Positions 1 to 62,304 of a DNA stretch of 62,304 bases are shown piece by piece. Position 1 is the first letter of the stretch. Each line of letters begins with the position of its first letter. A program made the position numbers and the translations under genes. Origin of the DNA: Clostridia bacterium (GTDB taxonomy: Bacteria; Bacillota; Clostridia; Oscillospirales; Acutalibacteraceae). The stretch is taken from assembly GCA_017537365.1 (NCBI GenBank), contig JAFYKZ010000014.1:1-62304 (forward strand). The letters are read 5' to 3'. The notes beneath the pieces are model-generated. The model was not told the origin of the DNA, searched no databases, and saw nothing but the letters and a program-made list of their open reading frames with translations.

Positions 1-150
1 GCAGGATGAGAACCGAGGTTCGTCGAAGCAGTCCGAAAGCCGCGCTAGGCTTTTGGAACTGTGAAGTCTCGAGCAGTGAAGTTTTTTCGGTAACACTCGC
101 AGTGTTCGAAAAAACTCACAGCGCAGAGTACCCTGCCACCCCAGTCAAAA
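1..150 (+). ncRNA. Candidate structured RNA, family not recognised
   Basis: No convincing coding frame was found, but the stretch is rich in nested inverted repeats. The first five bases GCAGG can pair with CCTGC near 132-136. GAACC pairs with GGTTC near 10-21. CCGAAAGCC pairs with GGCTTTTGG near 33-56 with one G-T pair. CTGTGA near 59 pairs with TCACAG near 116. That last stem encloses a strong hairpin with arms AGTTTTTTCG and CGAAAAAACT, capped by AACACT/AGTGTT. The closing GCAGG/CCTGC stem suggests a nearly complete multibranched RNA of about 136 nt. Strand is a guess, because the helices read almost equally well on both strands. It matches no riboswitch, RNase P, tmRNA or SRP core I know. 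The left edge of the window may cut it. Confidence 0.35.
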
Positions 151-165
151 ATTGATTTTTTATAC

Positions 166-209
166 TAAAAAAAGAACTGCCTCACTAAGAAAAGTAAGGC
201 AGCTCTTTG
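166..209 (-). terminator. Rho-independent terminator of the CDF transporter gene
   Basis: On the minus strand an imperfect stem (AAAGAGCTGCCT with AGGCAGTTCTTT, arms near 171-182 and 197-208) is followed by a run of T. It lies just past the stop codon of the CDF transporter gene. Confidence 0.6.
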
Positions 210-220
210 CATTTTATTTA

Positions 221-1108
221 TTAATGATTATGATTATGACCTATATGTGTTTTGAATTTTGCTTGACATTGTTTTTCGTGGCAATGCTCCTTACTTGTTT
301 CAATTTCTATTGTTATATGCCCTATATTGTGTTCACTAAGTTCGGTGCGAATTTTATCTTTAATTTTATACGGCTCAAAATCTGAAACTATATGCATTGT
401 TGCTAGGTTGTTTTCTCCGTCTAAACTCCAAATATGAATATGATGAACATCTAAAACACCGTCTATTTTTCTAATATGCTCCTTTATTTCCTGAGTTTCA
501 ATATTTTTAGGTACCTTTTCAAGAAACAAATCTATTATTTCTTTCAAGTTTTTAACCGCATTTATAAGAATAAAAATCGAAACTATAATAGACATAATCG
601 GGTCAATAATTTTAAAATCTGTAAACCGCATAATAACAGCTCCAACCAGAACAACAAGCCAACCGAGTACATCCTCTAACATATGCAAATTAACCGCTTT
701 TTGATTAATTGAGCTACCCTCTCGGGTAAAAAATGCGGCACAAAAGTTCACGCACACACCCACCACCGCAAAAATAATCATTCCGTTATAATTTATTTCA
801 GCAGGGTTAATAATCCTACTAACAGCATTATATATTACTAAACCCGAGCCTACCAAAAGAATAATAGTAGTTATTAATCCGCCTATTACTGAATATCTGG
901 CATACCCATAGGTATATATATAATCCGCAGGTTTCTTGCTTTTTTTCTCTAAAAAATAAGATATACCGATACTTGCCGCATCACCAATATCGTGTACCGC
1001 ATCAGAAATTATAGCAACACTTCCTGTGAAAATTCCTCCTAAAAATTCAAAAACGGAAAATGTAAAATTTAAAATAAAAGCTATTAAAATATTTTGCTCA
1101 GTTTTCAT
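221..1108 (-). CDS. Cation diffusion facilitator (CDF) family metal efflux transporter
   Basis: A 295-residue inner-membrane protein of the usual CDF size, predicted to export divalent metals (Zn, Cd, Co, Fe or Mn) in exchange for protons. About six hydrophobic segments fill the first 200 residues. The metal-site pattern SDAVHDIGDA is at residues 35-44 in TM2, and a second HxxxD (HMLEDVLG) lies in TM5. A cytoplasmic domain with the HHIHIWSLDG segment follows, then a Cys/His-rich tail ending GHNHNH that may bind metal. I chose the ATG at 1108 because GGAGG lies a few bases upstream; an in-frame start 48 bases earlier has no comparable site. It is the last gene before the structured left edge and looks transcribed separately from the sugar genes. 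Metal specificity cannot be read from the sequence. Confidence 0.9.
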   Translation of the reverse strand: MKTEQNILIAFILNFTFSVFEFLGGIFTGSVAIISDAVHDIGDAASIGISYFLEKKSKKPADYIYTYGYARYSVIGGLITTIILLVGSGLVIYNAVSRIINPAEINYNGMIIFAVVGVCVNFCAAFFTREGSSINQKAVNLHMLEDVLGWLVVLVGAVIMRFTDFKIIDPIMSIIVSIFILINAVKNLKEIIDLFLEKVPKNIETQEIKEHIRKIDGVLDVHHIHIWSLDGENNLATMHIVSDFEPYKIKDKIRTELSEHNIGHITIEIETSKEHCHEKQCQAKFKTHIGHNHNH

Positions 1109-1165
1109 ATTTTCCTCCAACTTACTTAAACTTATGATATAATATTGCTTAACCATTAAACACTT

Positions 1166-1200
1166 AAACCCAAGCTAAACTAAAAGTTGAGCTTGGGTTT
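1166..1200 (-). terminator. Hairpin terminator after the beta-galactosidase gene
   Basis: Perfect 11-bp arms AAACCCAAGCT (1166-1176) and AGCTTGGGTTT (1190-1200). The hairpin sits between the beta-galactosidase stop codon and the CDF start. The T-run is better on the plus strand, so it may act in both directions. Confidence 0.6.
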
Positions 1201-1217
1201 TTAATATTAAAATAATA

Positions 1218-4105
<2,888 letters not shown>

Positions 4106-4134
4106 TCTAATATTACTCTATTTAATTGAAAAAA

Positions 4135-6282
4135 TCAACAAATTGTTATTTCTTTCTTATTTTCGATAAGGCAATTTTCGCCAACATAAATTTCTCTTAT
4201 GCCCTTTTCAACGATAAATTCACCTTGGGGACTATAATATCCTAATTCCTCAGCGCCAATTTCGAAAATAATTTCAGTTTTTTCGCCCTTATTTAAGGAA
4301 ACTTTTTGATAGCCTTTAAGTTCTCTTAAAGGTCTCATCCATTTAGCAACAGGAGTTCTTAAATAAATCTGAACTGTTTCCTTGGCATCAAAATCACCGA
4401 TGTTTTCAAGGCTAACAGAAACCTTTATTTTCTTTCCGTTCAAAACTTCATCCAAAGATATTTTATCATTATCAATTTTGGTTTCGCCATACTTGAATTC
4501 AGTATAAGAAAGACCAAAACCAAAAGGATAACAAGGAGTTGGCACACTATCAACATAACAGTTAGCAGGGTTTTCGTTATAATAGCAGTTAACCGGTCTG
4601 CCGCTTGAAGTTACATTGTAGTAAAGCGGAATATGGGTTGCAAGTTTTGGCAAGGTTACAGGAAGTTTACCCGATGGAGAAACATCACCAAATAAAACAT
4701 TGCAAACCGCCTGAGCACCGCAAGAGCCCGGATGCCATGCATAAATTATAGCATCTAAATCATCGGATATTTCCTGCATAGCAATTGGTCTTCCACAGAA
4801 AAGTATACCAACTATTTTCTTGCCGGTTGATTTTATCTTTTTAATTAATGCAATTTGCTCAGGTGGCAAGGATATATCAGAAACAGCGCGAGCTTCACCC
4901 GTGCAGCTCCAACTCTCTCCGAGCGCCATAACCACAACATCAGATAAATAAGAGTTTTTAGCCGAGCTATCCCAGCCCAAACCATAACCGCAAGAATAAT
5001 ATAATTTACCCTCGCAGGTTTTTCTCATAATATCGAGAAGATTATCCATTCCGTCGGTCTTACCGTCAATACACCAACTACCTAAAAGCGAACGCTTTTC
5101 AGTAGCATAAGGACCAACAAGGGATATATTTGCACTTTTGCTCAAAGGCAAAAGATTATTTTCATTTTTAAGCAAAACTATAGACTCGGTTGCCAAATCC
5201 TCAGCATCCTTTAAGTGAACAATTTTATCATATTCACCGCCATAGCAATAGGGATTTTCAAATAATCCCTTTTCCATTTTAACGGTTAAAATTCTTCTAA
5301 CCGATTCATTCAAGGTTTCTTCGCTAACCTCTCCGCTTTCAATTAGCTTTTCGAGGTTATCTAGATAACAAAAATCATGCATATCCATATCAAGACCTGC
5401 ATTAAGCGCCATTTTAGCGCAATCGGCGTTATCACGAGCAACGCCTTGTTTCTTTAACTGAATAACAGCATCATAATCCGAAACAACAAAACCATCAAAG
5501 CCTAATTTGCCTCTTAAAATATCGGTTAAATAATAAGAACTTGAGGTTATAGGTTGACCGCTGATATCATTAAATGAAGACATAACGGTCTTAACACCTG
5601 CTTTAACTGCAGAACGGAAAGCAGGTAAATAATAATTAAACAAGCTATAATCAGTAATTTCGGTGCGGTGATAATCTCTACCGCCCTCAGAAGCACCATA
5701 ACCAATATAATGCTTAGCGCAAGCAATCATATTGCCTTTATCACTTAAATTTTCACCTTGAAGACCTTTAACAACCGACTCTGCCACGCGAGCGCCAACA
5801 TAAGGGTCTTCTCCTGTGCCTTCTATTATTCTGCCCCAACGAGGGTCTCTTGCTAAATCGAGCATTGGCGTAAATGTCCAATGAACACTCTCTGCTGATG
5901 CTTCAGAAGCTATATCACTATAACTTTTCTTAACCAATTCATCGTTAAAAGAAGCTGCCATACCAAGAGGTATTGGAAAAACAGTATGATGACCGTGTAT
6001 AACATCTCTACCAAACAAAATCGGTATTCCGTTTGGACTTTCCTCAACGGCAATTCTCTGAATTTCATTATAAAATTCATTAGAAATAGCACCTTGGGCA
6101 TCGTTTCCTGCGGTAGCACCTACCGACATTAAAATCGAACCAACCTCACCTTTTCTAACCAAAGCCTTAAACTCTTCAATAGTTTTCTCGGTTGGAGTTT
6201 CGGGTTGGTTTAACTGACCGATTTTTTCTCTAACGGTCATTTTTGAAAGTAATTCTTCAACTCTTAATGCAATGTTCTCCAC
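4135..6282 (-). CDS. GH3 family beta-glucosidase/beta-xylosidase
   Basis: A 715-residue glycoside hydrolase of family 3 with the usual order: N-terminal TIM-barrel domain, second alpha/beta-sandwich domain and C-terminal fibronectin-III-like domain. The catalytic nucleophile is the aspartate of GFVVSDYDAV near residue 266. The barrel also carries the conserved KHYIGYGASEGGRDY region. No signal peptide is present, so it is probably cytoplasmic and trims imported oligosaccharides. I chose the GTG at 6282 because AGGGGA lies just upstream; the longer TTG start would run into the preceding gene. The gap to the isomerase gene is only 10 bp, so the two are surely co-transcribed. The exact sugar (glucose, xylose or arabinose) is not decided by the sequence. 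Confidence 0.92.
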   Translation of the reverse strand: MENIALRVEELLSKMTVREKIGQLNQPETPTEKTIEEFKALVRKGEVGSILMSVGATAGNDAQGAISNEFYNEIQRIAVEESPNGIPILFGRDVIHGHHTVFPIPLGMAASFNDELVKKSYSDIASEASAESVHWTFTPMLDLARDPRWGRIIEGTGEDPYVGARVAESVVKGLQGENLSDKGNMIACAKHYIGYGASEGGRDYHRTEITDYSLFNYYLPAFRSAVKAGVKTVMSSFNDISGQPITSSSYYLTDILRGKLGFDGFVVSDYDAVIQLKKQGVARDNADCAKMALNAGLDMDMHDFCYLDNLEKLIESGEVSEETLNESVRRILTVKMEKGLFENPYCYGGEYDKIVHLKDAEDLATESIVLLKNENNLLPLSKSANISLVGPYATEKRSLLGSWCIDGKTDGMDNLLDIMRKTCEGKLYYSCGYGLGWDSSAKNSYLSDVVVMALGESWSCTGEARAVSDISLPPEQIALIKKIKSTGKKIVGILFCGRPIAMQEISDDLDAIIYAWHPGSCGAQAVCNVLFGDVSPSGKLPVTLPKLATHIPLYYNVTSSGRPVNCYYNENPANCYVDSVPTPCYPFGFGLSYTEFKYGETKIDNDKISLDEVLNGKKIKVSVSLENIGDFDAKETVQIYLRTPVAKWMRPLRELKGYQKVSLNKGEKTEIIFEIGAEELGYYSPQGEFIVEKGIREIYVGENCLIENKKEITIC

Positions 6283-6292
6283 AGTATTTCCC

Positions 6293-7204
6293 CTATTTAT
6301 TTTCTTTTTTATCAAGAATATTTCTCATAACCTTTATAGCAAATTCTGCATAATCAACAAAAATTTCTTCGCCGAAATGACGCAAATTAAGTTCCATATT
6401 ATAAATACCATCATAACCGATTTCGTCTAACGCATTCATAACATCATCCCAATCAATACAGCCGGATAACGGCATTTTATGTTGGTCGGTTAAGGTATCA
6501 TTATCATTCAAATGCAAACAAGTAACCTCGCCACCTAATCTGCGAATAACATCCGCAGGGGTTGGGTTATCATATCGCATAGCTTTATTTGAATGACCTG
6601 TATCAACACAAATAGTAATATAATCCTTTAACTCAGGGATTTCTTTAACGGCTTTATATGCTTTTTCAAATTCATTAATATCTCCAAAAAAGTCAACCGC
6701 AGAAAATCTAACTGCATCACCAAATGTTTCGGTTGCAATTTTAATACCGTTTTGTTTAGCAAACGGGAGCATACCTTTGAACATTTTAAGACTTAATTCT
6801 TGCATAAGCTCAGGGTCAGGATTTGGACCCAAATAAATAGAGGTCGCATTATGAACAACCATAACCTTAGCACCGAGAGAAGCTGTTGCAATACAGTCTA
6901 ACCTTGTATTCTCTATCAAAGCCTCATCCTCCGCAGGAATATTGCGGAAGCCGGGGAGCTTGCCATGAGTTTGACCAATGACAAGCCCTATTTCCTCAGC
7001 GTATTCTCTAAGTTCGCTATAATAAGCTCTTATGGCATCTTCACCCTTAGCATAGAGTGAATCAGGATTTCTGTAATCACACTCACTGCCTTCCAAGGAG
7101 AAGTCAACCGAATCGGCACCAATTTGCTTTGCAATACGCAGTGCCTCTTTGTCTCCAAACTTGTGTTGAAATTGCCAAATTGAAATGCCGATTCTCTTTT
7201 TCAT
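6293..7204 (-). CDS. Sugar phosphate isomerase/epimerase family TIM-barrel protein
   Basis: A 303-residue member of the xylose-isomerase-like/AP-endonuclease-2 TIM-barrel superfamily. Typical metal-ligand segments are visible: the ATETFG strand near the middle, CVDTGHSN, CLHLNDND and a late YNMELNLR strand carrying glutamate. Such proteins isomerise or epimerise sugars or keto-sugars in the cytoplasm. It lies immediately upstream of the GH3 gene in the same operon, so it likely processes a monosaccharide released by the two hydrolases. The substrate cannot be named. Endonuclease IV is unlikely because the nine metal ligands of that enzyme are not evident. Confidence 0.8.
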   Translation of the reverse strand: MKKRIGISIWQFQHKFGDKEALRIAKQIGADSVDFSLEGSECDYRNPDSLYAKGEDAIRAYYSELREYAEEIGLVIGQTHGKLPGFRNIPAEDEALIENTRLDCIATASLGAKVMVVHNATSIYLGPNPDPELMQELSLKMFKGMLPFAKQNGIKIATETFGDAVRFSAVDFFGDINEFEKAYKAVKEIPELKDYITICVDTGHSNKAMRYDNPTPADVIRRLGGEVTCLHLNDNDTLTDQHKMPLSGCIDWDDVMNALDEIGYDGIYNMELNLRHFGEEIFVDYAEFAIKVMRNILDKKENK

Positions 7205-7234
7205 AATGGGACCCCACTATTTCATATTATATTT

Positions 7235-10200
7235 TTAATTGTTTAATTTTTTGGCTTTCTTCTTTTTAACAAGAGCAATAACCAAAATAGTTCCGCCTGC
7301 AATAGCGGCAATACCGATAAGTCCGGCAGGAATGATAAGAAGCAACCATAGCCAGTTAAATCCTTCGTTTTCTAAGGAAAGTTTAATAGATGTTCCCTTA
7401 AACTCTTTGATTTCAACAGTTCTGAAAACATACTTCTCGCCATTTTGCATTATTGAATAAACTTCAAATTCTCCAACCGGAAGTTTATCAAACTGGAACA
7501 TACCGTCTTTATTAGTTACAACATATCCAATATCACCGATATAAACCTTAACATTAGCCATAGGCTTGCCCTTTGCATCGAATAAGTATCCACGCAAAGC
7601 ACCGTAAGGCTCAACACCATCAGCATTAAGGTCCATTTCAACCTCAGCTGCTGTTAAAACAGTAATAACAGGGATATTTGAAATAACGCTACTCATTATA
7701 TCTAAATCAACCTGAACGGGCAAACGAGTGCCGGATTCTGTAACAATAAACAACTGATATATGCCCGGTTTAACATTGGTGAATCTATATTCACCATTAG
7801 CGTTAGTTTTAGCTTTTCTGTTGCCAGGTGTAAGCAATAATTGAATATTTTTAATAGGGTCGCCGTTCTTATTAACAACAGTACCTCTGATTTCGCCTGG
7901 AGCTTCTTCTAAACCGCCGCTCATACCAGCAGCTAATTCACCCGACCAGTCTCCATCTTCAAACTTCTTATCATCATAATAGAAGATGAATACGCTATCA
8001 TCATATTTACCCTTTTGATAGTTATTGCTTGAAGCCTTAAACTTGCCTGCGATATTTACCAATTTGCCCATTTCTAAGAGAGCCAAATCCGCAAAATAGC
8101 CCTTACCTTTAATTCCATTTGTTATTTGAACACGAATATCAGCTTTTCCGTCAACAATGATAGCGTCCTCAGGAATTGTGAAATCTATTTCAAAAATAAA
8201 ACGGTCCGAATCATAGTACATATCCGTTGCTAACGCAACATATTTACCGCCTTCTCTTCTTGATTTATAAAGAACCTGCGGTGTTACACCCTCACCATTC
8301 ATATCAAGCTTTTTACCTGTGAAACGGTATTCTTTATAGGCATCAACAGTAACATCTGCACTATATGTTGCATTAGTATCAGTACCCTTAGAGGTAATCA
8401 TTTCAGCAGGGTCTGAAAGTTTCTTCAAATAATCTTCATAAGGTTCTTCAACAACCAAAGCTTTCATACCCTTTTGAGTATCCCAAACAACATTACCCAA
8501 AGCAAAATCGCCGTTAAGCATAATATTTCCGCTTATTCTGTTGCCGTTAGCATCTAACTTATAAAGTTCGCATGAGCCCCAGAAACCTGCTGAACCTTGA
8601 CGCATATAGTAATACACATACATATTACCATTGTTAGCAGTACGAAGATTAGTAGGTGTTTTAAACACCGTTCTTGTGGAATAATCATCTATATCTTCTA
8701 TCTTACAGTTATTACCCTCGGGAATTTTATTATCTTCATCAATATCAGTATTTTTAGCTTCTAAACCGCCGTTTTCGCCTTCGGTGTAATATAATAAATA
8801 TACTTTACCGTAAGGTTCATTATTTTTACGGAAATGGGTGAAATTATAATTATAAATCATTTCATAAGAAGTATCCGGTTCTAACATCATATTATATCTA
8901 TACATAGCAAAATCATCAGAATCGCTAAACTGAACCATCTTTTTCTTATAATTTTTCACCTTGCTAAAGAAATTCTCAGGAAACTCACCAAACTTATAAA
9001 CACTTAAATTTGAGAAATTCCAATTATCATATTCTAAAGAAAAATCTCCGTTTTTAAGCATTTCTTTGGATACAACATCGCCTGAACCATTAATCTCAAC
9101 CAATGAGAAATTAGCAAAATAACCTGAAACATAGGCACTGCCTAAATTGATTGAAATATCTATGCTATTGATTCCATCGGGAACAGTAAAGGTATATGTT
9201 TCTTTATATTCAGTTGAAGATACAACTATATTGCTAGGATTAATAACTTGCGTACCGCCATTATCACATGTGATTTCCACGCAAGCCTTATCTTCTTCTC
9301 TACCCTTATTTACCCACTTAGCATTAAAACTCAATTGATAAGTTTTACCTGCTTCAACTGCAACCGATTGTCCAACTTTACCGGCTAAGCCCTTAGTTGT
9401 TGTATATGAGTTTTCATTTTTGCCGGCAAGAATAAGAATTTGAGGAGTTAAAACATCAAAATATTCGACCGGAAGATACGCGATTTCAGGCTCTGTATCA
9501 AATGTTCCTTCCTTCATCCAAACCGATTCGTTACTAGCATAATCATAATCAGGTATAGATTTAGTGCTTTCAAAAGAAGGGTCTGCAATGAAGTTATCGC
9601 CTATTGCCATTGAATACTTATCGGACTCATTAAGAGCAAAATCTGTGAAATAGCCCTTAATATTCTTATTATTAAATTTCAAACCAATACGCAAATTCTT
9701 TTCATCAACTAAGTTATTTGGCATTTCAAAAACAACATTAGTATTCATTGTTCCGCCAATATCCTTAGTGATTTTAATAGGTGTTATTTCCTTTTCACCT
9801 TGAGTAGTTATAGCATAAATATAAGGAACAGCTTCCTCATCATTATTATATCTATTTTTGAAGCTGAAAATATATTGCTTTGAGCCCTCAACAGTTTCAA
9901 GCAAGGTAATATTACCCTCTGATTCTTCAACACTTAAAGCTTTTTTATAAGCGAAGAAACCATTAGGAATTTCACTAAGCTTAACTGTATTATAAGTTTT
10001 AAACATATCATCCTTAGTGATTTGTTGCCAACCATATAATTGAATATCAACATTATCAGAAGTTATGTTACCTAATGAACCATATTCAAAGCTACCGTTA
10101 AATAGGAGGTTTTCACCATAGGACTCTCCCTTGCCTTTACTGGTATCTTCGCAAAGTGAAATATTACCGAAATAAGCTGTTGCATCAGCCGCACTATTAG

Positions 10201-12349
10201 TGTCATTTCTACCTAATAAAATTCTAAAGTTTTTACCACTGTATAAGGACTTAGGCCTAAATGTCATGATATACTTTGTTCCGGCATCTATCACCTTATA
10301 TTCATAGCATAAACTTGCCAAATCAGTTTCTGTATAAGAAGAAGAGCCATTTTTCTTTATACCGATTCTGATTAACGCAGAAGCACCACTAACAACTTTA
10401 TAATCTAACTCAAATTTATAGTATTTACCACTTTCAAGTTGAACTTCCTGCTTAATACCGCCCCAGTTTTCAGTCTTTCTGTCGCCAATTTCCCACATTT
10501 TTGGAGTATTATGAACGGGTAACGGTTCTTTATAATCAGGAGTTATGTGTGTTGCAATTGCAGTTAAATTATTTCCTAATATTGACCAAGTTTCAGTTTT
10601 AGTATTTGTAAGAGTATCCGGGCAACTTATGAAATCAGGGTCAGTAACAAGATTATTACCTACAACATTACCATTTTCAACAAGTTTAACCGATGCATTA
10701 GTATACCAAACCTTACCTGCTTCTCTACGCTCGGCAGTAAGGAAAATTTGAACATTATCAGTAGCCGCAACTTCAACACCCTTATCCTTATCTTCTTGAG
10801 AAGGTTCAAGAACGAATCTAAATGAAACATGAGAACGGGTTGGATTATCACCTTCAGTTGATACATATAAACTCTTGCTATAACTGGTTTTACCGGATTG
10901 TTTATAATATAACTTCACTTGAGAAGCTAAATATAAACTTTCAGGTTTGCAATCAATATCAAACTGATATGTGGCACCCGGTGTTAAAGAGAGAAAAGAT
11001 TGCACACCGCAGCTGGTTGTTGTGTTAGCAAATGTCATCTCCAACATTTTTGGTGCCTTAGTTTCATATATGTTGCATTTTCCAACAACTGCTTCACCGC
11101 TGGTAGAAACTAAGGTTGAGTTAGGCTTATACAAATCGGAAGTACCATTTTCAACCTTAATAACAGGACCTTTGTTCTTTATATTAGAATTTGAAACCGA
11201 TAAAGTAATATCTCCATTTATATTGAAAATTTCCTTACTAGCTGTATCAGTTATATTCAAACCGTCAAAAGCATAAAAGCAGTTATCACTTAACGAGAAC
11301 ATAGGTTGTTTATCGTTACGCTCAAAAACGCCGCCATTAACAAAAATCATACCCTTAGAAGCTCTTTTGGGTGTTTTAATAATACTACCGTTTCCGCTAT
11401 GCTTGAAAGTACCCTTATTGATGGTTATTTTTGAATTGAATAAATTACCCGAGTTGAAACCGAATATATTACCTATACCGGTATGTTGAAATGTACCGCC
11501 GTTTATCTTAAATTCTTCAACAGAACTTTTACTATCACGCGAATAGTTAAACATATCCGCAGAACCTTCGTGAATCATAATCGGACCTGTTCCATCTTCA
11601 TTACCAATGGTAATTGCCTTATGTTCACCGATAACAATTATATTTGATAAATCACCGGTAGCTGTACTATCCTTTCTAAATGTACCGCCTTTGATATTAA
11701 CGGTACTCTCAGCGTTATTACACCAAATTAGAGGTTCGTTAACATCATTACCGATAAATTCACCATCATTGATGGTTAAGTTCATATATTTGCCCCATGC
11801 ACCAAATAAATGATGATTACCCTGATAAAACTTACCGTCATTAATAGTAAGTACATTTATGGCAGACTCTTTATCACCGCTTGTGAATTTAAAGAAACCT
11901 TTATAAGTACCGCCGTTAATTGTTACCTTTGCACCAGTACTATCAGTCTTCTCTAAAGCAAAAAGATAGTTATCATCACTGCCCTCGACAGTATCGGCTT
12001 GTTCAAATGTCAAATTTTCACCTTCAATAGTAACCTCAACAGCATCTAACTTTAAACCTTCTTTGCTGGTCCAAGTTACTTTACCGTTACCGGTAATTGT
12101 AAACTTTTTAACTTTGAAACCTTCACCATAAGAGGTTTTATATTGCTTGGTGATTTTTTCGTTCATAACGATATCGTTAGTGATTTCAATAGTGCCGTCC
12201 TCTGTAACATTTTTAAATGCTGCTTTTAATTCTTCGGGGGTGCCAGCTTTTATCGTAGTGGAAGCTTGTGCAAAAATCAAGCTGGACAGTACAATCGAAA
12301 TTGCCAGAACTGCTGTTACTGCAAAACGAAATATATTTTTCATTTTCAT
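7235..12349 (-). CDS. Very large secreted, membrane-anchored beta-helix and carbohydrate-binding protein
   Basis: A 1704-residue surface protein. A signal peptide (MKMKNIFRF... ending near AQA) is followed by a right-handed parallel beta-helix to about residue 430, rich in short INGGTF-like turns. Then comes roughly 1000 residues of repeated beta-sandwich units resembling CBM4/9-type carbohydrate-binding modules. Each carries phrases such as NLVTDPDF or NLLFNGSFEYG. Near residues 1485 and 1583 are two carboxypeptidase-regulatory-like domains (GEIRGTVVNKNGDP and GALRGYLFDAKGKP). The C-terminus has one hydrophobic segment and a lysine tail (KKKKAKK), so it is anchored in the membrane. The start is set by AGAAGGAG before ATG at 12349. 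It probably binds or cleaves a polysaccharide outside the cell. No catalytic motif could be identified. Confidence 0.75.
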   Translation of the reverse strand: MKMKNIFRFAVTAVLAISIVLSSLIFAQASTTIKAGTPEELKAAFKNVTEDGTIEITNDIVMNEKITKQYKTSYGEGFKVKKFTITGNGKVTWTSKEGLKLDAVEVTIEGENLTFEQADTVEGSDDNYLFALEKTDSTGAKVTINGGTYKGFFKFTSGDKESAINVLTINDGKFYQGNHHLFGAWGKYMNLTINDGEFIGNDVNEPLIWCNNAESTVNIKGGTFRKDSTATGDLSNIIVIGEHKAITIGNEDGTGPIMIHEGSADMFNYSRDSKSSVEEFKINGGTFQHTGIGNIFGFNSGNLFNSKITINKGTFKHSGNGSIIKTPKRASKGMIFVNGGVFERNDKQPMFSLSDNCFYAFDGLNITDTASKEIFNINGDITLSVSNSNIKNKGPVIKVENGTSDLYKPNSTLVSTSGEAVVGKCNIYETKAPKMLEMTFANTTTSCGVQSFLSLTPGATYQFDIDCKPESLYLASQVKLYYKQSGKTSYSKSLYVSTEGDNPTRSHVSFRFVLEPSQEDKDKGVEVAATDNVQIFLTAERREAGKVWYTNASVKLVENGNVVGNNLVTDPDFISCPDTLTNTKTETWSILGNNLTAIATHITPDYKEPLPVHNTPKMWEIGDRKTENWGGIKQEVQLESGKYYKFELDYKVVSGASALIRIGIKKNGSSSYTETDLASLCYEYKVIDAGTKYIMTFRPKSLYSGKNFRILLGRNDTNSAADATAYFGNISLCEDTSKGKGESYGENLLFNGSFEYGSLGNITSDNVDIQLYGWQQITKDDMFKTYNTVKLSEIPNGFFAYKKALSVEESEGNITLLETVEGSKQYIFSFKNRYNNDEEAVPYIYAITTQGEKEITPIKITKDIGGTMNTNVVFEMPNNLVDEKNLRIGLKFNNKNIKGYFTDFALNESDKYSMAIGDNFIADPSFESTKSIPDYDYASNESVWMKEGTFDTEPEIAYLPVEYFDVLTPQILILAGKNENSYTTTKGLAGKVGQSVAVEAGKTYQLSFNAKWVNKGREEDKACVEITCDNGGTQVINPSNIVVSSTEYKETYTFTVPDGINSIDISINLGSAYVSGYFANFSLVEINGSGDVVSKEMLKNGDFSLEYDNWNFSNLSVYKFGEFPENFFSKVKNYKKKMVQFSDSDDFAMYRYNMMLEPDTSYEMIYNYNFTHFRKNNEPYGKVYLLYYTEGENGGLEAKNTDIDEDNKIPEGNNCKIEDIDDYSTRTVFKTPTNLRTANNGNMYVYYYMRQGSAGFWGSCELYKLDANGNRISGNIMLNGDFALGNVVWDTQKGMKALVVEEPYEDYLKKLSDPAEMITSKGTDTNATYSADVTVDAYKEYRFTGKKLDMNGEGVTPQVLYKSRREGGKYVALATDMYYDSDRFIFEIDFTIPEDAIIVDGKADIRVQITNGIKGKGYFADLALLEMGKLVNIAGKFKASSNNYQKGKYDDSVFIFYYDDKKFEDGDWSGELAAGMSGGLEEAPGEIRGTVVNKNGDPIKNIQLLLTPGNRKAKTNANGEYRFTNVKPGIYQLFIVTESGTRLPVQVDLDIMSSVISNIPVITVLTAAEVEMDLNADGVEPYGALRGYLFDAKGKPMANVKVYIGDIGYVVTNKDGMFQFDKLPVGEFEVYSIMQNGEKYVFRTVEIKEFKGTSIKLSLENEGFNWLWLLLIIPAGLIGIAAIAGGTILVIALVKKKKAKKLNN

Positions 12350-12387
12350 AACATTTCTCCTTCTAAATTCATATTTGATTTTAAAAT

Positions 12388-14019
12388 TTAAGAAATCCAT
12401 TCAACCTTTGCAGGCTTTTTATCAAATTTACTTACAGCATTTTCAAGTGCACTTTGAGAAGTACCTGACAACCAACTGCCATCATAGATAAATATAGTAG
12501 ATAGCTTTGTTGGAGCTTTATACCACTCATTATCCTTAACATCCCATTCACCGTTATATTTAGCACCTTGAATACGCCAGTCAACCATAGCATCGAGAGA
12601 TAAATCAAATATATTACCTGAAATCACATTTCCCTTAGCATTCGGGAATTGATGTTGGAATCCTTTAATATGGCTTCCGCCAACATCAGGACGCTGAGCG
12701 CCAAATCCGTAACCTGCAAAACGGCAAATGTTATTTATGCATTTGAAATTTTCAACAGTAGCAGGAGAATCATATGTAGCACCATTGTTTGCATGCCACC
12801 ACTCGAAAGAATATGTACAATATTCAATCAAATTTCTTTCATAAGTAATGTTCTTATAAACATCACCATATTCAGGCAAGTAGCTATAATCACCTTGCCA
12901 AGTAACACCGGCATCATAAACCTGATAAATCCAGTTATTCTTTACAACTTGATTTTCAGCACCGTTCCAAGACTGAATACCGTTACCATATCTAAGGTTA
13001 CCGCTTTGAATAGCACCGCCGATGAAACCGATTTCGCAGTTTGAAATAACTGTATTACTGCCGTTATACATATAAATACCGAAAGTACCGGTATATTTAA
13101 GACATAAATTATCAATAACAATGCCCGGATAACCCGCAGTTATAATTGGAAATCTCAAAGCAACCTCAATATTTTCATAAACTTTACCGGGGTTACCCTT
13201 ATTGCAATAAACATATAGAGTATCTTGCGCTTTATTATAGTAAAAATCGCCATTTTTCTCCAAGGAAACGATACCGTTAAACTTTTTAACGCCAACTAAT
13301 TCACCATAGTTAAATGCAATTAAACCGATATCGGTATCTGCAACGGTTAATTTCCAAACATTCTTTAAATTACTTGGAATCCATAATGAAGAATCTGCAT
13401 AGTTTTGTGCAGATGCATAAAACGAGGGTTTGTTACCTGTACCGTAAGAGCCATAGGTAACACCTTCTTCGCATTTAAAGGTCGATGTCAAACGCCACAA
13501 ACCGCCGCGTTCAAACAAAACCGCATCTCCTGAAATAATATCTCCCATTCTAAATATATCCGCATTTACATCGCGAACTGCAGTTGCAGGAGATTTACCG
13601 TCATTCTTATTGTTTCCCTTTGGAGAAACATAATAAATTGTTCCTTTAATTTTAGAAACATCGGTATTTGCTGAATTTAAAATTTTGTTGCGAAGTTCAG
13701 TAGCCTTAGCATCTGAGCGGCTTGATTTAACCGCAGTATTCGCACCGTACCACTTAGTATCAAGAGTTTGAACAACCTTTTCAATCACATAACCATCTTC
13801 CTCTGTTGACTCTTCCTCTTCTTCCATCCATTCATTGTATGGATAAGTAGTGTCAACAACTGCTAAGCAATATTCATCGCTTGCAGCGTCGTTGCTATCG
13901 TCTGTTTGGGTTGTTTCATTTTTAGTAGGTTTTTTACTAACAGTTTTATTGTTATCTTTACAACCGCAACAAGCAATAAGCAAAAATAGTGCTAGAACCA
14001 GTGCTAGAATTTTTTTCAT
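12388..14019 (-). CDS. Lipoprotein with right-handed parallel beta-helix
   Basis: A 543-residue exported protein. The N-terminus is a lipoprotein signal with LIAC at residues 14-17, followed by a low-complexity Asn/Asp/Thr linker. From about residue 120 it matches the parallel beta-helix fold used by pectate lyases and related polysaccharide lyases or hydrolases (YYVSPKGNNKNDGKSPATA, then ISNCEIG, VKNNWIYQ and ISGNIFDLS turns). It is paralogous to the 451-residue protein at 34986-36341 and to the C-terminal part of the 2147-residue protein at 24227-30670. All three share the FERGGLWR-type or equivalent entry segment and a closing phenylalanine-aspartate-rich tail. GGAG precedes the ATG. It is probably a surface enzyme or binding protein for the target glycan; catalytic residues were not identified. 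Confidence 0.75.
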   Translation of the reverse strand: MKKILALVLALFLLIACCGCKDNNKTVSKKPTKNETTQTDDSNDAASDEYCLAVVDTTYPYNEWMEEEEESTEEDGYVIEKVVQTLDTKWYGANTAVKSSRSDAKATELRNKILNSANTDVSKIKGTIYYVSPKGNNKNDGKSPATAVRDVNADIFRMGDIISGDAVLFERGGLWRLTSTFKCEEGVTYGSYGTGNKPSFYASAQNYADSSLWIPSNLKNVWKLTVADTDIGLIAFNYGELVGVKKFNGIVSLEKNGDFYYNKAQDTLYVYCNKGNPGKVYENIEVALRFPIITAGYPGIVIDNLCLKYTGTFGIYMYNGSNTVISNCEIGFIGGAIQSGNLRYGNGIQSWNGAENQVVKNNWIYQVYDAGVTWQGDYSYLPEYGDVYKNITYERNLIEYCTYSFEWWHANNGATYDSPATVENFKCINNICRFAGYGFGAQRPDVGGSHIKGFQHQFPNAKGNVISGNIFDLSLDAMVDWRIQGAKYNGEWDVKDNEWYKAPTKLSTIFIYDGSWLSGTSQSALENAVSKFDKKPAKVEWIS

Positions 14020-14061
14020 AAGTACACTCCTTTTTTATTTTTATATCTGAGAGAGTCTCCT

Positions 14062-14952
14062 CTAATCCCACTTCTTTAAGCAATAGCGATTATAAAGCAC
14101 CAATACTAAACCTATAACCGCCAAAACAATCACAAAATAGAACCATAACATTGCAGCTGCCATATCATACTGCATATCTTTCATTAAACTTAAAGCGTTA
14201 CTAACAACAGTATTGTTAGAATTAGTAAATTGAGAAATCATTGTATAGATAATAACGAGCAACAACACATGTCTTAGCATTGGAACGGTTATTCTCCAGA
14301 ATTCATCCCATTTATTAGCTCCCTCTATCTTAGAAACCTCATATAATGAATCAGGAATACCTTGAAGTCCCGCAAGGAAAAGAATTATTTGCACACCGCA
14401 ACCCCAAGTAAGAGCAACGGTATTAGATAAGAAGAAGGTTAAAAATTCGGTGATTTGCGGAGGTAAATTAAGATTCGCAAATATTAAATCATAGTTTACA
14501 AAACCCTGACCCTCAGTGCTAAAATTGAAAATAGGAGCATTGATCGAAGGGTCGGAAAGCAAACGAACAATAACCGAAGATTCAATTATAACAGGTAGGA
14601 AGAAGATAATACGCATTATCGTTCTGCCATAATACTTTTGATTTAAAAGAACCGCCAAAATAAGACTTAAAGATACTATCATCGGCAATGAATAAAACAT
14701 TGAACCAACCGAGTCTCTAACCATATTTAAATATTCGGGGTCTTCCATTAATGCCACTTTATAGTTTTCAAAGCCTATAAAGTCTAATATAAATCCGGTA
14801 TCACCAAGTGATACATCACTGAAAGAATACCAAATTGAAAAAATCAAGGGGATAAAGAAGAAAGTAATCAAACCTATAATCCAATGAGCCACAAAAGAAT
14901 AACCGTATCTTCTTCTGAGAGATTCAATTCCTTTTGCTTTTTTCTGCTTCAT
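14062..14952 (-). CDS. Carbohydrate ABC transporter permease, MalF/UgpA type
   Basis: A 296-residue integral membrane protein with six hydrophobic segments and the EAA loop VSKIEGANKWDEFWRITVPML typical of MalF-type sugar permeases. It forms part of an importer channel and contacts the ATPase through that loop. Its start overlaps the stop codon of the DUF5696-like lipoprotein gene, so translation is coupled. No MalG partner lies beside it; the MalG-type permease at 32695-33639 or the one at 19318-20178 would have to pair with it. No ATPase gene is present, as is usual in clostridial CUT1 systems that share an MsmX-like ATPase. Confidence 0.9.
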   Translation of the reverse strand: MKQKKAKGIESLRRRYGYSFVAHWIIGLITFFFIPLIFSIWYSFSDVSLGDTGFILDFIGFENYKVALMEDPEYLNMVRDSVGSMFYSLPMIVSLSLILAVLLNQKYYGRTIMRIIFFLPVIIESSVIVRLLSDPSINAPIFNFSTEGQGFVNYDLIFANLNLPPQITEFLTFFLSNTVALTWGCGVQIILFLAGLQGIPDSLYEVSKIEGANKWDEFWRITVPMLRHVLLLVIIYTMISQFTNSNNTVVSNALSLMKDMQYDMAAAMLWFYFVIVLAVIGLVLVLYNRYCLKKWD

Positions 14953-17147
14953 TACTTCTTGCCCCCTAACTTAAACTCATAACCCTTTAATGTGCCGATT
15001 GCAGAATCAACACTTTCAGAAGAATGATTTGCATAAACCACACTACCGTTTTCAAAGGTTGTAACAGTAACACCGTTATCAGCTATTTCATAATTAACTA
15101 TTCTTGAACCACTTGTAGCTTTATATACATCTGCAAACTTTTCAACATAAGACTTAATACGGTCTTTATGGCCTTCAAAGTCGCAAGCATAGAGCTTTTC
15201 TTTATTTGTTTCCATATAGGAAATATCAAATTGGTCAATCAATGTGAAATTAATACCAACACCTGAAGAAGCCGCAAAAGACATCAATTCCTCAGGATTT
15301 GAAGATATGTTTAATGCTGTTGTATAAAGCGGTGTAACATCTGAAAATACCATTTGATAGAAAGGTATATGATAATCAAATGAATAATGACCATCACCTA
15401 TAACATCAACATCAAAAACAGTATCCATAAGACCGGAAGCAAAATAAGCGGCAGCCTTTCCACTCACCTTTTTACCGTTCTTATTAAACTCGTTTATATA
15501 CTTCTTAACATCACTTTCTGTTCTGCTTGAAAGTGAATAAAGGTCTTTCTTATTATAATCAGAATAAGTAACCGAGCCGAGAGTTGAGAAATTAACAGCC
15601 GATATACCTAGTTTATCGGTTTTCTTTATTAATTTTTCAACAACCTTACCCTGCTTGCCTCTTGAAAGAACACGATAGGTATCGTTAGCACTAGCTTCAC
15701 GAAGCGGAACAGTATATCCACTCTTATCGGATGTATGAAGCATTGCAGTTTTTGCTGAATCCTTTTTATAAGAGAAACCGTTTCCGGATTTGCTGAATTT
15801 CGTCATTTCAAAATCTGTGAAAAGCGAAATACCATTTTTAGCAGCATATTTTTCTATGCTTGCTATATCTTTTTTATCTCCTAGTTTGGAATTGATTTTA
15901 AATCCGCCGGCAATCTTGCCTGCATTAATTCCTGAACCGCCAAAGCCCGACAAACAAACTGTTGGGTTATATGATGTTAATTTTGATAATTCATCAATCA
16001 TATCCTTGGCACGATTTATTGTTGTTAAAGTCTTAACAGTTTTAACAGGAATTCCTAAAATTGAAGTTGTTGATAAAACGCCACCTAAAATATTTACGGA
16101 ATACGGAGAGTTTTTAAATTCGGAAGTCTTTAAAAATCCGTTTTTCTGCAAATAATTTCTGTAACATTCTGCCATTCCCACATAGTTAGCTTTTTCATTC
16201 TGCAAGAAATAGCAACCAATGGTAATAACATCCTGTGTGCGCTCAGAAAGATGTCTTACCTCTCTGGAGTTTACAGCTTTACCATAGGTATAGTCATAGT
16301 CAACAAAAAATATATCAGGCTTAACACTTGAATACTCTGAATCGCCACTTCCCGCTGAGAATCTAATACCAACTGAACCGGGAGTTTCTTCGGCGATACA
16401 GAAAACAGCACTGTTACCGTCTTTAACGCCATAAACAGGCATTCTTGCGGTGCTAGGCAAATTAACATTTGAGAAAGGATTGATAGCTACATAGTTATCA
16501 GGACCGATATCGTATGACTTTTCACCATCAGGTGAATCGTTAGCTATTGAAATAGCTCCGTTACCCAAAGGCAAGAAAATATAATTTTCATCAGAACCGT
16601 CCTTCACTCTGCAAAAACGAGATGACGGAGTTGCCGAAACCAATCTGTATTTATCTTTTGATTCTGCAATTTTTGCGCCATCTATAGAAATCTTTAAAGA
16701 ATCATTAGCAAGTGTATAAGAAACAGGAATAGAAATACCGTATTCATCAAAATAATATGTAAACTCTAATCCGTTTTTGATTTCTTTAACATTTATTTTG
16801 TTTTGTTCAATAAGAGCATCACTTGAATTTCCTTCACTTTTATAAATTTCCATATCCTGAACATTTATATCAAGAGTTGAAGAAACAACAAAATTACCTG
16901 CTTCATCTTTTTCTAGATTTGACCAAACCTTACCCGTAATCTTATCGGTTACGGTTATTCCTTTAAGATTATCAATATAATCTAATTTTAACTTATCGTT
17001 TTCAGCGATAGTTTTAGAATCTAAAATATTTATTTCGGGATTTTTATTATACTTTACCCCTGTATTGTTACTTGAACCACAACCCGATAAAACGGATATG
17101 GTTATTAGGAGGGCTGATAATACTGAACATATTTTTCTGAATTTCAT
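14952..17147 (-). CDS. DUF5696-like lipoprotein
   Basis: A 731-residue exported protein with a lipoprotein signal (lipobox LSGC, cysteine at residue 23). The body resembles the DUF5696 family, large lipoproteins that occur beside carbohydrate ABC transporters in Bacillota. The N-terminal half is beta-rich (NGLEFTYYFDEYGISIPVSY). The second half looks like a TIM-barrel (GISLFTDFEMTKFSKSG, then VDVIGDGHYSFDYHIPFYQ). I set the start at 17147 because AGGAGG lies nine bases upstream; the preceding ATG abuts that site. It is flanked by permease genes and by the NHL/Yip1 gene with gaps of 18 bp or less. Its function is unknown. It could be a glycan-binding protein or a glycosidase of an unclassified family. 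Confidence 0.65.
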   Translation of the reverse strand: MKFRKICSVLSALLITISVLSGCGSSNNTGVKYNKNPEINILDSKTIAENDKLKLDYIDNLKGITVTDKITGKVWSNLEKDEAGNFVVSSTLDINVQDMEIYKSEGNSSDALIEQNKINVKEIKNGLEFTYYFDEYGISIPVSYTLANDSLKISIDGAKIAESKDKYRLVSATPSSRFCRVKDGSDENYIFLPLGNGAISIANDSPDGEKSYDIGPDNYVAINPFSNVNLPSTARMPVYGVKDGNSAVFCIAEETPGSVGIRFSAGSGDSEYSSVKPDIFFVDYDYTYGKAVNSREVRHLSERTQDVITIGCYFLQNEKANYVGMAECYRNYLQKNGFLKTSEFKNSPYSVNILGGVLSTTSILGIPVKTVKTLTTINRAKDMIDELSKLTSYNPTVCLSGFGGSGINAGKIAGGFKINSKLGDKKDIASIEKYAAKNGISLFTDFEMTKFSKSGNGFSYKKDSAKTAMLHTSDKSGYTVPLREASANDTYRVLSRGKQGKVVEKLIKKTDKLGISAVNFSTLGSVTYSDYNKKDLYSLSSRTESDVKKYINEFNKNGKKVSGKAAAYFASGLMDTVFDVDVIGDGHYSFDYHIPFYQMVFSDVTPLYTTALNISSNPEELMSFAASSGVGINFTLIDQFDISYMETNKEKLYACDFEGHKDRIKSYVEKFADVYKATSGSRIVNYEIADNGVTVTTFENGSVVYANHSSESVDSAIGTLKGYEFKLGGKK

Positions 17148-17165
17148 TATTTTCATCCTCCTAAA

Positions 17166-19307
17166 CTATCTGTAAAAAATTTCAGTGAAAATTGAAGTGA
17201 AGAATTCGCCAACCTGTTGCAATAAAATACCAACAACGAAAACAACGAATGCCACAAGAATCATAAATAATACTGTAACGATTGCAGTTGAAAGGAATTT
17301 AAAGAAGTCATATTCATGAACCGCCATAATTGCAATACAAAGCAAGAAGAAGGTTAAGATAAGTACAACTACTCCAACCGCATCAACTATTTTTAGTCCC
17401 GACATAGAAACCATATGAGAAAGAATTACTCTGATAAATGTGAATAATGTTAGCGGGATTAACGAATATGTTGTTGCTATAAATACCTCTTTAAAATTAC
17501 CCTTTCCGTCAAACGAAGAGGTTATAAGCCAGTTACAAACCGACCAAAGCAAAACAATACCTATTGTTTCTATTATGGTATAAATAGTATTATATTTATT
17601 TATATCAACCGTGGTAGCAAGGAAACCAGAACCGGTCTCCTTTAATACATTTGCTATATAATAAAGGAATAATATAACACTGCCGATTATCATAGATCCC
17701 ATTTGCTTATATTTAATTTCTTCAAATGCCTTAAACGGATGGATTGTTGAAGAAAGTGCAGTCTTAACATAAGCATTCTTAATAAGAACTAGATTTTTGC
17801 GTTTTTTAATAATAAGGAAAGCGACTAAACCGCCGATTAAGGCAACTGCTACAATAAATATCCAAACGAAATTATCAAGAATATACTCGTTTTTAATTAC
17901 CTTCCATGCCAAATCGTAAACGGTATAATCAAGACCGAGTCTTGCGCACTCTAATGCGTCCTCATAATTTCCTTCGCTCAAATATGCGATAGCTAAGCCT
18001 CTATATGCTAATTGACAGTTCTTATTTCTTTTGTTTACCTCTTCCCAAAGAGGTTTAGCCTCTAAATATTCACCGTCTAGGTAAATACATTGAGCCTTTT
18101 TCAAAAGACTGCCATATTCAGTAAGCTCGAATACGGTAATAGTTTGCGAATCCATATCAGCAACTAAAATATCTGTTCCGCAAACAGCAATAGCCGATGC
18201 AGTAGCAAATATACTTAGTCTTTTTGAACGGTCGCTGCCACCACCGAAGCCGCATATCATATTACATTCATCATCATAAATATAAATGAAGCCCTTTTGA
18301 GAATCTAAAGCATAGATAAAATCATCTTCATCAACATCTATTGAAACGATATTTTGAGTTTGCTTCTTTCCATATGATACGGTAACCTTTCCTTCAAGGA
18401 AGTTTATGTTGTTAGCTGATAAAGATTCTCCGTTTGTTTGGCGTTTAAACATAATGTTTTCACCTGTTGGAGAAAGCTTACGAATCTGTCCCGTACCGTT
18501 TGTATCTTCTTCGGTTTTACCAGTACAAGTAAGCATAAAATCTTCAGAATCTAAGCATAAATCAACAAACGAAAAAGGCAAGGTTTTAACCGAAAGCGAT
18601 TTCTTCTCTTCGGTTTGGGTTAAACGCTCCCATAAATATGAAAGAGTATCTAATGCGGTAGCCTCAACATTATTAGCGCCATAAAAACCTAAAAACTTAT
18701 GGTCGGGTGAATAAAGCAAAGCTCCGTAATAACAACCTAAGCTTAAAATATATGTATAACCCTTATCGTTTCTTACTATTCTACAAGGCTGATAAAAGAA
18801 ATCCTCAGGGATTAAATCCGATTCGGGTGCGCCCCAAGTGTCAACAACTGCACCGTTTGCATCCGCAATCAAAATTCTTGAACTATTTGTATCGCAAACA
18901 TAAATCTTATTATCTTTATCTACAAATATACCCTGCGCACCGGTGAAGAACATTGAACTTCCGGTTTCATCTTTTAATTTTAAAACTCGATTAAGAGAAT
19001 AATCTTTATTTAAAACAACTATTTGCGACCAGTTAGATACCAATACATAAATATTGCCATCCTTATCCACGCAGAAATCGGTCATTCCAGATAAGCTCTT
19101 CTCTAATCCGAGAGAGCCTGCAGTGATAACCTTAGTTGCATGATACATTTCCTGCGATAACACAGATTCAACTCCGCCGGACTCAGTATCCTCATGAACA
19201 AAAGAATCCGTGGGGTTAGCTGATACAGTAACCCCTAGCGAAAATATAACTAAGATAACAAGTAAAATTGAAACTAATTTTTTCAAACCATTCCACAATC
19301 CTTCCAT
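17166..19307 (-). CDS. NHL-repeat beta-propeller fused to a Yip1-type membrane domain
   Basis: A 713-residue membrane protein. After a signal-like helix there is an NHL-type six-bladed propeller (repeats such as GMTDFCVDKDGNIYVLVSN, GIFVDKDNKIYVCDTNSSRI, DEDDFIYALDSQKGFIYIYD) to about residue 400. A TPR-like helical pair follows near 420-470, then one membrane helix, and finally a cluster of four to five membrane helices resembling the Yip1 domain. The propeller should face outside. It sits between two transporter gene blocks with an 18-bp gap to the DUF5696-like gene and 10 bp to a permease, so it likely serves the importer as a sensor, scaffold or glycan-binding partner (inference). Annotated start ATG; a TTG seven codons later has similar spacing to AAGGA. 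Confidence 0.7.
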   Translation of the reverse strand: MEGLWNGLKKLVSILLVILVIFSLGVTVSANPTDSFVHEDTESGGVESVLSQEMYHATKVITAGSLGLEKSLSGMTDFCVDKDGNIYVLVSNWSQIVVLNKDYSLNRVLKLKDETGSSMFFTGAQGIFVDKDNKIYVCDTNSSRILIADANGAVVDTWGAPESDLIPEDFFYQPCRIVRNDKGYTYILSLGCYYGALLYSPDHKFLGFYGANNVEATALDTLSYLWERLTQTEEKKSLSVKTLPFSFVDLCLDSEDFMLTCTGKTEEDTNGTGQIRKLSPTGENIMFKRQTNGESLSANNINFLEGKVTVSYGKKQTQNIVSIDVDEDDFIYALDSQKGFIYIYDDECNMICGFGGGSDRSKRLSIFATASAIAVCGTDILVADMDSQTITVFELTEYGSLLKKAQCIYLDGEYLEAKPLWEEVNKRNKNCQLAYRGLAIAYLSEGNYEDALECARLGLDYTVYDLAWKVIKNEYILDNFVWIFIVAVALIGGLVAFLIIKKRKNLVLIKNAYVKTALSSTIHPFKAFEEIKYKQMGSMIIGSVILFLYYIANVLKETGSGFLATTVDINKYNTIYTIIETIGIVLLWSVCNWLITSSFDGKGNFKEVFIATTYSLIPLTLFTFIRVILSHMVSMSGLKIVDAVGVVVLILTFFLLCIAIMAVHEYDFFKFLSTAIVTVLFMILVAFVVFVVGILLQQVGEFFTSIFTEIFYR

Positions 19308-19317
19308 ATGGAATCAA

Positions 19318-20178
19318 CTACTTAATACCCGATGTACTCATTGTTTCCATAACGTTACTTTGAGTAACCATAAAAACAAGAATAGGAGGTATCATCATAA
19401 TTACGGTTATTGCCATCGCACTACCTGAACGGGCAATACCACCTGCTGAAATAGAACTCATAACCTGCGGTAAGGTTTTTAACTGCTCGCTAAAAATTGT
19501 ACCGCTTGGAATTACAGTCCACATTGTTTGGAATGACAAAAGCATAATTGTCATCCAAGCCGGTTTTAAGATTGGCATAACAATCTTATAATACATTCTT
19601 AAAACGCCTGCACCATCAATTCTCGCGGCTTCCAAGAGTGCATCAGGAACCGAAACATCAATAAACTGCTTCATAAGGAAGCAACCCACTGCCGACGGAA
19701 TTGCAGGTAAAATATAAACCCAATATGTATCTACCATTCGAAGCTTTGTGAAAATCAAGTATTGGGGAACACTCAAAGTAACGCTGTTATAAAGCAACAT
19801 TATTTGAATGATTAAGAACAAAATGCTCCAGCTCTTCATTCTGGACTTTGAAAAAGCAAATGCTGCAAGAGATGCCGCAATAATATGAAGACCTGTACCT
19901 GCGATAGCTATAAATATACTGTTAAAGAAGTATCTTGAAACAGGAACCTGAATTTTACCTAACAAAGAGGGTAATTCGAGATAATTTGAAAGAGTTGGAC
20001 GTCTAACAAAAAATCTGGGCGGGAATATTAATAGCTCATCAAGAGGTTTAAAAGATGTGATAACACAATAAATCAAAGGTAAAATTGTGAACGCTCCGGC
20101 GAGGAAAAGTAATGAAAAATAAGCAATATTTCCTGCTGTTGAACGTGTATAACGCCTATACTGCGCTTTTTTTGCCAT
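19318..20178 (-). CDS. Carbohydrate ABC transporter permease, MalG/UgpE type
   Basis: A 286-residue six-helix permease with the MalG-type EAA loop LLEAARIDGAGVLRMYYKIVM. It follows the MalF-type gene at 20196-21119 by 17 bp, and the two form an evident heterodimeric channel. The partner solute-binding protein is the 941-residue fusion at 21155-23980 upstream in the same operon. Confidence 0.93.
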   Translation of the reverse strand: MAKKAQYRRYTRSTAGNIAYFSLLFLAGAFTILPLIYCVITSFKPLDELLIFPPRFFVRRPTLSNYLELPSLLGKIQVPVSRYFFNSIFIAIAGTGLHIIAASLAAFAFSKSRMKSWSILFLIIQIMLLYNSVTLSVPQYLIFTKLRMVDTYWVYILPAIPSAVGCFLMKQFIDVSVPDALLEAARIDGAGVLRMYYKIVMPILKPAWMTIMLLSFQTMWTVIPSGTIFSEQLKTLPQVMSSISAGGIARSGSAMAITVIMMIPPILVFMVTQSNVMETMSTSGIK

Positions 20179-20195
20179 TTATTTTTCCTCCCCTT

Positions 20196-21119
20196 TTAAG
20201 AATCGCTCTTACCGATAAGGTTCAAGAACGCGCCAATACCGAAACGGAAAGCCAATACTAATAAGAAAAGTATAACTGATAATGCTGATGCATAACCCAT
20301 TTCGTATCTTGCAGTACCTATATCGGAAATATAAGATACAAGTGTATCAACCGAATTGTTAACACTGGGGTAACCTACCAATGTTTGCATAAGTCCGCTA
20401 ACCGAGAATACAGACTGAATCTGCATTACAGCGCCGAACAACAAAATTGACTTCATTGAAGGCAAGGTTATGTACCAAAGCTCGTGCCAACGGGTTTTAA
20501 TACCGTCAATAGCGCCGGCTTCATACATCTCATCGCTAACATTTTGAAGACCTGCAATATTTGAAAGGAAGGTAACACCCATACTCATCCATAACTGAAT
20601 TATGATAAGAATTGTCATATTATACGAGGTGTTCTGGAACCAGTTGATAGGCTCTGAAATAAAGCCAAAGCTTATAAGCAAGTTATTCAAATAGCCTAAG
20701 CTATCACCTGAGAATAAAACCGTCCAAATAAAATATGCGTTACCAACAAGCGCGGGTGCATAGAAAATAAAGGTTAAAACTACACGAACCGGCTTTGAAA
20801 ATTCATTAATCATCCAAGCCAAAACGAAAGCTAATATAAATCCGCCAGGACCTGCAACGATTGAGAACTTTAAGGTGTTTCCGAGAACCTTTAAAAAGGT
20901 ATCATCAGCTGCGAACATTCTCGCATAGTTTTCAACGCCTATGAAAATCGGGTTTGAAACCATATCATAATCGAAGAAACTTAAAACTATTGATGCCAAA
21001 ACAGGCAAAATATTAAAGACAAAGAACAAACTTGCAAAAGGAAATGTAATCAGCATGAAAGCAGATTTTTCACTTAACGATATATTCTTTTTCTTTTTAG
21101 TTAAAGTACTGTTGCTCAT
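20196..21119 (-). CDS. Carbohydrate ABC transporter permease, MalF/UgpA type
   Basis: A 307-residue permease with a short basic N-terminus, six hydrophobic segments and the EAA loop YEAGAIDGIKTRWHELWYIT. It pairs with the MalG-type permease encoded just downstream and is preceded by its binding-protein gene. The substrate is presumably an oligosaccharide released by the surface beta-helix proteins (inference). Confidence 0.93.
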   Translation of the reverse strand: MSNSTLTKKKKNISLSEKSAFMLITFPFASLFFVFNILPVLASIVLSFFDYDMVSNPIFIGVENYARMFAADDTFLKVLGNTLKFSIVAGPGGFILAFVLAWMINEFSKPVRVVLTFIFYAPALVGNAYFIWTVLFSGDSLGYLNNLLISFGFISEPINWFQNTSYNMTILIIIQLWMSMGVTFLSNIAGLQNVSDEMYEAGAIDGIKTRWHELWYITLPSMKSILLFGAVMQIQSVFSVSGLMQTLVGYPSVNNSVDTLVSYISDIGTARYEMGYASALSVILFLLVLAFRFGIGAFLNLIGKSDS

Positions 21120-21154
21120 AAATTCACCACAATTTCATATACAAAGTAAGTTTA

Positions 21155-23980
21155 TTATCTGTTTTCATACTGAAGCCATTTGCGTTCAATTTCAACATTT
21201 GCTTCTTCACTGTATTTCAATAGCATTTCCTTTGAACTCTGGTTGTTTTCAACAACATTCCAGTAGCTTTGATATACAGAACGAGAAACATAATAACTAC
21301 CCGGATATTCAGGAACTTCTCTAATCTGACCAAAAGCGGTAGAAATAGTGTCTTTCATATCCATATCCCATTCAAGAGCATTGAAAGCCTCTGTATTAGA
21401 TACCGAAACACGACCGGTAGGTCCTAAGATTGTTTCGATTTCGTTTGAATAGGCAAGCTGTGTTTCAGCCGAAACCCACCATTTAATAAACTTCCATGAA
21501 GCTTCGGGGTTTTTGGTGTTTTGCATAATAGAACAAGCTGTTCCACCACCTGAGGAAATATGGCTTACCGAGCCATCCTCTTGAACAGTACCCGGAACAA
21601 GAGCTACACTCCATAAACCTTCGATTTCGGGAGCGGCTGCCTTTAATGTGGTATACATAGTATGAGTTGAAATACCAACCGGACAAGAACCTGTTCTGAA
21701 ACGGTTATAGAAATCCAAAGTTCTGGGCATTCTGAGCTTGGTATAATAATCGGTCCACTCTTTGAACACCGCAGCTGTATCGGCAGAGGATAAATTAGTG
21801 CTTCTGCCATCTTCCCTGTAAATATCAACACCGTTTTGTAACATAAGGGTTGGGAAAATATTGATACTACCGATACCTGCATTTGCCTGTCCAACACTTG
21901 TTGCGGTGTTGTTAGGAAGCCAAGCGGTTAGGTTGTTGGTTGCAAGAAGACTTACAACCTCCTCGAAATAATCCCAAGTCCATTCGTTAACATTTGAAAT
22001 GTCGATATCCATTTCCTCTAAAATGTCTTTTCTATAATATAATAGGTAGAAAGACTGAGTATCAGGAATACCGTATAAACCGCCCTTATAATAATAAGGT
22101 AATGCGGCGTCAACACCGAAATCTTTTAAAACATCCTTATAATCGGAGAACTTTGTCATATCGTAAAGAACTCCACGCATTGCAAGGTTAACCGGTTCAC
22201 TTCTTGAATGTTGAAGCAAACAGTCAGGTCCTTTTCCCGAAAGAATTGCCTGAACGATTGAAGCATTAACAAGCTGAACGTTAACTGATATTTTTTCTTT
22301 TGGAGTAAACGAGGTTTGAATAAGAGAGTTCAAAACTTGCGCTTGGTCGCGTCCCCAGTTAACCCAAATAGTAACATTTTCGTCGCTATTTCCGTCTGCA
22401 ACCGAGATATTGTTATAATCGTTTACAAAGGAAACGAAAAATCTTTCAACTGAATATATAGCCTTTTCAAAAATATTGGCCTTTTCAAAGGGCTTATCCT
22501 CTTTTGCATAAAGAGAAATTTTATCAATATCAAGTGGCATAGAGTTCATTTCAAAAAGAACAGATGCCAAAGAGGTGTATTTTGAGTAATAATTTGATTT
22601 ATAGCGGTGGGCGGTATACTTGTTATCAAGCATTAACTCCAAAACTTGTCGCATATTGTCGATAATAGAGATATAAGAACCGCTCTTCTCACCTGTTATC
22701 TCTTGAAGTTCTTTGCTGCAATCCATTAAGGTTTTACGGATTTTTTTAAGTCTTTCTTCCATATCGGAAATCTGAGAGAACAAATCATAATCGCGATATG
22801 TATCAACCGATTCACCGGTTATCATTGTTATGTCAATATAAAGGTCGCCGATATCAGAAACTGCTTGCTTTAAGCTGTTACGAACACCGTCAATCTCACC
22901 TGGAATAACGCTTAGAGAGATAGTGTGCTTACCTTCTGAGAAATAAACATAATAAGGATTATTTTTATGGTCTGCGAAGGTTGTTTCTTTCCAAGAATAT
23001 GTATAAGCGAAACCAAGCTCATCTGCCTCTTTAAAGGGAGACTCGCCGTCGATTTTAAGACTTCTGTAAACCTTAGCACCAATAATTGAGCTTTGGCGAT
23101 AAATAAAACCGATATTATAATATCCGGCTTTCATTTCAGGGGTTTCCCAAGTTAAAGTGTCGCCGTTTTTGGACCAGTTACCGCCGCCAATATAGTTTAC
23201 TAATGTGTTATAAGGGTCGTTAGGGGTTATATCAACGGTTGAGTTATCGCTTTTGCCTGCTAACCAGTAGCTGGTTTTAAGCTTTGCGTCCTCACCCTCA
23301 ATAATAATCGGCTTGCCTTTATAAAAATCCTTTGAAGGCTTTTTATAAGATTCAACCTGCTTTTCGCCGCCTAAAACAAGCTTTTTAACATCAAACTCAC
23401 CGTAAAGACCGGTAAATTCAAACTCGTGCTTGCCTGCGGTGAGATAAAACATATATGGGTCGTTTGTCCAATCGGTAATATCGGTTAAAATATCGAAATA
23501 GTATTCTTTTGATGGAATCTGAGTTGGAGCGAATTGGTTACCAAGACCATCCACACGAACTTTACCATCATTCTCAAAAATTCTTAATAAATTAAACTTC
23601 TCTGCCTCGTCGAAAGGAAGTTTTCCGTCAACCTTAACCGAAAAGGTTAATTCGCTGTTAGCCTTATCGGTAGCAAGATAAGAAAAACCTAAGGTATATA
23701 AACCTGTTTCTACAACCTCAACCTCTAATTTGGTTGGATTGCTTGTAACCTTAAAGTTGGTATCAAGCTCTATATCCTTCGAAGCTAAAGTGTTATCCAG
23801 CTTCGATATGTAAGAAGCATACGCAGTGGGACTTATATCCTCAGCCGAAGTAATTGTATCAACAGTAGCTTCTGCTTCGTTAATAACGCTATCGCCCTCA
23901 GCCGCATAACAGCCAAGACCTAATAGCATACATAAAGCTAATACCAATGATACAAGTCTATAAACCTTATTCCTCATCAT
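21155..23980 (-). CDS. Solute-binding protein of an ABC sugar importer fused to carbohydrate-binding-like domains
   Basis: A 941-residue exported protein, about twice the usual size of a family-1 sugar-binding protein. After a signal peptide (MMRNKVYRL... to about residue 27) the first 400 residues form two beta-sandwich units similar in phrasing to CBM6/35-like domains. Examples are YTLGFSYLATDKANSELTFSVKVDG... and KPIIIEGEDAKLKTSYW. A helical linker spans about 410-540. From about 545 onward it is a MalE-type solute-binding protein (VTIWVNWGRDQAQVL, LTAWLPNN, GISTHTMYTTLKAA, WKFIKWWVSAETQ). No lipobox was found, so attachment to the cell is unclear. It is encoded directly before the MalF/MalG pair. 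The start ATG at 23980 is one of several closely spaced ATGs and is the least certain part. Confidence 0.82.
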   Translation of the reverse strand: MMRNKVYRLVSLVLALCMLLGLGCYAAEGDSVINEAEATVDTITSAEDISPTAYASYISKLDNTLASKDIELDTNFKVTSNPTKLEVEVVETGLYTLGFSYLATDKANSELTFSVKVDGKLPFDEAEKFNLLRIFENDGKVRVDGLGNQFAPTQIPSKEYYFDILTDITDWTNDPYMFYLTAGKHEFEFTGLYGEFDVKKLVLGGEKQVESYKKPSKDFYKGKPIIIEGEDAKLKTSYWLAGKSDNSTVDITPNDPYNTLVNYIGGGNWSKNGDTLTWETPEMKAGYYNIGFIYRQSSIIGAKVYRSLKIDGESPFKEADELGFAYTYSWKETTFADHKNNPYYVYFSEGKHTISLSVIPGEIDGVRNSLKQAVSDIGDLYIDITMITGESVDTYRDYDLFSQISDMEERLKKIRKTLMDCSKELQEITGEKSGSYISIIDNMRQVLELMLDNKYTAHRYKSNYYSKYTSLASVLFEMNSMPLDIDKISLYAKEDKPFEKANIFEKAIYSVERFFVSFVNDYNNISVADGNSDENVTIWVNWGRDQAQVLNSLIQTSFTPKEKISVNVQLVNASIVQAILSGKGPDCLLQHSRSEPVNLAMRGVLYDMTKFSDYKDVLKDFGVDAALPYYYKGGLYGIPDTQSFYLLYYRKDILEEMDIDISNVNEWTWDYFEEVVSLLATNNLTAWLPNNTATSVGQANAGIGSINIFPTLMLQNGVDIYREDGRSTNLSSADTAAVFKEWTDYYTKLRMPRTLDFYNRFRTGSCPVGISTHTMYTTLKAAAPEIEGLWSVALVPGTVQEDGSVSHISSGGGTACSIMQNTKNPEASWKFIKWWVSAETQLAYSNEIETILGPTGRVSVSNTEAFNALEWDMDMKDTISTAFGQIREVPEYPGSYYVSRSVYQSYWNVVENNQSSKEMLLKYSEEANVEIERKWLQYENR

Positions 23981-24148
23981 AATAATTACCATTTCCTTTC
24001 TTGGACTTATATTTTGCACTTTGCATTTCGCATTTTAAATATTGGACTTTAAACAGCAGATAAATTTTCATTTATCAACTTTTTAAAATCTAATATAATT
24101 TTGCATTTAGCATTTTGCACTTTGCATTTAATATGTATTAACACACCT

Positions 24149-24178
24149 AATTCCGAGGGAGTTTCCTCCCTCGGAATT
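24149..24178 (-). terminator. Strong hairpin after the giant beta-helix gene
   Basis: Perfect 13-bp arms AATTCCGAGGGAG and CTCCCTCGGAATT around a TTTC loop. It is downstream of the 2147-residue protein gene. A T-run is lacking on the minus strand, so it may be an mRNA 3' stabiliser as much as a terminator. Confidence 0.55.
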
Positions 24179-24226
24179 AAGATATTTAAACTAATTTAAT
24201 ACTAAAAAGTATTATTCAGTTTGAAC

Positions 24227-27200
24227 TTAGTCGATCCAAGCAACAAGAAGTGCATTTTCATCAAATCTTGCAACAGCTTCTGCTAAGCTTTGTTGAGATG
24301 TTGCATAATCGAAGCTATCAACATCACCGTATCTCATGATGTAACCATCCCAGTTAACATTTTCTTGATAGTAAATGTTGCCTTCGGTTGTGAGATATTG
24401 ATAATTAGTTTCAGTAACATCCGCATAACCATCTTTGATAGAATCCTCAGTTGTACCAACACCGCCCCAGAACCAGCAGATAATATTAACTCTAGCATTG
24501 GAGAATGTGTTGTTTTTAATAGTAATGCTGTTGTTAGCATTAGTATTATAGCTGTTTCTACCGCCATAGATATGAGCAGAGAACATTGCGATGTTACCAT
24601 CTAATGGACGTTGATCGAATGACCAGCAGTAACCTGTGTTAGCAATGATATTGCCTTCAACAAGGATATTTTCTAACTTACTGTTGCCAGTACCCCAAAT
24701 TTCCATACCATAGAAGTTATTGGTTAAGAGGTTATTTGTGATACTAACATTAGAGAAGTCCTTAGAATCCCAAGCTTGAGGAGTGATAGCAGAGTCATAG
24801 CATTGGTAGATATGATTGTAAGATGCTACAAAGTTAGAACCACCGTTACCAAACTCAATACCGTTACCAAGAGGATCGCTATCACCTGTGCTGTTCTTTC
24901 TACCGCCAACATAACCGATTTCGCAATATCTAACGGTTACGCCACCTCGCATATTGCTACCTTGGATGCCATGGCCACCTGAATACTTAACAGTAATATT
25001 TTCAACGATTACACCATCAGCAAGACCAATAACTGTTGGAGCTTGAGCAACTTCAATGCGGTCATATTCAGCAGCAGGACCATTTTCATTAGCGCAATTT
25101 ACATAAAGAGTATATTTTCTACCCGAGAAAGTAAAGGTTGAAAGTGCGCAATATTCGCCCTCGTTAGCAAGCTTATCCTTGCTATCAAAACGAACAGTAC
25201 CTTCTGAACGATTACCTGTGAAACCAACGCCGGAGATAACTTCATCACCCTTGAAGAAGTAAACGTTACCAACTTCGTTAGTTGAATCTAATTCAACAGA
25301 CCAAATATTGTTGCCTTCATTTTTCCACTCTTTAGTCTTATAATCCTGAGCAGAACCAAGAATTTCAGGTCTAGCACCTTCGCCATAAGCAGAAAGTGTT
25401 GTATCGGAATTTAACTTAATTTCATCAACTGAACGATAAGTTGTTCCGCGCTTTAAGAGAATTGTGTTACCGGAACCTGCCTTAGAGATAGCTCTTGAAA
25501 TAGTCTTCAAAGCAGTAGCTTCGCTAGTACCGTTATTGTTATCGTTACCATTTACAGCATCTACATAATAAGCAGTGCCTTCGATAGTGGTTTCAATACC
25601 TGCATCGATAACTGCTTCGAGAGCAGCTTCAGCAGCAGCAGAACCTAAGAGACCAAGAGCTCTCTTTTGAACTCTGATTAAGTCCTTAACGTTAACTTCG
25701 CCATCGTTGTTAGCATCTTCATAAGGATTGATTGTTGCTTTAGCTAAGCCGATAAGGATTTGCTTTAAGTTAACAGAGATTTCAGCGTCAGAGTAAACAG
25801 TGAAGAAATCTTCAGGGATTGAAACAACGCTTGTGTACTTATCAGAACCTATGTTAACTTCGCCGCCATCAGAATCGCCTTGGAAGTTACCTAACCAACC
25901 GTGACCAACAACGCGAGTAACTGCTTCATCAGATTGTTGGCTCATGCGGATGTTATCAGCAGTGCCAAATACTGGGTTAAGGTCAGCAATAATGTTTACG
26001 TTATTAGCATCTCCATCTTTAATGAGAGAGAAATTAGAGAGATACAATTTAGCATCATAGCTATCTGCACCTAAACGGAAGTAAACTCTAGCTTTAATAG
26101 CTTCTTCAGTTGGGTTAGTAATCTTATAAGTCTTGGTGAAGCCTTCGGTTGAAATTTCTTCAACAACTGCACCGTTATAAGCGCCAACAATGAAGTGAGA
26201 AGTGTTTGAACGATAATCAAACTTGAAGGTATAAGATGCGCCTGCATCAAAAACAGAGAAGAACTGAGCTTCATGTCTTTCGCCACCCTTTAAGAGAAGA
26301 GCAGCATTGTTGTTGCTAAGAGCTACATCATCGAAGAGTTCAGCAACATAAGGAATGAAGCCATAATCATAGCATTCCCATTGAGGATTATTGATAAAAT
26401 TCCAACCCTCTTCGCCTCTACCAAAGTCACCGTTTTTGATGAGGTTCTCATCAGAATCAGCAGCCTTAAGAACTACATTTGCATAGTAAACAGTACCACA
26501 GCTAGCAATTTTGCCTGCCATATTTGTAAGACGAATAAGGAGATTTGATTCAGCATCACCTGTTGTGATAGTGAAGCTACGGAATGTGCCTGTATCAGCT
26601 GTTTGAGTGATTTCAGCACCTGAGCAATCAACAGTTGTATAAGCAATAGCGCCTGCGGTTGCTCTGTAATTAAATGAATAAGTATAAGTTGTGTTAGGAT
26701 CTAAGCTGATTGTCCTATCAACACCTGGATATCCAGAACCATTCTTACCAGCGAGTCTGAAGATATTTGGAGTTCCATCATACTTAAGAACTGTATTAAC
26801 ATTTTCTAAACCATTGATAACAACGCCTTCAGTTTTAGCAATAGGCTCTGCATCATAGTTAGAAGTTACAACATTTTCACCTGCGAAGTTAACAGTCATA
26901 GTGTTGCCTGATGAAACAGCAAAATCAAGAACTGTATTTTCAGCAGTGAAGTTACAATCAGTGATATTAACAACCTTGTTGTTACCATTCTTAACTTCAA
27001 GAGGAAGAGCGGTACCCTCATGTTTAATATTAACATTATTAAGAGTTACGCTACCGCTATTACATACATGACTAATAATAGGTTTCTCTCTTGTCATAGC
27101 AAGAGTAACATTAGAAATATTAATTTCTACCCCATAACTACCAGATGCCATAGCAAACATACCGTCGCCTGTAATAGCAGAACCAACGAAATTACCACCT

Positions 27201-30200
27201 GTAATATTTAAAACAGAACCATCTGCACCTGTTCTAAACCAAGCAAATGTGTCAAGACCTGTTCCACCGGAAACCTTATCAAATGTACCGTCGGAAATAT
27301 TAACAGTTGCAGTTTTTCTAAAGTCGATAAGCGGAACTTGGTTGTTTCCTTTAAATGTACCGCCAAAAATATTAATTGTTGGATTACCGGTACTCTCAGC
27401 ATGGAAAGGTTTATTACCAACAAATTCAGCACCGCTATAAACATTAACAGTTGCACTGCCTTCGCCTAGATAATGAACCATATCAACAGTTGTTCCTGTG
27501 GTTGTGCTAGCATTAAATGCAACCGCACCTGTACCATCTTGTAAACCGAAGTTAATAGTACCTGCACCTTGAACATTAATAGCTTTACCAGCATCATCAT
27601 TTAATGAGCAGTTTTCAAAGTTGATTGTACCTTGATTGCCAGCAGAGATATAAGCAACAAGAGCATTATCACCTAATGCGTTAACCTCTGCACCGCCTTT
27701 TAGGGTGAGAGTTCCTGTGAAATCAGAAGCCAAGGTTATAGCATTTGCATAAGATTCAATAATACCGCCATCAACTGTAACAACAGCGTTACCGCTAACT
27801 GTAATACCGTTAACAGCTTTCAAATCGGTAAATGTTACATTACCTGCAGAAACATTTGGAATTCCTGCAAATTCATAACCATTGCCATTTACAGTGTAGG
27901 TTTTATTAGCATTAAATTCAATAACACCAACAATATTATCAATAAGCTTTAATTCATCGCCATCTTCAATAGCAGCCATTGCTTCTTCAATAGACACATA
28001 TGGCTCATCATTAATTTCACAAATCGGGTCGCCGCCCGCTGTAATAATAGTAATAGGTTCAGAATCAATATCGCCATCAAATTGGGTATCTTCATCGAAT
28101 GTTGCAAAAGCAGATTTTGAACCCTCGAATGCTATACCAACAGCACCGCCGCCCGGTACGATATAACAAGCTGCAAAATTAACAGTAATGTTATCTGCAA
28201 TATAGAATAAAGCAGTTTCATTGCCATCGCGAATTATTTCAACACCATTGAAATTATATCCAACAGCAGCACTTTCAAATTTAAACATATAGTCAGAACT
28301 TGAATCGTTGAAAATACCACCAGTAACATTTACAGAACCGCCGGTGGGAGCACCTGCTGTTCTAACAACCATACCATAGAAATCGCCGTCTTCAATATTA
28401 ACATCGGCAGCACCGGCTTTGTCATAAACAACTGCGTAACCAGTACCATCTTTTGCATGTAATTCACCGCCAGAAATATTAACGGTTGATGTTTGTTGGA
28501 TTTGGATAACATGGCCGCCATAAGAGGTACTAGCATTAGATGTTAAAGTACCGCCATAAATATTAAGAACAGGTTTTCCTGAACCATTTATATTAACAGG
28601 CAAAGCAGCTTTAATTTCAGCACCATCATAAATATTGACTGTTGCCGAACCAGCTTCTGTCCACCAAATGAGGTCGCCATCTTTTGCGCTTGTACCCTCA
28701 ACATAAGTAGTAACAGAACCATCTTCCTTACCGATGTTAATAGTACCTGCACCTTTAATTGCAAAACCTTCGCCTGCTGTATCGCTTACGCTACAATCTT
28801 CAAGATTGATAGTTGCATTAGAGCCTGCATAAGTGTTAATAACATTACCTGTTGAACAGGTTAAGCTAGCACCGTTTTTAACAGTTATAGTACCTGTTGC
28901 AGCAGAATCAACAATTAAAGCAGGTGCGGTTGCACCGTCATAACTACCGCCATCAATAACAACATTAGCAGCGTTATTAACTTTAACATTTGTTGCGGTA
29001 ACATCTTTTAATGTAACATTACCTGCATTAACATTTATTGTACCAATAATTCTATTATCTGAAGCATCAACAGTATAGGTTTTATTAGCATCAAGAGAAA
29101 TATCAGAAGAAATTTCTTCTAAAAGGGTAATAGTTTCGCCATCCTGAACAGCCTCAGCTGCATCGGCAAACTTTTCATATGTTGTTTCACCGATTTGGCA
29201 AACAGGAGGAATATATCCTGCATCTTGAAGAACAGTGCCGTTATTATTAACAGTCCAACCTGCTTCATTTAAAAGAGCAACATTATTTATAGAAACAAGT
29301 TTACCGCCATCAAGGTTTAATGTACCAGGATTATTACCTGAAGGTAGATAAATAGGAGATGCAATAGCAGTCATCTCACAGTTTGTAATAGTAAGAACCG
29401 CTGCATTATTACCATAAGTATGTTTAATAATGTTACCTGTTCCCTCTGTTCTGTTAATTGTCCAATTAGAGAATGAATGACCTGTATTAGCCGAACCGAA
29501 TCTAAAGAAAGGACCGCTGCCGGCATGAGTCATTGAAAGGTTACCTGATGAACCATCAACCACAGTAAGAGCAGCCGTAGCATTAATATCTACTATACCA
29601 TCTGCGAAATCAGCATTATTATTAATAAATGTACCGCCGTTAAGATAGAATTTGGTACTATTTTCTTGTTTAATAATGATACCTTTTCCAACTTGGTTAA
29701 ATGTACCGCCATTAATAGTTAATGTTGTGCGGTCAGCATGCCAAAACATGTGATTATCTGAATTTTGGATAAATGTACCGCCGTTAATAGTTGTATTCGC
29801 ATCACTTTCGTTATAACAAAATTTATTACTGCCGTTTTGAGTAAATGTACCGCCATTAACGGTTACTACTGATTTACCTGTTGGATAAAAAGTATAACCT
29901 GCGCCGTTTGAAGTAAATGTACCACCATTAATGGTAACATTCGCTCCGCCGCTCATTTTTATAGCATAACAACCTGAGTCTGTTGTTGTAGTAAAAGTAC
30001 CGCTGTATATGGTAGCCTTCATACTGCCGCCTTCTTTACCAAAAAGCGGTAAAGCTTGTTTAGCTTGTATAATCGGGCCAGAAGCGCCTTCTTCACCGAT
30101 TGTAACAGTAGCGTTACAAGCAGAAGTTGTATATATACCTTCTTTATTAGTATATATTTCTGCATCCTTAGTAACAACTACAGTACCACCGTTTTGACGA

Positions 30201-30670
30201 ATCTCAATCGGGTTTTTGCTATAGTTTTCAAATTTACAATCTTCGTATCTGATGTTACAAGCTGCATCAGCCGAAAGCATTCTACCTTTTACTACTACTC
30301 CGCCTTTAAAAGTTAAATTACCTGTAAAAGTATTAAAATAGAATGAATCGTTTGAACCGCTGGTTGCTGACCATGTACCACCATTTAAGATGATATCGCC
30401 ACTACCTGTGAACTTAATATTCTCATCTCTTGTTAATGTAATAGTACTTGTTCCGCCATTAATAGTAACAGATTTATCAATTATTACTTGCTCTGTAACA
30501 GAGAAATCACCGGTAATATTGATTTCACCGCCTGCTGCTACTGCTTTCTTAAAAGAAGCTAAATCGCTTACAGATGTTGCAGCCGATGCTGTCATCGGGA
30601 TAGCAGCAAAGCAAGAAAACGCCAAAACAACTGCTACTAAAATGCTTAAGAGTTTTTTAGTTTTTCTCAT
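24227..30670 (-). CDS. Giant secreted beta-helix protein with dockerin-like repeat
   Basis: A 2147-residue exported protein. A signal peptide ends near ASAAT (about residue 32). Residues 35-1290 are right-handed parallel beta-helix made of dozens of short turns of the TINGGTF type. Residues 1300-1600 are beta-sandwich modules resembling carbohydrate-binding domains. Around 1645-1675 is one dockerin-type calcium-binding segment, DANNDGEVNVKDLIRVQK, usually followed or preceded by a second copy that is degenerate here. From about 1700 to the end is a second beta-helix domain paralogous to the 543- and 451-residue proteins in this window. AGGAG precedes the ATG. It is probably a surface glycan-binding or lyase-type protein. 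Whether the single dockerin repeat can dock to a cohesin is doubtful. Confidence 0.75.
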   Translation of the reverse strand: MRKTKKLLSILVAVVLAFSCFAAIPMTASAATSVSDLASFKKAVAAGGEINITGDFSVTEQVIIDKSVTINGGTSTITLTRDENIKFTGSGDIILNGGTWSATSGSNDSFYFNTFTGNLTFKGGVVVKGRMLSADAACNIRYEDCKFENYSKNPIEIRQNGGTVVVTKDAEIYTNKEGIYTTSACNATVTIGEEGASGPIIQAKQALPLFGKEGGSMKATIYSGTFTTTTDSGCYAIKMSGGANVTINGGTFTSNGAGYTFYPTGKSVVTVNGGTFTQNGSNKFCYNESDANTTINGGTFIQNSDNHMFWHADRTTLTINGGTFNQVGKGIIIKQENSTKFYLNGGTFINNNADFADGIVDINATAALTVVDGSSGNLSMTHAGSGPFFRFGSANTGHSFSNWTINRTEGTGNIIKHTYGNNAAVLTITNCEMTAIASPIYLPSGNNPGTLNLDGGKLVSINNVALLNEAGWTVNNNGTVLQDAGYIPPVCQIGETTYEKFADAAEAVQDGETITLLEEISSDISLDANKTYTVDASDNRIIGTINVNAGNVTLKDVTATNVKVNNAANVVIDGGSYDGATAPALIVDSAATGTITVKNGASLTCSTGNVINTYAGSNATINLEDCSVSDTAGEGFAIKGAGTINIGKEDGSVTTYVEGTSAKDGDLIWWTEAGSATVNIYDGAEIKAALPVNINGSGKPVLNIYGGTLTSNASTSYGGHVIQIQQTSTVNISGGELHAKDGTGYAVVYDKAGAADVNIEDGDFYGMVVRTAGAPTGGSVNVTGGIFNDSSSDYMFKFESAAVGYNFNGVEIIRDGNETALFYIADNITVNFAACYIVPGGGAVGIAFEGSKSAFATFDEDTQFDGDIDSEPITIITAGGDPICEINDEPYVSIEEAMAAIEDGDELKLIDNIVGVIEFNANKTYTVNGNGYEFAGIPNVSAGNVTFTDLKAVNGITVSGNAVVTVDGGIIESYANAITLASDFTGTLTLKGGAEVNALGDNALVAYISAGNQGTINFENCSLNDDAGKAINVQGAGTINFGLQDGTGAVAFNASTTTGTTVDMVHYLGEGSATVNVYSGAEFVGNKPFHAESTGNPTINIFGGTFKGNNQVPLIDFRKTATVNISDGTFDKVSGGTGLDTFAWFRTGADGSVLNITGGNFVGSAITGDGMFAMASGSYGVEINISNVTLAMTREKPIISHVCNSGSVTLNNVNIKHEGTALPLEVKNGNNKVVNITDCNFTAENTVLDFAVSSGNTMTVNFAGENVVTSNYDAEPIAKTEGVVINGLENVNTVLKYDGTPNIFRLAGKNGSGYPGVDRTISLDPNTTYTYSFNYRATAGAIAYTTVDCSGAEITQTADTGTFRSFTITTGDAESNLLIRLTNMAGKIASCGTVYYANVVLKAADSDENLIKNGDFGRGEEGWNFINNPQWECYDYGFIPYVAELFDDVALSNNNAALLLKGGERHEAQFFSVFDAGASYTFKFDYRSNTSHFIVGAYNGAVVEEISTEGFTKTYKITNPTEEAIKARVYFRLGADSYDAKLYLSNFSLIKDGDANNVNIIADLNPVFGTADNIRMSQQSDEAVTRVVGHGWLGNFQGDSDGGEVNIGSDKYTSVVSIPEDFFTVYSDAEISVNLKQILIGLAKATINPYEDANNDGEVNVKDLIRVQKRALGLLGSAAAEAALEAVIDAGIETTIEGTAYYVDAVNGNDNNNGTSEATALKTISRAISKAGSGNTILLKRGTTYRSVDEIKLNSDTTLSAYGEGARPEILGSAQDYKTKEWKNEGNNIWSVELDSTNEVGNVYFFKGDEVISGVGFTGNRSEGTVRFDSKDKLANEGEYCALSTFTFSGRKYTLYVNCANENGPAAEYDRIEVAQAPTVIGLADGVIVENITVKYSGGHGIQGSNMRGGVTVRYCEIGYVGGRKNSTGDSDPLGNGIEFGNGGSNFVASYNHIYQCYDSAITPQAWDSKDFSNVSITNNLLTNNFYGMEIWGTGNSKLENILVEGNIIANTGYCWSFDQRPLDGNIAMFSAHIYGGRNSYNTNANNSITIKNNTFSNARVNIICWFWGGVGTTEDSIKDGYADVTETNYQYLTTEGNIYYQENVNWDGYIMRYGDVDSFDYATSQQSLAEAVARFDENALLVAWID

Positions 30671-31028
30671 TTTAATTTTCTCCTTTTTGAAAAATTTTTA
30701 AAATCGCAAATTGGGTTAAAAATACGATTGTTTCAAAAACTTGGGATGCATATCCCCCTTTCTTTAAGAACATATCGTATGAATAAGATGCTAGTTGAAA
30801 ATATTAGGGTTATGTATAGATAACAGTCTCTCAGCTATTATCTTTTAATCCGTCTCTTTATATCCCTAATACCTCGCACTAACCTCAAATTAACTATGTT
30901 CACAAGTATTTTTTGATGTTATTAAAACATCGGGTATCGAAATCATTTGGAATGGGTTTATTAAATTTTAACCTTATCCAAAATGGTTTTTGAAAAAGAT
31001 TTCATAATAGAATATATTAAATTTTTAT
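30671..31028. other. Long leader region of the giant beta-helix gene
   Basis: About 360 bp without a plausible gene. It must contain the promoter and a long untranslated leader of the minus-strand giant protein. Small inverted repeats (GATAATAG with CTGTTATC, and GATGTTTTAATAACATC) are visible, but I recognise no riboswitch and could not find a convincing -35/-10 pair. Confidence 0.4.
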
Positions 31029-31099
31029 TTTGTAGGGAACGGATTTATCCGTTCCGCTTTCGGTAGGCATAAATGCCTACCCTACAAACATATCAATTT
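31029..31099. repeat. MITE-like palindromic repeat, copy 1
   Basis: Terminal inverted repeats TTTGTAGGG and CCCTACAAA enclose two adjacent short palindromes (GGAACGGAT/ATCCGTTCC and GGTAGGCAT/ATGCCTACC). The same 50-odd-bp core, and the CATATCAATTT that follows it, recurs at 34875-34945. Confidence 0.75.
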
Positions 31100-31151
31100 G
31101 ATTTCAATATATAGTATATTACATATATATAATTGAATTTGATTTTTTGTT

Positions 31152-31230
31152 TGTAGGGGAGGGTCTCTGCGCCCTCCCGTTTGGGATTTGATTTCATTTA
31201 TTCGGGAGGGCACGGAGACCCTCCCCTACA
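31152..31230. repeat. Large imperfect hairpin repeat related to the TGTAGGG family
   Basis: Arms of 28 bp (TGTAGGGGAGGGTCTC... and its near-exact reverse complement ending CCCTCCCCTACA) flank a 23-nt loop. The ends resemble those of the 31029 repeat, so it looks like a second, distinct member of the same short palindromic repeat class. It lies just after the stop codon of the binding-protein gene and could double as a terminator. Confidence 0.7.
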
Positions 31231-31263
31231 TTATTTAATTATTTACACAACAAACGAATTCAA

Positions 31264-32649
31264 TTAGAACTTAGCAATTATTCCGTTAGCATTCTTAACA
31301 TAAGCGTTAACGGTTGGAGCAATCTTATCTAACTGTGTTTTAACCTGAGCTGCAGTTCCTGAACGGGTATAGTCAGCCATCTCAAAGGTGTTACCGATAT
31401 AATGGAACTTATTCTTTTGAGCCATGCACCAATTATAAGTTTCTAATATCTGCTCATCAGCAAAGAACATTTTTGCATCATAGTTATCTGCATTTAGATA
31501 ATAACGGAGATAATAGTAAACAGCAGCAGGGTTCTTAGCTCCCTTTGGAATACCATAAGCCTCAGACTCATGCATAGGAACATAGTTAGTTACACCCTGA
31601 ATGGTTGGAAGCGGAACGCAACGCAAGTTGCCTTCTGATTTAATTGTTGTGAAGTGGAAGTCGGTTCTTCTGGCAGCGATAATGTTACCTGAGAAGAATA
31701 AGTATGTATCGTCTTCGAGTTTATCATGCTCACGCATAGTTGTTGCCATAATGCTGCTTGCGCGATTATTACAAACTTCTTGAATAGCTGTTACAATCTT
31801 AGGGTCAGACAAATTACTCTTATATTGTTTACCGTCATAAGTAACGAGGTCTAATCCCTGCCATTGCAAGTAATCTAATTGATAAGAGGACATCCAAGCA
31901 GCAGTGCTTCCGCTCTTTTCAAGATACTGCAAGCACATTTCCTTGAACTTATTATAGGTCCATTTACCTTGCTTCCAAAGTGTGTATGGGTCTTCCATGT
32001 TATTGTTCTTAATGTTTTTAGCGCTATAGAACATAACCTGAGGTTGCATATTAAAGGTGTTTTTAAGGTTGATACCGTAAACCTTGCCTTTAACAGTGAA
32101 AGCATCGCGGGTTGATTTATCCCAGATATCGCCGCTGAAATCATAGCCTGTTGCAGTTTTTAAATCCTGAGCAACCTGCATTTTAGCAGCAGTGCTATGC
32201 TGATAACGGATAACATCAGGAGATTTGCCTGCATTGATATAAGCCGCAATAGTGGTCTCATAGTTTTCATAGTCGATTTCTTCCCAATTAACCTTAATAC
32301 CGGTTTCTTTGGTGAAGCTATCGATAACCTTCTGCGCGCCTGTAACATCTTTGATTGGGTTCCAAGATGCAACCTTAATGGTTGAACCACGCAAGTTCTT
32401 TGGCATTTGAGCTAAAAGCTCTTTCCAAGAAAGAGAGTCAGCATCCTTGGTGGGTTTAGCGGTTAATTGATTGCCGCCACCGTTTGAGCCGCTGGTTGCT
32501 TGGCTATCGCCTTGAACCTCGCCGCCTTCAACTTCGATTGCCCAATCGTCATCAACTGTGCTAGTTGTTTCCTTTTCACCGCATCCAACAAAGGCAAATA
32601 CTAATGCCATTGCAAGAAGCAAGCAAAGGATACGCTTTAAGTTTTTCAT
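31264..32649 (-). CDS. Extracellular solute-binding lipoprotein of an ABC sugar importer
   Basis: A 461-residue family-1 sugar-binding protein. The lipobox VGC places the lipidated cysteine at residue 23, and an acidic/Gly/Ser linker runs to about residue 65. The body has usual binding-protein phrases (IKVASWNPIKDVTGAQKVIDSF, GKSPDVIRYQH, YGIPKGAKNPAAVYYYLRYY). It captures an oligosaccharide outside the cell. The MalG-type permease gene lies 45 bp upstream in the same direction. No MalF partner is beside it, so the MalF-type permease at 14062-14952 is the likely second half (inference). Confidence 0.9.
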   Translation of the reverse strand: MKNLKRILCLLLAMALVFAFVGCGEKETTSTVDDDWAIEVEGGEVQGDSQATSGSNGGGNQLTAKPTKDADSLSWKELLAQMPKNLRGSTIKVASWNPIKDVTGAQKVIDSFTKETGIKVNWEEIDYENYETTIAAYINAGKSPDVIRYQHSTAAKMQVAQDLKTATGYDFSGDIWDKSTRDAFTVKGKVYGINLKNTFNMQPQVMFYSAKNIKNNNMEDPYTLWKQGKWTYNKFKEMCLQYLEKSGSTAAWMSSYQLDYLQWQGLDLVTYDGKQYKSNLSDPKIVTAIQEVCNNRASSIMATTMREHDKLEDDTYLFFSGNIIAARRTDFHFTTIKSEGNLRCVPLPTIQGVTNYVPMHESEAYGIPKGAKNPAAVYYYLRYYLNADNYDAKMFFADEQILETYNWCMAQKNKFHYIGNTFEMADYTRSGTAAQVKTQLDKIAPTVNAYVKNANGIIAKF

Positions 32650-32694
32650 AATTTTTTCTCCTTTAAAATTATTTTTAAATTATTTTAAATATTG

Positions 32695-33639
32695 CTATCC
32701 AACGATACCGCAGGTTGCAATACTTTGAACGAATTTTCTCTGCATAACCAAGAAGTATGCCAAAAGGGGAAGTATTGTTATAAATGAAGCCGCCAAAATG
32801 AGAGCGCCTATTGAGAATTTCAAATCCTGAGATACGATACTGCTTAATCTACTAGTAAAGGTGGAAAGCATAACGCTCAGCGGGAATTTCTCAGAGAAGA
32901 AGATATCTGCCTGATAGTAATCATTAAAATACCAAACAACCGAGAAAACCAAAACTGTTACCGAAGCGGCGCCTGCGGAAGGCATTACAATTCTGAAAAA
33001 TGTTTTCCAAGGACCAGCACCGTCTATCCAAGAGGCTTCTTCAAGTTCTTTAGGAAGACCTTTAAAGAACTGCATAAATATATATATGTATAATCCGTTT
33101 TTAAGACCTGTTCCTGTAAGAGCCGGTAACCAGAAAACAAATGGCGAATCAATAACACTTGGTCTTATATCAATTCCTGTTAGTTTATTGAAAAGACCTA
33201 ATATTCCAACAAAATCCAAATGGTCCATATTATTATAGCTTGCTATCATAAGCATTGGATCGGGCACTAATATGAGAAGTATCATAATGCCTATTAAGAT
33301 TTTCTTGCCTTTAAAATCAAATCTTGCTAAACCGTATGCTATAACAGCGCATGAGAAGAAGGAAATAACCGCCGAGATTATTTGGTTTAATATCGTACTC
33401 CAAAAAGACGGAAAATAATCCAAAACCTTAGCTGCATACTTAATATTAAACAATGACACACTTTTGGGTATCCATTGCACCGTTGGGTCTAACCAGTCGG
33501 TCGATGTTTTGAAGCTGTTTACCGCCATAAATATAAACGGATAAATCAAAACATACGCAAAGCCTATTAAAATCAAATAGCGGACAGTAGCGAACAAAAA
33601 GTCCCCCGCTTTCCTTTTTAATCGGTATTTACTAATCAT
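32695..33639 (-). CDS. Carbohydrate ABC transporter permease, MalG type
   Basis: A 314-residue permease with six hydrophobic segments and the EAA loop LEEASWIDGAGPWKTFFRIVMP. It is the first gene of the minus-strand transcription unit that starts opposite the AraC regulator. It is followed by the solute-binding protein gene. It has no adjacent MalF partner. Confidence 0.9.
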   Translation of the reverse strand: MISKYRLKRKAGDFLFATVRYLILIGFAYVLIYPFIFMAVNSFKTSTDWLDPTVQWIPKSVSLFNIKYAAKVLDYFPSFWSTILNQIISAVISFFSCAVIAYGLARFDFKGKKILIGIMILLILVPDPMLMIASYNNMDHLDFVGILGLFNKLTGIDIRPSVIDSPFVFWLPALTGTGLKNGLYIYIFMQFFKGLPKELEEASWIDGAGPWKTFFRIVMPSAGAASVTVLVFSVVWYFNDYYQADIFFSEKFPLSVMLSTFTSRLSSIVSQDLKFSIGALILAASFITILPLLAYFLVMQRKFVQSIATCGIVG

Positions 33640-33820
33640 AAACGGCCTCCTAAATGCGATAAATACTAGTTTTTCAGCACTATTGTTAACATTTTATAAA
33701 AGAAATCATATTATTACTTATATCAATTGTCTATATTATATAATAAATCGATAATTTTATATATCAAATTTTTGTCAAGATAGAATATATTTTTGCTTTT
33801 TTGTTTTCCTCTTTGTGCAT

Positions 33821-33869
33821 ATTATACTACAAAATGGTTCTTGACAATTATATTCATTTAAATTATTAT
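33821..33869. promoter_or_regulatory. Back-to-back promoters between the AraC gene and the transporter operon
   Basis: On the plus strand TTGACA (33841-33846) and TATTAT (33864-33869) are 17 bp apart, just before the AraC ribosome binding site AGGAGGAGG. On the minus strand TTGTCA overlaps the same -35 bases (33842-33847), with TATAAT at 33821-33826 and a short 15-bp spacer. The two promoters share -35 DNA, so one polymerase may exclude the other. The short minus-strand spacer suggests that promoter needs an activator. Confidence 0.5.
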
Positions 33870-33901
33870 AATAGAGAAAAAAGCAGGAGGAGGTTAAAAT
33901 T

Positions 33902-34771
33902 ATGGACAATACCGCGCTCAAAAACAAACCCGTTAGCAAAAATATTAAAAACGCTAATTATTTCATTGATGTTACCTATCGAAATCTGCCAAACAGCAGT
34001 TATAGTGATATTACTCATCATCATAAAAGCATAGAGCTGATTTATTGTATTTCGGGAAAAATTAAGGTTAAAACTCCGCATGATGAAATTATTTTAACTG
34101 CAAGCGATTTCATTTTTATAAACTCAAATGTTGCTCATAGCATTAAATCTTATTCTCCTCATAACGAGCATTACCGCATAAAATTTGACCCTTCTGTTAT
34201 TGAACTTAAGGTTAGCCAACCTATTCCCCATACAAGTTATTTTTTCTTTTCTCTTCCTGATGTTTTACTTTATAATGATTTTGAGGATAGAGATTATATA
34301 TATAATCTTTGCAGGCGTTGTTACGATAGTTTTACTTATGATAATTTTTCAAAACGCTTAATTCTTCAAGCAACTATTTTAGAACTCGCCGCATACATAT
34401 TTGAAAAAAATGGCGACATTATTAGGAATTTGAATTTCAATGACGAAGATTCTATATTTTTGGATACTGTTAAATACATAAATCAAAATTATGCAACCGT
34501 AACACTCGAAAAAGCCGCAAAAAACGCTTCTATGAGTTACAGTTATTTCAGTAGATTTTTCAAAAAGGAATTTAACACTACTTTCACCAAATATTTAACA
34601 AATGTTCGTATTGAAAAGTCTATTGAATATCTTTCCAATTCTTCAATGAACATTTCCCAAATTGCGCTTCAATGCGGATTCTCAAATTTAAGTCATTTCG
34701 CCAAATGCTTTAAGGAAGAAACCGGTATTTCTCCAAATAAATACCGCTCGTTTGTTCAAAATGCAAAATAA
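33902..34771 (+). CDS. AraC family transcriptional regulator
   Basis: A 289-residue regulator. The N-terminal cupin-like sensor includes HHHKSIELIYCISGKIKV and residues up to about 90. The C-terminal 100 residues carry the two AraC helix-turn-helix units (TLEKAAKNASMSYSYFSRFFKKEF and ISQIALQCGFSNLSHFAKCFKEETG). It is transcribed divergently from the MalG-type permease and is the only regulator in the polysaccharide locus. By position it most likely activates the transporter and hydrolase genes when a sugar binds. AGGAGGAGG precedes the ATG. The inducer is unknown. Confidence 0.9.
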   Translation: MDNTALKNKPVSKNIKNANYFIDVTYRNLPNSSYSDITHHHKSIELIYCISGKIKVKTPHDEIILTASDFIFINSNVAHSIKSYSPHNEHYRIKFDPSVIELKVSQPIPHTSYFFFSLPDVLLYNDFEDRDYIYNLCRRCYDSFTYDNFSKRLILQATILELAAYIFEKNGDIIRNLNFNDEDSIFLDTVKYINQNYATVTLEKAAKNASMSYSYFSRFFKKEFNTTFTKYLTNVRIEKSIEYLSNSSMNISQIALQCGFSNLSHFAKCFKEETGISPNKYRSFVQNAK

Positions 34772-34778
34772 TACCTAA

Positions 34779-34820
34779 AAAGGTCTCTTTGCTTTATATG
34801 CAAAGAGACCTTTAATATTT
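34779..34820 (+). terminator. Rho-independent terminator of the AraC gene
   Basis: Perfect 14-bp arms AAAGGTCTCTTTGC and GCAAAGAGACCTTT around a 7-nt loop, followed by a T-rich tail. It lies eight bases after the AraC stop codon. Confidence 0.85.
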
Positions 34821-34874
34821 TTAAATTTCTATTTAATTAAACGATTTAAGGCTACGAATATCAATTTAATTTTC

Positions 34875-34945
34875 GTTGTAGGGAACGGATTTATCCGTTC
34901 CGTTTGCGGTAGGCATAAATGCCTACCCTACGAACATATCAATTT
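34875..34945. repeat. MITE-like palindromic repeat, copy 2
   Basis: Nearly identical to the element at 31029-31099: GTAGGGAACGGAT...CCGTTCC, then GGTAGGCATAAATGCCTACC and CCCTAC, with the same CATATCAATTT flank. One mismatch each is seen in the middle spacer and at the right edge. It lies between the AraC terminator and the convergent beta-helix gene. Confidence 0.75.
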
Positions 34946-34985
34946 TGTTTTGCGTTTTTTAAACTGCGATATAGCAATTAAATTT

Positions 34986-36341
34986 CTATTTCATTAAAAC
35001 TATTTTACGAGGTGAAGAATCAAAGCGTTTTATAACCTCGGTTAACTCGTTTTCATCATTTGCTGTAAGCGGTACATTATGGTGATAAAGAAGACAACGG
35101 TTATCATCGCTAAGCTTTTGATAATAGGTATTTCCCGAAACGGTTAAGCCCTCGTGAGCCTCGGGATGAATAACATTTTTGTTCTCATCATGCCACCACC
35201 AATGAATAATATAAGCACGAGCGCTATCAAATATATTATTGCATATTTTAAGTCCCTCACAATAATCCATATACGCCCATTGACCGCCTCTGATATGAGA
35301 AAGCATCCATTTATCAGGTCTTTGCTCGTGCGACCAACCGTATCCCGAAAAACGAATTATATTATCGCTTATGTTTATATTTTTATACTCACTGTAAGGT
35401 CCGCCTCTCAAAGCAGAGGTTGTAAAAAATTCATAACCGTAATAGCAGTATTCGATAAGGTTTTCCGAGAAATCTATATCGTGATATCGGCTTTCTTTTC
35501 CGTTGTTCCAGCTTTGGAAGGTTATACCCGCATCATAGCACTGATAAACCCAGTTGTTTTTAACGGTTATATTCTGTCCACCAATTTTAACCTCTATACC
35601 ATTTCCGAAACGAACTCTGTCAAACTGCAAAGAACCACCGATAAAACCTATCTCACAGTTGGTTATAGTTACATTATGCATATTATGCTCGGTTGCAACA
35701 CCGTGAGAAGCGGCATAACGAATACAAACATTATCTAAAACAGTATCCGAATTCATAGTTATTATATCACCGCGCTGACCGATTTCAATGCTTTCGAAAT
35801 CGTTTAGCAAATCACCATCATAATAAACATAAATATCCTCAGGCTTGCCATCATAGAAAAAGTCATAATTCGCCTTTAAATCTTCAAGCTCCCATTTTTT
35901 ATCGCCCAAGGCATATTTATCATCAAAAACAATAATGCCCGCATTTCTGGTTGGCAAATGAATTTTCCAAATATTTTCACTATATTTTTCCCAATTTGTA
36001 TCCTTAGCAAAATTAGCCGCCGAACCATAAAATCTAGGCTTCTCACCGTTTCCGTATGAGCCGAAAATAACACCCTCAGGAATTATAACATTTTCTCTGC
36101 AAGGAATACGCCAAAGTCCGCCGCGTTCAAAAAGCACCGCATCTCCCGGCTTTAAATCTGCGGGAATATCGTCAACCGTCATATTTTTATTTATGTAATA
36201 TTTATTACCTTTTATTTCATAAATATCCTCGGTATTCTGAGTGTTTAATATCTTATCGCGCATAAGCTTAGCCTCAGCCTCAGCACCGCCTATATATTCA
36301 ATTTTAGCATCATATCCTGAGCTTGTTTTAAAACATTTCAT
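34986..36341 (-). CDS. Beta-helix protein without signal peptide
   Basis: A 451-residue right-handed parallel beta-helix protein. It is paralogous to the 543-residue lipoprotein: both begin with a KILN...NT segment followed by I(K)GxxYY, and share LFERGGLWR, NCEIGFIGG and VKNNWVYQCYDAGITFQ. Unlike its paralogs it has no signal peptide or lipobox, so it is predicted to be cytoplasmic. AAAGGT lies a few bases before the ATG. It could act on oligosaccharides after import, like the GH2 and GH3 enzymes. Catalytic residues were not identified. The alternative is that the true start is upstream and a secretion signal was lost, but I see no such extension. Confidence 0.7.
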   Translation of the reverse strand: MKCFKTSSGYDAKIEYIGGAEAEAKLMRDKILNTQNTEDIYEIKGNKYYINKNMTVDDIPADLKPGDAVLFERGGLWRIPCRENVIIPEGVIFGSYGNGEKPRFYGSAANFAKDTNWEKYSENIWKIHLPTRNAGIIVFDDKYALGDKKWELEDLKANYDFFYDGKPEDIYVYYDGDLLNDFESIEIGQRGDIITMNSDTVLDNVCIRYAASHGVATEHNMHNVTITNCEIGFIGGSLQFDRVRFGNGIEVKIGGQNITVKNNWVYQCYDAGITFQSWNNGKESRYHDIDFSENLIEYCYYGYEFFTTSALRGGPYSEYKNINISDNIIRFSGYGWSHEQRPDKWMLSHIRGGQWAYMDYCEGLKICNNIFDSARAYIIHWWWHDENKNVIHPEAHEGLTVSGNTYYQKLSDDNRCLLYHHNVPLTANDENELTEVIKRFDSSPRKIVLMK

Positions 36342-36495
36342 AGCTATTACCTTTTTCTTAAAATTTATTAGGTTTACCTCAACCCATTAATATTTTAACA
36401 TTAAAGGGATATAATTACAATTATTTTACAAAAATAGGCAAATATGAGAGTAAAAACAGCAAAAATATGTTTAATTCTAAGTTTACTACACATAA

Positions 36496-36522
36496 AAAAC
36501 TCGCTTTTAAAAAGCGAGTTTT
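36496..36522 (-). terminator. Hairpin terminator after the TepA-like protease gene
   Basis: Perfect 13-bp arms AAAACTCGCTTTT and AAAAGCGAGTTTT separated by one A, directly downstream of the minus-strand protease stop codon. Confidence 0.75.
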
Positions 36523-36528
36523 AAAATT

Positions 36529-37197
36529 TTATTTTCTATTCTCAATAAGCGCATATAGACCGTCTATAACCGTACCCAAAGTTCCAACTTCATCAATCAG
36601 TCCCTCTTCAACCGCTTTTTCTCCCGAAAGCACCGTTCCAACATCGGTTATAAGTTCATTAGTGTTCATCATAAGCGAGGTAAATCTATCTGCAGAAATT
36701 TTCGAGTTTCTAACAACAAAATCAGTTATTCTACCTTGCATCCTTGCAAAATGATTCATTATTTGGGGAACACCGATAACCAAGCCTGTTGTTCTCACGG
36801 GATGCACAGTCATAGTAGCAGTGGGTGCGATATAGGAGCGATCGGCGGCAACCGCCAAAGGCACGCCTATTGAATGACCGCCGCCTAAGACATAAGAAAC
36901 CGTCGGCTTTTTCATACCAGATATAAGCTCAGCTAAGGCTAGTCCCGCCTCAACATCACCGCCAACCGTATTTAAAATCACCAAAAGCCCCTCAGTTTCT
37001 TCACTTTCCTCAATTTCCACCAGTTGAGGAATAACATGCTCATATTTGGTTGTTTTGGTTTGCTCGGGCGAAACATTATGCCCCTCAATTTCGCCGATTA
37101 TAGTAAGACAATATATTTTATGCTTTCCGCCAATAGAGGAAACTACACCCAGTTCTTTTATTTCTTCAATCTTTTCATTATTTTTATTCTCTTCCAT
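36529..37197 (-). CDS. tepA: ClpP-family protease, TepA (translocation-enhancing) type
   Basis: A 222-residue ClpP/crotonase-fold protein of the TepA type known from Bacillus. The nucleophile serine is in GGGHSIGVPLAVAAD and the likely histidine in TMTVHPVRTTG, the pattern of that family rather than of true ClpP. In Bacillus TepA is linked to protein export and signal-peptide degradation at the membrane. I preferred the ATG at 37197 over the GTG nine bases upstream because GGGTGG then sits at a usable distance. It is followed by a strong terminator and preceded by a bidirectional one, so it is a monocistronic gene. Symbol by family resemblance. Confidence 0.8.
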   Translation of the reverse strand: MEENKNNEKIEEIKELGVVSSIGGKHKIYCLTIIGEIEGHNVSPEQTKTTKYEHVIPQLVEIEESEETEGLLVILNTVGGDVEAGLALAELISGMKKPTVSYVLGGGHSIGVPLAVAADRSYIAPTATMTVHPVRTTGLVIGVPQIMNHFARMQGRITDFVVRNSKISADRFTSLMMNTNELITDVGTVLSGEKAVEEGLIDEVGTLGTVIDGLYALIENRK

Positions 37198-37263
37198 AAA
37201 AGCCACCCATAAATTTATTATTAAAATTATTTTGGCTCATATTTTGAAAAAAATTCTTAAAAT

Positions 37264-37294
37264 AAAAAAAGGTTGCGCGAACGCAACCTTTTTT
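37264..37294 (-). terminator. Terminator of the PrsA/SurA-like lipoprotein gene
   Basis: Arms AAAAAAGGTTGCG and CGCAACCTTTTTT around a CGAA loop. T-runs on both sides suggest it works in both directions. Confidence 0.85.
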
Positions 37295-37303
37295 ACTTGC
37301 TTA

Positions 37304-38386
37304 CTATTGAGGATAAACTATTTTATCAACCTTGAACTGACTTGTAGCATATTTGCTAACATCTGCATCTAACTTTTTAACATAATTCTTGATTTCTTTT
37401 TCGAATTCCTCGTCCTTCATAGTATGACGGGCATCCATATCAAGCTCGGTTAGATAGAATGCGTCAGCAGTTATATCTTGTTTTAAGATTAGTTTAACTC
37501 CTGTTTTATCCTCTGTTTCGATTACTTTAACCTCGCCAACCTTTAAAGCTTTTGCGGTTTCATAATCGCCAGATGCATAGCTTAAACTTTTATCAAAAGC
37601 CAATACCGAAGCATGCGGGTCTTTTGGAGCAGGCTCGTCAGACTCAGTATCATGTTTATGGTCCTCAGCAGTTTGATTATTATGAGTTAAATAAACTTCT
37701 TCGAAAGTTTTGCTTCCGTCTCTGAGCCACTTTGCATACTCTTCAAACTTGGTTTTAAGCAATGCTTTTTGAGCATCTGTAGAATTTTCTTCATAAGAAG
37801 CTTCTAAAACATTTGCAATAAGGTAATTCTCATAAATGGTTGATTTAACCTTATCAGCGGCAATTTCTTTTTTACCGTCTTTACCGTAAAGCTTTTCGAA
37901 ATAAGTTTCTTTATAAACCGAATCCTTAATATATTCAGTATAGGTTTCTTTGCTTACACCGTTACTGCCATAATAAGCCGAATAACCGTAATAATCCCAG
38001 TAGAAAGTAACATTCGATTCAGCATTTTTAATCATTTCTTTATCTGCTTCGATTTTGTTTTCTTTGCAAAGAAGCTTCCAAGCAGCAATTTCTTTTAATT
38101 TATCGATAGCAGTATCCTTAACCCAGGTCTCAAACTTCTTATCGCCTATCTTCTGCTTAGAATAATCAATATCAGCAGAGTATTCGCCTTTTTCGGTTAA
38201 AGCATTGCTAACCTCTGTTCTTCCTGCGCTTTCAGCCTCTAACAGAGCGCACATATAATAAGCAGAAGTGAACTCAACATCGCCTATTTTTACAGCAATT
38301 TCGTTCTTTTTATGTATACATCCTGTAACCGAAAGAGCCATAATCATAATTAGCACTAACGCTAAAATTCTTTTTACATTTTTCAT
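37304..38386 (-). CDS. PrsA/SurA-like peptidyl-prolyl isomerase lipoprotein
   Basis: A 360-residue exported lipoprotein (lipobox VTGC, cysteine 23). A SurA-N/PrsA-like helical chaperone region follows (AVKIGDVEFTSAYYMCALLEAE, then a long helix-rich stretch). The later part (residues about 270-330) could be a degenerate parvulin-type domain (HASVLAFDKSLSYASGDYETAKALKVGEVKVIETEDKTGVKLILKQ, given as positions only for its core). Such proteins help exported proteins fold outside the membrane. GGAGG precedes the ATG. It is divergent from murD. A pure chaperone role without isomerase activity is possible, because a histidine-rich insert interrupts the candidate catalytic domain. Confidence 0.65.
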   Translation of the reverse strand: MKNVKRILALVLIMIMALSVTGCIHKKNEIAVKIGDVEFTSAYYMCALLEAESAGRTEVSNALTEKGEYSADIDYSKQKIGDKKFETWVKDTAIDKLKEIAAWKLLCKENKIEADKEMIKNAESNVTFYWDYYGYSAYYGSNGVSKETYTEYIKDSVYKETYFEKLYGKDGKKEIAADKVKSTIYENYLIANVLEASYEENSTDAQKALLKTKFEEYAKWLRDGSKTFEEVYLTHNNQTAEDHKHDTESDEPAPKDPHASVLAFDKSLSYASGDYETAKALKVGEVKVIETEDKTGVKLILKQDITADAFYLTELDMDARHTMKDEEFEKEIKNYVKKLDADVSKYATSQFKVDKIVYPQ

Positions 38387-38504
38387 TTTGTACCTCCGAA
38401 ACGGATATTAAAAATAATAACAGATTCATTATATATCAAAACTTATAAAAAGTCTATAAAAATTTTATAATTTAAAAATAATAAATTTATTGCGCATTAT
38501 ACTA

Positions 38505-38533
38505 TTGATATTTTACCATTATTTAGATATAAT
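38505..38533 (+). promoter_or_regulatory. Sigma-A-type promoter of the murD operon
   Basis: TTGATA (38505-38510) and TATAAT (38528-38533) are exactly 17 bp apart, about 45 bp before the murD start. It should drive the six-gene plus-strand operon. Confidence 0.75.
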
Positions 38534-38577
38534 ATTATATTAGGTTAATATTACCTTTATTGAGGGAGTGTTTTATT

Positions 38578-39957
38578 TTGGATTGCAAAAAATTTTTCGA
38601 ACAAATTAAAGGCAAAAAAATAGCTATGTGCGGTATTGGTGTTAGCAACACACCGCTTATTTTAGATTTTCTTTCAAAGGGCGCTAAGGTTTATGCTTGC
38701 GACCGCCGTTCGCGCGAGCTTATCGGTGATTTGGCAGACACACTTGAAAAAGCAGGTGCGAGACTTAAGCTTGGCGACGGTTACCTTGATAATTTAGAGG
38801 TTGATATTATTTTCAGAACTCCCGGTATGAGCTTTAATATGCCTGAGCTTGAAGCCGCTCGCAAAAAAGGTATTGCGGTTACAAGCGAAATGGAGGTTTT
38901 CTTTGACCTATGCCCTGCAACTGTTTTTGCAGTTACAGGCTCTGACGGTAAAACCACAACCACCACCTTAATCGCAAAAATGCTCGAAGCAGAGGGCAAA
39001 AAAGTTATTGTTGGCGGAAATATCGGAAAACCCTTGCTACCTGAAATTGAAAACATAACCGCAGAGGATTTTGTTGTTGCAGAGCTTTCCTCTTTCCAGC
39101 TGATTTCTATGCGAAAAAGTCCCGATATCGCGGTTGTTACTAATGTTGCTCCAAATCATTTGGATATCCATAAAGATATGGACGAATATGTTGAAGCTAA
39201 GAAAAATGTTATAATGCATCAAAATGCTTTTTCAAGAACGGTTCTTAATCGTGATAACGAAATAACTGAAAGTTTCCGTGCATTTGTCAGAGGTCAGTCC
39301 TTAGGTTTTAGTATGGAAAAGAAGCTTAAAAATGGTGCTTGGCTTGATAATAAGGGATATCTCCACATGGCTTACCGAGGCATTGATGTTCCGATTATGC
39401 ATAAAAGCGAAATCACCATTTTGGGCGACCATAATGTTGAAAACTATCTCGCGGCGATTACTGCTGTTTGGGGTTATGTTGGTGTTGACACCATTAAAAA
39501 AGTAGCTCACGATTTTACAGGTGTTGAGCATAGAATAGAATTTGTACGCGAGGTAAACGGCGTTAAATATTATAACGATTCTATCGCATCCAGTCCAACC
39601 AGAACTATTGCCTGCTTAAAAGCTTTCAACCAAAAAATCCACTTAATTGCAGGCGGATACGATAAGAAAATCCCCTTTGAGCCAATGGTTCCTTATGTTT
39701 TAGAAAAGGTTGAAAAGCTATATCTTTGCGGAACAACTGCCGAAAAAATAGAAGAAGCGGTTAAACGCGATAAAAATTACAAAGGTAAACCCGAAATAGT
39801 TAAGGTTAAAAATATTGCCGAAGCATTAGAGGTGGCTCATTCTCAGGCTAAATCAGGCGATATAGTAACCCTTAGTCCTGCATGCGCTAGCTTCGATGCA
39901 TTCCCGAACTTTATGGCAAGAGGAAACTATTTCAAAGAATTGGTGATGAAGCTTTAA
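38578..39957 (+). CDS. murD: UDP-N-acetylmuramoylalanine--D-glutamate ligase
   Basis: A 459-residue Mur ligase that adds D-glutamate to UDP-MurNAc-L-alanine in cytoplasmic peptidoglycan synthesis. The N-terminal Rossmann-like domain (KKIAMCGIGVSNTPLILDFL) is followed by the ATP-binding P-loop FAVTGSDGKTTTTTLI near residue 115. The central signature AELSSFQL and TNVAPNHLDIHKDMDEY come next, then the C-terminal GVEHRIEFVREVNGVKYYNDS segment and the closing SPACASFDAFPNF. I chose TTG at 38578 because GAGGGAG lies eight bases upstream; the longer TTG start would overlap that site. It is separate from the usual cell-wall gene cluster and heads an operon of peptidases. Confidence 0.95.
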   Translation: MDCKKFFEQIKGKKIAMCGIGVSNTPLILDFLSKGAKVYACDRRSRELIGDLADTLEKAGARLKLGDGYLDNLEVDIIFRTPGMSFNMPELEAARKKGIAVTSEMEVFFDLCPATVFAVTGSDGKTTTTTLIAKMLEAEGKKVIVGGNIGKPLLPEIENITAEDFVVAELSSFQLISMRKSPDIAVVTNVAPNHLDIHKDMDEYVEAKKNVIMHQNAFSRTVLNRDNEITESFRAFVRGQSLGFSMEKKLKNGAWLDNKGYLHMAYRGIDVPIMHKSEITILGDHNVENYLAAITAVWGYVGVDTIKKVAHDFTGVEHRIEFVREVNGVKYYNDSIASSPTRTIACLKAFNQKIHLIAGGYDKKIPFEPMVPYVLEKVEKLYLCGTTAEKIEEAVKRDKNYKGKPEIVKVKNIAEALEVAHSQAKSGDIVTLSPACASFDAFPNFMARGNYFKELVMKL

Positions 39958-40970
39958 TGGATATAAAAGAAACTCTTTTTGCGCTTTCAAACTGTGATAG
40001 CGTTGGCAATATGACAAACAGCGCCGATTTTTGCTATGCATTACTAAGCCAATATATGACGGTTAAAAGATTAAAAGACCAAAGCTTTGTTGGTTTTTTA
40101 AAGGGCAATAGCGATTATACTCTTATGCTTGACGCTCATATTGACCAAATCGCTATGATAGTAACTGATGTTGACGATAAAGGCTTTTTAACGGTCCAAA
40201 AATCAGGCGGTATTGATATAAGAACTCTCCCCGCTCGCAGAGTAACTGTTCACGGAAAAGAAGATATAACCGCCGTTTTTTGCTCTACTCCCCCTCATTT
40301 AAGCTCAGGAGAGCAAAAATATGAGGATATTTCTAAAATAAAGCTTGATACCTTGCTTGGAAATAAAGCCAAAGATATAATTTCGGTTGGTGATTATGTA
40401 ACATTTAATGAAACTGCCGAAGAGCTTTATGGAGATAAGCTTTGCGGTAGGTCTTTTGATAACCGCGCAGGCGCAGTTACACTTTTAAAGGTTGCAGAGC
40501 AGTTAAAGGATAAAACTCTCCCCTTTAATGTTGCCTTTTTATTCTCCGATATGGAGGAATTGGGACTTAGAGGGGTTAAAACCTCAACCTTTAATATAAA
40601 TCCCGATGAGGCTATTGTTATAGATGTAAGCTTCGGTAACGGTATTGGTATAAATCCTGAGGAATCAGGAGTTTTAGCAAAAGGTGGTATGATAGGAATT
40701 TCTCCCTCTCTTAACCGCCAAATTTCTAAAAAACTAATTAGTTTAGCAAAGGAAAACAATATTCCATATCAGTTAGAAGCCTTAGGTGAAAATACAGGAA
40801 CTAATGCCGACGCAATTTCCGTTATTGCAAACGGTGTTAAAACCTGCACCCTTTCTATTCCGCTAAGAAATATGCATACCGATTCTGAAATCATTTCGGT
40901 TTCGGATATTAAAAATGTTTCCAAAATTTTAATAGAATATATCCTTTCGGGAGGTGTTATGAATGACTGA
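39957..40970 (+). CDS. M42 family metallopeptidase (glutamyl aminopeptidase-like), first copy
   Basis: A 337-residue cytoplasmic M42 peptidase of normal length. Metal ligands and catalytic residues are visible: LDAHIDQIAM, FDNRAGAVTL, DMEELGLRG, IDVSFGNG and RNMHTDSE. A glutamine replaces the common DE after the first histidine-aspartate pair. These enzymes form tetrahedral dodecamers and trim N-terminal residues from peptides. Its ATG overlaps the murD stop codon by one base, so translation is coupled. It is only distantly similar to its neighbour, so the two may have different peptide specificity. Confidence 0.9.
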   Translation: MDIKETLFALSNCDSVGNMTNSADFCYALLSQYMTVKRLKDQSFVGFLKGNSDYTLMLDAHIDQIAMIVTDVDDKGFLTVQKSGGIDIRTLPARRVTVHGKEDITAVFCSTPPHLSSGEQKYEDISKIKLDTLLGNKAKDIISVGDYVTFNETAEELYGDKLCGRSFDNRAGAVTLLKVAEQLKDKTLPFNVAFLFSDMEELGLRGVKTSTFNINPDEAIVIDVSFGNGIGINPEESGVLAKGGMIGISPSLNRQISKKLISLAKENNIPYQLEALGENTGTNADAISVIANGVKTCTLSIPLRNMHTDSEIISVSDIKNVSKILIEYILSGGVMND

Positions 40971-41973
40971 ACTTATCAAAACCCTCACCCAAATTGACGG
41001 TATCTCGGGCGACGAAAATAAAGTTCGGGAATTCATAATACAGGAAATTAAAGATTATTGCGAATATAAAACCGACCCGCTGGGAAACCTTTTGATTTTA
41101 AAAAAGGGTAAAAACAGAGCTTCAAAAAAACTTATGGTTGACGCGCATATGGACGAGGTTGGTCTTATAATAACCTCTATCACCTCTGAGGGATTTTTGA
41201 AATTCAACATCGTGGGCGGTATTGATACTGCAACCTTGATGTTTAAAAAAGTGCGTATAAACGGCGAAATTTCGGGTGTTATAAGCGGAAAACCGATTCA
41301 CCTTTTGGGTAAAGATGAGGCTAAAACCTTGCCGAAAACTGATACTCTTTATATTGATATTGGTGCTAATAGTAAAGAAGAAGCCGAAAAGCTTGTATCG
41401 GTTGGCGATAGCGCTGTGGTTTGCGGAAGTTTTGAGCAAATAGGCTCTAAAATTTTATCAAAAGCGCTTGACGACCGTATTGGTTGCGCAATTTTAATAA
41501 AGCTTATAAAAGAATATGAGAATTACGATTTTTGCGCTTCTTTCTCGGTGCAAGAGGAATTAGGTCTTAGAGGTGCCAAAACCGCCGCTTTCAGTTTAGA
41601 CCCTGAATATGCCCTAGTCCTTGAAGGTACAACTGCCGCCGATATTTCAGGTGTCAGCGATAGTGAAACTGTTTGCAATTTAGGTGAAGGTCCTGCCATT
41701 TCGTTTATGGACAGAGCTACTGTATACGACCGCGATTTATATAATCTTGCCATAAATAGCGAAGTATTATGTCAACCAAAAAGAGCGGTTGCGGGAGGAA
41801 ACAACTCAGGTGCTATCCACCTTTCTCGCGAGGGCATTAAAACCCTTGCCATTTCTGTCCCCTGCCGATATATTCATACCAACTCCTCGGTTGCCGATTT
41901 AAGAGACTGTGAAAACGCATATAAATTAGCTGTTTTTATGATGGATAAAATTTTATCGGGTGAAACCAAATGA
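40963..41973 (+). CDS. M42 family metallopeptidase, second copy
   Basis: A 336-residue M42 peptidase. Motifs are closer to the family consensus than in the first copy: VDAHMDEVGLIITS, LDDRIGCAIL, QEELGLRGAKTAAF, CRYIHTNSSV. Its start overlaps the first copy by eight bases and the acetyltransferase start overlaps its end. The paired paralogs could form mixed assemblies or split the work of peptide trimming (inference). Confidence 0.92.
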   Translation: MTELIKTLTQIDGISGDENKVREFIIQEIKDYCEYKTDPLGNLLILKKGKNRASKKLMVDAHMDEVGLIITSITSEGFLKFNIVGGIDTATLMFKKVRINGEISGVISGKPIHLLGKDEAKTLPKTDTLYIDIGANSKEEAEKLVSVGDSAVVCGSFEQIGSKILSKALDDRIGCAILIKLIKEYENYDFCASFSVQEELGLRGAKTAAFSLDPEYALVLEGTTAADISGVSDSETVCNLGEGPAISFMDRATVYDRDLYNLAINSEVLCQPKRAVAGGNNSGAIHLSREGIKTLAISVPCRYIHTNSSVADLRDCENAYKLAVFMMDKILSGETK

Positions 41974-42653
41974 TTTGCCTTGTAAAACAAATCCCGGAGT
42001 TTAACTTATTAAATGCCGAGCTTGTTAAAATCAAATGCCTGTATGACAGTTATAAAGATGATACTAATGTTTTATTTTGGTGTCAGAATACCGATAAAGC
42101 GGTTATATCTATGACCGACGGCAATATGATTATTTTTAATAACGGAGCCGATTTAGAGGAACTAAGTGAATTTGTTGAGGTTTTATCCCCTGTTTGTATT
42201 TACAGTGATTATAAAACTCTCTGCGGTATAAACCGCAAGCCCGACGAAAGAATAAATGTTATGCACCGCTTTTGCGATGTTGAAAACAGTATAGAGTCGG
42301 ACGAGCTTTCGAGCGATAAGCTTTATAATCTGCTTGATACTAAGGGACTTTCTCTTCCCGAATACCCTTATTTTGCGGTCGATTATTGCCGCAGAAAAAA
42401 CAAGGGCTATGCTAACTATTTCGGCATAGAAAATAAATGTGCCGCTATCAGTTTCAATTCAGGAAACCTTGCTATTATAAACGGAATAGCAAGCAGAGAA
42501 AAAGGTTTTGGAAGTATTGCTCTTAACGGAATTATGGCAAAAAACCTCTCGCGCGAACTTTTAGTTTGTTGCCGAGATAAAGTTTTAGGATTTTATGAAA
42601 AAAACGGATTTAAACTACTTTATTATTCAGGATATTGGGTGAAAAACAAATGA
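41970..42653 (+). CDS. GNAT family N-acetyltransferase
   Basis: A 227-residue protein. The C-terminal half carries the acetyl-CoA-binding pattern IASREKGFGSIALNGI (R-x-x-G-x-G/A) and FYEKNGFKLL typical of GNAT enzymes. The N-terminal half is a lineage-specific domain of unknown fold. It sits in the tightly overlapping murD-peptidase operon (4-bp overlaps on both sides). The acceptor is unknown; an amino acid or peptide is plausible from context. Confidence 0.75.
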   Translation: MICLVKQIPEFNLLNAELVKIKCLYDSYKDDTNVLFWCQNTDKAVISMTDGNMIIFNNGADLEELSEFVEVLSPVCIYSDYKTLCGINRKPDERINVMHRFCDVENSIESDELSSDKLYNLLDTKGLSLPEYPYFAVDYCRRKNKGYANYFGIENKCAAISFNSGNLAIINGIASREKGFGSIALNGIMAKNLSRELLVCCRDKVLGFYEKNGFKLLYYSGYWVKNK

Positions 42654-43930
42654 ATGTTACTAACTTTTTTGATATAGATAAAAGACTTTTAGATTATGAT
42701 AAAAAAGCTTTGGAAAACGCATCAAAAGCCTTTGAGGAAATTGATGATATTACCGAATACTGCCAACTCAAAGTGCTTTCTGCTTTTATAAAAAACGGTG
42801 TCAGCGAGGCTAGTATGGCAGGCTCAACCGGTTACGGATATGACGACAGAGGCAGAGAAATTTTAGAAAAAATCATGGCAGAATGTATGGGTGCTGAGGA
42901 CGCCTTAATGCGTTATTCATTTAATTCAGGAACCCATACCTTAGCAGTAGCATTATTTGGTGTTTTAAGACCTGGAGATAAGGTTCTATGTCTTACCGGC
43001 AGACCTTATGACACTATAACAGGTGTTTTCGGCATTGATAATGTTGAAGACGGCTCTTTGGCAGACTTCGGCGTTAAATATGCTCAGGTTGATTTATTGC
43101 CCGACGGTACACCTGATATTGAAGGTATAAAAGAAGCTCTTAAATCAGACACTTATAAAATGGCTTATATTCAGCGTTCTCGCGGTTATAGCACAAGACC
43201 CAGTCTTACTATTTCGGTTATCGAAAAGATAATTAACGCGGTCAGAGAGGTGTCTCCTGAAAGCATCGTTATGGTTGATAACTGCTACGGCGAATTCGTA
43301 GAGAAAAAAGAGCCTTGCGATGTTGGTGCAGATTTAATTGCAGGCTCGCTAATCAAAAACCCGGGCGGTGGTATCGCCCAAACAGGCGGTTATATCGCAG
43401 GCAGACATGATTTGGTTGAAAAATGCGCCGTTAGAATGACTTGCGCAGGAGTTGGCAGAGAAATCGGTGCAACTTTGGGTCATAGTCGCGAAATGTATCT
43501 AGGCTTATTTTCTGCACCTCATGTTGTTGGTGAGGCTTTAAAAACCGCTATTTACACCGCTTCTCTCTTTGAACTTTTAGGTTTCCCCGTTACCCCCTCT
43601 CCTACCGAAAAACGCGGAGATATTATCCAGTGTATAACACTGGGAAGCGAAGAAGGTCTTGTTGCGTTTTGTCAGGGTATGCAAAGCGGTGCTCCTGTGG
43701 ACTCTTTTGTTGTGCCTGAACCTTGGGATATGCCAGGCTACACAGACCCAGTCATAATGGCGGCAGGTGCTTTCACCTTAGGCGCTTCAATCGAGCTTTC
43801 GGCAGACGGACCTCTAAGAGAGCCTTATGCTGCTTGGATGCAGGGCGGTCTTAATTTCCACAGTGCAAAAACCGGCGTGCTTCTCGCCGCTAACAAAATG
43901 TTAAGCCAAAAAGCATTAAATATAGAATAG
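42650..43930 (+). CDS. Methionine gamma-lyase family PLP protein (aluminum-resistance type)
   Basis: A 426-residue PLP-dependent enzyme of the family often annotated as aluminum resistance protein, common in Bacillota. Visible features are STGYGYDDRGRE, SGTHTLAVALFGVLRPGDKVL, the VDNCYGEFVE aspartate and the lysine in AGSLIKNPGGGI that should bind PLP. Relatives resemble cystathionine gamma-synthase/lyase enzymes; the physiological substrate is not settled. I chose the ATG at 42650, which overlaps the acetyltransferase stop (ATGA). It is probably a carbon-sulfur lyase or a related amino-acid enzyme acting in the cytoplasm. Confidence 0.85.
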   Translation: MNVTNFFDIDKRLLDYDKKALENASKAFEEIDDITEYCQLKVLSAFIKNGVSEASMAGSTGYGYDDRGREILEKIMAECMGAEDALMRYSFNSGTHTLAVALFGVLRPGDKVLCLTGRPYDTITGVFGIDNVEDGSLADFGVKYAQVDLLPDGTPDIEGIKEALKSDTYKMAYIQRSRGYSTRPSLTISVIEKIINAVREVSPESIVMVDNCYGEFVEKKEPCDVGADLIAGSLIKNPGGGIAQTGGYIAGRHDLVEKCAVRMTCAGVGREIGATLGHSREMYLGLFSAPHVVGEALKTAIYTASLFELLGFPVTPSPTEKRGDIIQCITLGSEEGLVAFCQGMQSGAPVDSFVVPEPWDMPGYTDPVIMAAGAFTLGASIELSADGPLREPYAAWMQGGLNFHSAKTGVLLAANKMLSQKALNIE

Positions 43931-43941
43931 GAATTAAAATT

Positions 43942-44610
43942 ATGAAACAGATTTTTGCAGGCGAGGTTTATGAAATTTTGCCAACTCCTAACGGAATAAT
44001 ATTTTCTTATTGCAAGGAAGTTTTAGAAGAAAATGTTGTTGTAGCATATAAAATGATTTCTTTTGACAACGGCCGTTTTACCAATATTGCCAAAAACATA
44101 TATCTTATAACCAAATTCGGCAATAACTATAAAGCTGTTATTAATAATTGCGATAACTATATAACAACAAAATCAATAGTTTTGCCAAACGGTAAGGTGT
44201 TTTTATTGCTAAGCGACGGTACCGCCAAGCTTCTCGATAATGACGGTTCGCCGATTTGGACAGGAAGTCTTGTTTACCGTTCATGTACCCCGTCGGATAT
44301 ACTGCTTCATAACGACGCTTTATGGGCATGCTATGCCGATTGCGATGTTCTTTTAAGATATAATCTCGCAACTATGCGAGAGGAACTTAGAATAGGCGGC
44401 AACCGTTCTCCATTTGATAAGCCCTGCGATATGTTTTTAGAGGGCGATAAAGCTATGGTTAGCAATTCAGGCTCTAATAATCTGGTTCAAATTGATTTAA
44501 AGAATTATACGATTTTCGATTACGAAAGCTTTGAAGAACCCGTTTTGCAATATGTTAACGTCCGAGAAAACCACTTTGTTTTACTCAAATCAGGCCTTTA
44601 TTTAATATAA
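43942..44610 (+). CDS. Small beta-propeller-like protein of unknown function
   Basis: A 222-residue protein that I do not recognise. It has short repeating strands of the type PNGKVFLLLSDGTAKLLDNDGSPIWTG and HNDALWACYADCDVLLRYNLATM. These suggest an incomplete beta-propeller. No signal peptide. It closes the murD operon, 11 bp after the PLP enzyme gene. Confidence 0.6.
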   Translation: MKQIFAGEVYEILPTPNGIIFSYCKEVLEENVVVAYKMISFDNGRFTNIAKNIYLITKFGNNYKAVINNCDNYITTKSIVLPNGKVFLLLSDGTAKLLDNDGSPIWTGSLVYRSCTPSDILLHNDALWACYADCDVLLRYNLATMREELRIGGNRSPFDKPCDMFLEGDKAMVSNSGSNNLVQIDLKNYTIFDYESFEEPVLQYVNVRENHFVLLKSGLYLI

Positions 44611-44617
44611 TTTCATC

Positions 44618-44646
44618 TTGACAAAACCACTTTAATTTAATATAAT
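44618..44646 (+). promoter_or_regulatory. Near-consensus promoter upstream of tRNA-Ser and its truncated copy
   Basis: TTGACA (44618-44623) and TATAAT (44641-44646) are separated by exactly 17 bp. The transcript would start near 44653, immediately before the truncated tRNA copy, and then run into the intact tRNA. Confidence 0.8.
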
Positions 44647-44680
44647 ATTTTGGTAGCATTCAAGCTATTGATATATTTGG

Positions 44681-44718
44681 AGACGTATCGAAGTGGTCAT
44701 AACGGACATGACTCGAAA
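44681..44718 (+). pseudogene. Truncated 5' half of tRNA-Ser
   Basis: These 38 bases, from inside the acceptor stem through the anticodon loop, are identical to 44864-44901 of the intact tRNA-Ser. After 44718 the match ends abruptly and no 3' half follows, so it cannot fold as a tRNA. Confidence 0.85.
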
Positions 44719-44861
44719 CATAGTCGGGTCTGTCACACACCTATCTTTGAAACTCCGCTGTTTATCGGCGTTTACGCTATGTGCTTATGCACTTTCGGAA
44801 AACCGCATCTCGCAGTTTTCTCGCATTTTGGTAATTAGGCTTTGCCTTTACAATTTTATAT

Positions 44862-44950
44862 GCAGACGTATCGAAGTGGTCATAACGGACATGACTCGAA
44901 ATCATGATGCCCCCTGAGGGACGAGGGTTCGAATCCCTCCGTCTGCGCCA
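44862..44950 (+). tRNA. tRNA-Ser(CGA)
   Basis: A type II tRNA with acceptor stem GCAGACG/CGTCTGC, discriminator G and encoded CCA. The anticodon stem CATGA/TCATG carries the loop CTCGAAA, giving anticodon CGA for codon UCG. A long variable arm follows and then the T-arm GAGGGTTCGAATCCCTC. All arms fold. A terminator follows directly. Confidence 0.95.
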
Positions 44951-44953
44951 ATT

Positions 44954-44992
44954 GAGTGTTCATAATGAGAAAATTATGAACACTCTTTTTTA
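44954..44992 (+). terminator. Terminator of tRNA-Ser
   Basis: Perfect 13-bp arms GAGTGTTCATAAT (44954-44966) and ATTATGAACACTC (44973-44985), followed by six T. Confidence 0.9.
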
Positions 44993-45057
44993 TTTTATTG
45001 CAATAAAGAACAATTTACGATATAATAAACATATAAATTACAAAGGGAGTAATTATC

Positions 45058-45558
45058 ATGGCTAAACAACTTACGGAAGCGCAAGTGCTTGAAAAATTAA
45101 ACATTCCAGATTTTAGACATTTATCGAAAGATAATGTTATGTCTTTTGCATCGCTTATTCAAGATATGGACCCTGAAGTTGCGAAAAAAGCTTTAGAGCA
45201 ATTTCCGGATTTTGCTAAATCCACAATGGATGCACTTAAAGATATAAAAAGCGTAATTGACAAATCTTTTGAAGATGATAAAGAAAGTGCTAACCAATGC
45301 TATGCTCTTTATAATAGAGTTCAAACTGCGCTTGAAAAGTGTTTAGATAACGACAACCTTTCTTTTGAAGAACGAAAGTATTATATCGAACAAATGAAAG
45401 AAGTTGCTCAAATGGCGTCAGCCAAAGACTCGGAAGGTAAAAAGTTTAAATGGTCTAATCTTGCTGTATATGGTACTATTGCAATAGCTGCAATTGGAAC
45501 AATGGCTGCTATTTTAGGCGGAAAAACTGATTTTGAATTGCCTTTCAAAAAAGACTAA
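45058..45558 (+). CDS. Unknown protein with C-terminal membrane segment
   Basis: A 166-residue protein that I do not recognise. Most of it is charged and helical (VLEKLNIPDFRHLSKDNV, then YYIEQMKEVAQMASAKDSE). One hydrophobic segment near residues 137-152 (AVYGTIAIAAIGTMAAILGG) is followed by a short tail with lysines, so it may be tail-anchored in the membrane. GGGAG precedes the ATG, and a strong terminator follows the stop. It lies between tRNA-Ser and the integrase gene, so it is either the last chromosomal gene or the first gene of the mobile element. Confidence 0.7.
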   Translation: MAKQLTEAQVLEKLNIPDFRHLSKDNVMSFASLIQDMDPEVAKKALEQFPDFAKSTMDALKDIKSVIDKSFEDDKESANQCYALYNRVQTALEKCLDNDNLSFEERKYYIEQMKEVAQMASAKDSEGKKFKWSNLAVYGTIAIAAIGTMAAILGGKTDFELPFKKD

Positions 45559-45598
45559 TCTACCATACCATTTGTAAAAGTATGCTCGGTACCCCAGG

Positions 45599-45640
45599 AC
45601 TCCTTGAAGGTTTTATCCTTCAAGGAGTTTTCTCTTTTAC
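45599..45640 (+). terminator. Terminator between the membrane-protein gene and the integrase gene
   Basis: Perfect 12-bp arms ACTCCTTGAAGG (45599-45610) and CCTTCAAGGAGT (45617-45628), followed by a T-rich run. It separates the convergent transcripts of the 166-residue protein and the integrase. Confidence 0.85.
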
Positions 45641-46824
45641 CCCAAAGCAGTTCCTATTGCCATCGCACTTGCTTTCTTGCTCTCGCTGTCGATGTGACTG
45701 TAAATGTTGGCTGTGGTTCCCATATCAGAGTGACCGAGCCAGTCCTGAATCATTTTCATCGGTACACCGTTTGCGAGAAGTAGCGATGCACAACTGTGCC
45801 TGAGATCGTGAAAGCGGACGGGTTTTAATCCGTGTTCTTTCAGCACCACTTTGAAATGGTCGGTCACGTAGTTTGGTTTTATCAGTTCACCGATTGCATC
45901 TACACAGATGTAGTCGGTGTATTTTTTGCAGTAACCTCGGCGCATCACCCGCATCATTTCTTCTTGCTTTTCCTTTTCGGCAAGGAGAACTTCTTCCACT
46001 TGCGGTATTAGAGGTAGGGTTCGGTAGGAAGATTTTGTTTTCATAACGTCCATTCCGACCACACCTTTATCGTTCTGCACCACCTTGTGATTTACGCTGA
46101 CCATCTTGTTTTCAAAGTCAACCGCAGACCATTTCAGTCCAAGCACTTCGCTACGGCGGAGTCCGTAGTAAGCGGCAAGGAAGATTACAATGTGGATCGG
46201 GTCGTTCGCCGTTTTGTCAAGCAACTCTTTCAGCTCACCGGCGTTATAATATTTGCCGATGTACTGTTGAGCCTTCGGTCTGTCTGCTTGCTCAACAGGA
46301 TTGCTCGGTATGATTCTTCGCTTGACCGCCGACTTGAAAGCAAGATGCAACAGCGCGTGATGGCGTTGAGCGGTGGTGCCTTTGAGTCCGTCACCTCGGA
46401 TGCGGATATAGTAATCGTTGATTTCATCACCCGTAATATCCTTGACCTTGAGGTCGCCGCACTCACGGAAAAACGGAACCATTCGCGACTGTATCATCAG
46501 TTTGTAACCTTCGTATGTGGTTTCCGATACGTTCACCTTGTGCGACTCCAACCACTCGGGAAGGTAATCTGCCACCTGCATATGCGCCACTCGGCTACGC
46601 TCTTTGTCGGCGTGGGACATGTTTTCGCGCTTGTAAAGATCATCGGTGTTGTATTGTTCAAGGATCTGGCGGAGGCGGTGTTCCGCCTCGCGCTTGTTAC
46701 CTTTGTTCGCATCGAGATTCAGACCTTGCCATTTCTCTTTGCGCTTACCGTCAGTGTCATATAGATTGATGACCGCATACCACTTTTTGTTTTTCTCGGT
46801 CAGGTGTCCTGTGATTCGTTTCAT
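45637..46824 (-). CDS. int: Tyrosine site-specific integrase (Tn916/phage type)
   Basis: A 395-residue recombinase that inserts and excises the mobile element. It has an AP2-like arm-binding N-terminus, a SAM-like core-binding domain (VADYLPEWLESHKVNVSETTYEGY) and a C-terminal catalytic domain. Catalytic residues are visible in YYGLRRSEVLGLKW (Arg), HDLRHSCASLLL (His and Arg), WLGHSDMGTTANIYSHID (His and the tyrosine nucleophile). Its base composition is clearly richer in GC than the chromosome and cargo around it, a sign of separate origin. It is the left-end gene of the element. Confidence 0.95.
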   Translation of the reverse strand: MKRITGHLTEKNKKWYAVINLYDTDGKRKEKWQGLNLDANKGNKREAEHRLRQILEQYNTDDLYKRENMSHADKERSRVAHMQVADYLPEWLESHKVNVSETTYEGYKLMIQSRMVPFFRECGDLKVKDITGDEINDYYIRIRGDGLKGTTAQRHHALLHLAFKSAVKRRIIPSNPVEQADRPKAQQYIGKYYNAGELKELLDKTANDPIHIVIFLAAYYGLRRSEVLGLKWSAVDFENKMVSVNHKVVQNDKGVVGMDVMKTKSSYRTLPLIPQVEEVLLAEKEKQEEMMRVMRRGYCKKYTDYICVDAIGELIKPNYVTDHFKVVLKEHGLKPVRFHDLRHSCASLLLANGVPMKMIQDWLGHSDMGTTANIYSHIDSESKKASAMAIGTALG

Positions 46825-46919
46825 TTACTCACGCTCCTTTCTTATGGTTTCTCGGGCAACACCAACACTATCACAACCATCTTCATAAGTCCAGAGATTA
46901 TTCGGGACTTTCAGGGAAA

Positions 46920-47129
46920 TCATTGATAGTTTTTTTCGTTTGTCAGAAAATCTATCAGGCAGGTCTTTGGAACAATGATTTTTTTACCCTGCTTAATACT
47001 GCTGATTTTACCTTCTTTAATCAATCTATATACCGAATTTTTGCCTATCCTTAAGAGCCTTACAATGTCAGGCACAGTTAAAATATCGGGCTCATTTTTG
47101 AAGATTGTTATATATTTTCTGTGATTCAT
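46920..47129 (-). CDS. Excisionase-family DNA-binding protein
   Basis: A 69-residue MerR-like winged helix protein of the excisionase type (ILTVPDIVRLLRIGKNSVYRLIKEGKI). Such proteins bend the attachment site and direct the integrase towards excision. I chose the ATG at 47129 because AAGGAG lies five bases upstream; a longer TTG start would overlap the relaxase gene. It lies immediately upstream of the integrase in transcription order. Confidence 0.85.
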   Translation of the reverse strand: MNHRKYITIFKNEPDILTVPDIVRLLRIGKNSVYRLIKEGKISSIKQGKKIIVPKTCLIDFLTNEKNYQ

Positions 47130-47167
47130 TTGAACTCCTTTCTCTGATACTTTTCCTTTTATCCGTT

Positions 47168-48337
47168 TTACATTTGTAGCCAAATTTCATTTTGTTCCTC
47201 CTCAAGTTCTTGCGGTAATTCCCCGGAATTATCGTCGTTCAGGTTTAAAATAAGTCCCGCCGCAATACCGATTATTGCACCAAGATTTGCGCCGTTTTCT
47301 TCCGCTTCTCTTCTTTTACGGCACTCCTCACTGTCTTCGGAAGTGTCATCGAAAATATTTGCAAATTCCAAAACACCTCGCGCACCAAGACCGAAAGTTT
47401 CAAAATAATTCTGTTTCAAAATCTCATCTTTTTCTTGTTCATTTTCAAAAAATCCAAGCGATAAAGCACTAAAATATGCTTTTCTTGACTCCTCCCAACC
47501 AGTCACAGAATACGAATCAAAAGCCTCATCAAAATCAAAAAAATCCGAGTGGAATTTTATTAAAAGTTCACCTCTTATCCTAAATTCTGTCTCGAGGGTT
47601 TCTTTCAAAAATTTATTATTGTGAAGTCTTATATCCCTGCATTTTTGACCGCCAGGGCATGTAAAAGTCAGGTATTTTCTTTCCGATTTCCAGTTGATTT
47701 TGAAGCCGAGTTCTTTCATTTTTTCGATGAATTCTTCCCGCGTACCACTTTTAAACATTGCATGATTTATGCTTGTAATCAGCTCTTGTTTCCAGCTTGA
47801 ACCTCTGCTTCTTGCACGGTATTCTCTGCTCGAAATCTTCCTGCCTTTTTGCTCATAAGGTCTTAACACACTGAGTCCGTAATCGGCACATATGTTATCG
47901 CTAAGGCATCGCAAAGTTTTAAGTGTGGTCGGACTTTGTCGGAGTTTATATCCGCTTTCAAAGCTTACCGAATTTATCACAAAGTGGTTATGAATATGCT
48001 CAGCATCAAGGTGTGTCGCAACCAAAACCTCGTGCCCCGGCCATGCTTTTTCTGCAAATTCTAAACCGATTTTATGTACCTGTTCGGGAGTGATTTTTTC
48101 GCTTGGATGGAAGGACTGAACATACTGATAAAAGTTAAAACCGTCAACTTTTTTATAGGCATATTTGGTTGTCATAAATTCATTAAAAGCATTTTCTCCA
48201 TTGCAATTCACACCGCTCACAAGCCGTCGCCCGCTTTGCTCATCTTTAACTTTTAAGTCCTGAACGCAGTAATTTATCAATCCTTTCATAGCGCTAATCG
48301 TCTGCTTGCTCTCGCGAATATAATTTACAGTAGCCAT
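47168..48337 (-). CDS. MOBP-type relaxase (MobA/VirD2 family)
   Basis: A 389-residue conjugative relaxase that nicks the transfer origin and leads the strand to the recipient. The three-histidine metal site is visible as THLDAEHIHNHFVIN at residues 108-122, and a candidate nucleophile tyrosine is in the first ten residues (ATVNYIRES). It is shorter than full conjugative relaxases, which fits a mobilizable rather than self-transmissible element. Translation is coupled to mobC: the ATG at 48337 overlaps the mobC stop codon. No type IV secretion genes are seen, so it must use a helper element. Confidence 0.92.
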   Translation of the reverse strand: MATVNYIRESKQTISAMKGLINYCVQDLKVKDEQSGRRLVSGVNCNGENAFNEFMTTKYAYKKVDGFNFYQYVQSFHPSEKITPEQVHKIGLEFAEKAWPGHEVLVATHLDAEHIHNHFVINSVSFESGYKLRQSPTTLKTLRCLSDNICADYGLSVLRPYEQKGRKISSREYRARSRGSSWKQELITSINHAMFKSGTREEFIEKMKELGFKINWKSERKYLTFTCPGGQKCRDIRLHNNKFLKETLETEFRIRGELLIKFHSDFFDFDEAFDSYSVTGWEESRKAYFSALSLGFFENEQEKDEILKQNYFETFGLGARGVLEFANIFDDTSEDSEECRKRREAEENGANLGAIIGIAAGLILNLNDDNSGELPQELEEEQNEIWLQM

Positions 48338-48654
48338 CACCCTTTCCTCGCAATTTCATAAAGTTGCTCATAAATTTTCTTTTGCTGTTCCACTACATCA
48401 CAGAAATTATACGAATCAAACGCTCCTGAATTTATCTTCATTGCAATTTGATTCAGATTATTTCCAATCCGCTTAAGTTCAATAAGTAATGGCTTGACAT
48501 CTTCCGAAATTTTAATTGGTAGCTCATTTGAAAGAGCAACTATGTAATCTGTAATACTTTTTTGCGCCTTTTTTGCATTACGGCGAATTTGGATATACTC
48601 CTTTTCGGTTAGACGAACCGTAAGGGTTTTATTTCTTTTGCGCTTTTCACTCAA
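48337..48654 (-). CDS. mobC: MobC-like relaxosome accessory protein
   Basis: A 105-residue protein with an N-terminal ribbon-helix-helix-like segment (KTLTVRLTEKEYIQIRRNAKKA) and the C-terminal IGNNLNQIAMKIN motif typical of MobC proteins. It binds near the transfer origin and assists relaxase nicking. The start is TTG with GGAG nine bases upstream. It overlaps the relaxase start. Confidence 0.88.
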   Translation of the reverse strand: MSEKRKRNKTLTVRLTEKEYIQIRRNAKKAQKSITDYIVALSNELPIKISEDVKPLLIELKRIGNNLNQIAMKINSGAFDSYNFCDVVEQQKKIYEQLYEIARKG

Positions 48655-48659
48655 TCTAT

Positions 48660-49038
48660 CAACTCCTTGTTTTAATAGTGGGTTCGGGCTACTGCCCGAA
48701 TCGAAGCATTTGCGACGAGGCGGACAGCCCGACGCTCTGCTTGCCCCAGACTAAAGTCTGGGAATAGAGAGGCGTATTCAAAAAAAGCCTCAAATTTGCG
48801 TTTATACTCCAATTCGGGTGTTTACCCGTCTTTTTCTTAATCTCGCCACACAGGGCGAGCAACGCTCTCACACGGGCAGAAAAGGGTGAGGGGAACACCT
48901 TTTGTTTTTTGTGACGGAATGACGATAATGACGCAAATAGGAAGATAATCCTAAGCGTCATTCGAAAATCCCAATGTTTTAAAGGCTTTTACAAGACTTT
49001 TAGAACGCTTCAACCATCTCGTCATAACCGTCATATCG
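48660..49038. other. Noncoding region with inverted repeats, candidate origin of transfer
   Basis: About 380 bp upstream of mobC, richer in GC than its flanks. Inverted repeats are TTCGGGC/GCCCGAA (48683-48700), CCCAGACT/AGTCTGGG (48745-48762), CGGGT/ACCCG near 48815 and AAAAGG/CCTTTT near 48878-48903. Position next to mobC and relaxase is the usual place for oriT. A 90-codon minus-strand frame overlaps it but lacks a ribosome binding site and looks accidental. Confidence 0.5.
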
Positions 49039-50016
49039 TCATTGTGGCGTATAAACCAAAAGTAACTCACGCTTTTCGCCTGTACGGTTTTTAACAAATT
49101 CAATCCCGATTTTTTTAAGTTCCTTTTCATAGTTGTTTAGCTTTCTTGTAAGAACATTTCCCTTAACATTAATTTTGATTCTTTCTGCAAGTTCAGATGC
49201 TTGTCCTAAAAATTCGCCATGCTCTTTTAGATATGAAATCACAGCCGATACTACCGAATCGCTTTTCATTGCATCAGATATAGGTGTGTCTCCGCTTATA
49301 AATTCCCATTCGCGAGAATCACTGTTGAATTTTATGTTAAGAATTTTTTCTTCTAAATCACGTCCGCGTATGTAAAGCTTACCTTCATTGCTTTTTTCGT
49401 TAGGGCGAACAAGAACATAACTTCCATCGGCCGCACCTGTCATTCCTGTCGAACCGCTTATTGAAATATGAGGGTCATCGCTCTTTTGTTTTCGGCGGTG
49501 TTGCACCGCAAGAATTGCGATTCCGTTTTTATCCGCGATACTTTTTAATGCACCGATATCTTTGTAATCACCTGCATAGTAATTTGAATCGCCTGTACCG
49601 TCTCGAACCTTTTGCAAGGTATCAATAACAATCAAATTCGTATCAGGATGCTCTGCGAGAAACAAATCTATTTGTTCAAGCAATCCATTAGATAAAGAGT
49701 TCGCCATTATTGCAAAATGAAGATTGTCAGGTGCTTCTTCTGTGATTTCAGAAAGCCGCATTTGCACTCGGTTAAAACTGTCTTCAAGACAAAGATAAAG
49801 CACGGAGCCTTTTTCGGTTTGATAGTTCCAAAACTTTTCGCCTTGTGCAACTTTGAGACACAGAAGAAGCAGTAACCAAGATTTACCCACCTTCGGCATA
49901 CCTGCAAAGATGTGTAGTCCTTGTGGAATAAAATCTTCTGCAATAAACCTTATAGGTGAAAACTCCATTTGCATTAATTCTTTACCGTTAATAGTTCTGA
50001 TTTTTTCTGTTGACAT
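49039..50016 (-). CDS. RepA-like RecA-fold ATPase
   Basis: A 325-residue replicative-helicase-like ATPase of the AAA_25/RepA type. Walker A is GMPKVGKSW at residues 39-47, Walker B NLIVIDTLQKV near 128-138, and QHRRKQKSDD follows as a sensor region. A winged-helix-like tail closes the protein. Such proteins unwind the replication origin in plasmids and mobilizable elements. I set the start at 50016 (AAAGGTGG upstream). It lies just downstream of a 1-kb AT-rich repeat array that could be its binding region. Confidence 0.85.
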   Translation of the reverse strand: MSTEKIRTINGKELMQMEFSPIRFIAEDFIPQGLHIFAGMPKVGKSWLLLLLCLKVAQGEKFWNYQTEKGSVLYLCLEDSFNRVQMRLSEITEEAPDNLHFAIMANSLSNGLLEQIDLFLAEHPDTNLIVIDTLQKVRDGTGDSNYYAGDYKDIGALKSIADKNGIAILAVQHRRKQKSDDPHISISGSTGMTGAADGSYVLVRPNEKSNEGKLYIRGRDLEEKILNIKFNSDSREWEFISGDTPISDAMKSDSVVSAVISYLKEHGEFLGQASELAERIKINVKGNVLTRKLNNYEKELKKIGIEFVKNRTGEKRELLLVYTPQ

Positions 50017-50085
50017 ACTCTCACCACCTTTCAAATAAAATTTAATTTTCATGAATTGTGAAAACAGAAAAGTTATAAAGTTTTA

Positions 50086-51120
50086 TTTACCCCTCCCACT
50101 TTCTATTCCACAATTTTTCAAAATTTTACAACCACTTTTCAAAATTATTTACAAATAATTCACTTTTGCCCTATATGTCTTATAAGGACTAAATCTGGAT
50201 TTTAACAGCCCTGTTTTTCAAAAATTCACAAAAAGTTTTTAAATACCCCCTCACTTTTTAAGCCAAAAAACAGGCTAAGCTATGCATTTAAAAAACAAAC
50301 ATTTACATTTTATTCACAAAAAATCCCCTCATAATATTTGCCGTCAAACAATCGGTTTCACAACCAAGTATTTAAAAAGTTTATAAAAATTTCAAATTTA
50401 GTGCACTGGTTAATCTATTATCTTTGTAGCTAATTTATTTACCCCTCTACTTATGTAATGCCACACTTTTTAAAATATTTATAACCTCTGCATCTTATAG
50501 GTACTAAATCACCGTTTTAACAACCCGCTTTTTTGAAATTCATAAACTTTTAATTACCCCTCCACCTATCTTTTCCACAATTTTTAAAAATTTTATAACC
50601 GATTTTTTAAAACTTTTACAGAAAGTTCATTTTCACCTCACATGTCTTATAAGGACTAAATTGCAATTTTAACAAGCCAAATTTTCAAAAATTTACAAAA
50701 TGTTTTTAAATACCCTCCTCACATTCTTTTCCATAATTTTTTTGAATTTTATAACACCTACATTTCTTATAGGCGATTTTTTTGAAGGGTGAGCAATTTT
50801 TTTATTGAAAATTCAAAGATTGTTTACAAAATCATTCTTGAAACAATATTACTTCAAAGAGTTCTTTCACTTTATTTGCCGTTAAAAAAAGTTTCACAAC
50901 CATATATCTGAAAAATTTATAAAATATTTAAACTTTCTAGGTTTTTTCATTACCCCTCTACCTATCTAATGCAACAATTTTTAGGAATTTTACAACCACT
51001 TTTAAAAAACATTTACAAATAATTCATTTTTACCCTATACTTATACAAGGTAAAAAAATATTGATTTAACAACCTATTTTTATCTTTACATATCTTATAG
51101 GCGTTTTTTTCGCGGTTTGA
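50086..51120. repeat. AT-rich array of degenerate long repeats, candidate replication origin
   Basis: No gene was found in about 1.1 kb. Units that begin with TTACCCCTCYACYTAT followed by CCACAATTTTTNAAAATTTT and TAYAACC start near 50086, 50438, 50552 and 50949. Shorter versions lie at 50241 and 50708. Within them ATGTCTTATAAGGACTAAAT is identical at 50175-50194 and 50642-50661, with shorter TCTTATAGG forms at 50493, 50765 and 51092. A second motif, TTTGCCGT followed by TTTCACAACCA, occurs near 50339 and 50876. Position directly upstream of the RepA-like gene suggests iterons or another cis-acting replication region. Confidence 0.6.
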
Positions 51121-51157
51121 GCGAATTAAATACTAAAAATTTAAAATTTGTTTACAA

Positions 51158-51208
51158 AAAAACACCCGCAAACTATTGGGCAATCCCTGATAGTTTGCGG
51201 GTGTTTTT
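51158..51208 (-). terminator. Long hairpin terminator after the DUF6809-like gene
   Basis: Perfect 19-bp arms: AAAAACACCCGCAAACTAT (51158-51176) and its reverse complement (51190-51208), flanked by A and T runs, so it works on either strand. Confidence 0.9.
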
Positions 51209-51224
51209 TATTATTGCTTCGTTT

Positions 51225-51509
51225 TTAAATATTTTCTACATTTTCCAATCCTTGCATAACCTCCACCATTATTCGAGTAGCAAGAATGAATCCGTAACTG
51301 AATGCTTCACGCTCAGTAATACTGTTGAGCTCACTTTGACTGTCCTTAAACTTTTCAAAGGTTTCTTTCTGCTTCTCTGTAAGCCCCGAATTGAGTTCTT
51401 CTTCGTTTTTGCAGATCAGCTTGACGAGCTTATCCACTCTCGTCCCTTGTTTAATATACCTTTCGTGCGGACTTATGTTTCCATAATATAAATCTTCAAG
51501 TGTTGTCAT
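51225..51509 (-). CDS. DUF6809-like small protein
   Basis: A 94-residue protein resembling the DUF6809 family of small helical proteins found in mobile elements of Clostridia (LEDLYYGNISPHERYIKQG and TEREAFSYGFILATRIMVEVMQGL). Its role is unknown. The ATG overlaps the stop codon of the 29-codon frame upstream (ATGA), and GGGGAGG within that frame serves as its ribosome binding site, so its translation is probably coupled to it. Confidence 0.8.
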   Translation of the reverse strand: MTTLEDLYYGNISPHERYIKQGTRVDKLVKLICKNEEELNSGLTEKQKETFEKFKDSQSELNSITEREAFSYGFILATRIMVEVMQGLENVENI

Positions 51510-51595
51510 TTTCGCACCTCCCCATAAGAGAAGAGCGGCTCCACACCAATCGGTGCGAAGCCGCTCTTTTTGATTGTATTCACTTTTCGTGACAT
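51506..51595 (-). CDS. 29-residue small protein or leader peptide coupled to the DUF6809-like gene
   Basis: An ATG at 51595 is preceded by a near-perfect AAAGGAGGTG site and opens a 29-codon frame, MSRKVNTIKKSGF... ending GEVRK, whose TGA overlaps the next gene's ATG. The messenger region also forms a 9-bp stem (AGAGCGGCT/AGCCGCTCT) inside the frame. It could be a real microprotein or a leader that controls the downstream gene. The peptide is hydrophilic and basic, with no membrane segment. Confidence 0.65.
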   Translation of the reverse strand: MSRKVNTIKKSGFAPIGVEPLFSYGEVRK

Positions 51596-51670
51596 ATCAG
51601 CACCTCCTTTGCAGTACAAACATATACCACAAAGGTTTCACGAAGTCCAGAGATTTTTCAATATAAAAGC

Positions 51671-51698
51671 AAAAGCGCCGCATTTCTACGACGCTTTT
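51671..51698 (-). terminator. Terminator of the radical SAM/GHKL/HerA operon
   Basis: On the minus strand AAAAGCGTCG pairs with CGGCGCTTTT (one G-T pair) around an 8-nt loop and is followed by a T-rich tail. It lies four bases after the radical SAM stop codon. Confidence 0.8.
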
Positions 51699-51701
51699 AA
51701 A

Positions 51702-53570
51702 TTATTTTTCAGCCGGTTTTAATACCTTTTCTGCATCTTCACGTTTGATAGTGTAATACTGCAAAACTTTAAGGACATTTTTATTCTTTGTTTTCGATTC
51801 TATATCATGGAAATCATTCTGCTCAATTATAGGATTAATAATGGATTTTTCTTCATCGCTTAGCGCAGAATATGCATTCCACCATTCTTGGGTCAACCCT
51901 ATTTCCTCGAAATAGAATCTATAAATTATCATTGCCTCTGGCATATAAAGGAGCTTAAAAAACTCTTCTTCGTTTTCTCCAAAAGCTTTACAGAAAAAAG
52001 TATATCCTTTCCCAACTTTTCCTTTTGTAGAATTAAGAATAGCCTGTATTGTACGAATGAACTTTCTGTTCCAATGCTTTCCGATATAATCTCTGTTGCT
52101 AAAATAATCAGGATCTTCTATGGGATGATATTTCATCGGGAATGAATAAATACTTGCGTCCAATTCTTCGCATAAATCTACATTTAATTTTAATCGCATA
52201 TATAATTCTACTGGTTTATCTTCGAAATTATACAAAATATAATTGGAAAGATTTTTATGCCCATTCCTTACTGCTATGCGAACGGCATTTTCATATTTTT
52301 CATGAAGACTCCAATGGTCAAATGCGATTCTGACAGGCCTTATTGGAACTTCTGCCAACATAGCCATATTTTTATCTGTTATTAATCGCGAATCAATACC
52401 CTGATTAAAATCAATATATCGTTTTTTCGGTTTGCTTGAATAAAAGGTTTCAAAGAAAGGGCGCACAAACTCATAAGTGTCCAAAATAGCTTTCTTAGTG
52501 GCAGTATATTCCTCCAAGAGATAATTATCTTTTAAAAGATCATAAAGCTCTTGAACTTTATCAGGCCCCATTTTATCGATAAGTTTGCGGAACTGTTTCA
52601 CGCAGGACTTAATATAACCCTTATCATTTTGCCCTGTTCTTAAATTCTGAATGGCAATTTCATATAAATTAGGAGCTATATATGTTGAGTAGTTTGAAAA
52701 CCCTGCACTTTTAATATCCTCAATAATTTCATCGAATTTACAGGAGGCCAAAACATTGTTATCAAGTAGGAGCAAATCTCTTTTTGCTCCGTATTTTTCC
52801 TCGGCAATTTTGACTTGCTCTGATATAGGTAAAAAAGCTTTATATGTGGGTTCAAGCTTTGGAACAGCACAAAACTTGCATTTGTTTACACAACCACGAG
52901 TCATATATGCATAGTATGCGTTAGATGCTGGATACTCGTAATCAACTTCTTCTAAAATTGAATAATCTAACGGAAGAGTATCTATGACCATATCGTTATC
53001 ATCGTCTAATTCTCCCGGAGTATGTAAAGTCCCCACATGGGGTTTAATTCCCGTAGCGGCTTCAACTCTATCAGAAAGAATAGAAGCCATTACACCGCCA
53101 ACCATTACGCCATCGGGAGTTTTACAGAGTTGCTTAGCAAAATTGATGGTCTCAATTGTTATATCCCAATAAAATGTAAATAGTGTTGTTATACCCACAC
53201 GATCATATTTGCGAAATTCTGGCTTGAAATAATCTTTGTTATAATAAAAACGTCGATAATAACGGAATAATTCGGTGATAATTGGATTATCACCGTATCC
53301 TGGTACGCCTTCTAACGAAGAAACCTGTCCTTTTTTTAAATATAAGCATATCTGTGGCTTATACAATTCCCAAAAAACCGTATCATCATTGGCATACAAT
53401 TGAACTTTCAAAAGTTCAAAAGTATCGTCTAAAACTAACTCTTGGAGATTTCCTTTAAAGAAGGTTACGTGATCTCCTAAATTTTTGTAATATGTAGATA
53501 TTTTCATTAACCCCATTGGTGGATATTTATTTTTATAATTTGGTTCCACCAAAAGTATCTGTCGATTCAT
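51702..53570 (-). CDS. Radical SAM protein, last gene of the candidate defence operon
   Basis: A 622-residue enzyme. The N-terminal 200 residues resemble the B12-binding-like domain of class B radical SAM enzymes (QILLVEPNYKNKYPPMGLMKISTYYK). The cluster motif is TRGCVNKCKFCAV (CxxxCxxC) near residue 229, and IDFNQGIDSRLITDKNMAML follows in the barrel. It should bind a [4Fe-4S] cluster and cleave S-adenosylmethionine. The product is unknown: a modified base, nucleotide or protein residue are all possible. Its ATG overlaps the GHKL gene's stop by four bases, so the two proteins are made together. Whether it binds cobalamin is uncertain, because no classical DxHxxG motif is seen. Confidence 0.85.
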   Translation of the reverse strand: MNRQILLVEPNYKNKYPPMGLMKISTYYKNLGDHVTFFKGNLQELVLDDTFELLKVQLYANDDTVFWELYKPQICLYLKKGQVSSLEGVPGYGDNPIITELFRYYRRFYYNKDYFKPEFRKYDRVGITTLFTFYWDITIETINFAKQLCKTPDGVMVGGVMASILSDRVEAATGIKPHVGTLHTPGELDDDNDMVIDTLPLDYSILEEVDYEYPASNAYYAYMTRGCVNKCKFCAVPKLEPTYKAFLPISEQVKIAEEKYGAKRDLLLLDNNVLASCKFDEIIEDIKSAGFSNYSTYIAPNLYEIAIQNLRTGQNDKGYIKSCVKQFRKLIDKMGPDKVQELYDLLKDNYLLEEYTATKKAILDTYEFVRPFFETFYSSKPKKRYIDFNQGIDSRLITDKNMAMLAEVPIRPVRIAFDHWSLHEKYENAVRIAVRNGHKNLSNYILYNFEDKPVELYMRLKLNVDLCEELDASIYSFPMKYHPIEDPDYFSNRDYIGKHWNRKFIRTIQAILNSTKGKVGKGYTFFCKAFGENEEEFFKLLYMPEAMIIYRFYFEEIGLTQEWWNAYSALSDEEKSIINPIIEQNDFHDIESKTKNKNVLKVLQYYTIKREDAEKVLKPAEK

Positions 53571-55132
53571 TTGCTCAGTTCTTCCTGTATTTTATTTATG
53601 ACCATAGTAGCCATATCTTTAGGCAAAATGGCATTAAGAATGCCATAAATGCGGCTAATTAGTTTTTGCTCTTTTTTGTTATATTTTGAGAGAGATTGAG
53701 ATAAATACTGTTTGTTTTTATTTTCAGCAGGTTGAGGTTTTTCGTCCTTACTTGGCTTCTTTTCGTCAGGAACAGTATAGTCGGTGCGTAGTGCAGTATA
53801 TACTTTAGATAAAACATCGTCATCTTTTTCTTTTGATGTGCGAGTTTCGAGAAGACGAGCAGCTTTTTCGGCAGCTCTTTTTTTATCTTCTATTACTGTT
53901 GCAGCTTTCTTTTTATCCTCAGCATCGAGAAATGCACCTTTAGCCAACTTCTCATCATATTCTGTTTGAGAAACCTCTAAGTCAATTTGCTTTTGCAAAG
54001 CTTTCTTAAAGTCGTTTGCATAATGATATATCTTTTTAAAACGATCATGAAACAAGGGACGTAATTGACGCTCAAATTCGCGGCACGTAGTATTTAAATT
54101 AAAGTAATCACGTCTTGCGTTGGGTATTAAATCTGAATTCACAGCAAACACCTCTCCTACAAAATACAAGCATCCTCTTGTTTCATCATAGAAGTTGTGG
54201 GCTGAAAATGTGTTTTCATTACCTATTTGTATATTTTCTTTTCTTAGTCTAATACCTCGCATAGGATTAATATCTGGAATTTGTTTTTCAAATTTGCTGA
54301 TACCATACCACATCCATGCGAGAATTTTTCCACTATTGTCAGTGAAAATTTCAAAGGCGATATCAATAATCGAATCATAGGTTTGTTTTGAATTATTTTT
54401 AGGTTCATATAAATTGCTTGTATATGGTTTGAAAAGTCTTTCGCCATTTACAAAAACCTGATACTCATCTATAACAAAACCGTTTTTGCGTGCAAACTCA
54501 GCAATTTTGTTTTTATACATAAACCCAACCGCATAAGGAATTGGAGCTACTGCCCTCAAATAATCCTTTACACTGTTTACATCTAATATATCTAAAGATG
54601 TTTCGTCTACACCAAGCAACTCAACTTTGAAAAAATGATCATCAACAGAACAAGTATATTGTGTATACTCTGTTACCATATCCACCAAATCGGCAGCAGA
54701 CGGGTTTCTATTAGCATCAACAAGAATTTCTCGTACTTCTTTTGCATCCCAAGTACATACAGAAACAATGTTTTCTCCTTGAACGGAACAAGAAAAACGC
54801 AATTTATCACAGGATGAAATTCCACCTAATCGTCCGATTCCTCTAAACCCTTTTTCTTCTCCGCGATCCTTTTCGGAATCTGCAATACTACTCATTATCT
54901 TCTTAAATTTAGCACTTTTGATTCCAAGACCATTATCACATACTGTTACTGTTCTGTTTTTTCCATCAATCTCAATATCGATACGAGCTTGTTCAGCAGT
55001 TATAATGTTTTGAGAAATCGCTTTATCAATGGAATCGGCAGAATTTTGAATATATTCTCGATAAATTATGCGCAAATCCTCATACATAGCGGTTGTTAAA
55101 TTTTCAATTGCATTTTTGCCTATAAATGCCAT
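53567..55132 (-). CDS. Hsp90-like GHKL ATPase
   Basis: A 521-residue protein with an N-terminal Bergerat ATP-binding fold of the Hsp90/MORC kind. Motif I is REYIQNSADSID (Glu26, Asn30, Asp33), motif II CDNGLGI (Asp66) and the glycine lid GEEKGFRGIGRLGG (residues 91-104). A second transducer-like domain follows to about residue 390. The C-terminal third is highly charged coiled coil and linker (about 395-480), with a short helical end. Such ATPases close on a client or on DNA when ATP binds. I set the start at 55132 (AAGGAAG upstream) because the longer frame runs into the HerA gene. It lies 13 bp after HerA and overlaps the radical SAM gene. Confidence 0.85.
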   Translation of the reverse strand: MAFIGKNAIENLTTAMYEDLRIIYREYIQNSADSIDKAISQNIITAEQARIDIEIDGKNRTVTVCDNGLGIKSAKFKKIMSSIADSEKDRGEEKGFRGIGRLGGISSCDKLRFSCSVQGENIVSVCTWDAKEVREILVDANRNPSAADLVDMVTEYTQYTCSVDDHFFKVELLGVDETSLDILDVNSVKDYLRAVAPIPYAVGFMYKNKIAEFARKNGFVIDEYQVFVNGERLFKPYTSNLYEPKNNSKQTYDSIIDIAFEIFTDNSGKILAWMWYGISKFEKQIPDINPMRGIRLRKENIQIGNENTFSAHNFYDETRGCLYFVGEVFAVNSDLIPNARRDYFNLNTTCREFERQLRPLFHDRFKKIYHYANDFKKALQKQIDLEVSQTEYDEKLAKGAFLDAEDKKKAATVIEDKKRAAEKAARLLETRTSKEKDDDVLSKVYTALRTDYTVPDEKKPSKDEKPQPAENKNKQYLSQSLSKYNKKEQKLISRIYGILNAILPKDMATMVINKIQEELSK

Positions 55133-55145
55133 AGTATATACTTCC

Positions 55146-56828
55146 TTATTTTGTTTTAAATTGTTTGTAAATCGGTTTTGGGAATTTGATGTTGAGGAGT
55201 GAACTGAAAACAGGATTCTGAACAATATATTCACCCTGTTTTAATCTCGACATCATGCTCTTATAAACCGACGGAATGAAACTGTAATCTTTCTGTGCTA
55301 TTTCAATAGCGTTTGTTCTACCATAAGCAAAAGTTGAACAGTTGCCTGTAACACGGGGATGAATAGCACTTTTAAACTGTTCTGCCGCAAAAAGGACAAC
55401 ACCTAATGAACGACCACGTTCTGCAATATCAAGAACTTGTCTTAAAATAGGTGAAGATTTGGGCGTATCTTTTGAGGCATATTTGTTTAATTCATCGATA
55501 AATACAACAATCTTTGATGGCGGAGTATAATCATCATCAAAGCCTTTTTCTTGTTGTAAATCATAAATTGCACGAATAGCATCACCGAACACAAAGCACT
55601 GCATATCATCATTCAATTTAGCTATATCAATGACATGTACTTCATTCTTTTTAATACGTTTTAAAGAGTCAGAAATCCGTGTGTCGCGATCTTCATTTTT
55701 TATATTACTAAAGATTTCGTTGCGGTAAATTGATTTTTTAACAATACGTTCGAATTTTCTCCAACTTAAAACACTAATCTCTTTATCTCCTGAAGCTCCG
55801 GCTTTTCCACATTCGTTGACTTCTTTTAAAAATTCTTGCCAGTCATCCAATCCACCAAAATTGCCTCTGTTTTGAATGACATAGTTCAAGATAGAATCCA
55901 TTGTCATAGTAGGGTCATCAAGACTTGCAAACATTAAATCAAGGTTCTGTTTGTCTTGCTTATATTCATATTTATACATGTGAGCCCTACCTTGAGATAT
56001 GTTGTGTTCAACAGCTGATGGTTCTAAATATGTATTCCAAGAATTTTTAGTAGAATAGGGATAATAATAATGAACATTTTGGAATGGCTTGGTTGTCATT
56101 CCAAGTTCTTTATATAAAGCATAAGTTTCTTCTTTTTCAGATTCATTATTGAACTCGTTTGGTTCATCTATAGCAAGAAGATCCTTGCCTTTAACATTAA
56201 AGATAACAAAAGCAACATCTTCATCGTCGTCGGGTTCTACGGCATTTAAGCATTTATCTTGAATACCTTTTAACAAGAACATTGCATATGAAGTTTTGGC
56301 TGCTAAGCCAGATATACCAGAGATATTTAAATGAGCACCTTCAGGACCGATTAAATATCGAGAATCTACATTTACACAAAGTTTAACACGTTCGCTTTCT
56401 TCAGCTCCTTGGTACATTTCCAAGTATCCACATGGAACGGGGTTTTTTATTGTCGATAATCCTAAGGCATCTGAAACTTCTGATTTTTCAGCTATGTATA
56501 CCCCTTCACCATTAAGAACGGGAATATATACATTTTTTGAATTTCCTATAATTCGAGCTTTAACATAGTTCATGCCTATCCTATGTGTAATTGGGTGGGA
56601 ATCAACATCACCAAAATCGTTAGAAATATAGTCCGAAAGAAAATTGGCAGTATCGGTAATATGGGAAATTTCCTCAATAACACCATAAGTAACACTTTCA
56701 CCGACATGATTCACCTTGACAACATCGAACGGATTTAACATCAATTCCGGTTTTGTCCAAAAATAAAATTCTTCCATTGTTGATGGATTCTTTTCAGTTG
56801 CTAATATTTTACCTATAATTTTTCCCAT
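55146..56828 (-). CDS. HerA/FtsK-superfamily ATPase with HAS-barrel
   Basis: A 560-residue DNA-translocase-like ATPase of the HerA family. The N-terminal HAS-barrel segment (MLNPFDVVKVNHVGESVTYG) comes first. The P-loop region reads NISGISGLAAKTSY near residue 178: G-x-x-G is followed by three residues and then K-T, one more than in the classical GxxxxGK[ST]. Walker B is IVVFIDELNKYA near 438, and FAAEQFKSAIHPRVTGNCSTFAYGR is the usual HerA sensor/arginine-finger stretch. HerA hexamers pump DNA into a partner nuclease such as NurA, and a NurA-like gene lies 19 bp upstream in the same operon. GAGGAA precedes the ATG. Confidence 0.88.
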   Translation of the reverse strand: MGKIIGKILATEKNPSTMEEFYFWTKPELMLNPFDVVKVNHVGESVTYGVIEEISHITDTANFLSDYISNDFGDVDSHPITHRIGMNYVKARIIGNSKNVYIPVLNGEGVYIAEKSEVSDALGLSTIKNPVPCGYLEMYQGAEESERVKLCVNVDSRYLIGPEGAHLNISGISGLAAKTSYAMFLLKGIQDKCLNAVEPDDDEDVAFVIFNVKGKDLLAIDEPNEFNNESEKEETYALYKELGMTTKPFQNVHYYYPYSTKNSWNTYLEPSAVEHNISQGRAHMYKYEYKQDKQNLDLMFASLDDPTMTMDSILNYVIQNRGNFGGLDDWQEFLKEVNECGKAGASGDKEISVLSWRKFERIVKKSIYRNEIFSNIKNEDRDTRISDSLKRIKKNEVHVIDIAKLNDDMQCFVFGDAIRAIYDLQQEKGFDDDYTPPSKIVVFIDELNKYASKDTPKSSPILRQVLDIAERGRSLGVVLFAAEQFKSAIHPRVTGNCSTFAYGRTNAIEIAQKDYSFIPSVYKSMMSRLKQGEYIVQNPVFSSLLNIKFPKPIYKQFKTK

Positions 56829-56847
56829 AATAATTTCCTCTCCAAAC

Positions 56848-58017
56848 TTAAAAAAGATTTAAGAACATATTTTCTCCGAGATATTTACTCTTTATGAAAC
56901 TTTCAGTTATATATACAGGATACAAATGATTTGCCCATCTGCGATCAGCACCATAACATACAGGTGCGCGTTCGTTTATGATGTTTGCTGTAATCATGTC
57001 TACTTCTTCAGACTCAAGACCATTTTGTATTTGTTCATCAGTAACAAGTATTTTTTCGATTTTCAATATACCATCAAAAGCGTTTAACGTGTATTTTGAG
57101 TTTCTAATACGAACAAACCAAACAGCAAAATGCATATCCCCGATTCGATCTGACGAATACATATTTACTGGGGTTCGATGATATAAGGGTAATTGAGCAA
57201 TTAAGTTAGAATTATTTCTTTTATTTTTATCAACGCAGTTTTCGGGATTAAACGATTTCGATACGCCCACTACAAATTGATAGTTATTTCTAAAGCGAGC
57301 CAATTCGTTTTTGTTGGTTATCCCGTGCACCTGATATTCTAACGAGCCATCTTTAATCAAATATTTATCAGGAAGTAAAAAGCCTTTTTTTACAAGTTCT
57401 GCAACCATGTATTTTTCTCGCTCTATCATATAATCTTGTATGGAAGCAATACCCTTGTTTTCAATCTTATCACCAATTTCTACATTTGTAGCATACGATA
57501 GTATTTTTGCAAATTCTATATTTTTATCGGTTAAATCTTTTCTCGCATTTATTTTTTTACGCAAATGCTCAAATGCAAGTTCGTCATCATCCCAATCATT
57601 AGCTTTTGCTATCTTTGGAAGAGAGACAACCAAGTGCCTTTCAAACATAGGAGTGTTTTCGTAGTATAACGGCTGCATGTCCATATTTACACGTGTGCAA
57701 CATCCCACACCTACTTGACCTGCAATAATAGGATAAACTTGATTTCGATAAGCCATATCATCAACTTTGTAAGTTTTGCGAGAGCCATCAAGAAAATATG
57801 CAAATAATGGTGGCGATTGCAGTGCCATTTTTGCCTGTTCCGTTAAATTTTTAGGCTTGTTTTCGGGGGCAGTTTCTCCTATTTTTTCCCACGTAATATG
57901 ATGCCTGTGGTCATCATAATCAAAACGAGGTACTTCAATGCCCTCGAAACCATATTTATATGTCTTAAAACTTTTGCCATCTGTTTCATTAGCAATAATA
58001 TCTAACAACTTACTCAT
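56848..58017 (-). CDS. NurA-like nuclease partner of HerA
   Basis: A 389-residue protein. The segment LFAYFLDGSRKTYKVDD (Asp77) matches the first metal-binding motif of NurA 5'-3' nucleases. YPIIAGQVGVGC follows, and the C-terminus RRWANHLYPVYITESFIKS resembles the NurA closing motif with its conserved proline and acidic residue. The gene immediately precedes the herA-like gene, the arrangement expected for a nuclease-translocase pair that resects DNA ends. I set the start at 58017 (GGAG upstream). Overall similarity is weak, so the family call is inferred from motifs and gene order. Another DUF-type nuclease is possible. Confidence 0.65.
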   Translation of the reverse strand: MSKLLDIIANETDGKSFKTYKYGFEGIEVPRFDYDDHRHHITWEKIGETAPENKPKNLTEQAKMALQSPPLFAYFLDGSRKTYKVDDMAYRNQVYPIIAGQVGVGCCTRVNMDMQPLYYENTPMFERHLVVSLPKIAKANDWDDDELAFEHLRKKINARKDLTDKNIEFAKILSYATNVEIGDKIENKGIASIQDYMIEREKYMVAELVKKGFLLPDKYLIKDGSLEYQVHGITNKNELARFRNNYQFVVGVSKSFNPENCVDKNKRNNSNLIAQLPLYHRTPVNMYSSDRIGDMHFAVWFVRIRNSKYTLNAFDGILKIEKILVTDEQIQNGLESEEVDMITANIINERAPVCYGADRRWANHLYPVYITESFIKSKYLGENMFLNLF

Positions 58018-58055
58018 ATAATTTTCTCCACGCATTCAATAAATCGTTTAAAAAC

Positions 58056-58265
58056 TTATACATTAAAGAACACATCTGTATCAAAAGCTATATTTCTTTT
58101 TTCACAGTACGCCTTCAACTTCTTTAACGCAGTATAACTCGGTTTGGTTTTTCCTGTTTCCCATCGATTAACAGTAGAAAAAGAAACATTTAATTCTTTA
58201 GCGAAGTCTTCTTGACTCAACAAACTGCTCGTTCGAATATCTTTAACAGTTTTACTGAATTCCAC
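58056..58265 (-). CDS. XRE-family helix-turn-helix regulator
   Basis: A 69-residue single-domain repressor (SLLSQEDFAKELNVSFSTVNRWETGKTKPSYTALKKLKAYCEKR). It is the first gene of the NurA/HerA/GHKL/radical SAM operon, 38 bp before the nuclease gene. A GCATCAT/ATGATGC inverted repeat overlaps its promoter, so it is probably an autorepressor that keeps the operon low. The start is GTG, with GGAG nearby. Confidence 0.88.
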   Translation of the reverse strand: MEFSKTVKDIRTSSLLSQEDFAKELNVSFSTVNRWETGKTKPSYTALKKLKAYCEKRNIAFDTDVFFNV

Positions 58266-58303
58266 AACGGTTACTCCTTTTTAAACTAATATGCAAACTT
58301 ATA

Positions 58304-58337
58304 GCATCATTATAGCATATATGATGCAAAAAAGCAA
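58304..58337 (-). promoter_or_regulatory. Promoter and operator of the candidate defence operon
   Basis: On the minus strand TTGCTT (58332-58337) and TATAAT (58309-58314) are 17 bp apart. The 7-bp inverted repeat GCATCAT (58304-58310) / ATGATGC (58321-58327) covers the -10 box and is a good operator for the XRE protein. Confidence 0.65.
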
Positions 58338-58358
58338 TTACTATGCTGATAATTGTCA

Positions 58359-58403
58359 AAACCTCGGCTATAATACGAGATTCACTCATTTTAGCCGAGG
58401 TTT
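58359..58403 (-). terminator. Hairpin after the SH3-like membrane protein gene
   Basis: Perfect 12-bp arms AAACCTCGGCTA and TAGCCGAGGTTT separated by 21 nt, downstream of the minus-strand stop codon. It separates the AbiE operon from the NurA/HerA operon. Confidence 0.6.
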
Positions 58404-58426
58404 CAATATGTGCATATTAATATGAT

Positions 58427-59260
58427 TCATTGAGATTCGGAATTTGATGGTTCCATATCGTCCGTTTCAACTTCTTGTATCGCAACATTTGGTTTATATA
58501 TGTAACCCTTCTTTTCTTCGCCAATTTCCGGATCAATGTATACCACTTCATAGTAATAGGGCACTTCGTTTATCACAGTTATATCCTGATCAACATTAAT
58601 GTTTACAACTATGTTCGAAGTTGAAGATGGCAATTCATAAACGTTGCTATTTTTAGTGGTTGTAGCCGAAGAAGGAGCTTGCATAAAACCGAGTAAAAAG
58701 CCCAAAATAGCACCAATTATCAGTAAATATATGTCAGCTAATAATGGATGCTTTTCTTTCCATTCTCCGTACCTCTGCTCAATATTCTTTTGCGAGTCTT
58801 TTGCAAGCAAAGCCTCTTCTGCACTTTCTTTGAGTTCCGCACGAATCTCATCGGTCAAAACATCTTCAACATCAGCTGGCTCATAGTCATAATTTTCAAG
58901 TGTTTTAGCCATCCAGTCCCAATCAATAGTGGGGATTTTCCAAGAAGTATCAATGATAGGAAGAATTCTTTCCATTGTCGGAATCATATCAATGACCGTT
59001 GGAATTTGAATGTTAGCAAGAACAGATTGCATTATAGTTGCACTTTTTGCTAAATTTTCAAATGCACTATTTGAATAAACGTTGTTTAAAATCGATTGGT
59101 ACGATGCAACCGCTGCATATGCTCCAGATAAATTTTGAGAAACTGAAAAAGTTTGATTAATCTTGTTTAGTGTTTCTAAAGAAGACGATATACTTTTCAA
59201 GAATTTTTGTGTTTCAAAAAAAGAGTCAGGGAGTTCAAAACTCCAAGGATTTTTGCTCAA
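58427..59260 (-). CDS. Membrane protein with possible SH3-like tail, third gene of the AbiE operon
   Basis: A 277-residue protein that I do not recognise as a named family. The first 165 residues are helical and charged. One membrane segment lies at about 171-193 (HPLLADIYLLIIGAILGFLLGF). The C-terminal 70 residues are beta-rich, with NIVVNINVDQDITVI and EVVYIDPEIGEEKKGYIYKP, and look like a small SH3-type domain. It follows the AbiEii-like toxin gene by 23 bp and ends at the hairpin, so it is co-transcribed with the toxin-antitoxin pair. It may be a membrane partner or effector (inference). Confidence 0.7.
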   Translation of the reverse strand: MSKNPWSFELPDSFFETQKFLKSISSSLETLNKINQTFSVSQNLSGAYAAVASYQSILNNVYSNSAFENLAKSATIMQSVLANIQIPTVIDMIPTMERILPIIDTSWKIPTIDWDWMAKTLENYDYEPADVEDVLTDEIRAELKESAEEALLAKDSQKNIEQRYGEWKEKHPLLADIYLLIIGAILGFLLGFMQAPSSATTTKNSNVYELPSSTSNIVVNINVDQDITVINEVPYYYEVVYIDPEIGEEKKGYIYKPNVAIQEVETDDMEPSNSESQ

Positions 59261-59283
59261 TTTATACCTCCTTTGGCAAGTGT

Positions 59284-60216
59284 TTACTCGCTAATGTTTC
59301 TTAATATATCACTAATTTTCGAAAATGCATTCATTGCATCATCAAAGTTTTGTTGCTCGTCGGTATAAAGAAGTTCCTTGTGCAGATTTTCATAGGTCGA
59401 GCGAACTTCGTCGTTAAGATGATGCTTCCAAGAATTAAAATCATAAGCACCGGTAGGATTGTATTCCTGACTGATATTGCGCTTTTCAAGATAGTAGGAG
59501 TCCGTTTGCTTGGTAATATCAATCAAGCGTTTAAGCTCGTCCTTATCGGCAAGAAATGCCTGAATTTCCGACAGAGAAAACAATCTTGCGACATCATAAA
59601 TATGGCGAACCTTTTTCTCAATTGTACCGCAAATAGCATGACGTTTCACCGACATCAACTTATCAACAAAAGTGCGCTCAATATTAAGCACATTCAGTGT
59701 AATGGACTGAAGACCAAATTTTTCAATATCGTCAGCACCATCGTGTTCTTCAAGAAATTCCTGAATATATGTTTTAAGTGTTTTCTTAGAATACGGATCC
59801 GGACGAACACTACTGCCGATTTCAAGCTTTACACGGTTCGCCTTATCGCCAAACCACACAAACATACTCTTACTGCGATTAGAGCGTTCCGCATCGATCT
59901 TCTCTGTTTGAGCTCCTATGGTCATTACTTTTTCAATCTTTTTGATGGTTTTGTCGCAAACTTTATCGCTTTCATCCATCCCTAAGAAAGTTAAATCGAT
60001 ATCCTCAGAGAAGCGCTCTATAGAGCCGGGATAGCATTTACTTAGCGATGTGCCACCTTTGAACACGCATTTCTCTGCATATTCGCTATTTGCTAAATTT
60101 TGCAAAAGCAGAACAATGTAATAATCTCGCTCTATAGCGGATTCGGGCAAATGCTTATCTGCGGCTACAATTGATATTAAATCTTTGAACTCATTGGGAA
60201 ATTCGTGCAGCTTCAT
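59284..60216 (-). CDS. AbiEii/AbiGii-family nucleotidyltransferase toxin
   Basis: A 310-residue protein of the type IV toxin-antitoxin toxin family (DUF1814). The nucleotidyltransferase motifs are clear: CVFKGGTSLSKCYPGSIERF with GGTSLSK at residues 54-60, then SEDIDLTF with Asp72 and Asp74 as metal ligands. Members transfer nucleotides, in several cases blocking growth upon phage infection. Its start overlaps the antitoxin gene by 26 bp, so translation is coupled. Length is normal. Confidence 0.92.
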   Translation of the reverse strand: MKLHEFPNEFKDLISIVAADKHLPESAIERDYYIVLLLQNLANSEYAEKCVFKGGTSLSKCYPGSIERFSEDIDLTFLGMDESDKVCDKTIKKIEKVMTIGAQTEKIDAERSNRSKSMFVWFGDKANRVKLEIGSSVRPDPYSKKTLKTYIQEFLEEHDGADDIEKFGLQSITLNVLNIERTFVDKLMSVKRHAICGTIEKKVRHIYDVARLFSLSEIQAFLADKDELKRLIDITKQTDSYYLEKRNISQEYNPTGAYDFNSWKHHLNDEVRSTYENLHKELLYTDEQQNFDDAMNAFSKISDILRNISE

Positions 60217-60898
60217 ACAATTCCTCCATTCTGGGATGTTTATACTCTGATAGAGAAGATAGGTATTCGTTCAGATTATTTTTCACCTGATAATGATTCA
60301 GAATCTCTTGCATAAACGCTATGGTTGATTTTTTATAAGTCTTTGTTGAGACAATTTCTTTAAATGCTTCAACATCAAAAGATGATGCCAATTCTTCCGT
60401 ATATTTTAAGAATGCAGAATAATTAATATCTTGAATAGAATTAAAGTTTTGCAGAACTTCTAATCCATGAACCATATTTGTGATTTCTTTAGAAAACTCC
60501 AATGGCACTTGTTGAACAACAATGTTGCGAATGGATTTTGTCAAACCTTCAAGAGCAGAAGACATAACTGTAATCGTTTTTGATATCTGTGTTGTTAAGT
60601 TTAAAGCATTATACAAGGAATATCCAACTACCGTTCCGGTTTCATTTTCTGTAAATGCTGTTATGATTTCTTTTTCCGACGGCGGAACAATACCGTATTT
60701 GCTTTTTTTAGGCAAATGATAAGTTCCTTTTGCGATCTTTACAAGCTCGCCCGATTCACACATTCTTTGTAAGGTCTTATAATATGCTGTTTCGCTGATT
60801 AGATTTGACAGTTTTTCTTTGTACAGTTTACATGCGATAATCAATTCGTTTTCTTTGAATTCCTCGAGCGCATTTCTTACAACCAAAGTGCCTTTCAT
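60191..60898 (-). CDS. AbiEi-family antitoxin and transcriptional regulator
   Basis: A 235-residue protein with an N-terminal winged-helix segment (ALEEFKENELIIACKLYKEKL, then ISETAYYKTLQRMCESGELVKIAKGTYHL) and the AbiEi-like C-terminal part. In this family it neutralises the toxin without direct binding and represses its own promoter through inverted repeats. AAAGGAGG precedes the ATG, and a 12-bp inverted repeat overlaps the -35 box upstream. Confidence 0.88.
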   Translation of the reverse strand: MKGTLVVRNALEEFKENELIIACKLYKEKLSNLISETAYYKTLQRMCESGELVKIAKGTYHLPKKSKYGIVPPSEKEIITAFTENETGTVVGYSLYNALNLTTQISKTITVMSSALEGLTKSIRNIVVQQVPLEFSKEITNMVHGLEVLQNFNSIQDINYSAFLKYTEELASSFDVEAFKEIVSTKTYKKSTIAFMQEILNHYQVKNNLNEYLSSLSEYKHPRMEELYEAARISQ

Positions 60899-60937
60899 TT
60901 ATTCTGCACCTCCTTTACTCATAATTTCTCTGCTATT

Positions 60938-60988
60938 ATTATATGCAAAAATTTTAAAAATGTCAAGTAAAAACGATTTTTACTTGAC
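60938..60988 (-). promoter_or_regulatory. AbiE promoter with 12-bp inverted-repeat operator
   Basis: On the minus strand TTGACA (60961-60966) and TATAAT (60938-60943) are 17 bp apart, a consensus promoter. GTCAAGTAAAAA (60962-60973) is mirrored perfectly by TTTTTACTTGAC (60977-60988), so the operator overlaps the -35 box. Confidence 0.8.
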
Positions 60989-61084
60989 AAAATGTTTGTT
61001 TTACTTTCGTTAGTTTTGCGTATTTCTACACGTTTTGAAAGCAAAAATAGCCAAAAGAGGTGGCAACTATAATATCTAATACGA

Positions 61085-61113
61085 TTGAGTTTAATTTAAT
61101 TTTATGATAAAAT
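61085..61113 (+). promoter_or_regulatory. Promoter of the AbiGi-like gene
   Basis: TTGAGT (61085-61090) and TAAAAT (61108-61113) are 17 bp apart, about 30 bp before the ATG. Confidence 0.55.
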
Positions 61114-61141
61114 GTATTTAGAATATTTTGGAGGAAGATTT

Positions 61142-61954
61142 ATGGGGCAATATACATCAAATCTATTATGTCACTTTGTTGGACGTTCAAGAGAAAATGA
61201 TAACGAACGCTTTGAACTATTAAAAACTATTATTGAAGGCAAACGCTTAATAGCCAGTTTGGAACATCCGGACAATCCTCAAAGTTTCTTTCAGTTGGGT
61301 TATCATTGCGAAAATGTTGGAGAAGTTTTTGGAGAATGTGATTGTGTTTGCTTTTGTGATATTCCAGATAACGCTTTATCAATACATATCAATAAGTATA
61401 GTCGTTTTGGAATTGGTTTTAATAAAAAATTCATCGCCGAGCAAGGTGCCCGTCCAGTTATGTATGTTCCAAACAATTATTTAGTTGCTGAACGCGGCGA
61501 CGGCGGAAGCGGAGGACAATCATCCACACCACGTGTGCCAGCTGAATATTTTCCATATATTCTTACCTTGGCATGCAATTTGCTTCCACTGCTACAACTT
61601 GGAGCTGCCCCGGATGCATTAGCCCTCAATATGAAACAAAACGGTTTAGAAGAAGCTCTTGGCTTATTTGATCGAAATATTAGAGAGGCTTTTTTTAATA
61701 AACAGTATAACCCGCTTGTTTTCTCTCTTATTCAAGGAATTGCTACCCAAATGGCATATGTAAAACTATACGATGCCACACTGCCAGATGATCATCCAGA
61801 TAATTATTATATGGAACGTGAATGGCGTTGTCTAAAAAATGTGTTATTTAACATAGAAGATATTGAGTGTATTTATCTTCCCAACAGCGACTATAAGGAA
61901 CTGTTCAAACAATCTTTTCCAACTTATAATGGCAGATTTTTTATATTTGATTAA
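61142..61954 (+). CDS. AbiGi-like antitoxin-family protein
   Basis: A 270-residue protein resembling the AbiGi family of abortive-infection antitoxins. Recognisable are LLCHFVGRSREN at the start, CVCFCDIPDNALSIHINKYSRFGIGF and GARPVMYVPNN. In lactococci AbiGi pairs with an AbiEii-like toxin, AbiGii. Here no own toxin follows and the nearest toxin belongs to the divergent AbiE operon. I set the start at 61142 because GGAGGA lies seven bases upstream. It may act with the AbiE toxin or be a stand-alone defence protein. Confidence 0.75.
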   Translation: MGQYTSNLLCHFVGRSRENDNERFELLKTIIEGKRLIASLEHPDNPQSFFQLGYHCENVGEVFGECDCVCFCDIPDNALSIHINKYSRFGIGFNKKFIAEQGARPVMYVPNNYLVAERGDGGSGGQSSTPRVPAEYFPYILTLACNLLPLLQLGAAPDALALNMKQNGLEEALGLFDRNIREAFFNKQYNPLVFSLIQGIATQMAYVKLYDATLPDDHPDNYYMEREWRCLKNVLFNIEDIECIYLPNSDYKELFKQSFPTYNGRFFIFD

Positions 61955-61971
61955 AACCAATAAATGGCGAT

Positions 61972-62003
61972 GGCGGCAAGGGTTACTTGCCGCCAGTTTG
62001 TTT
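61972..62003 (+). terminator. Terminator shared by the AbiGi-like gene and the convergent right-edge gene
   Basis: Perfect 9-bp arms GGCGGCAAG and CTTGCCGCC around GGTTA, followed by a T-rich stretch. The loop contains the stop codon of the minus-strand gene that enters from the right edge. Confidence 0.8.
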
Positions 62004-62303
62004 AAAGAACTTTTGTAGGAGTTTTATATGTTTCTCTGACATATTTGTTATTGTGTAGGCGTGGGAGCAGTAGAAGTCGATGAGCCAGAGTTTTGGGATG
62101 ATTTTTGTGGTTTGGGTTTGGACGGACTTCAGGTGACCTTGGCGGAGCCAGCGGTTGACGGTGTTATCGATGTAGCCCGTAGTAGCGATGACTTGTGGTA
62201 CGGTGAGTGCATCGGGGACGGTTTCAAATTCTTGTTCGAGCCACGGGCGGAAGGTTGACGGCAGAGAGGAAGGAAATCCTGTTTTGCGCGGTCGGGGTTT
62301 GCG
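61983..62303 (-). CDS. Partial helix-turn-helix protein, truncated by the window edge
   Basis: An open frame of 106 codons runs in from the right edge to the TAA at 61985-61983. The visible part contains a DNA-binding helix pair (DALTVPQVIATTGYIDNTVN followed by RWLRQGHLKS) and then KIIPKLWLIDFYCSHAY. This is an excisionase-like or MerR-like architecture common in mobile elements of Clostridia. The base composition is much richer in GC than the AbiGi-like gene beside it. The start and any N-terminal domain are outside the window. Confidence 0.7.
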   Translation of the reverse strand, partial: RKPRPRKTGFPSSLPSTFRPWLEQEFETVPDALTVPQVIATTGYIDNTVNRWLRQGHLKSVQTQTTKIIPKLWLIDFYCSHAYTITNMSEKHIKLLQKFFKQTGGK

Positions 62304-62304
62304 A

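Follow-up and report, generated by a model that had tools for sequence, protein, structure and literature searches.

A conserved NurA-HerA-GHKL-radical SAM gene block with a probable role in the destruction of invading DNA and possible self-foreign discrimination by radical chemistry

A block of four genes, encoding a NurA-type nuclease, a HerA-type DNA translocase ATPase, a GHKL ATPase and a radical SAM enzyme (rSAM), is common to bacteria of many phyla, among which its distribution is patchy, as for defence genes. The block probably destroys invading DNA, and it may use radical chemistry to discriminate between self and foreign. The observations on which this reading is based are the protein families, the NurA fold, the conserved motif residues, the gene order, the co-occurrence of the genes and the several partner modules in which the rSAM is found. 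The window, by which we mean the whole stretch of 62,304 nucleotides that was analysed, is contig C13 of a 1.72-Mb genome that is 98% complete.

Results

The operon comprises five genes on the minus strand in the order XRE, NurA, HerA, GHKL and rSAM, separated by 38, 19 and 13 bp and ending in a 4-bp overlap, and the open reading frames are as the original prediction described them (Table 1). That prediction had also given the operon a promoter and a terminator of its own. A terminator-like hairpin is present at the end of the operon, and six terminator-like sites are found in the whole stretch against 3.4 expected. The promoter fared less well: upstream of XRE, as far as the neighbouring gene, a scan found none on the minus strand, and the promoter-like sites in the scan were not above chance (29 against 31.6), while a promoter ahead of XRE is plausible when the sequence is read by eye. 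The predicted location in a mobile element next to AbiE is likewise borne out, as the host element of the operon carries a tyrosine integrase gene (45637-46824), a relaxase gene and a NikA/MobC gene, and AbiEi/AbiEii adjoin the operon at 60898-59284. We considered AbiE as a component of the system and rejected it, with AbiEi-type and AbiEii-type clusters, read by eye, in 7 and 6 of 80 loci (best 80 of 528 rSAM relatives). Because an XRE-like ORF lies directly upstream of NurA in only 6 of 53 loci, we take the core to be four genes and not five, and the five-gene system that included XRE as a core member was abandoned. Other small HTH genes are possible at the XRE position, for example cluster 11, which occurs in 5 of 80 loci (best 80 of 528).

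Table 1. Features of the operon in the window
Feature	Positions	Strand	Remarks
XRE/HTH_3 regulator	58056..58265	-	HTH_3 1.2e-12; local accessory, not core
NurA-type nuclease	56848..58035	-	389 aa from ATG 58017, 395 aa from 58035
HerA-type DNA translocase ATPase, 560 aa	55146..56828	-	profile against PDB: 7f6d_B HerA 5.3e-54
GHKL (HATPase_c_3, Hsp90/MutL-type) ATPase, 521 aa	53567..55132	-	HATPase_c_3 9e-11
Radical SAM enzyme (rSAM), 622 aa, proposed DNA-modifying	51702..53570	-	Pfam Radical_SAM 5.9e-5 (below gathering score); phrog_9298 1.8e-41
Terminator-like hairpin, 13 pairs and T tail	51670..51699	-	directly 3' of the rSAM stop
Possible promoter: TTGCTT 58337-58332 (weak), 17 nt, TATAAT 58314-58309, TGC before TATAAT	58309..58337	-	by eye only

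The identities proposed for the four large proteins were upheld by profiles, by the NurA fold and by conserved motif residues. The NurA gene has no useful match in the Pfam, PADLOC or NCBIfam family libraries, and its product was identified through structure: a NurA RNase H-like fold is present, which resembles the nucleases of HerA-NurA and of TdpAB (including TdpAB chain G). Residues D77, E201, D223 and H364 are invariant in all 54 aligned sequences, and they may be the counterparts of the known catalytic Asp/Glu/His set. A HerA core with P-loop and Walker B is present in the HerA-type protein, in which 7f6d_B is matched over two stretches and K178, D445 and E446 are conserved in 36 of 36 sequences. 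At the N-terminus, the Pfam HAS-barrel match (0.1) falls short of the cut-off, and profile positions 5-262 align to 7f6d_B. The closest solved complex is D. radiodurans HerA-NurA (7f6d), and the PADLOC matches of HerA are weak, the best being mad8 at 3.2e-9. It is likely that incoming DNA is degraded by HerA-NurA.

The GHKL protein contains a HATPase_c domain with the N, G1 and G2 motifs, whose residues E26, N30, D66, G98 and G100 are present in all 35 sequences, and its best PDB profile match is HtpG (4.5e-11). A search of viral contigs with the GHKL query found no relative. The rSAM carries the N-terminal motif EPNYKNKYPPMGLMK and a CxxxCxxC cluster motif in which C227, C231 and C234 are invariant across 47 aligned sequences, and it has no close relative among solved structures (best E 0.1). 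The same 47-sequence alignment contains no conserved auxiliary-cluster cysteine and no further fully conserved cysteine, and a methylthiotransferase reading, based on weak RimO and MiaB/RimO matches, was rejected on the latter ground. A cobalamin-enzyme reading was also checked, and no invariant histidine was found (best 39 of 47). The family phrog_9298 is a radical SAM family of phages and plasmids.

A scan of genome contigs yielded 528 rSAM relatives, the best 80 of which were kept, a sample that is biased toward the window type. The hosts of these 80 include Clostridia, Negativicutes, Bacteroidales, Gastranaerophilales, Thermoguttaceae, Spirochaetaceae, Aminicenantes, Cloacimonadota, Mucispirillum, Victivallaceae and others, and they are mostly metagenome bins. 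Among the best 80 of 528, the order NurA-HerA-GHKL-rSAM is kept in 58 of the 63 loci with enough upstream DNA, where order is scored irrespective of insertions such as those of 1.6 kb (L078) and 2.2 kb (L079) between HerA and GHKL. The other 17 of the 80, with less than 4.8 kb upstream, were left unscored; one of them, L101, is a solitary rSAM amid housekeeping-type genes with 3 kb upstream available. The five failures comprise two loci in which GHKL is split over two ORFs (L062, L066), two with a second GHKL-like ORF and extra DNA in between (L076, L091), and one in which no NurA-HerA-GHKL was found (L073). Median gaps from NurA to HerA, HerA to GHKL and GHKL to rSAM are 11, 11 and 0 bp over 62 such four-gene loci.

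Counts anchored on NurA and on rSAM in the class genomes, the window's own genome included, are less biased than the best-80 scan. When NurA served as an independent anchor, it was found in 8 of 391 class genomes. All eight also carry the rSAM, for which 11 of 391 are positive overall (co-occurrence P 1.3e-14, or 4.7e-13 without the window's own genome). NurA, HerA, GHKL and rSAM stand together in all eight of these loci, and the four-gene set was also found in four viral contigs. The original prediction had proposed looking for co-occurrence of the four large genes across genomes, and the conserved order and the class-genome counts both bear it out.

In the flanks, 148 of 512 neighbour ORFs were compared with PADLOC and match 95 families at 1e-20 or below, against 10 families for 148 of 190 control ORFs; the figures refer to families and not to genes, and the control set, drawn from three single-contig genomes only, is small. 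Integrase-type and serine-recombinase-type clusters, read by eye, are present in 9 and 8 of the 80 genome loci (best 80 of 528), and in 16 and 13 of 98 when viral contigs are included.

We followed up 20 rSAM genomes, having dropped four weak matches as generic (G082, G127, G159 and G183; E 2e-5 to 9e-4); the rSAM match of G328 has one stop, and the rSAM of G842 is distant (24%). GHKL adjoins the rSAM in 15 of the 20 and is absent as a neighbour in 5. The partners are NurA-HerA in 12 genomes (in one of which a second GHKL and an inserted ParB-like gene are present), a PbeC-type ABC ATPase in three, together with a small protein that weakly resembles dnd_assoc_4, a ParB-like gene only in two, and DrmA/DrmB with NERD-UvrD, SNF2 with ParB, and a cyclase-like gene with GHKL (L154) in one each. 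Matches in the partner modules include PbeC (1.4e-174), PbeA (5.4e-218), DrmA (2.8e-161), DrmB (1e-52), DGQHR (1.6e-48) and DndD TIGR03185 (1.6e-50, below the cut-off). Viral contigs hold a second DrmA/B locus and further SNF2-ParB loci, and three alphaproteobacterial plasmids carry DGQHR-rSAM-GHKL, accompanied in two of them by a PIN-like gene (Pfam PIN_8 for one). A ParB-like gene directly follows the rSAM gene in L160, a NurA-HerA genome, and is convergent with it in L020. The ParB-like call derives from two L109 proteins, the only ones to match Pfam ParB_N, and that weakly (1.8e-4, 0.0022); the proteins of L015, L152, L155, L020 and L160, for which Pfam gives none or DUF5677, are linked to these or to one another by BLAST and have a GNRR-type motif in common. 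Cyclase-like genes neighbour the rSAM relatives of L154 and L106; their products give no Guanylate_cyc match, and the related L050 protein matches weakly, at 0.00094, below the cut-off.

By motif search only, a DNA-methylase motif is absent from the Drm loci L115 and L021 and the PbeC loci L196, L198 and L200, and is present in one of 66 NurA-HerA loci. A DPPW-motif ORF lies 0.9 kb from the rSAM ORF in the viral SNF2 locus L110. In a Bacteroides phage and an archaeal plasmid, distant smaller rSAM relatives are surrounded by DNA methylases and PAPS-reductase-like genes, whereas in a small Bacteroides plasmid and a Bosea plasmid they have no annotated methylase beside them; in a Marinitoga virus, one such relative adjoins relatives of HerA and NurA. 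On a 38-row rSAM tree, in which rows L200, L120 and L107 are long and unsure, the NurA-HerA label requires five changes, four of them forced by supported branches, and partners have therefore switched more than once; these changes may mean that NurA-HerA was gained repeatedly or was repeatedly replaced. In the window operon there is no gene of the ParB, DGQHR or DndE type, and it is these genes that most strengthen the DNA reading in other loci.

Discussion

We consider it likely that the four-gene system acts against invaders. As to how, we tentatively prefer a scheme of the restriction-modification type, which may be right, in which HerA-NurA restricts and the rSAM and GHKL proteins mark self DNA. 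In the restriction arm, a HerA hexamer would pump dsDNA into a NurA dimer, which would degrade it. In the identification arm, the rSAM would mark the DNA of the host; the GHKL protein would be an ATP-gated clamp that loads the rSAM or couples marking to restriction, such that marked DNA would be spared and unmarked incoming DNA destroyed. DNA as the substrate of the rSAM, the nature of the mark, the role of the GHKL ATPase and the function in defence are what we infer from the observations above. Modification of DNA by the rSAM and GHKL, to serve as a mark of self, is itself a real, if tentative, possibility; the original prediction had the rSAM marking self DNA, and this suggestion gains support from the genomic contexts, since the rSAM is found in types of loci where a methylase is usually present. 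It is also possible, if somewhat more speculative, that the rSAM, usually with GHKL, is a portable radical DNA-modification cassette common to HerA-NurA, DISARM-like DrmAB, PbeC/DndE-like, SNF2 with ParB, and DGQHR with PIN modules, of which the window operon is the commonest form in the genomes sampled. Were the cassette reading true, it would, to our knowledge, provide the first case in which a radical SAM enzyme drives the chemistry of restriction-modification. A radical enzyme would then replace the DNA methylase in several defence architectures, giving a new class of DNA marks, above all in anaerobes such as gut Clostridia and Bacteroidota, and a function would be suggested for phrog_9298 and for HerA-NurA pairs.

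Between the GHKL and rSAM genes there is either an overlap or hardly any spacing (median gap 0 over 62 loci), which is consistent with a complex and would also suit an enzyme that modifies a protein, whether a partner (NurA, HerA or GHKL) or one of the invader, and thereby turns the nuclease on. We regard such a maturation role as distinctly unlikely, because the pairing of the rSAM with unrelated nucleases and motors makes a partner-specific substrate unlikely, and the rSAM is without a further fully conserved cysteine, unlike SPASM-type peptide-modifying enzymes, which carry further conserved cysteines. It is unlikely as well, if less markedly so, that the rSAM makes a modified nucleotide, either a viperin-like chain terminator or a second messenger, with GHKL sensing infection and HerA-NurA executing the response. 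Modified nucleotides are the products of prokaryotic viperins, which belong to the radical SAM enzymes and act in defence (PMC12926258), and a cyclase-like gene lies beside some relatives (L154, L106), the cyclase-like and GHKL partners of L154 being such as would fit signalling; however, the remaining partner modules act on DNA, and for a nucleotide-making enzyme one would not predict that the rSAM stands in loci of the PbeC and DrmA/B types in which no methylase motif was found.

The element that carries the window copy has genes for an integrase and a relaxase, and this bears on two further explanations. One is that the operon favours or protects its carrier element against rival plasmids and phages rather than serving general host defence, and the integrase-type and serine-recombinase-type clusters described above (9 and 8 of 80 loci by eye, best 80 of 528) agree with it. 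We think this very unlikely, and it overlaps with the restriction-modification scheme, since mobile elements normally carry defence cargo. The other is DNA repair, in which HerA-NurA would resect breaks and the rSAM would reverse a DNA lesion; spore photoproduct lyase is the comparison for such reversal. Although the closest solved complex is that of D. radiodurans and research on these complexes began with end resection (PMC12977600, available part), a repair function is very unlikely in view of the patchy distribution (8 of 391 class genomes), the four viral contigs with the four-gene set, the mobile setting of the window copy, the 95 PADLOC families in the flanks against 10 for control ORFs, and the both-strand cleavage and doubted resection role reported in the available part of that same source.

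The four-gene system is undescribed among the matches listed in open-access literature. In word searches of the available parts of three papers, Hsp90, GHKL and rSAM are absent from PMC12458937 (YprA helicase systems), in which "radical" occurs once; radical, NurA and Hsp90 are absent from PMC12839542 (BREX-related systems); and radical, HerA and NurA are absent from PMC2292703. The window genes match no named system in PADLOC, NCBIfam or Pfam, the NurA, GHKL and rSAM genes have no PADLOC match, and the partner proteins of SIR2-HerA, DUF4297-HerA and MADS were not matched. The window genes likewise give no Drm match, and hence neither the DrmA nor the DrmB of DISARM, and no Dnd or Pbe match, and hence neither the DndD/CxC ABC ATPase nor DndE. 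With no named system matched and the neighbourhood conserved across genomes, the original prediction of an unnamed system stands.

In TdpAB, which works together with TdpC, a complex of the HerA/NurA-like type already serves to restrict DNA that is unmodified. We know of no GHKL and radical SAM partner for the HerA or NurA of D. radiodurans, T. kodakarensis or S. solfataricus. In TdpABC (PDB 8wet, 8wfd) the modifier is TdpC, a phosphorothioation enzyme, whereas here it would be the radical SAM enzyme, and the GHKL ATPase is extra here. Relative to the HerA-NurA complexes (D. radiodurans 7f6d, T. kodakarensis 9x1m and S. solfataricus NurA 2ygk), the pair here shares one operon with GHKL and rSAM. 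According to the available part of PMC12977600, HerA-NurA complexes were originally studied for end resection, and the T. kodakarensis complex degrades both strands of dsDNA, its authors suggesting a role in defence and doubting one in resection. SIR2-HerA, DUF4297-HerA and MADS have a HerA-family ATPase in common with the window operon but other partners (PMC12977600, available part), and they are not known to include an rSAM or GHKL.

The GHKL proteins (MORC/paraMORC) of restriction-modification operons have been proposed to loop DNA (PMC2292703, available part), and in the Shedu protein VcSduA a GHKL domain controls the nuclease by its authors' hypothesis (PMC12137116, available part). As described there, both likewise combine a GHKL ATPase with a nuclease, and the roles proposed are looping or clamping of DNA or control of the nuclease, but the former operons have methylases and SF2 helicases and VcSduA has a fused nuclease. 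Relatives of the rSAM lie inside DISARM (DrmA/DrmB) loci (L115, L021) and inside CxC-ABC/DndE (Pbe-like) loci (L196, L198, L200), in both cases without a DNA-methylase motif by motif search, and the rSAM, in some of them with GHKL, may fill the methylase slot of these loci. We regard the four-gene system as a variant of the restriction-modification kind, possibly with a new marking chemistry.

Genes flanking the operon

The gene between the XRE gene and AbiEii encodes a protein with a likely membrane stretch, as judged by eye, for which family searches gave no useful match. The Pfam match of the AbiGi-like gene has a value of 4.3e-13, with a best stretch of approximately 50 residues.

Coordinates of features in the window and in loci (L-numbers; locus-internal) carrying radical SAM (rSAM) relatives
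Locus	Coordinates	Strand	Feature
Window	58427-59260		Protein with likely membrane stretch
Window	61112-61954	plus	AbiGi-like gene
L050	11912-14154		Second GHKL after rSAM
L078	6876-8436		HerA/GHKL insert
L079	6254-8438		HerA/GHKL insert
L120	5869-9695		rSAM relative, HerA, NurA
L121	3698-7143		Small rSAM relative, methyltransferases
L122	4657-12158		Small rSAM relative, methyltransferases
L101	3033-4955		Lone rSAM
L112	8312-11386		rSAM relative, putative Csf2-like protein

Gene neighborhoods of the radical SAM relatives

A second GHKL gene is located approximately 0.8 kb 3' of the radical SAM gene in L050, L046, L064, L071, L073, and L078. In at least L050 and L046, a cyclase-like gene separates the two, and the same cyclase-like and GHKL pair is located upstream of the radical SAM gene in L154 and L106. 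This pair is possibly a signalling add-on. Inserts of 1.6 to 2.2 kb separate the HerA gene from the GHKL gene in L078 and L079.

In Marinitoga camini virus 1 (L120), a short radical SAM relative is convergent with HerA and NurA relatives, and no GHKL gene was found within this stretch. Small relatives from a Bacteroides phage (L121) and an archaeal plasmid (L122) are surrounded by DNA methyltransferases and a PAPS-reductase-like gene. L101 carries a solitary member of the window radical SAM family among genes that appear housekeeping-like; it may be an orphan copy, a product of decay, or a binning fault. Finally, the relative on a viral contig (L112) lies near a protein that may resemble the Cas7/Csf2 of type IV CRISPR systems.
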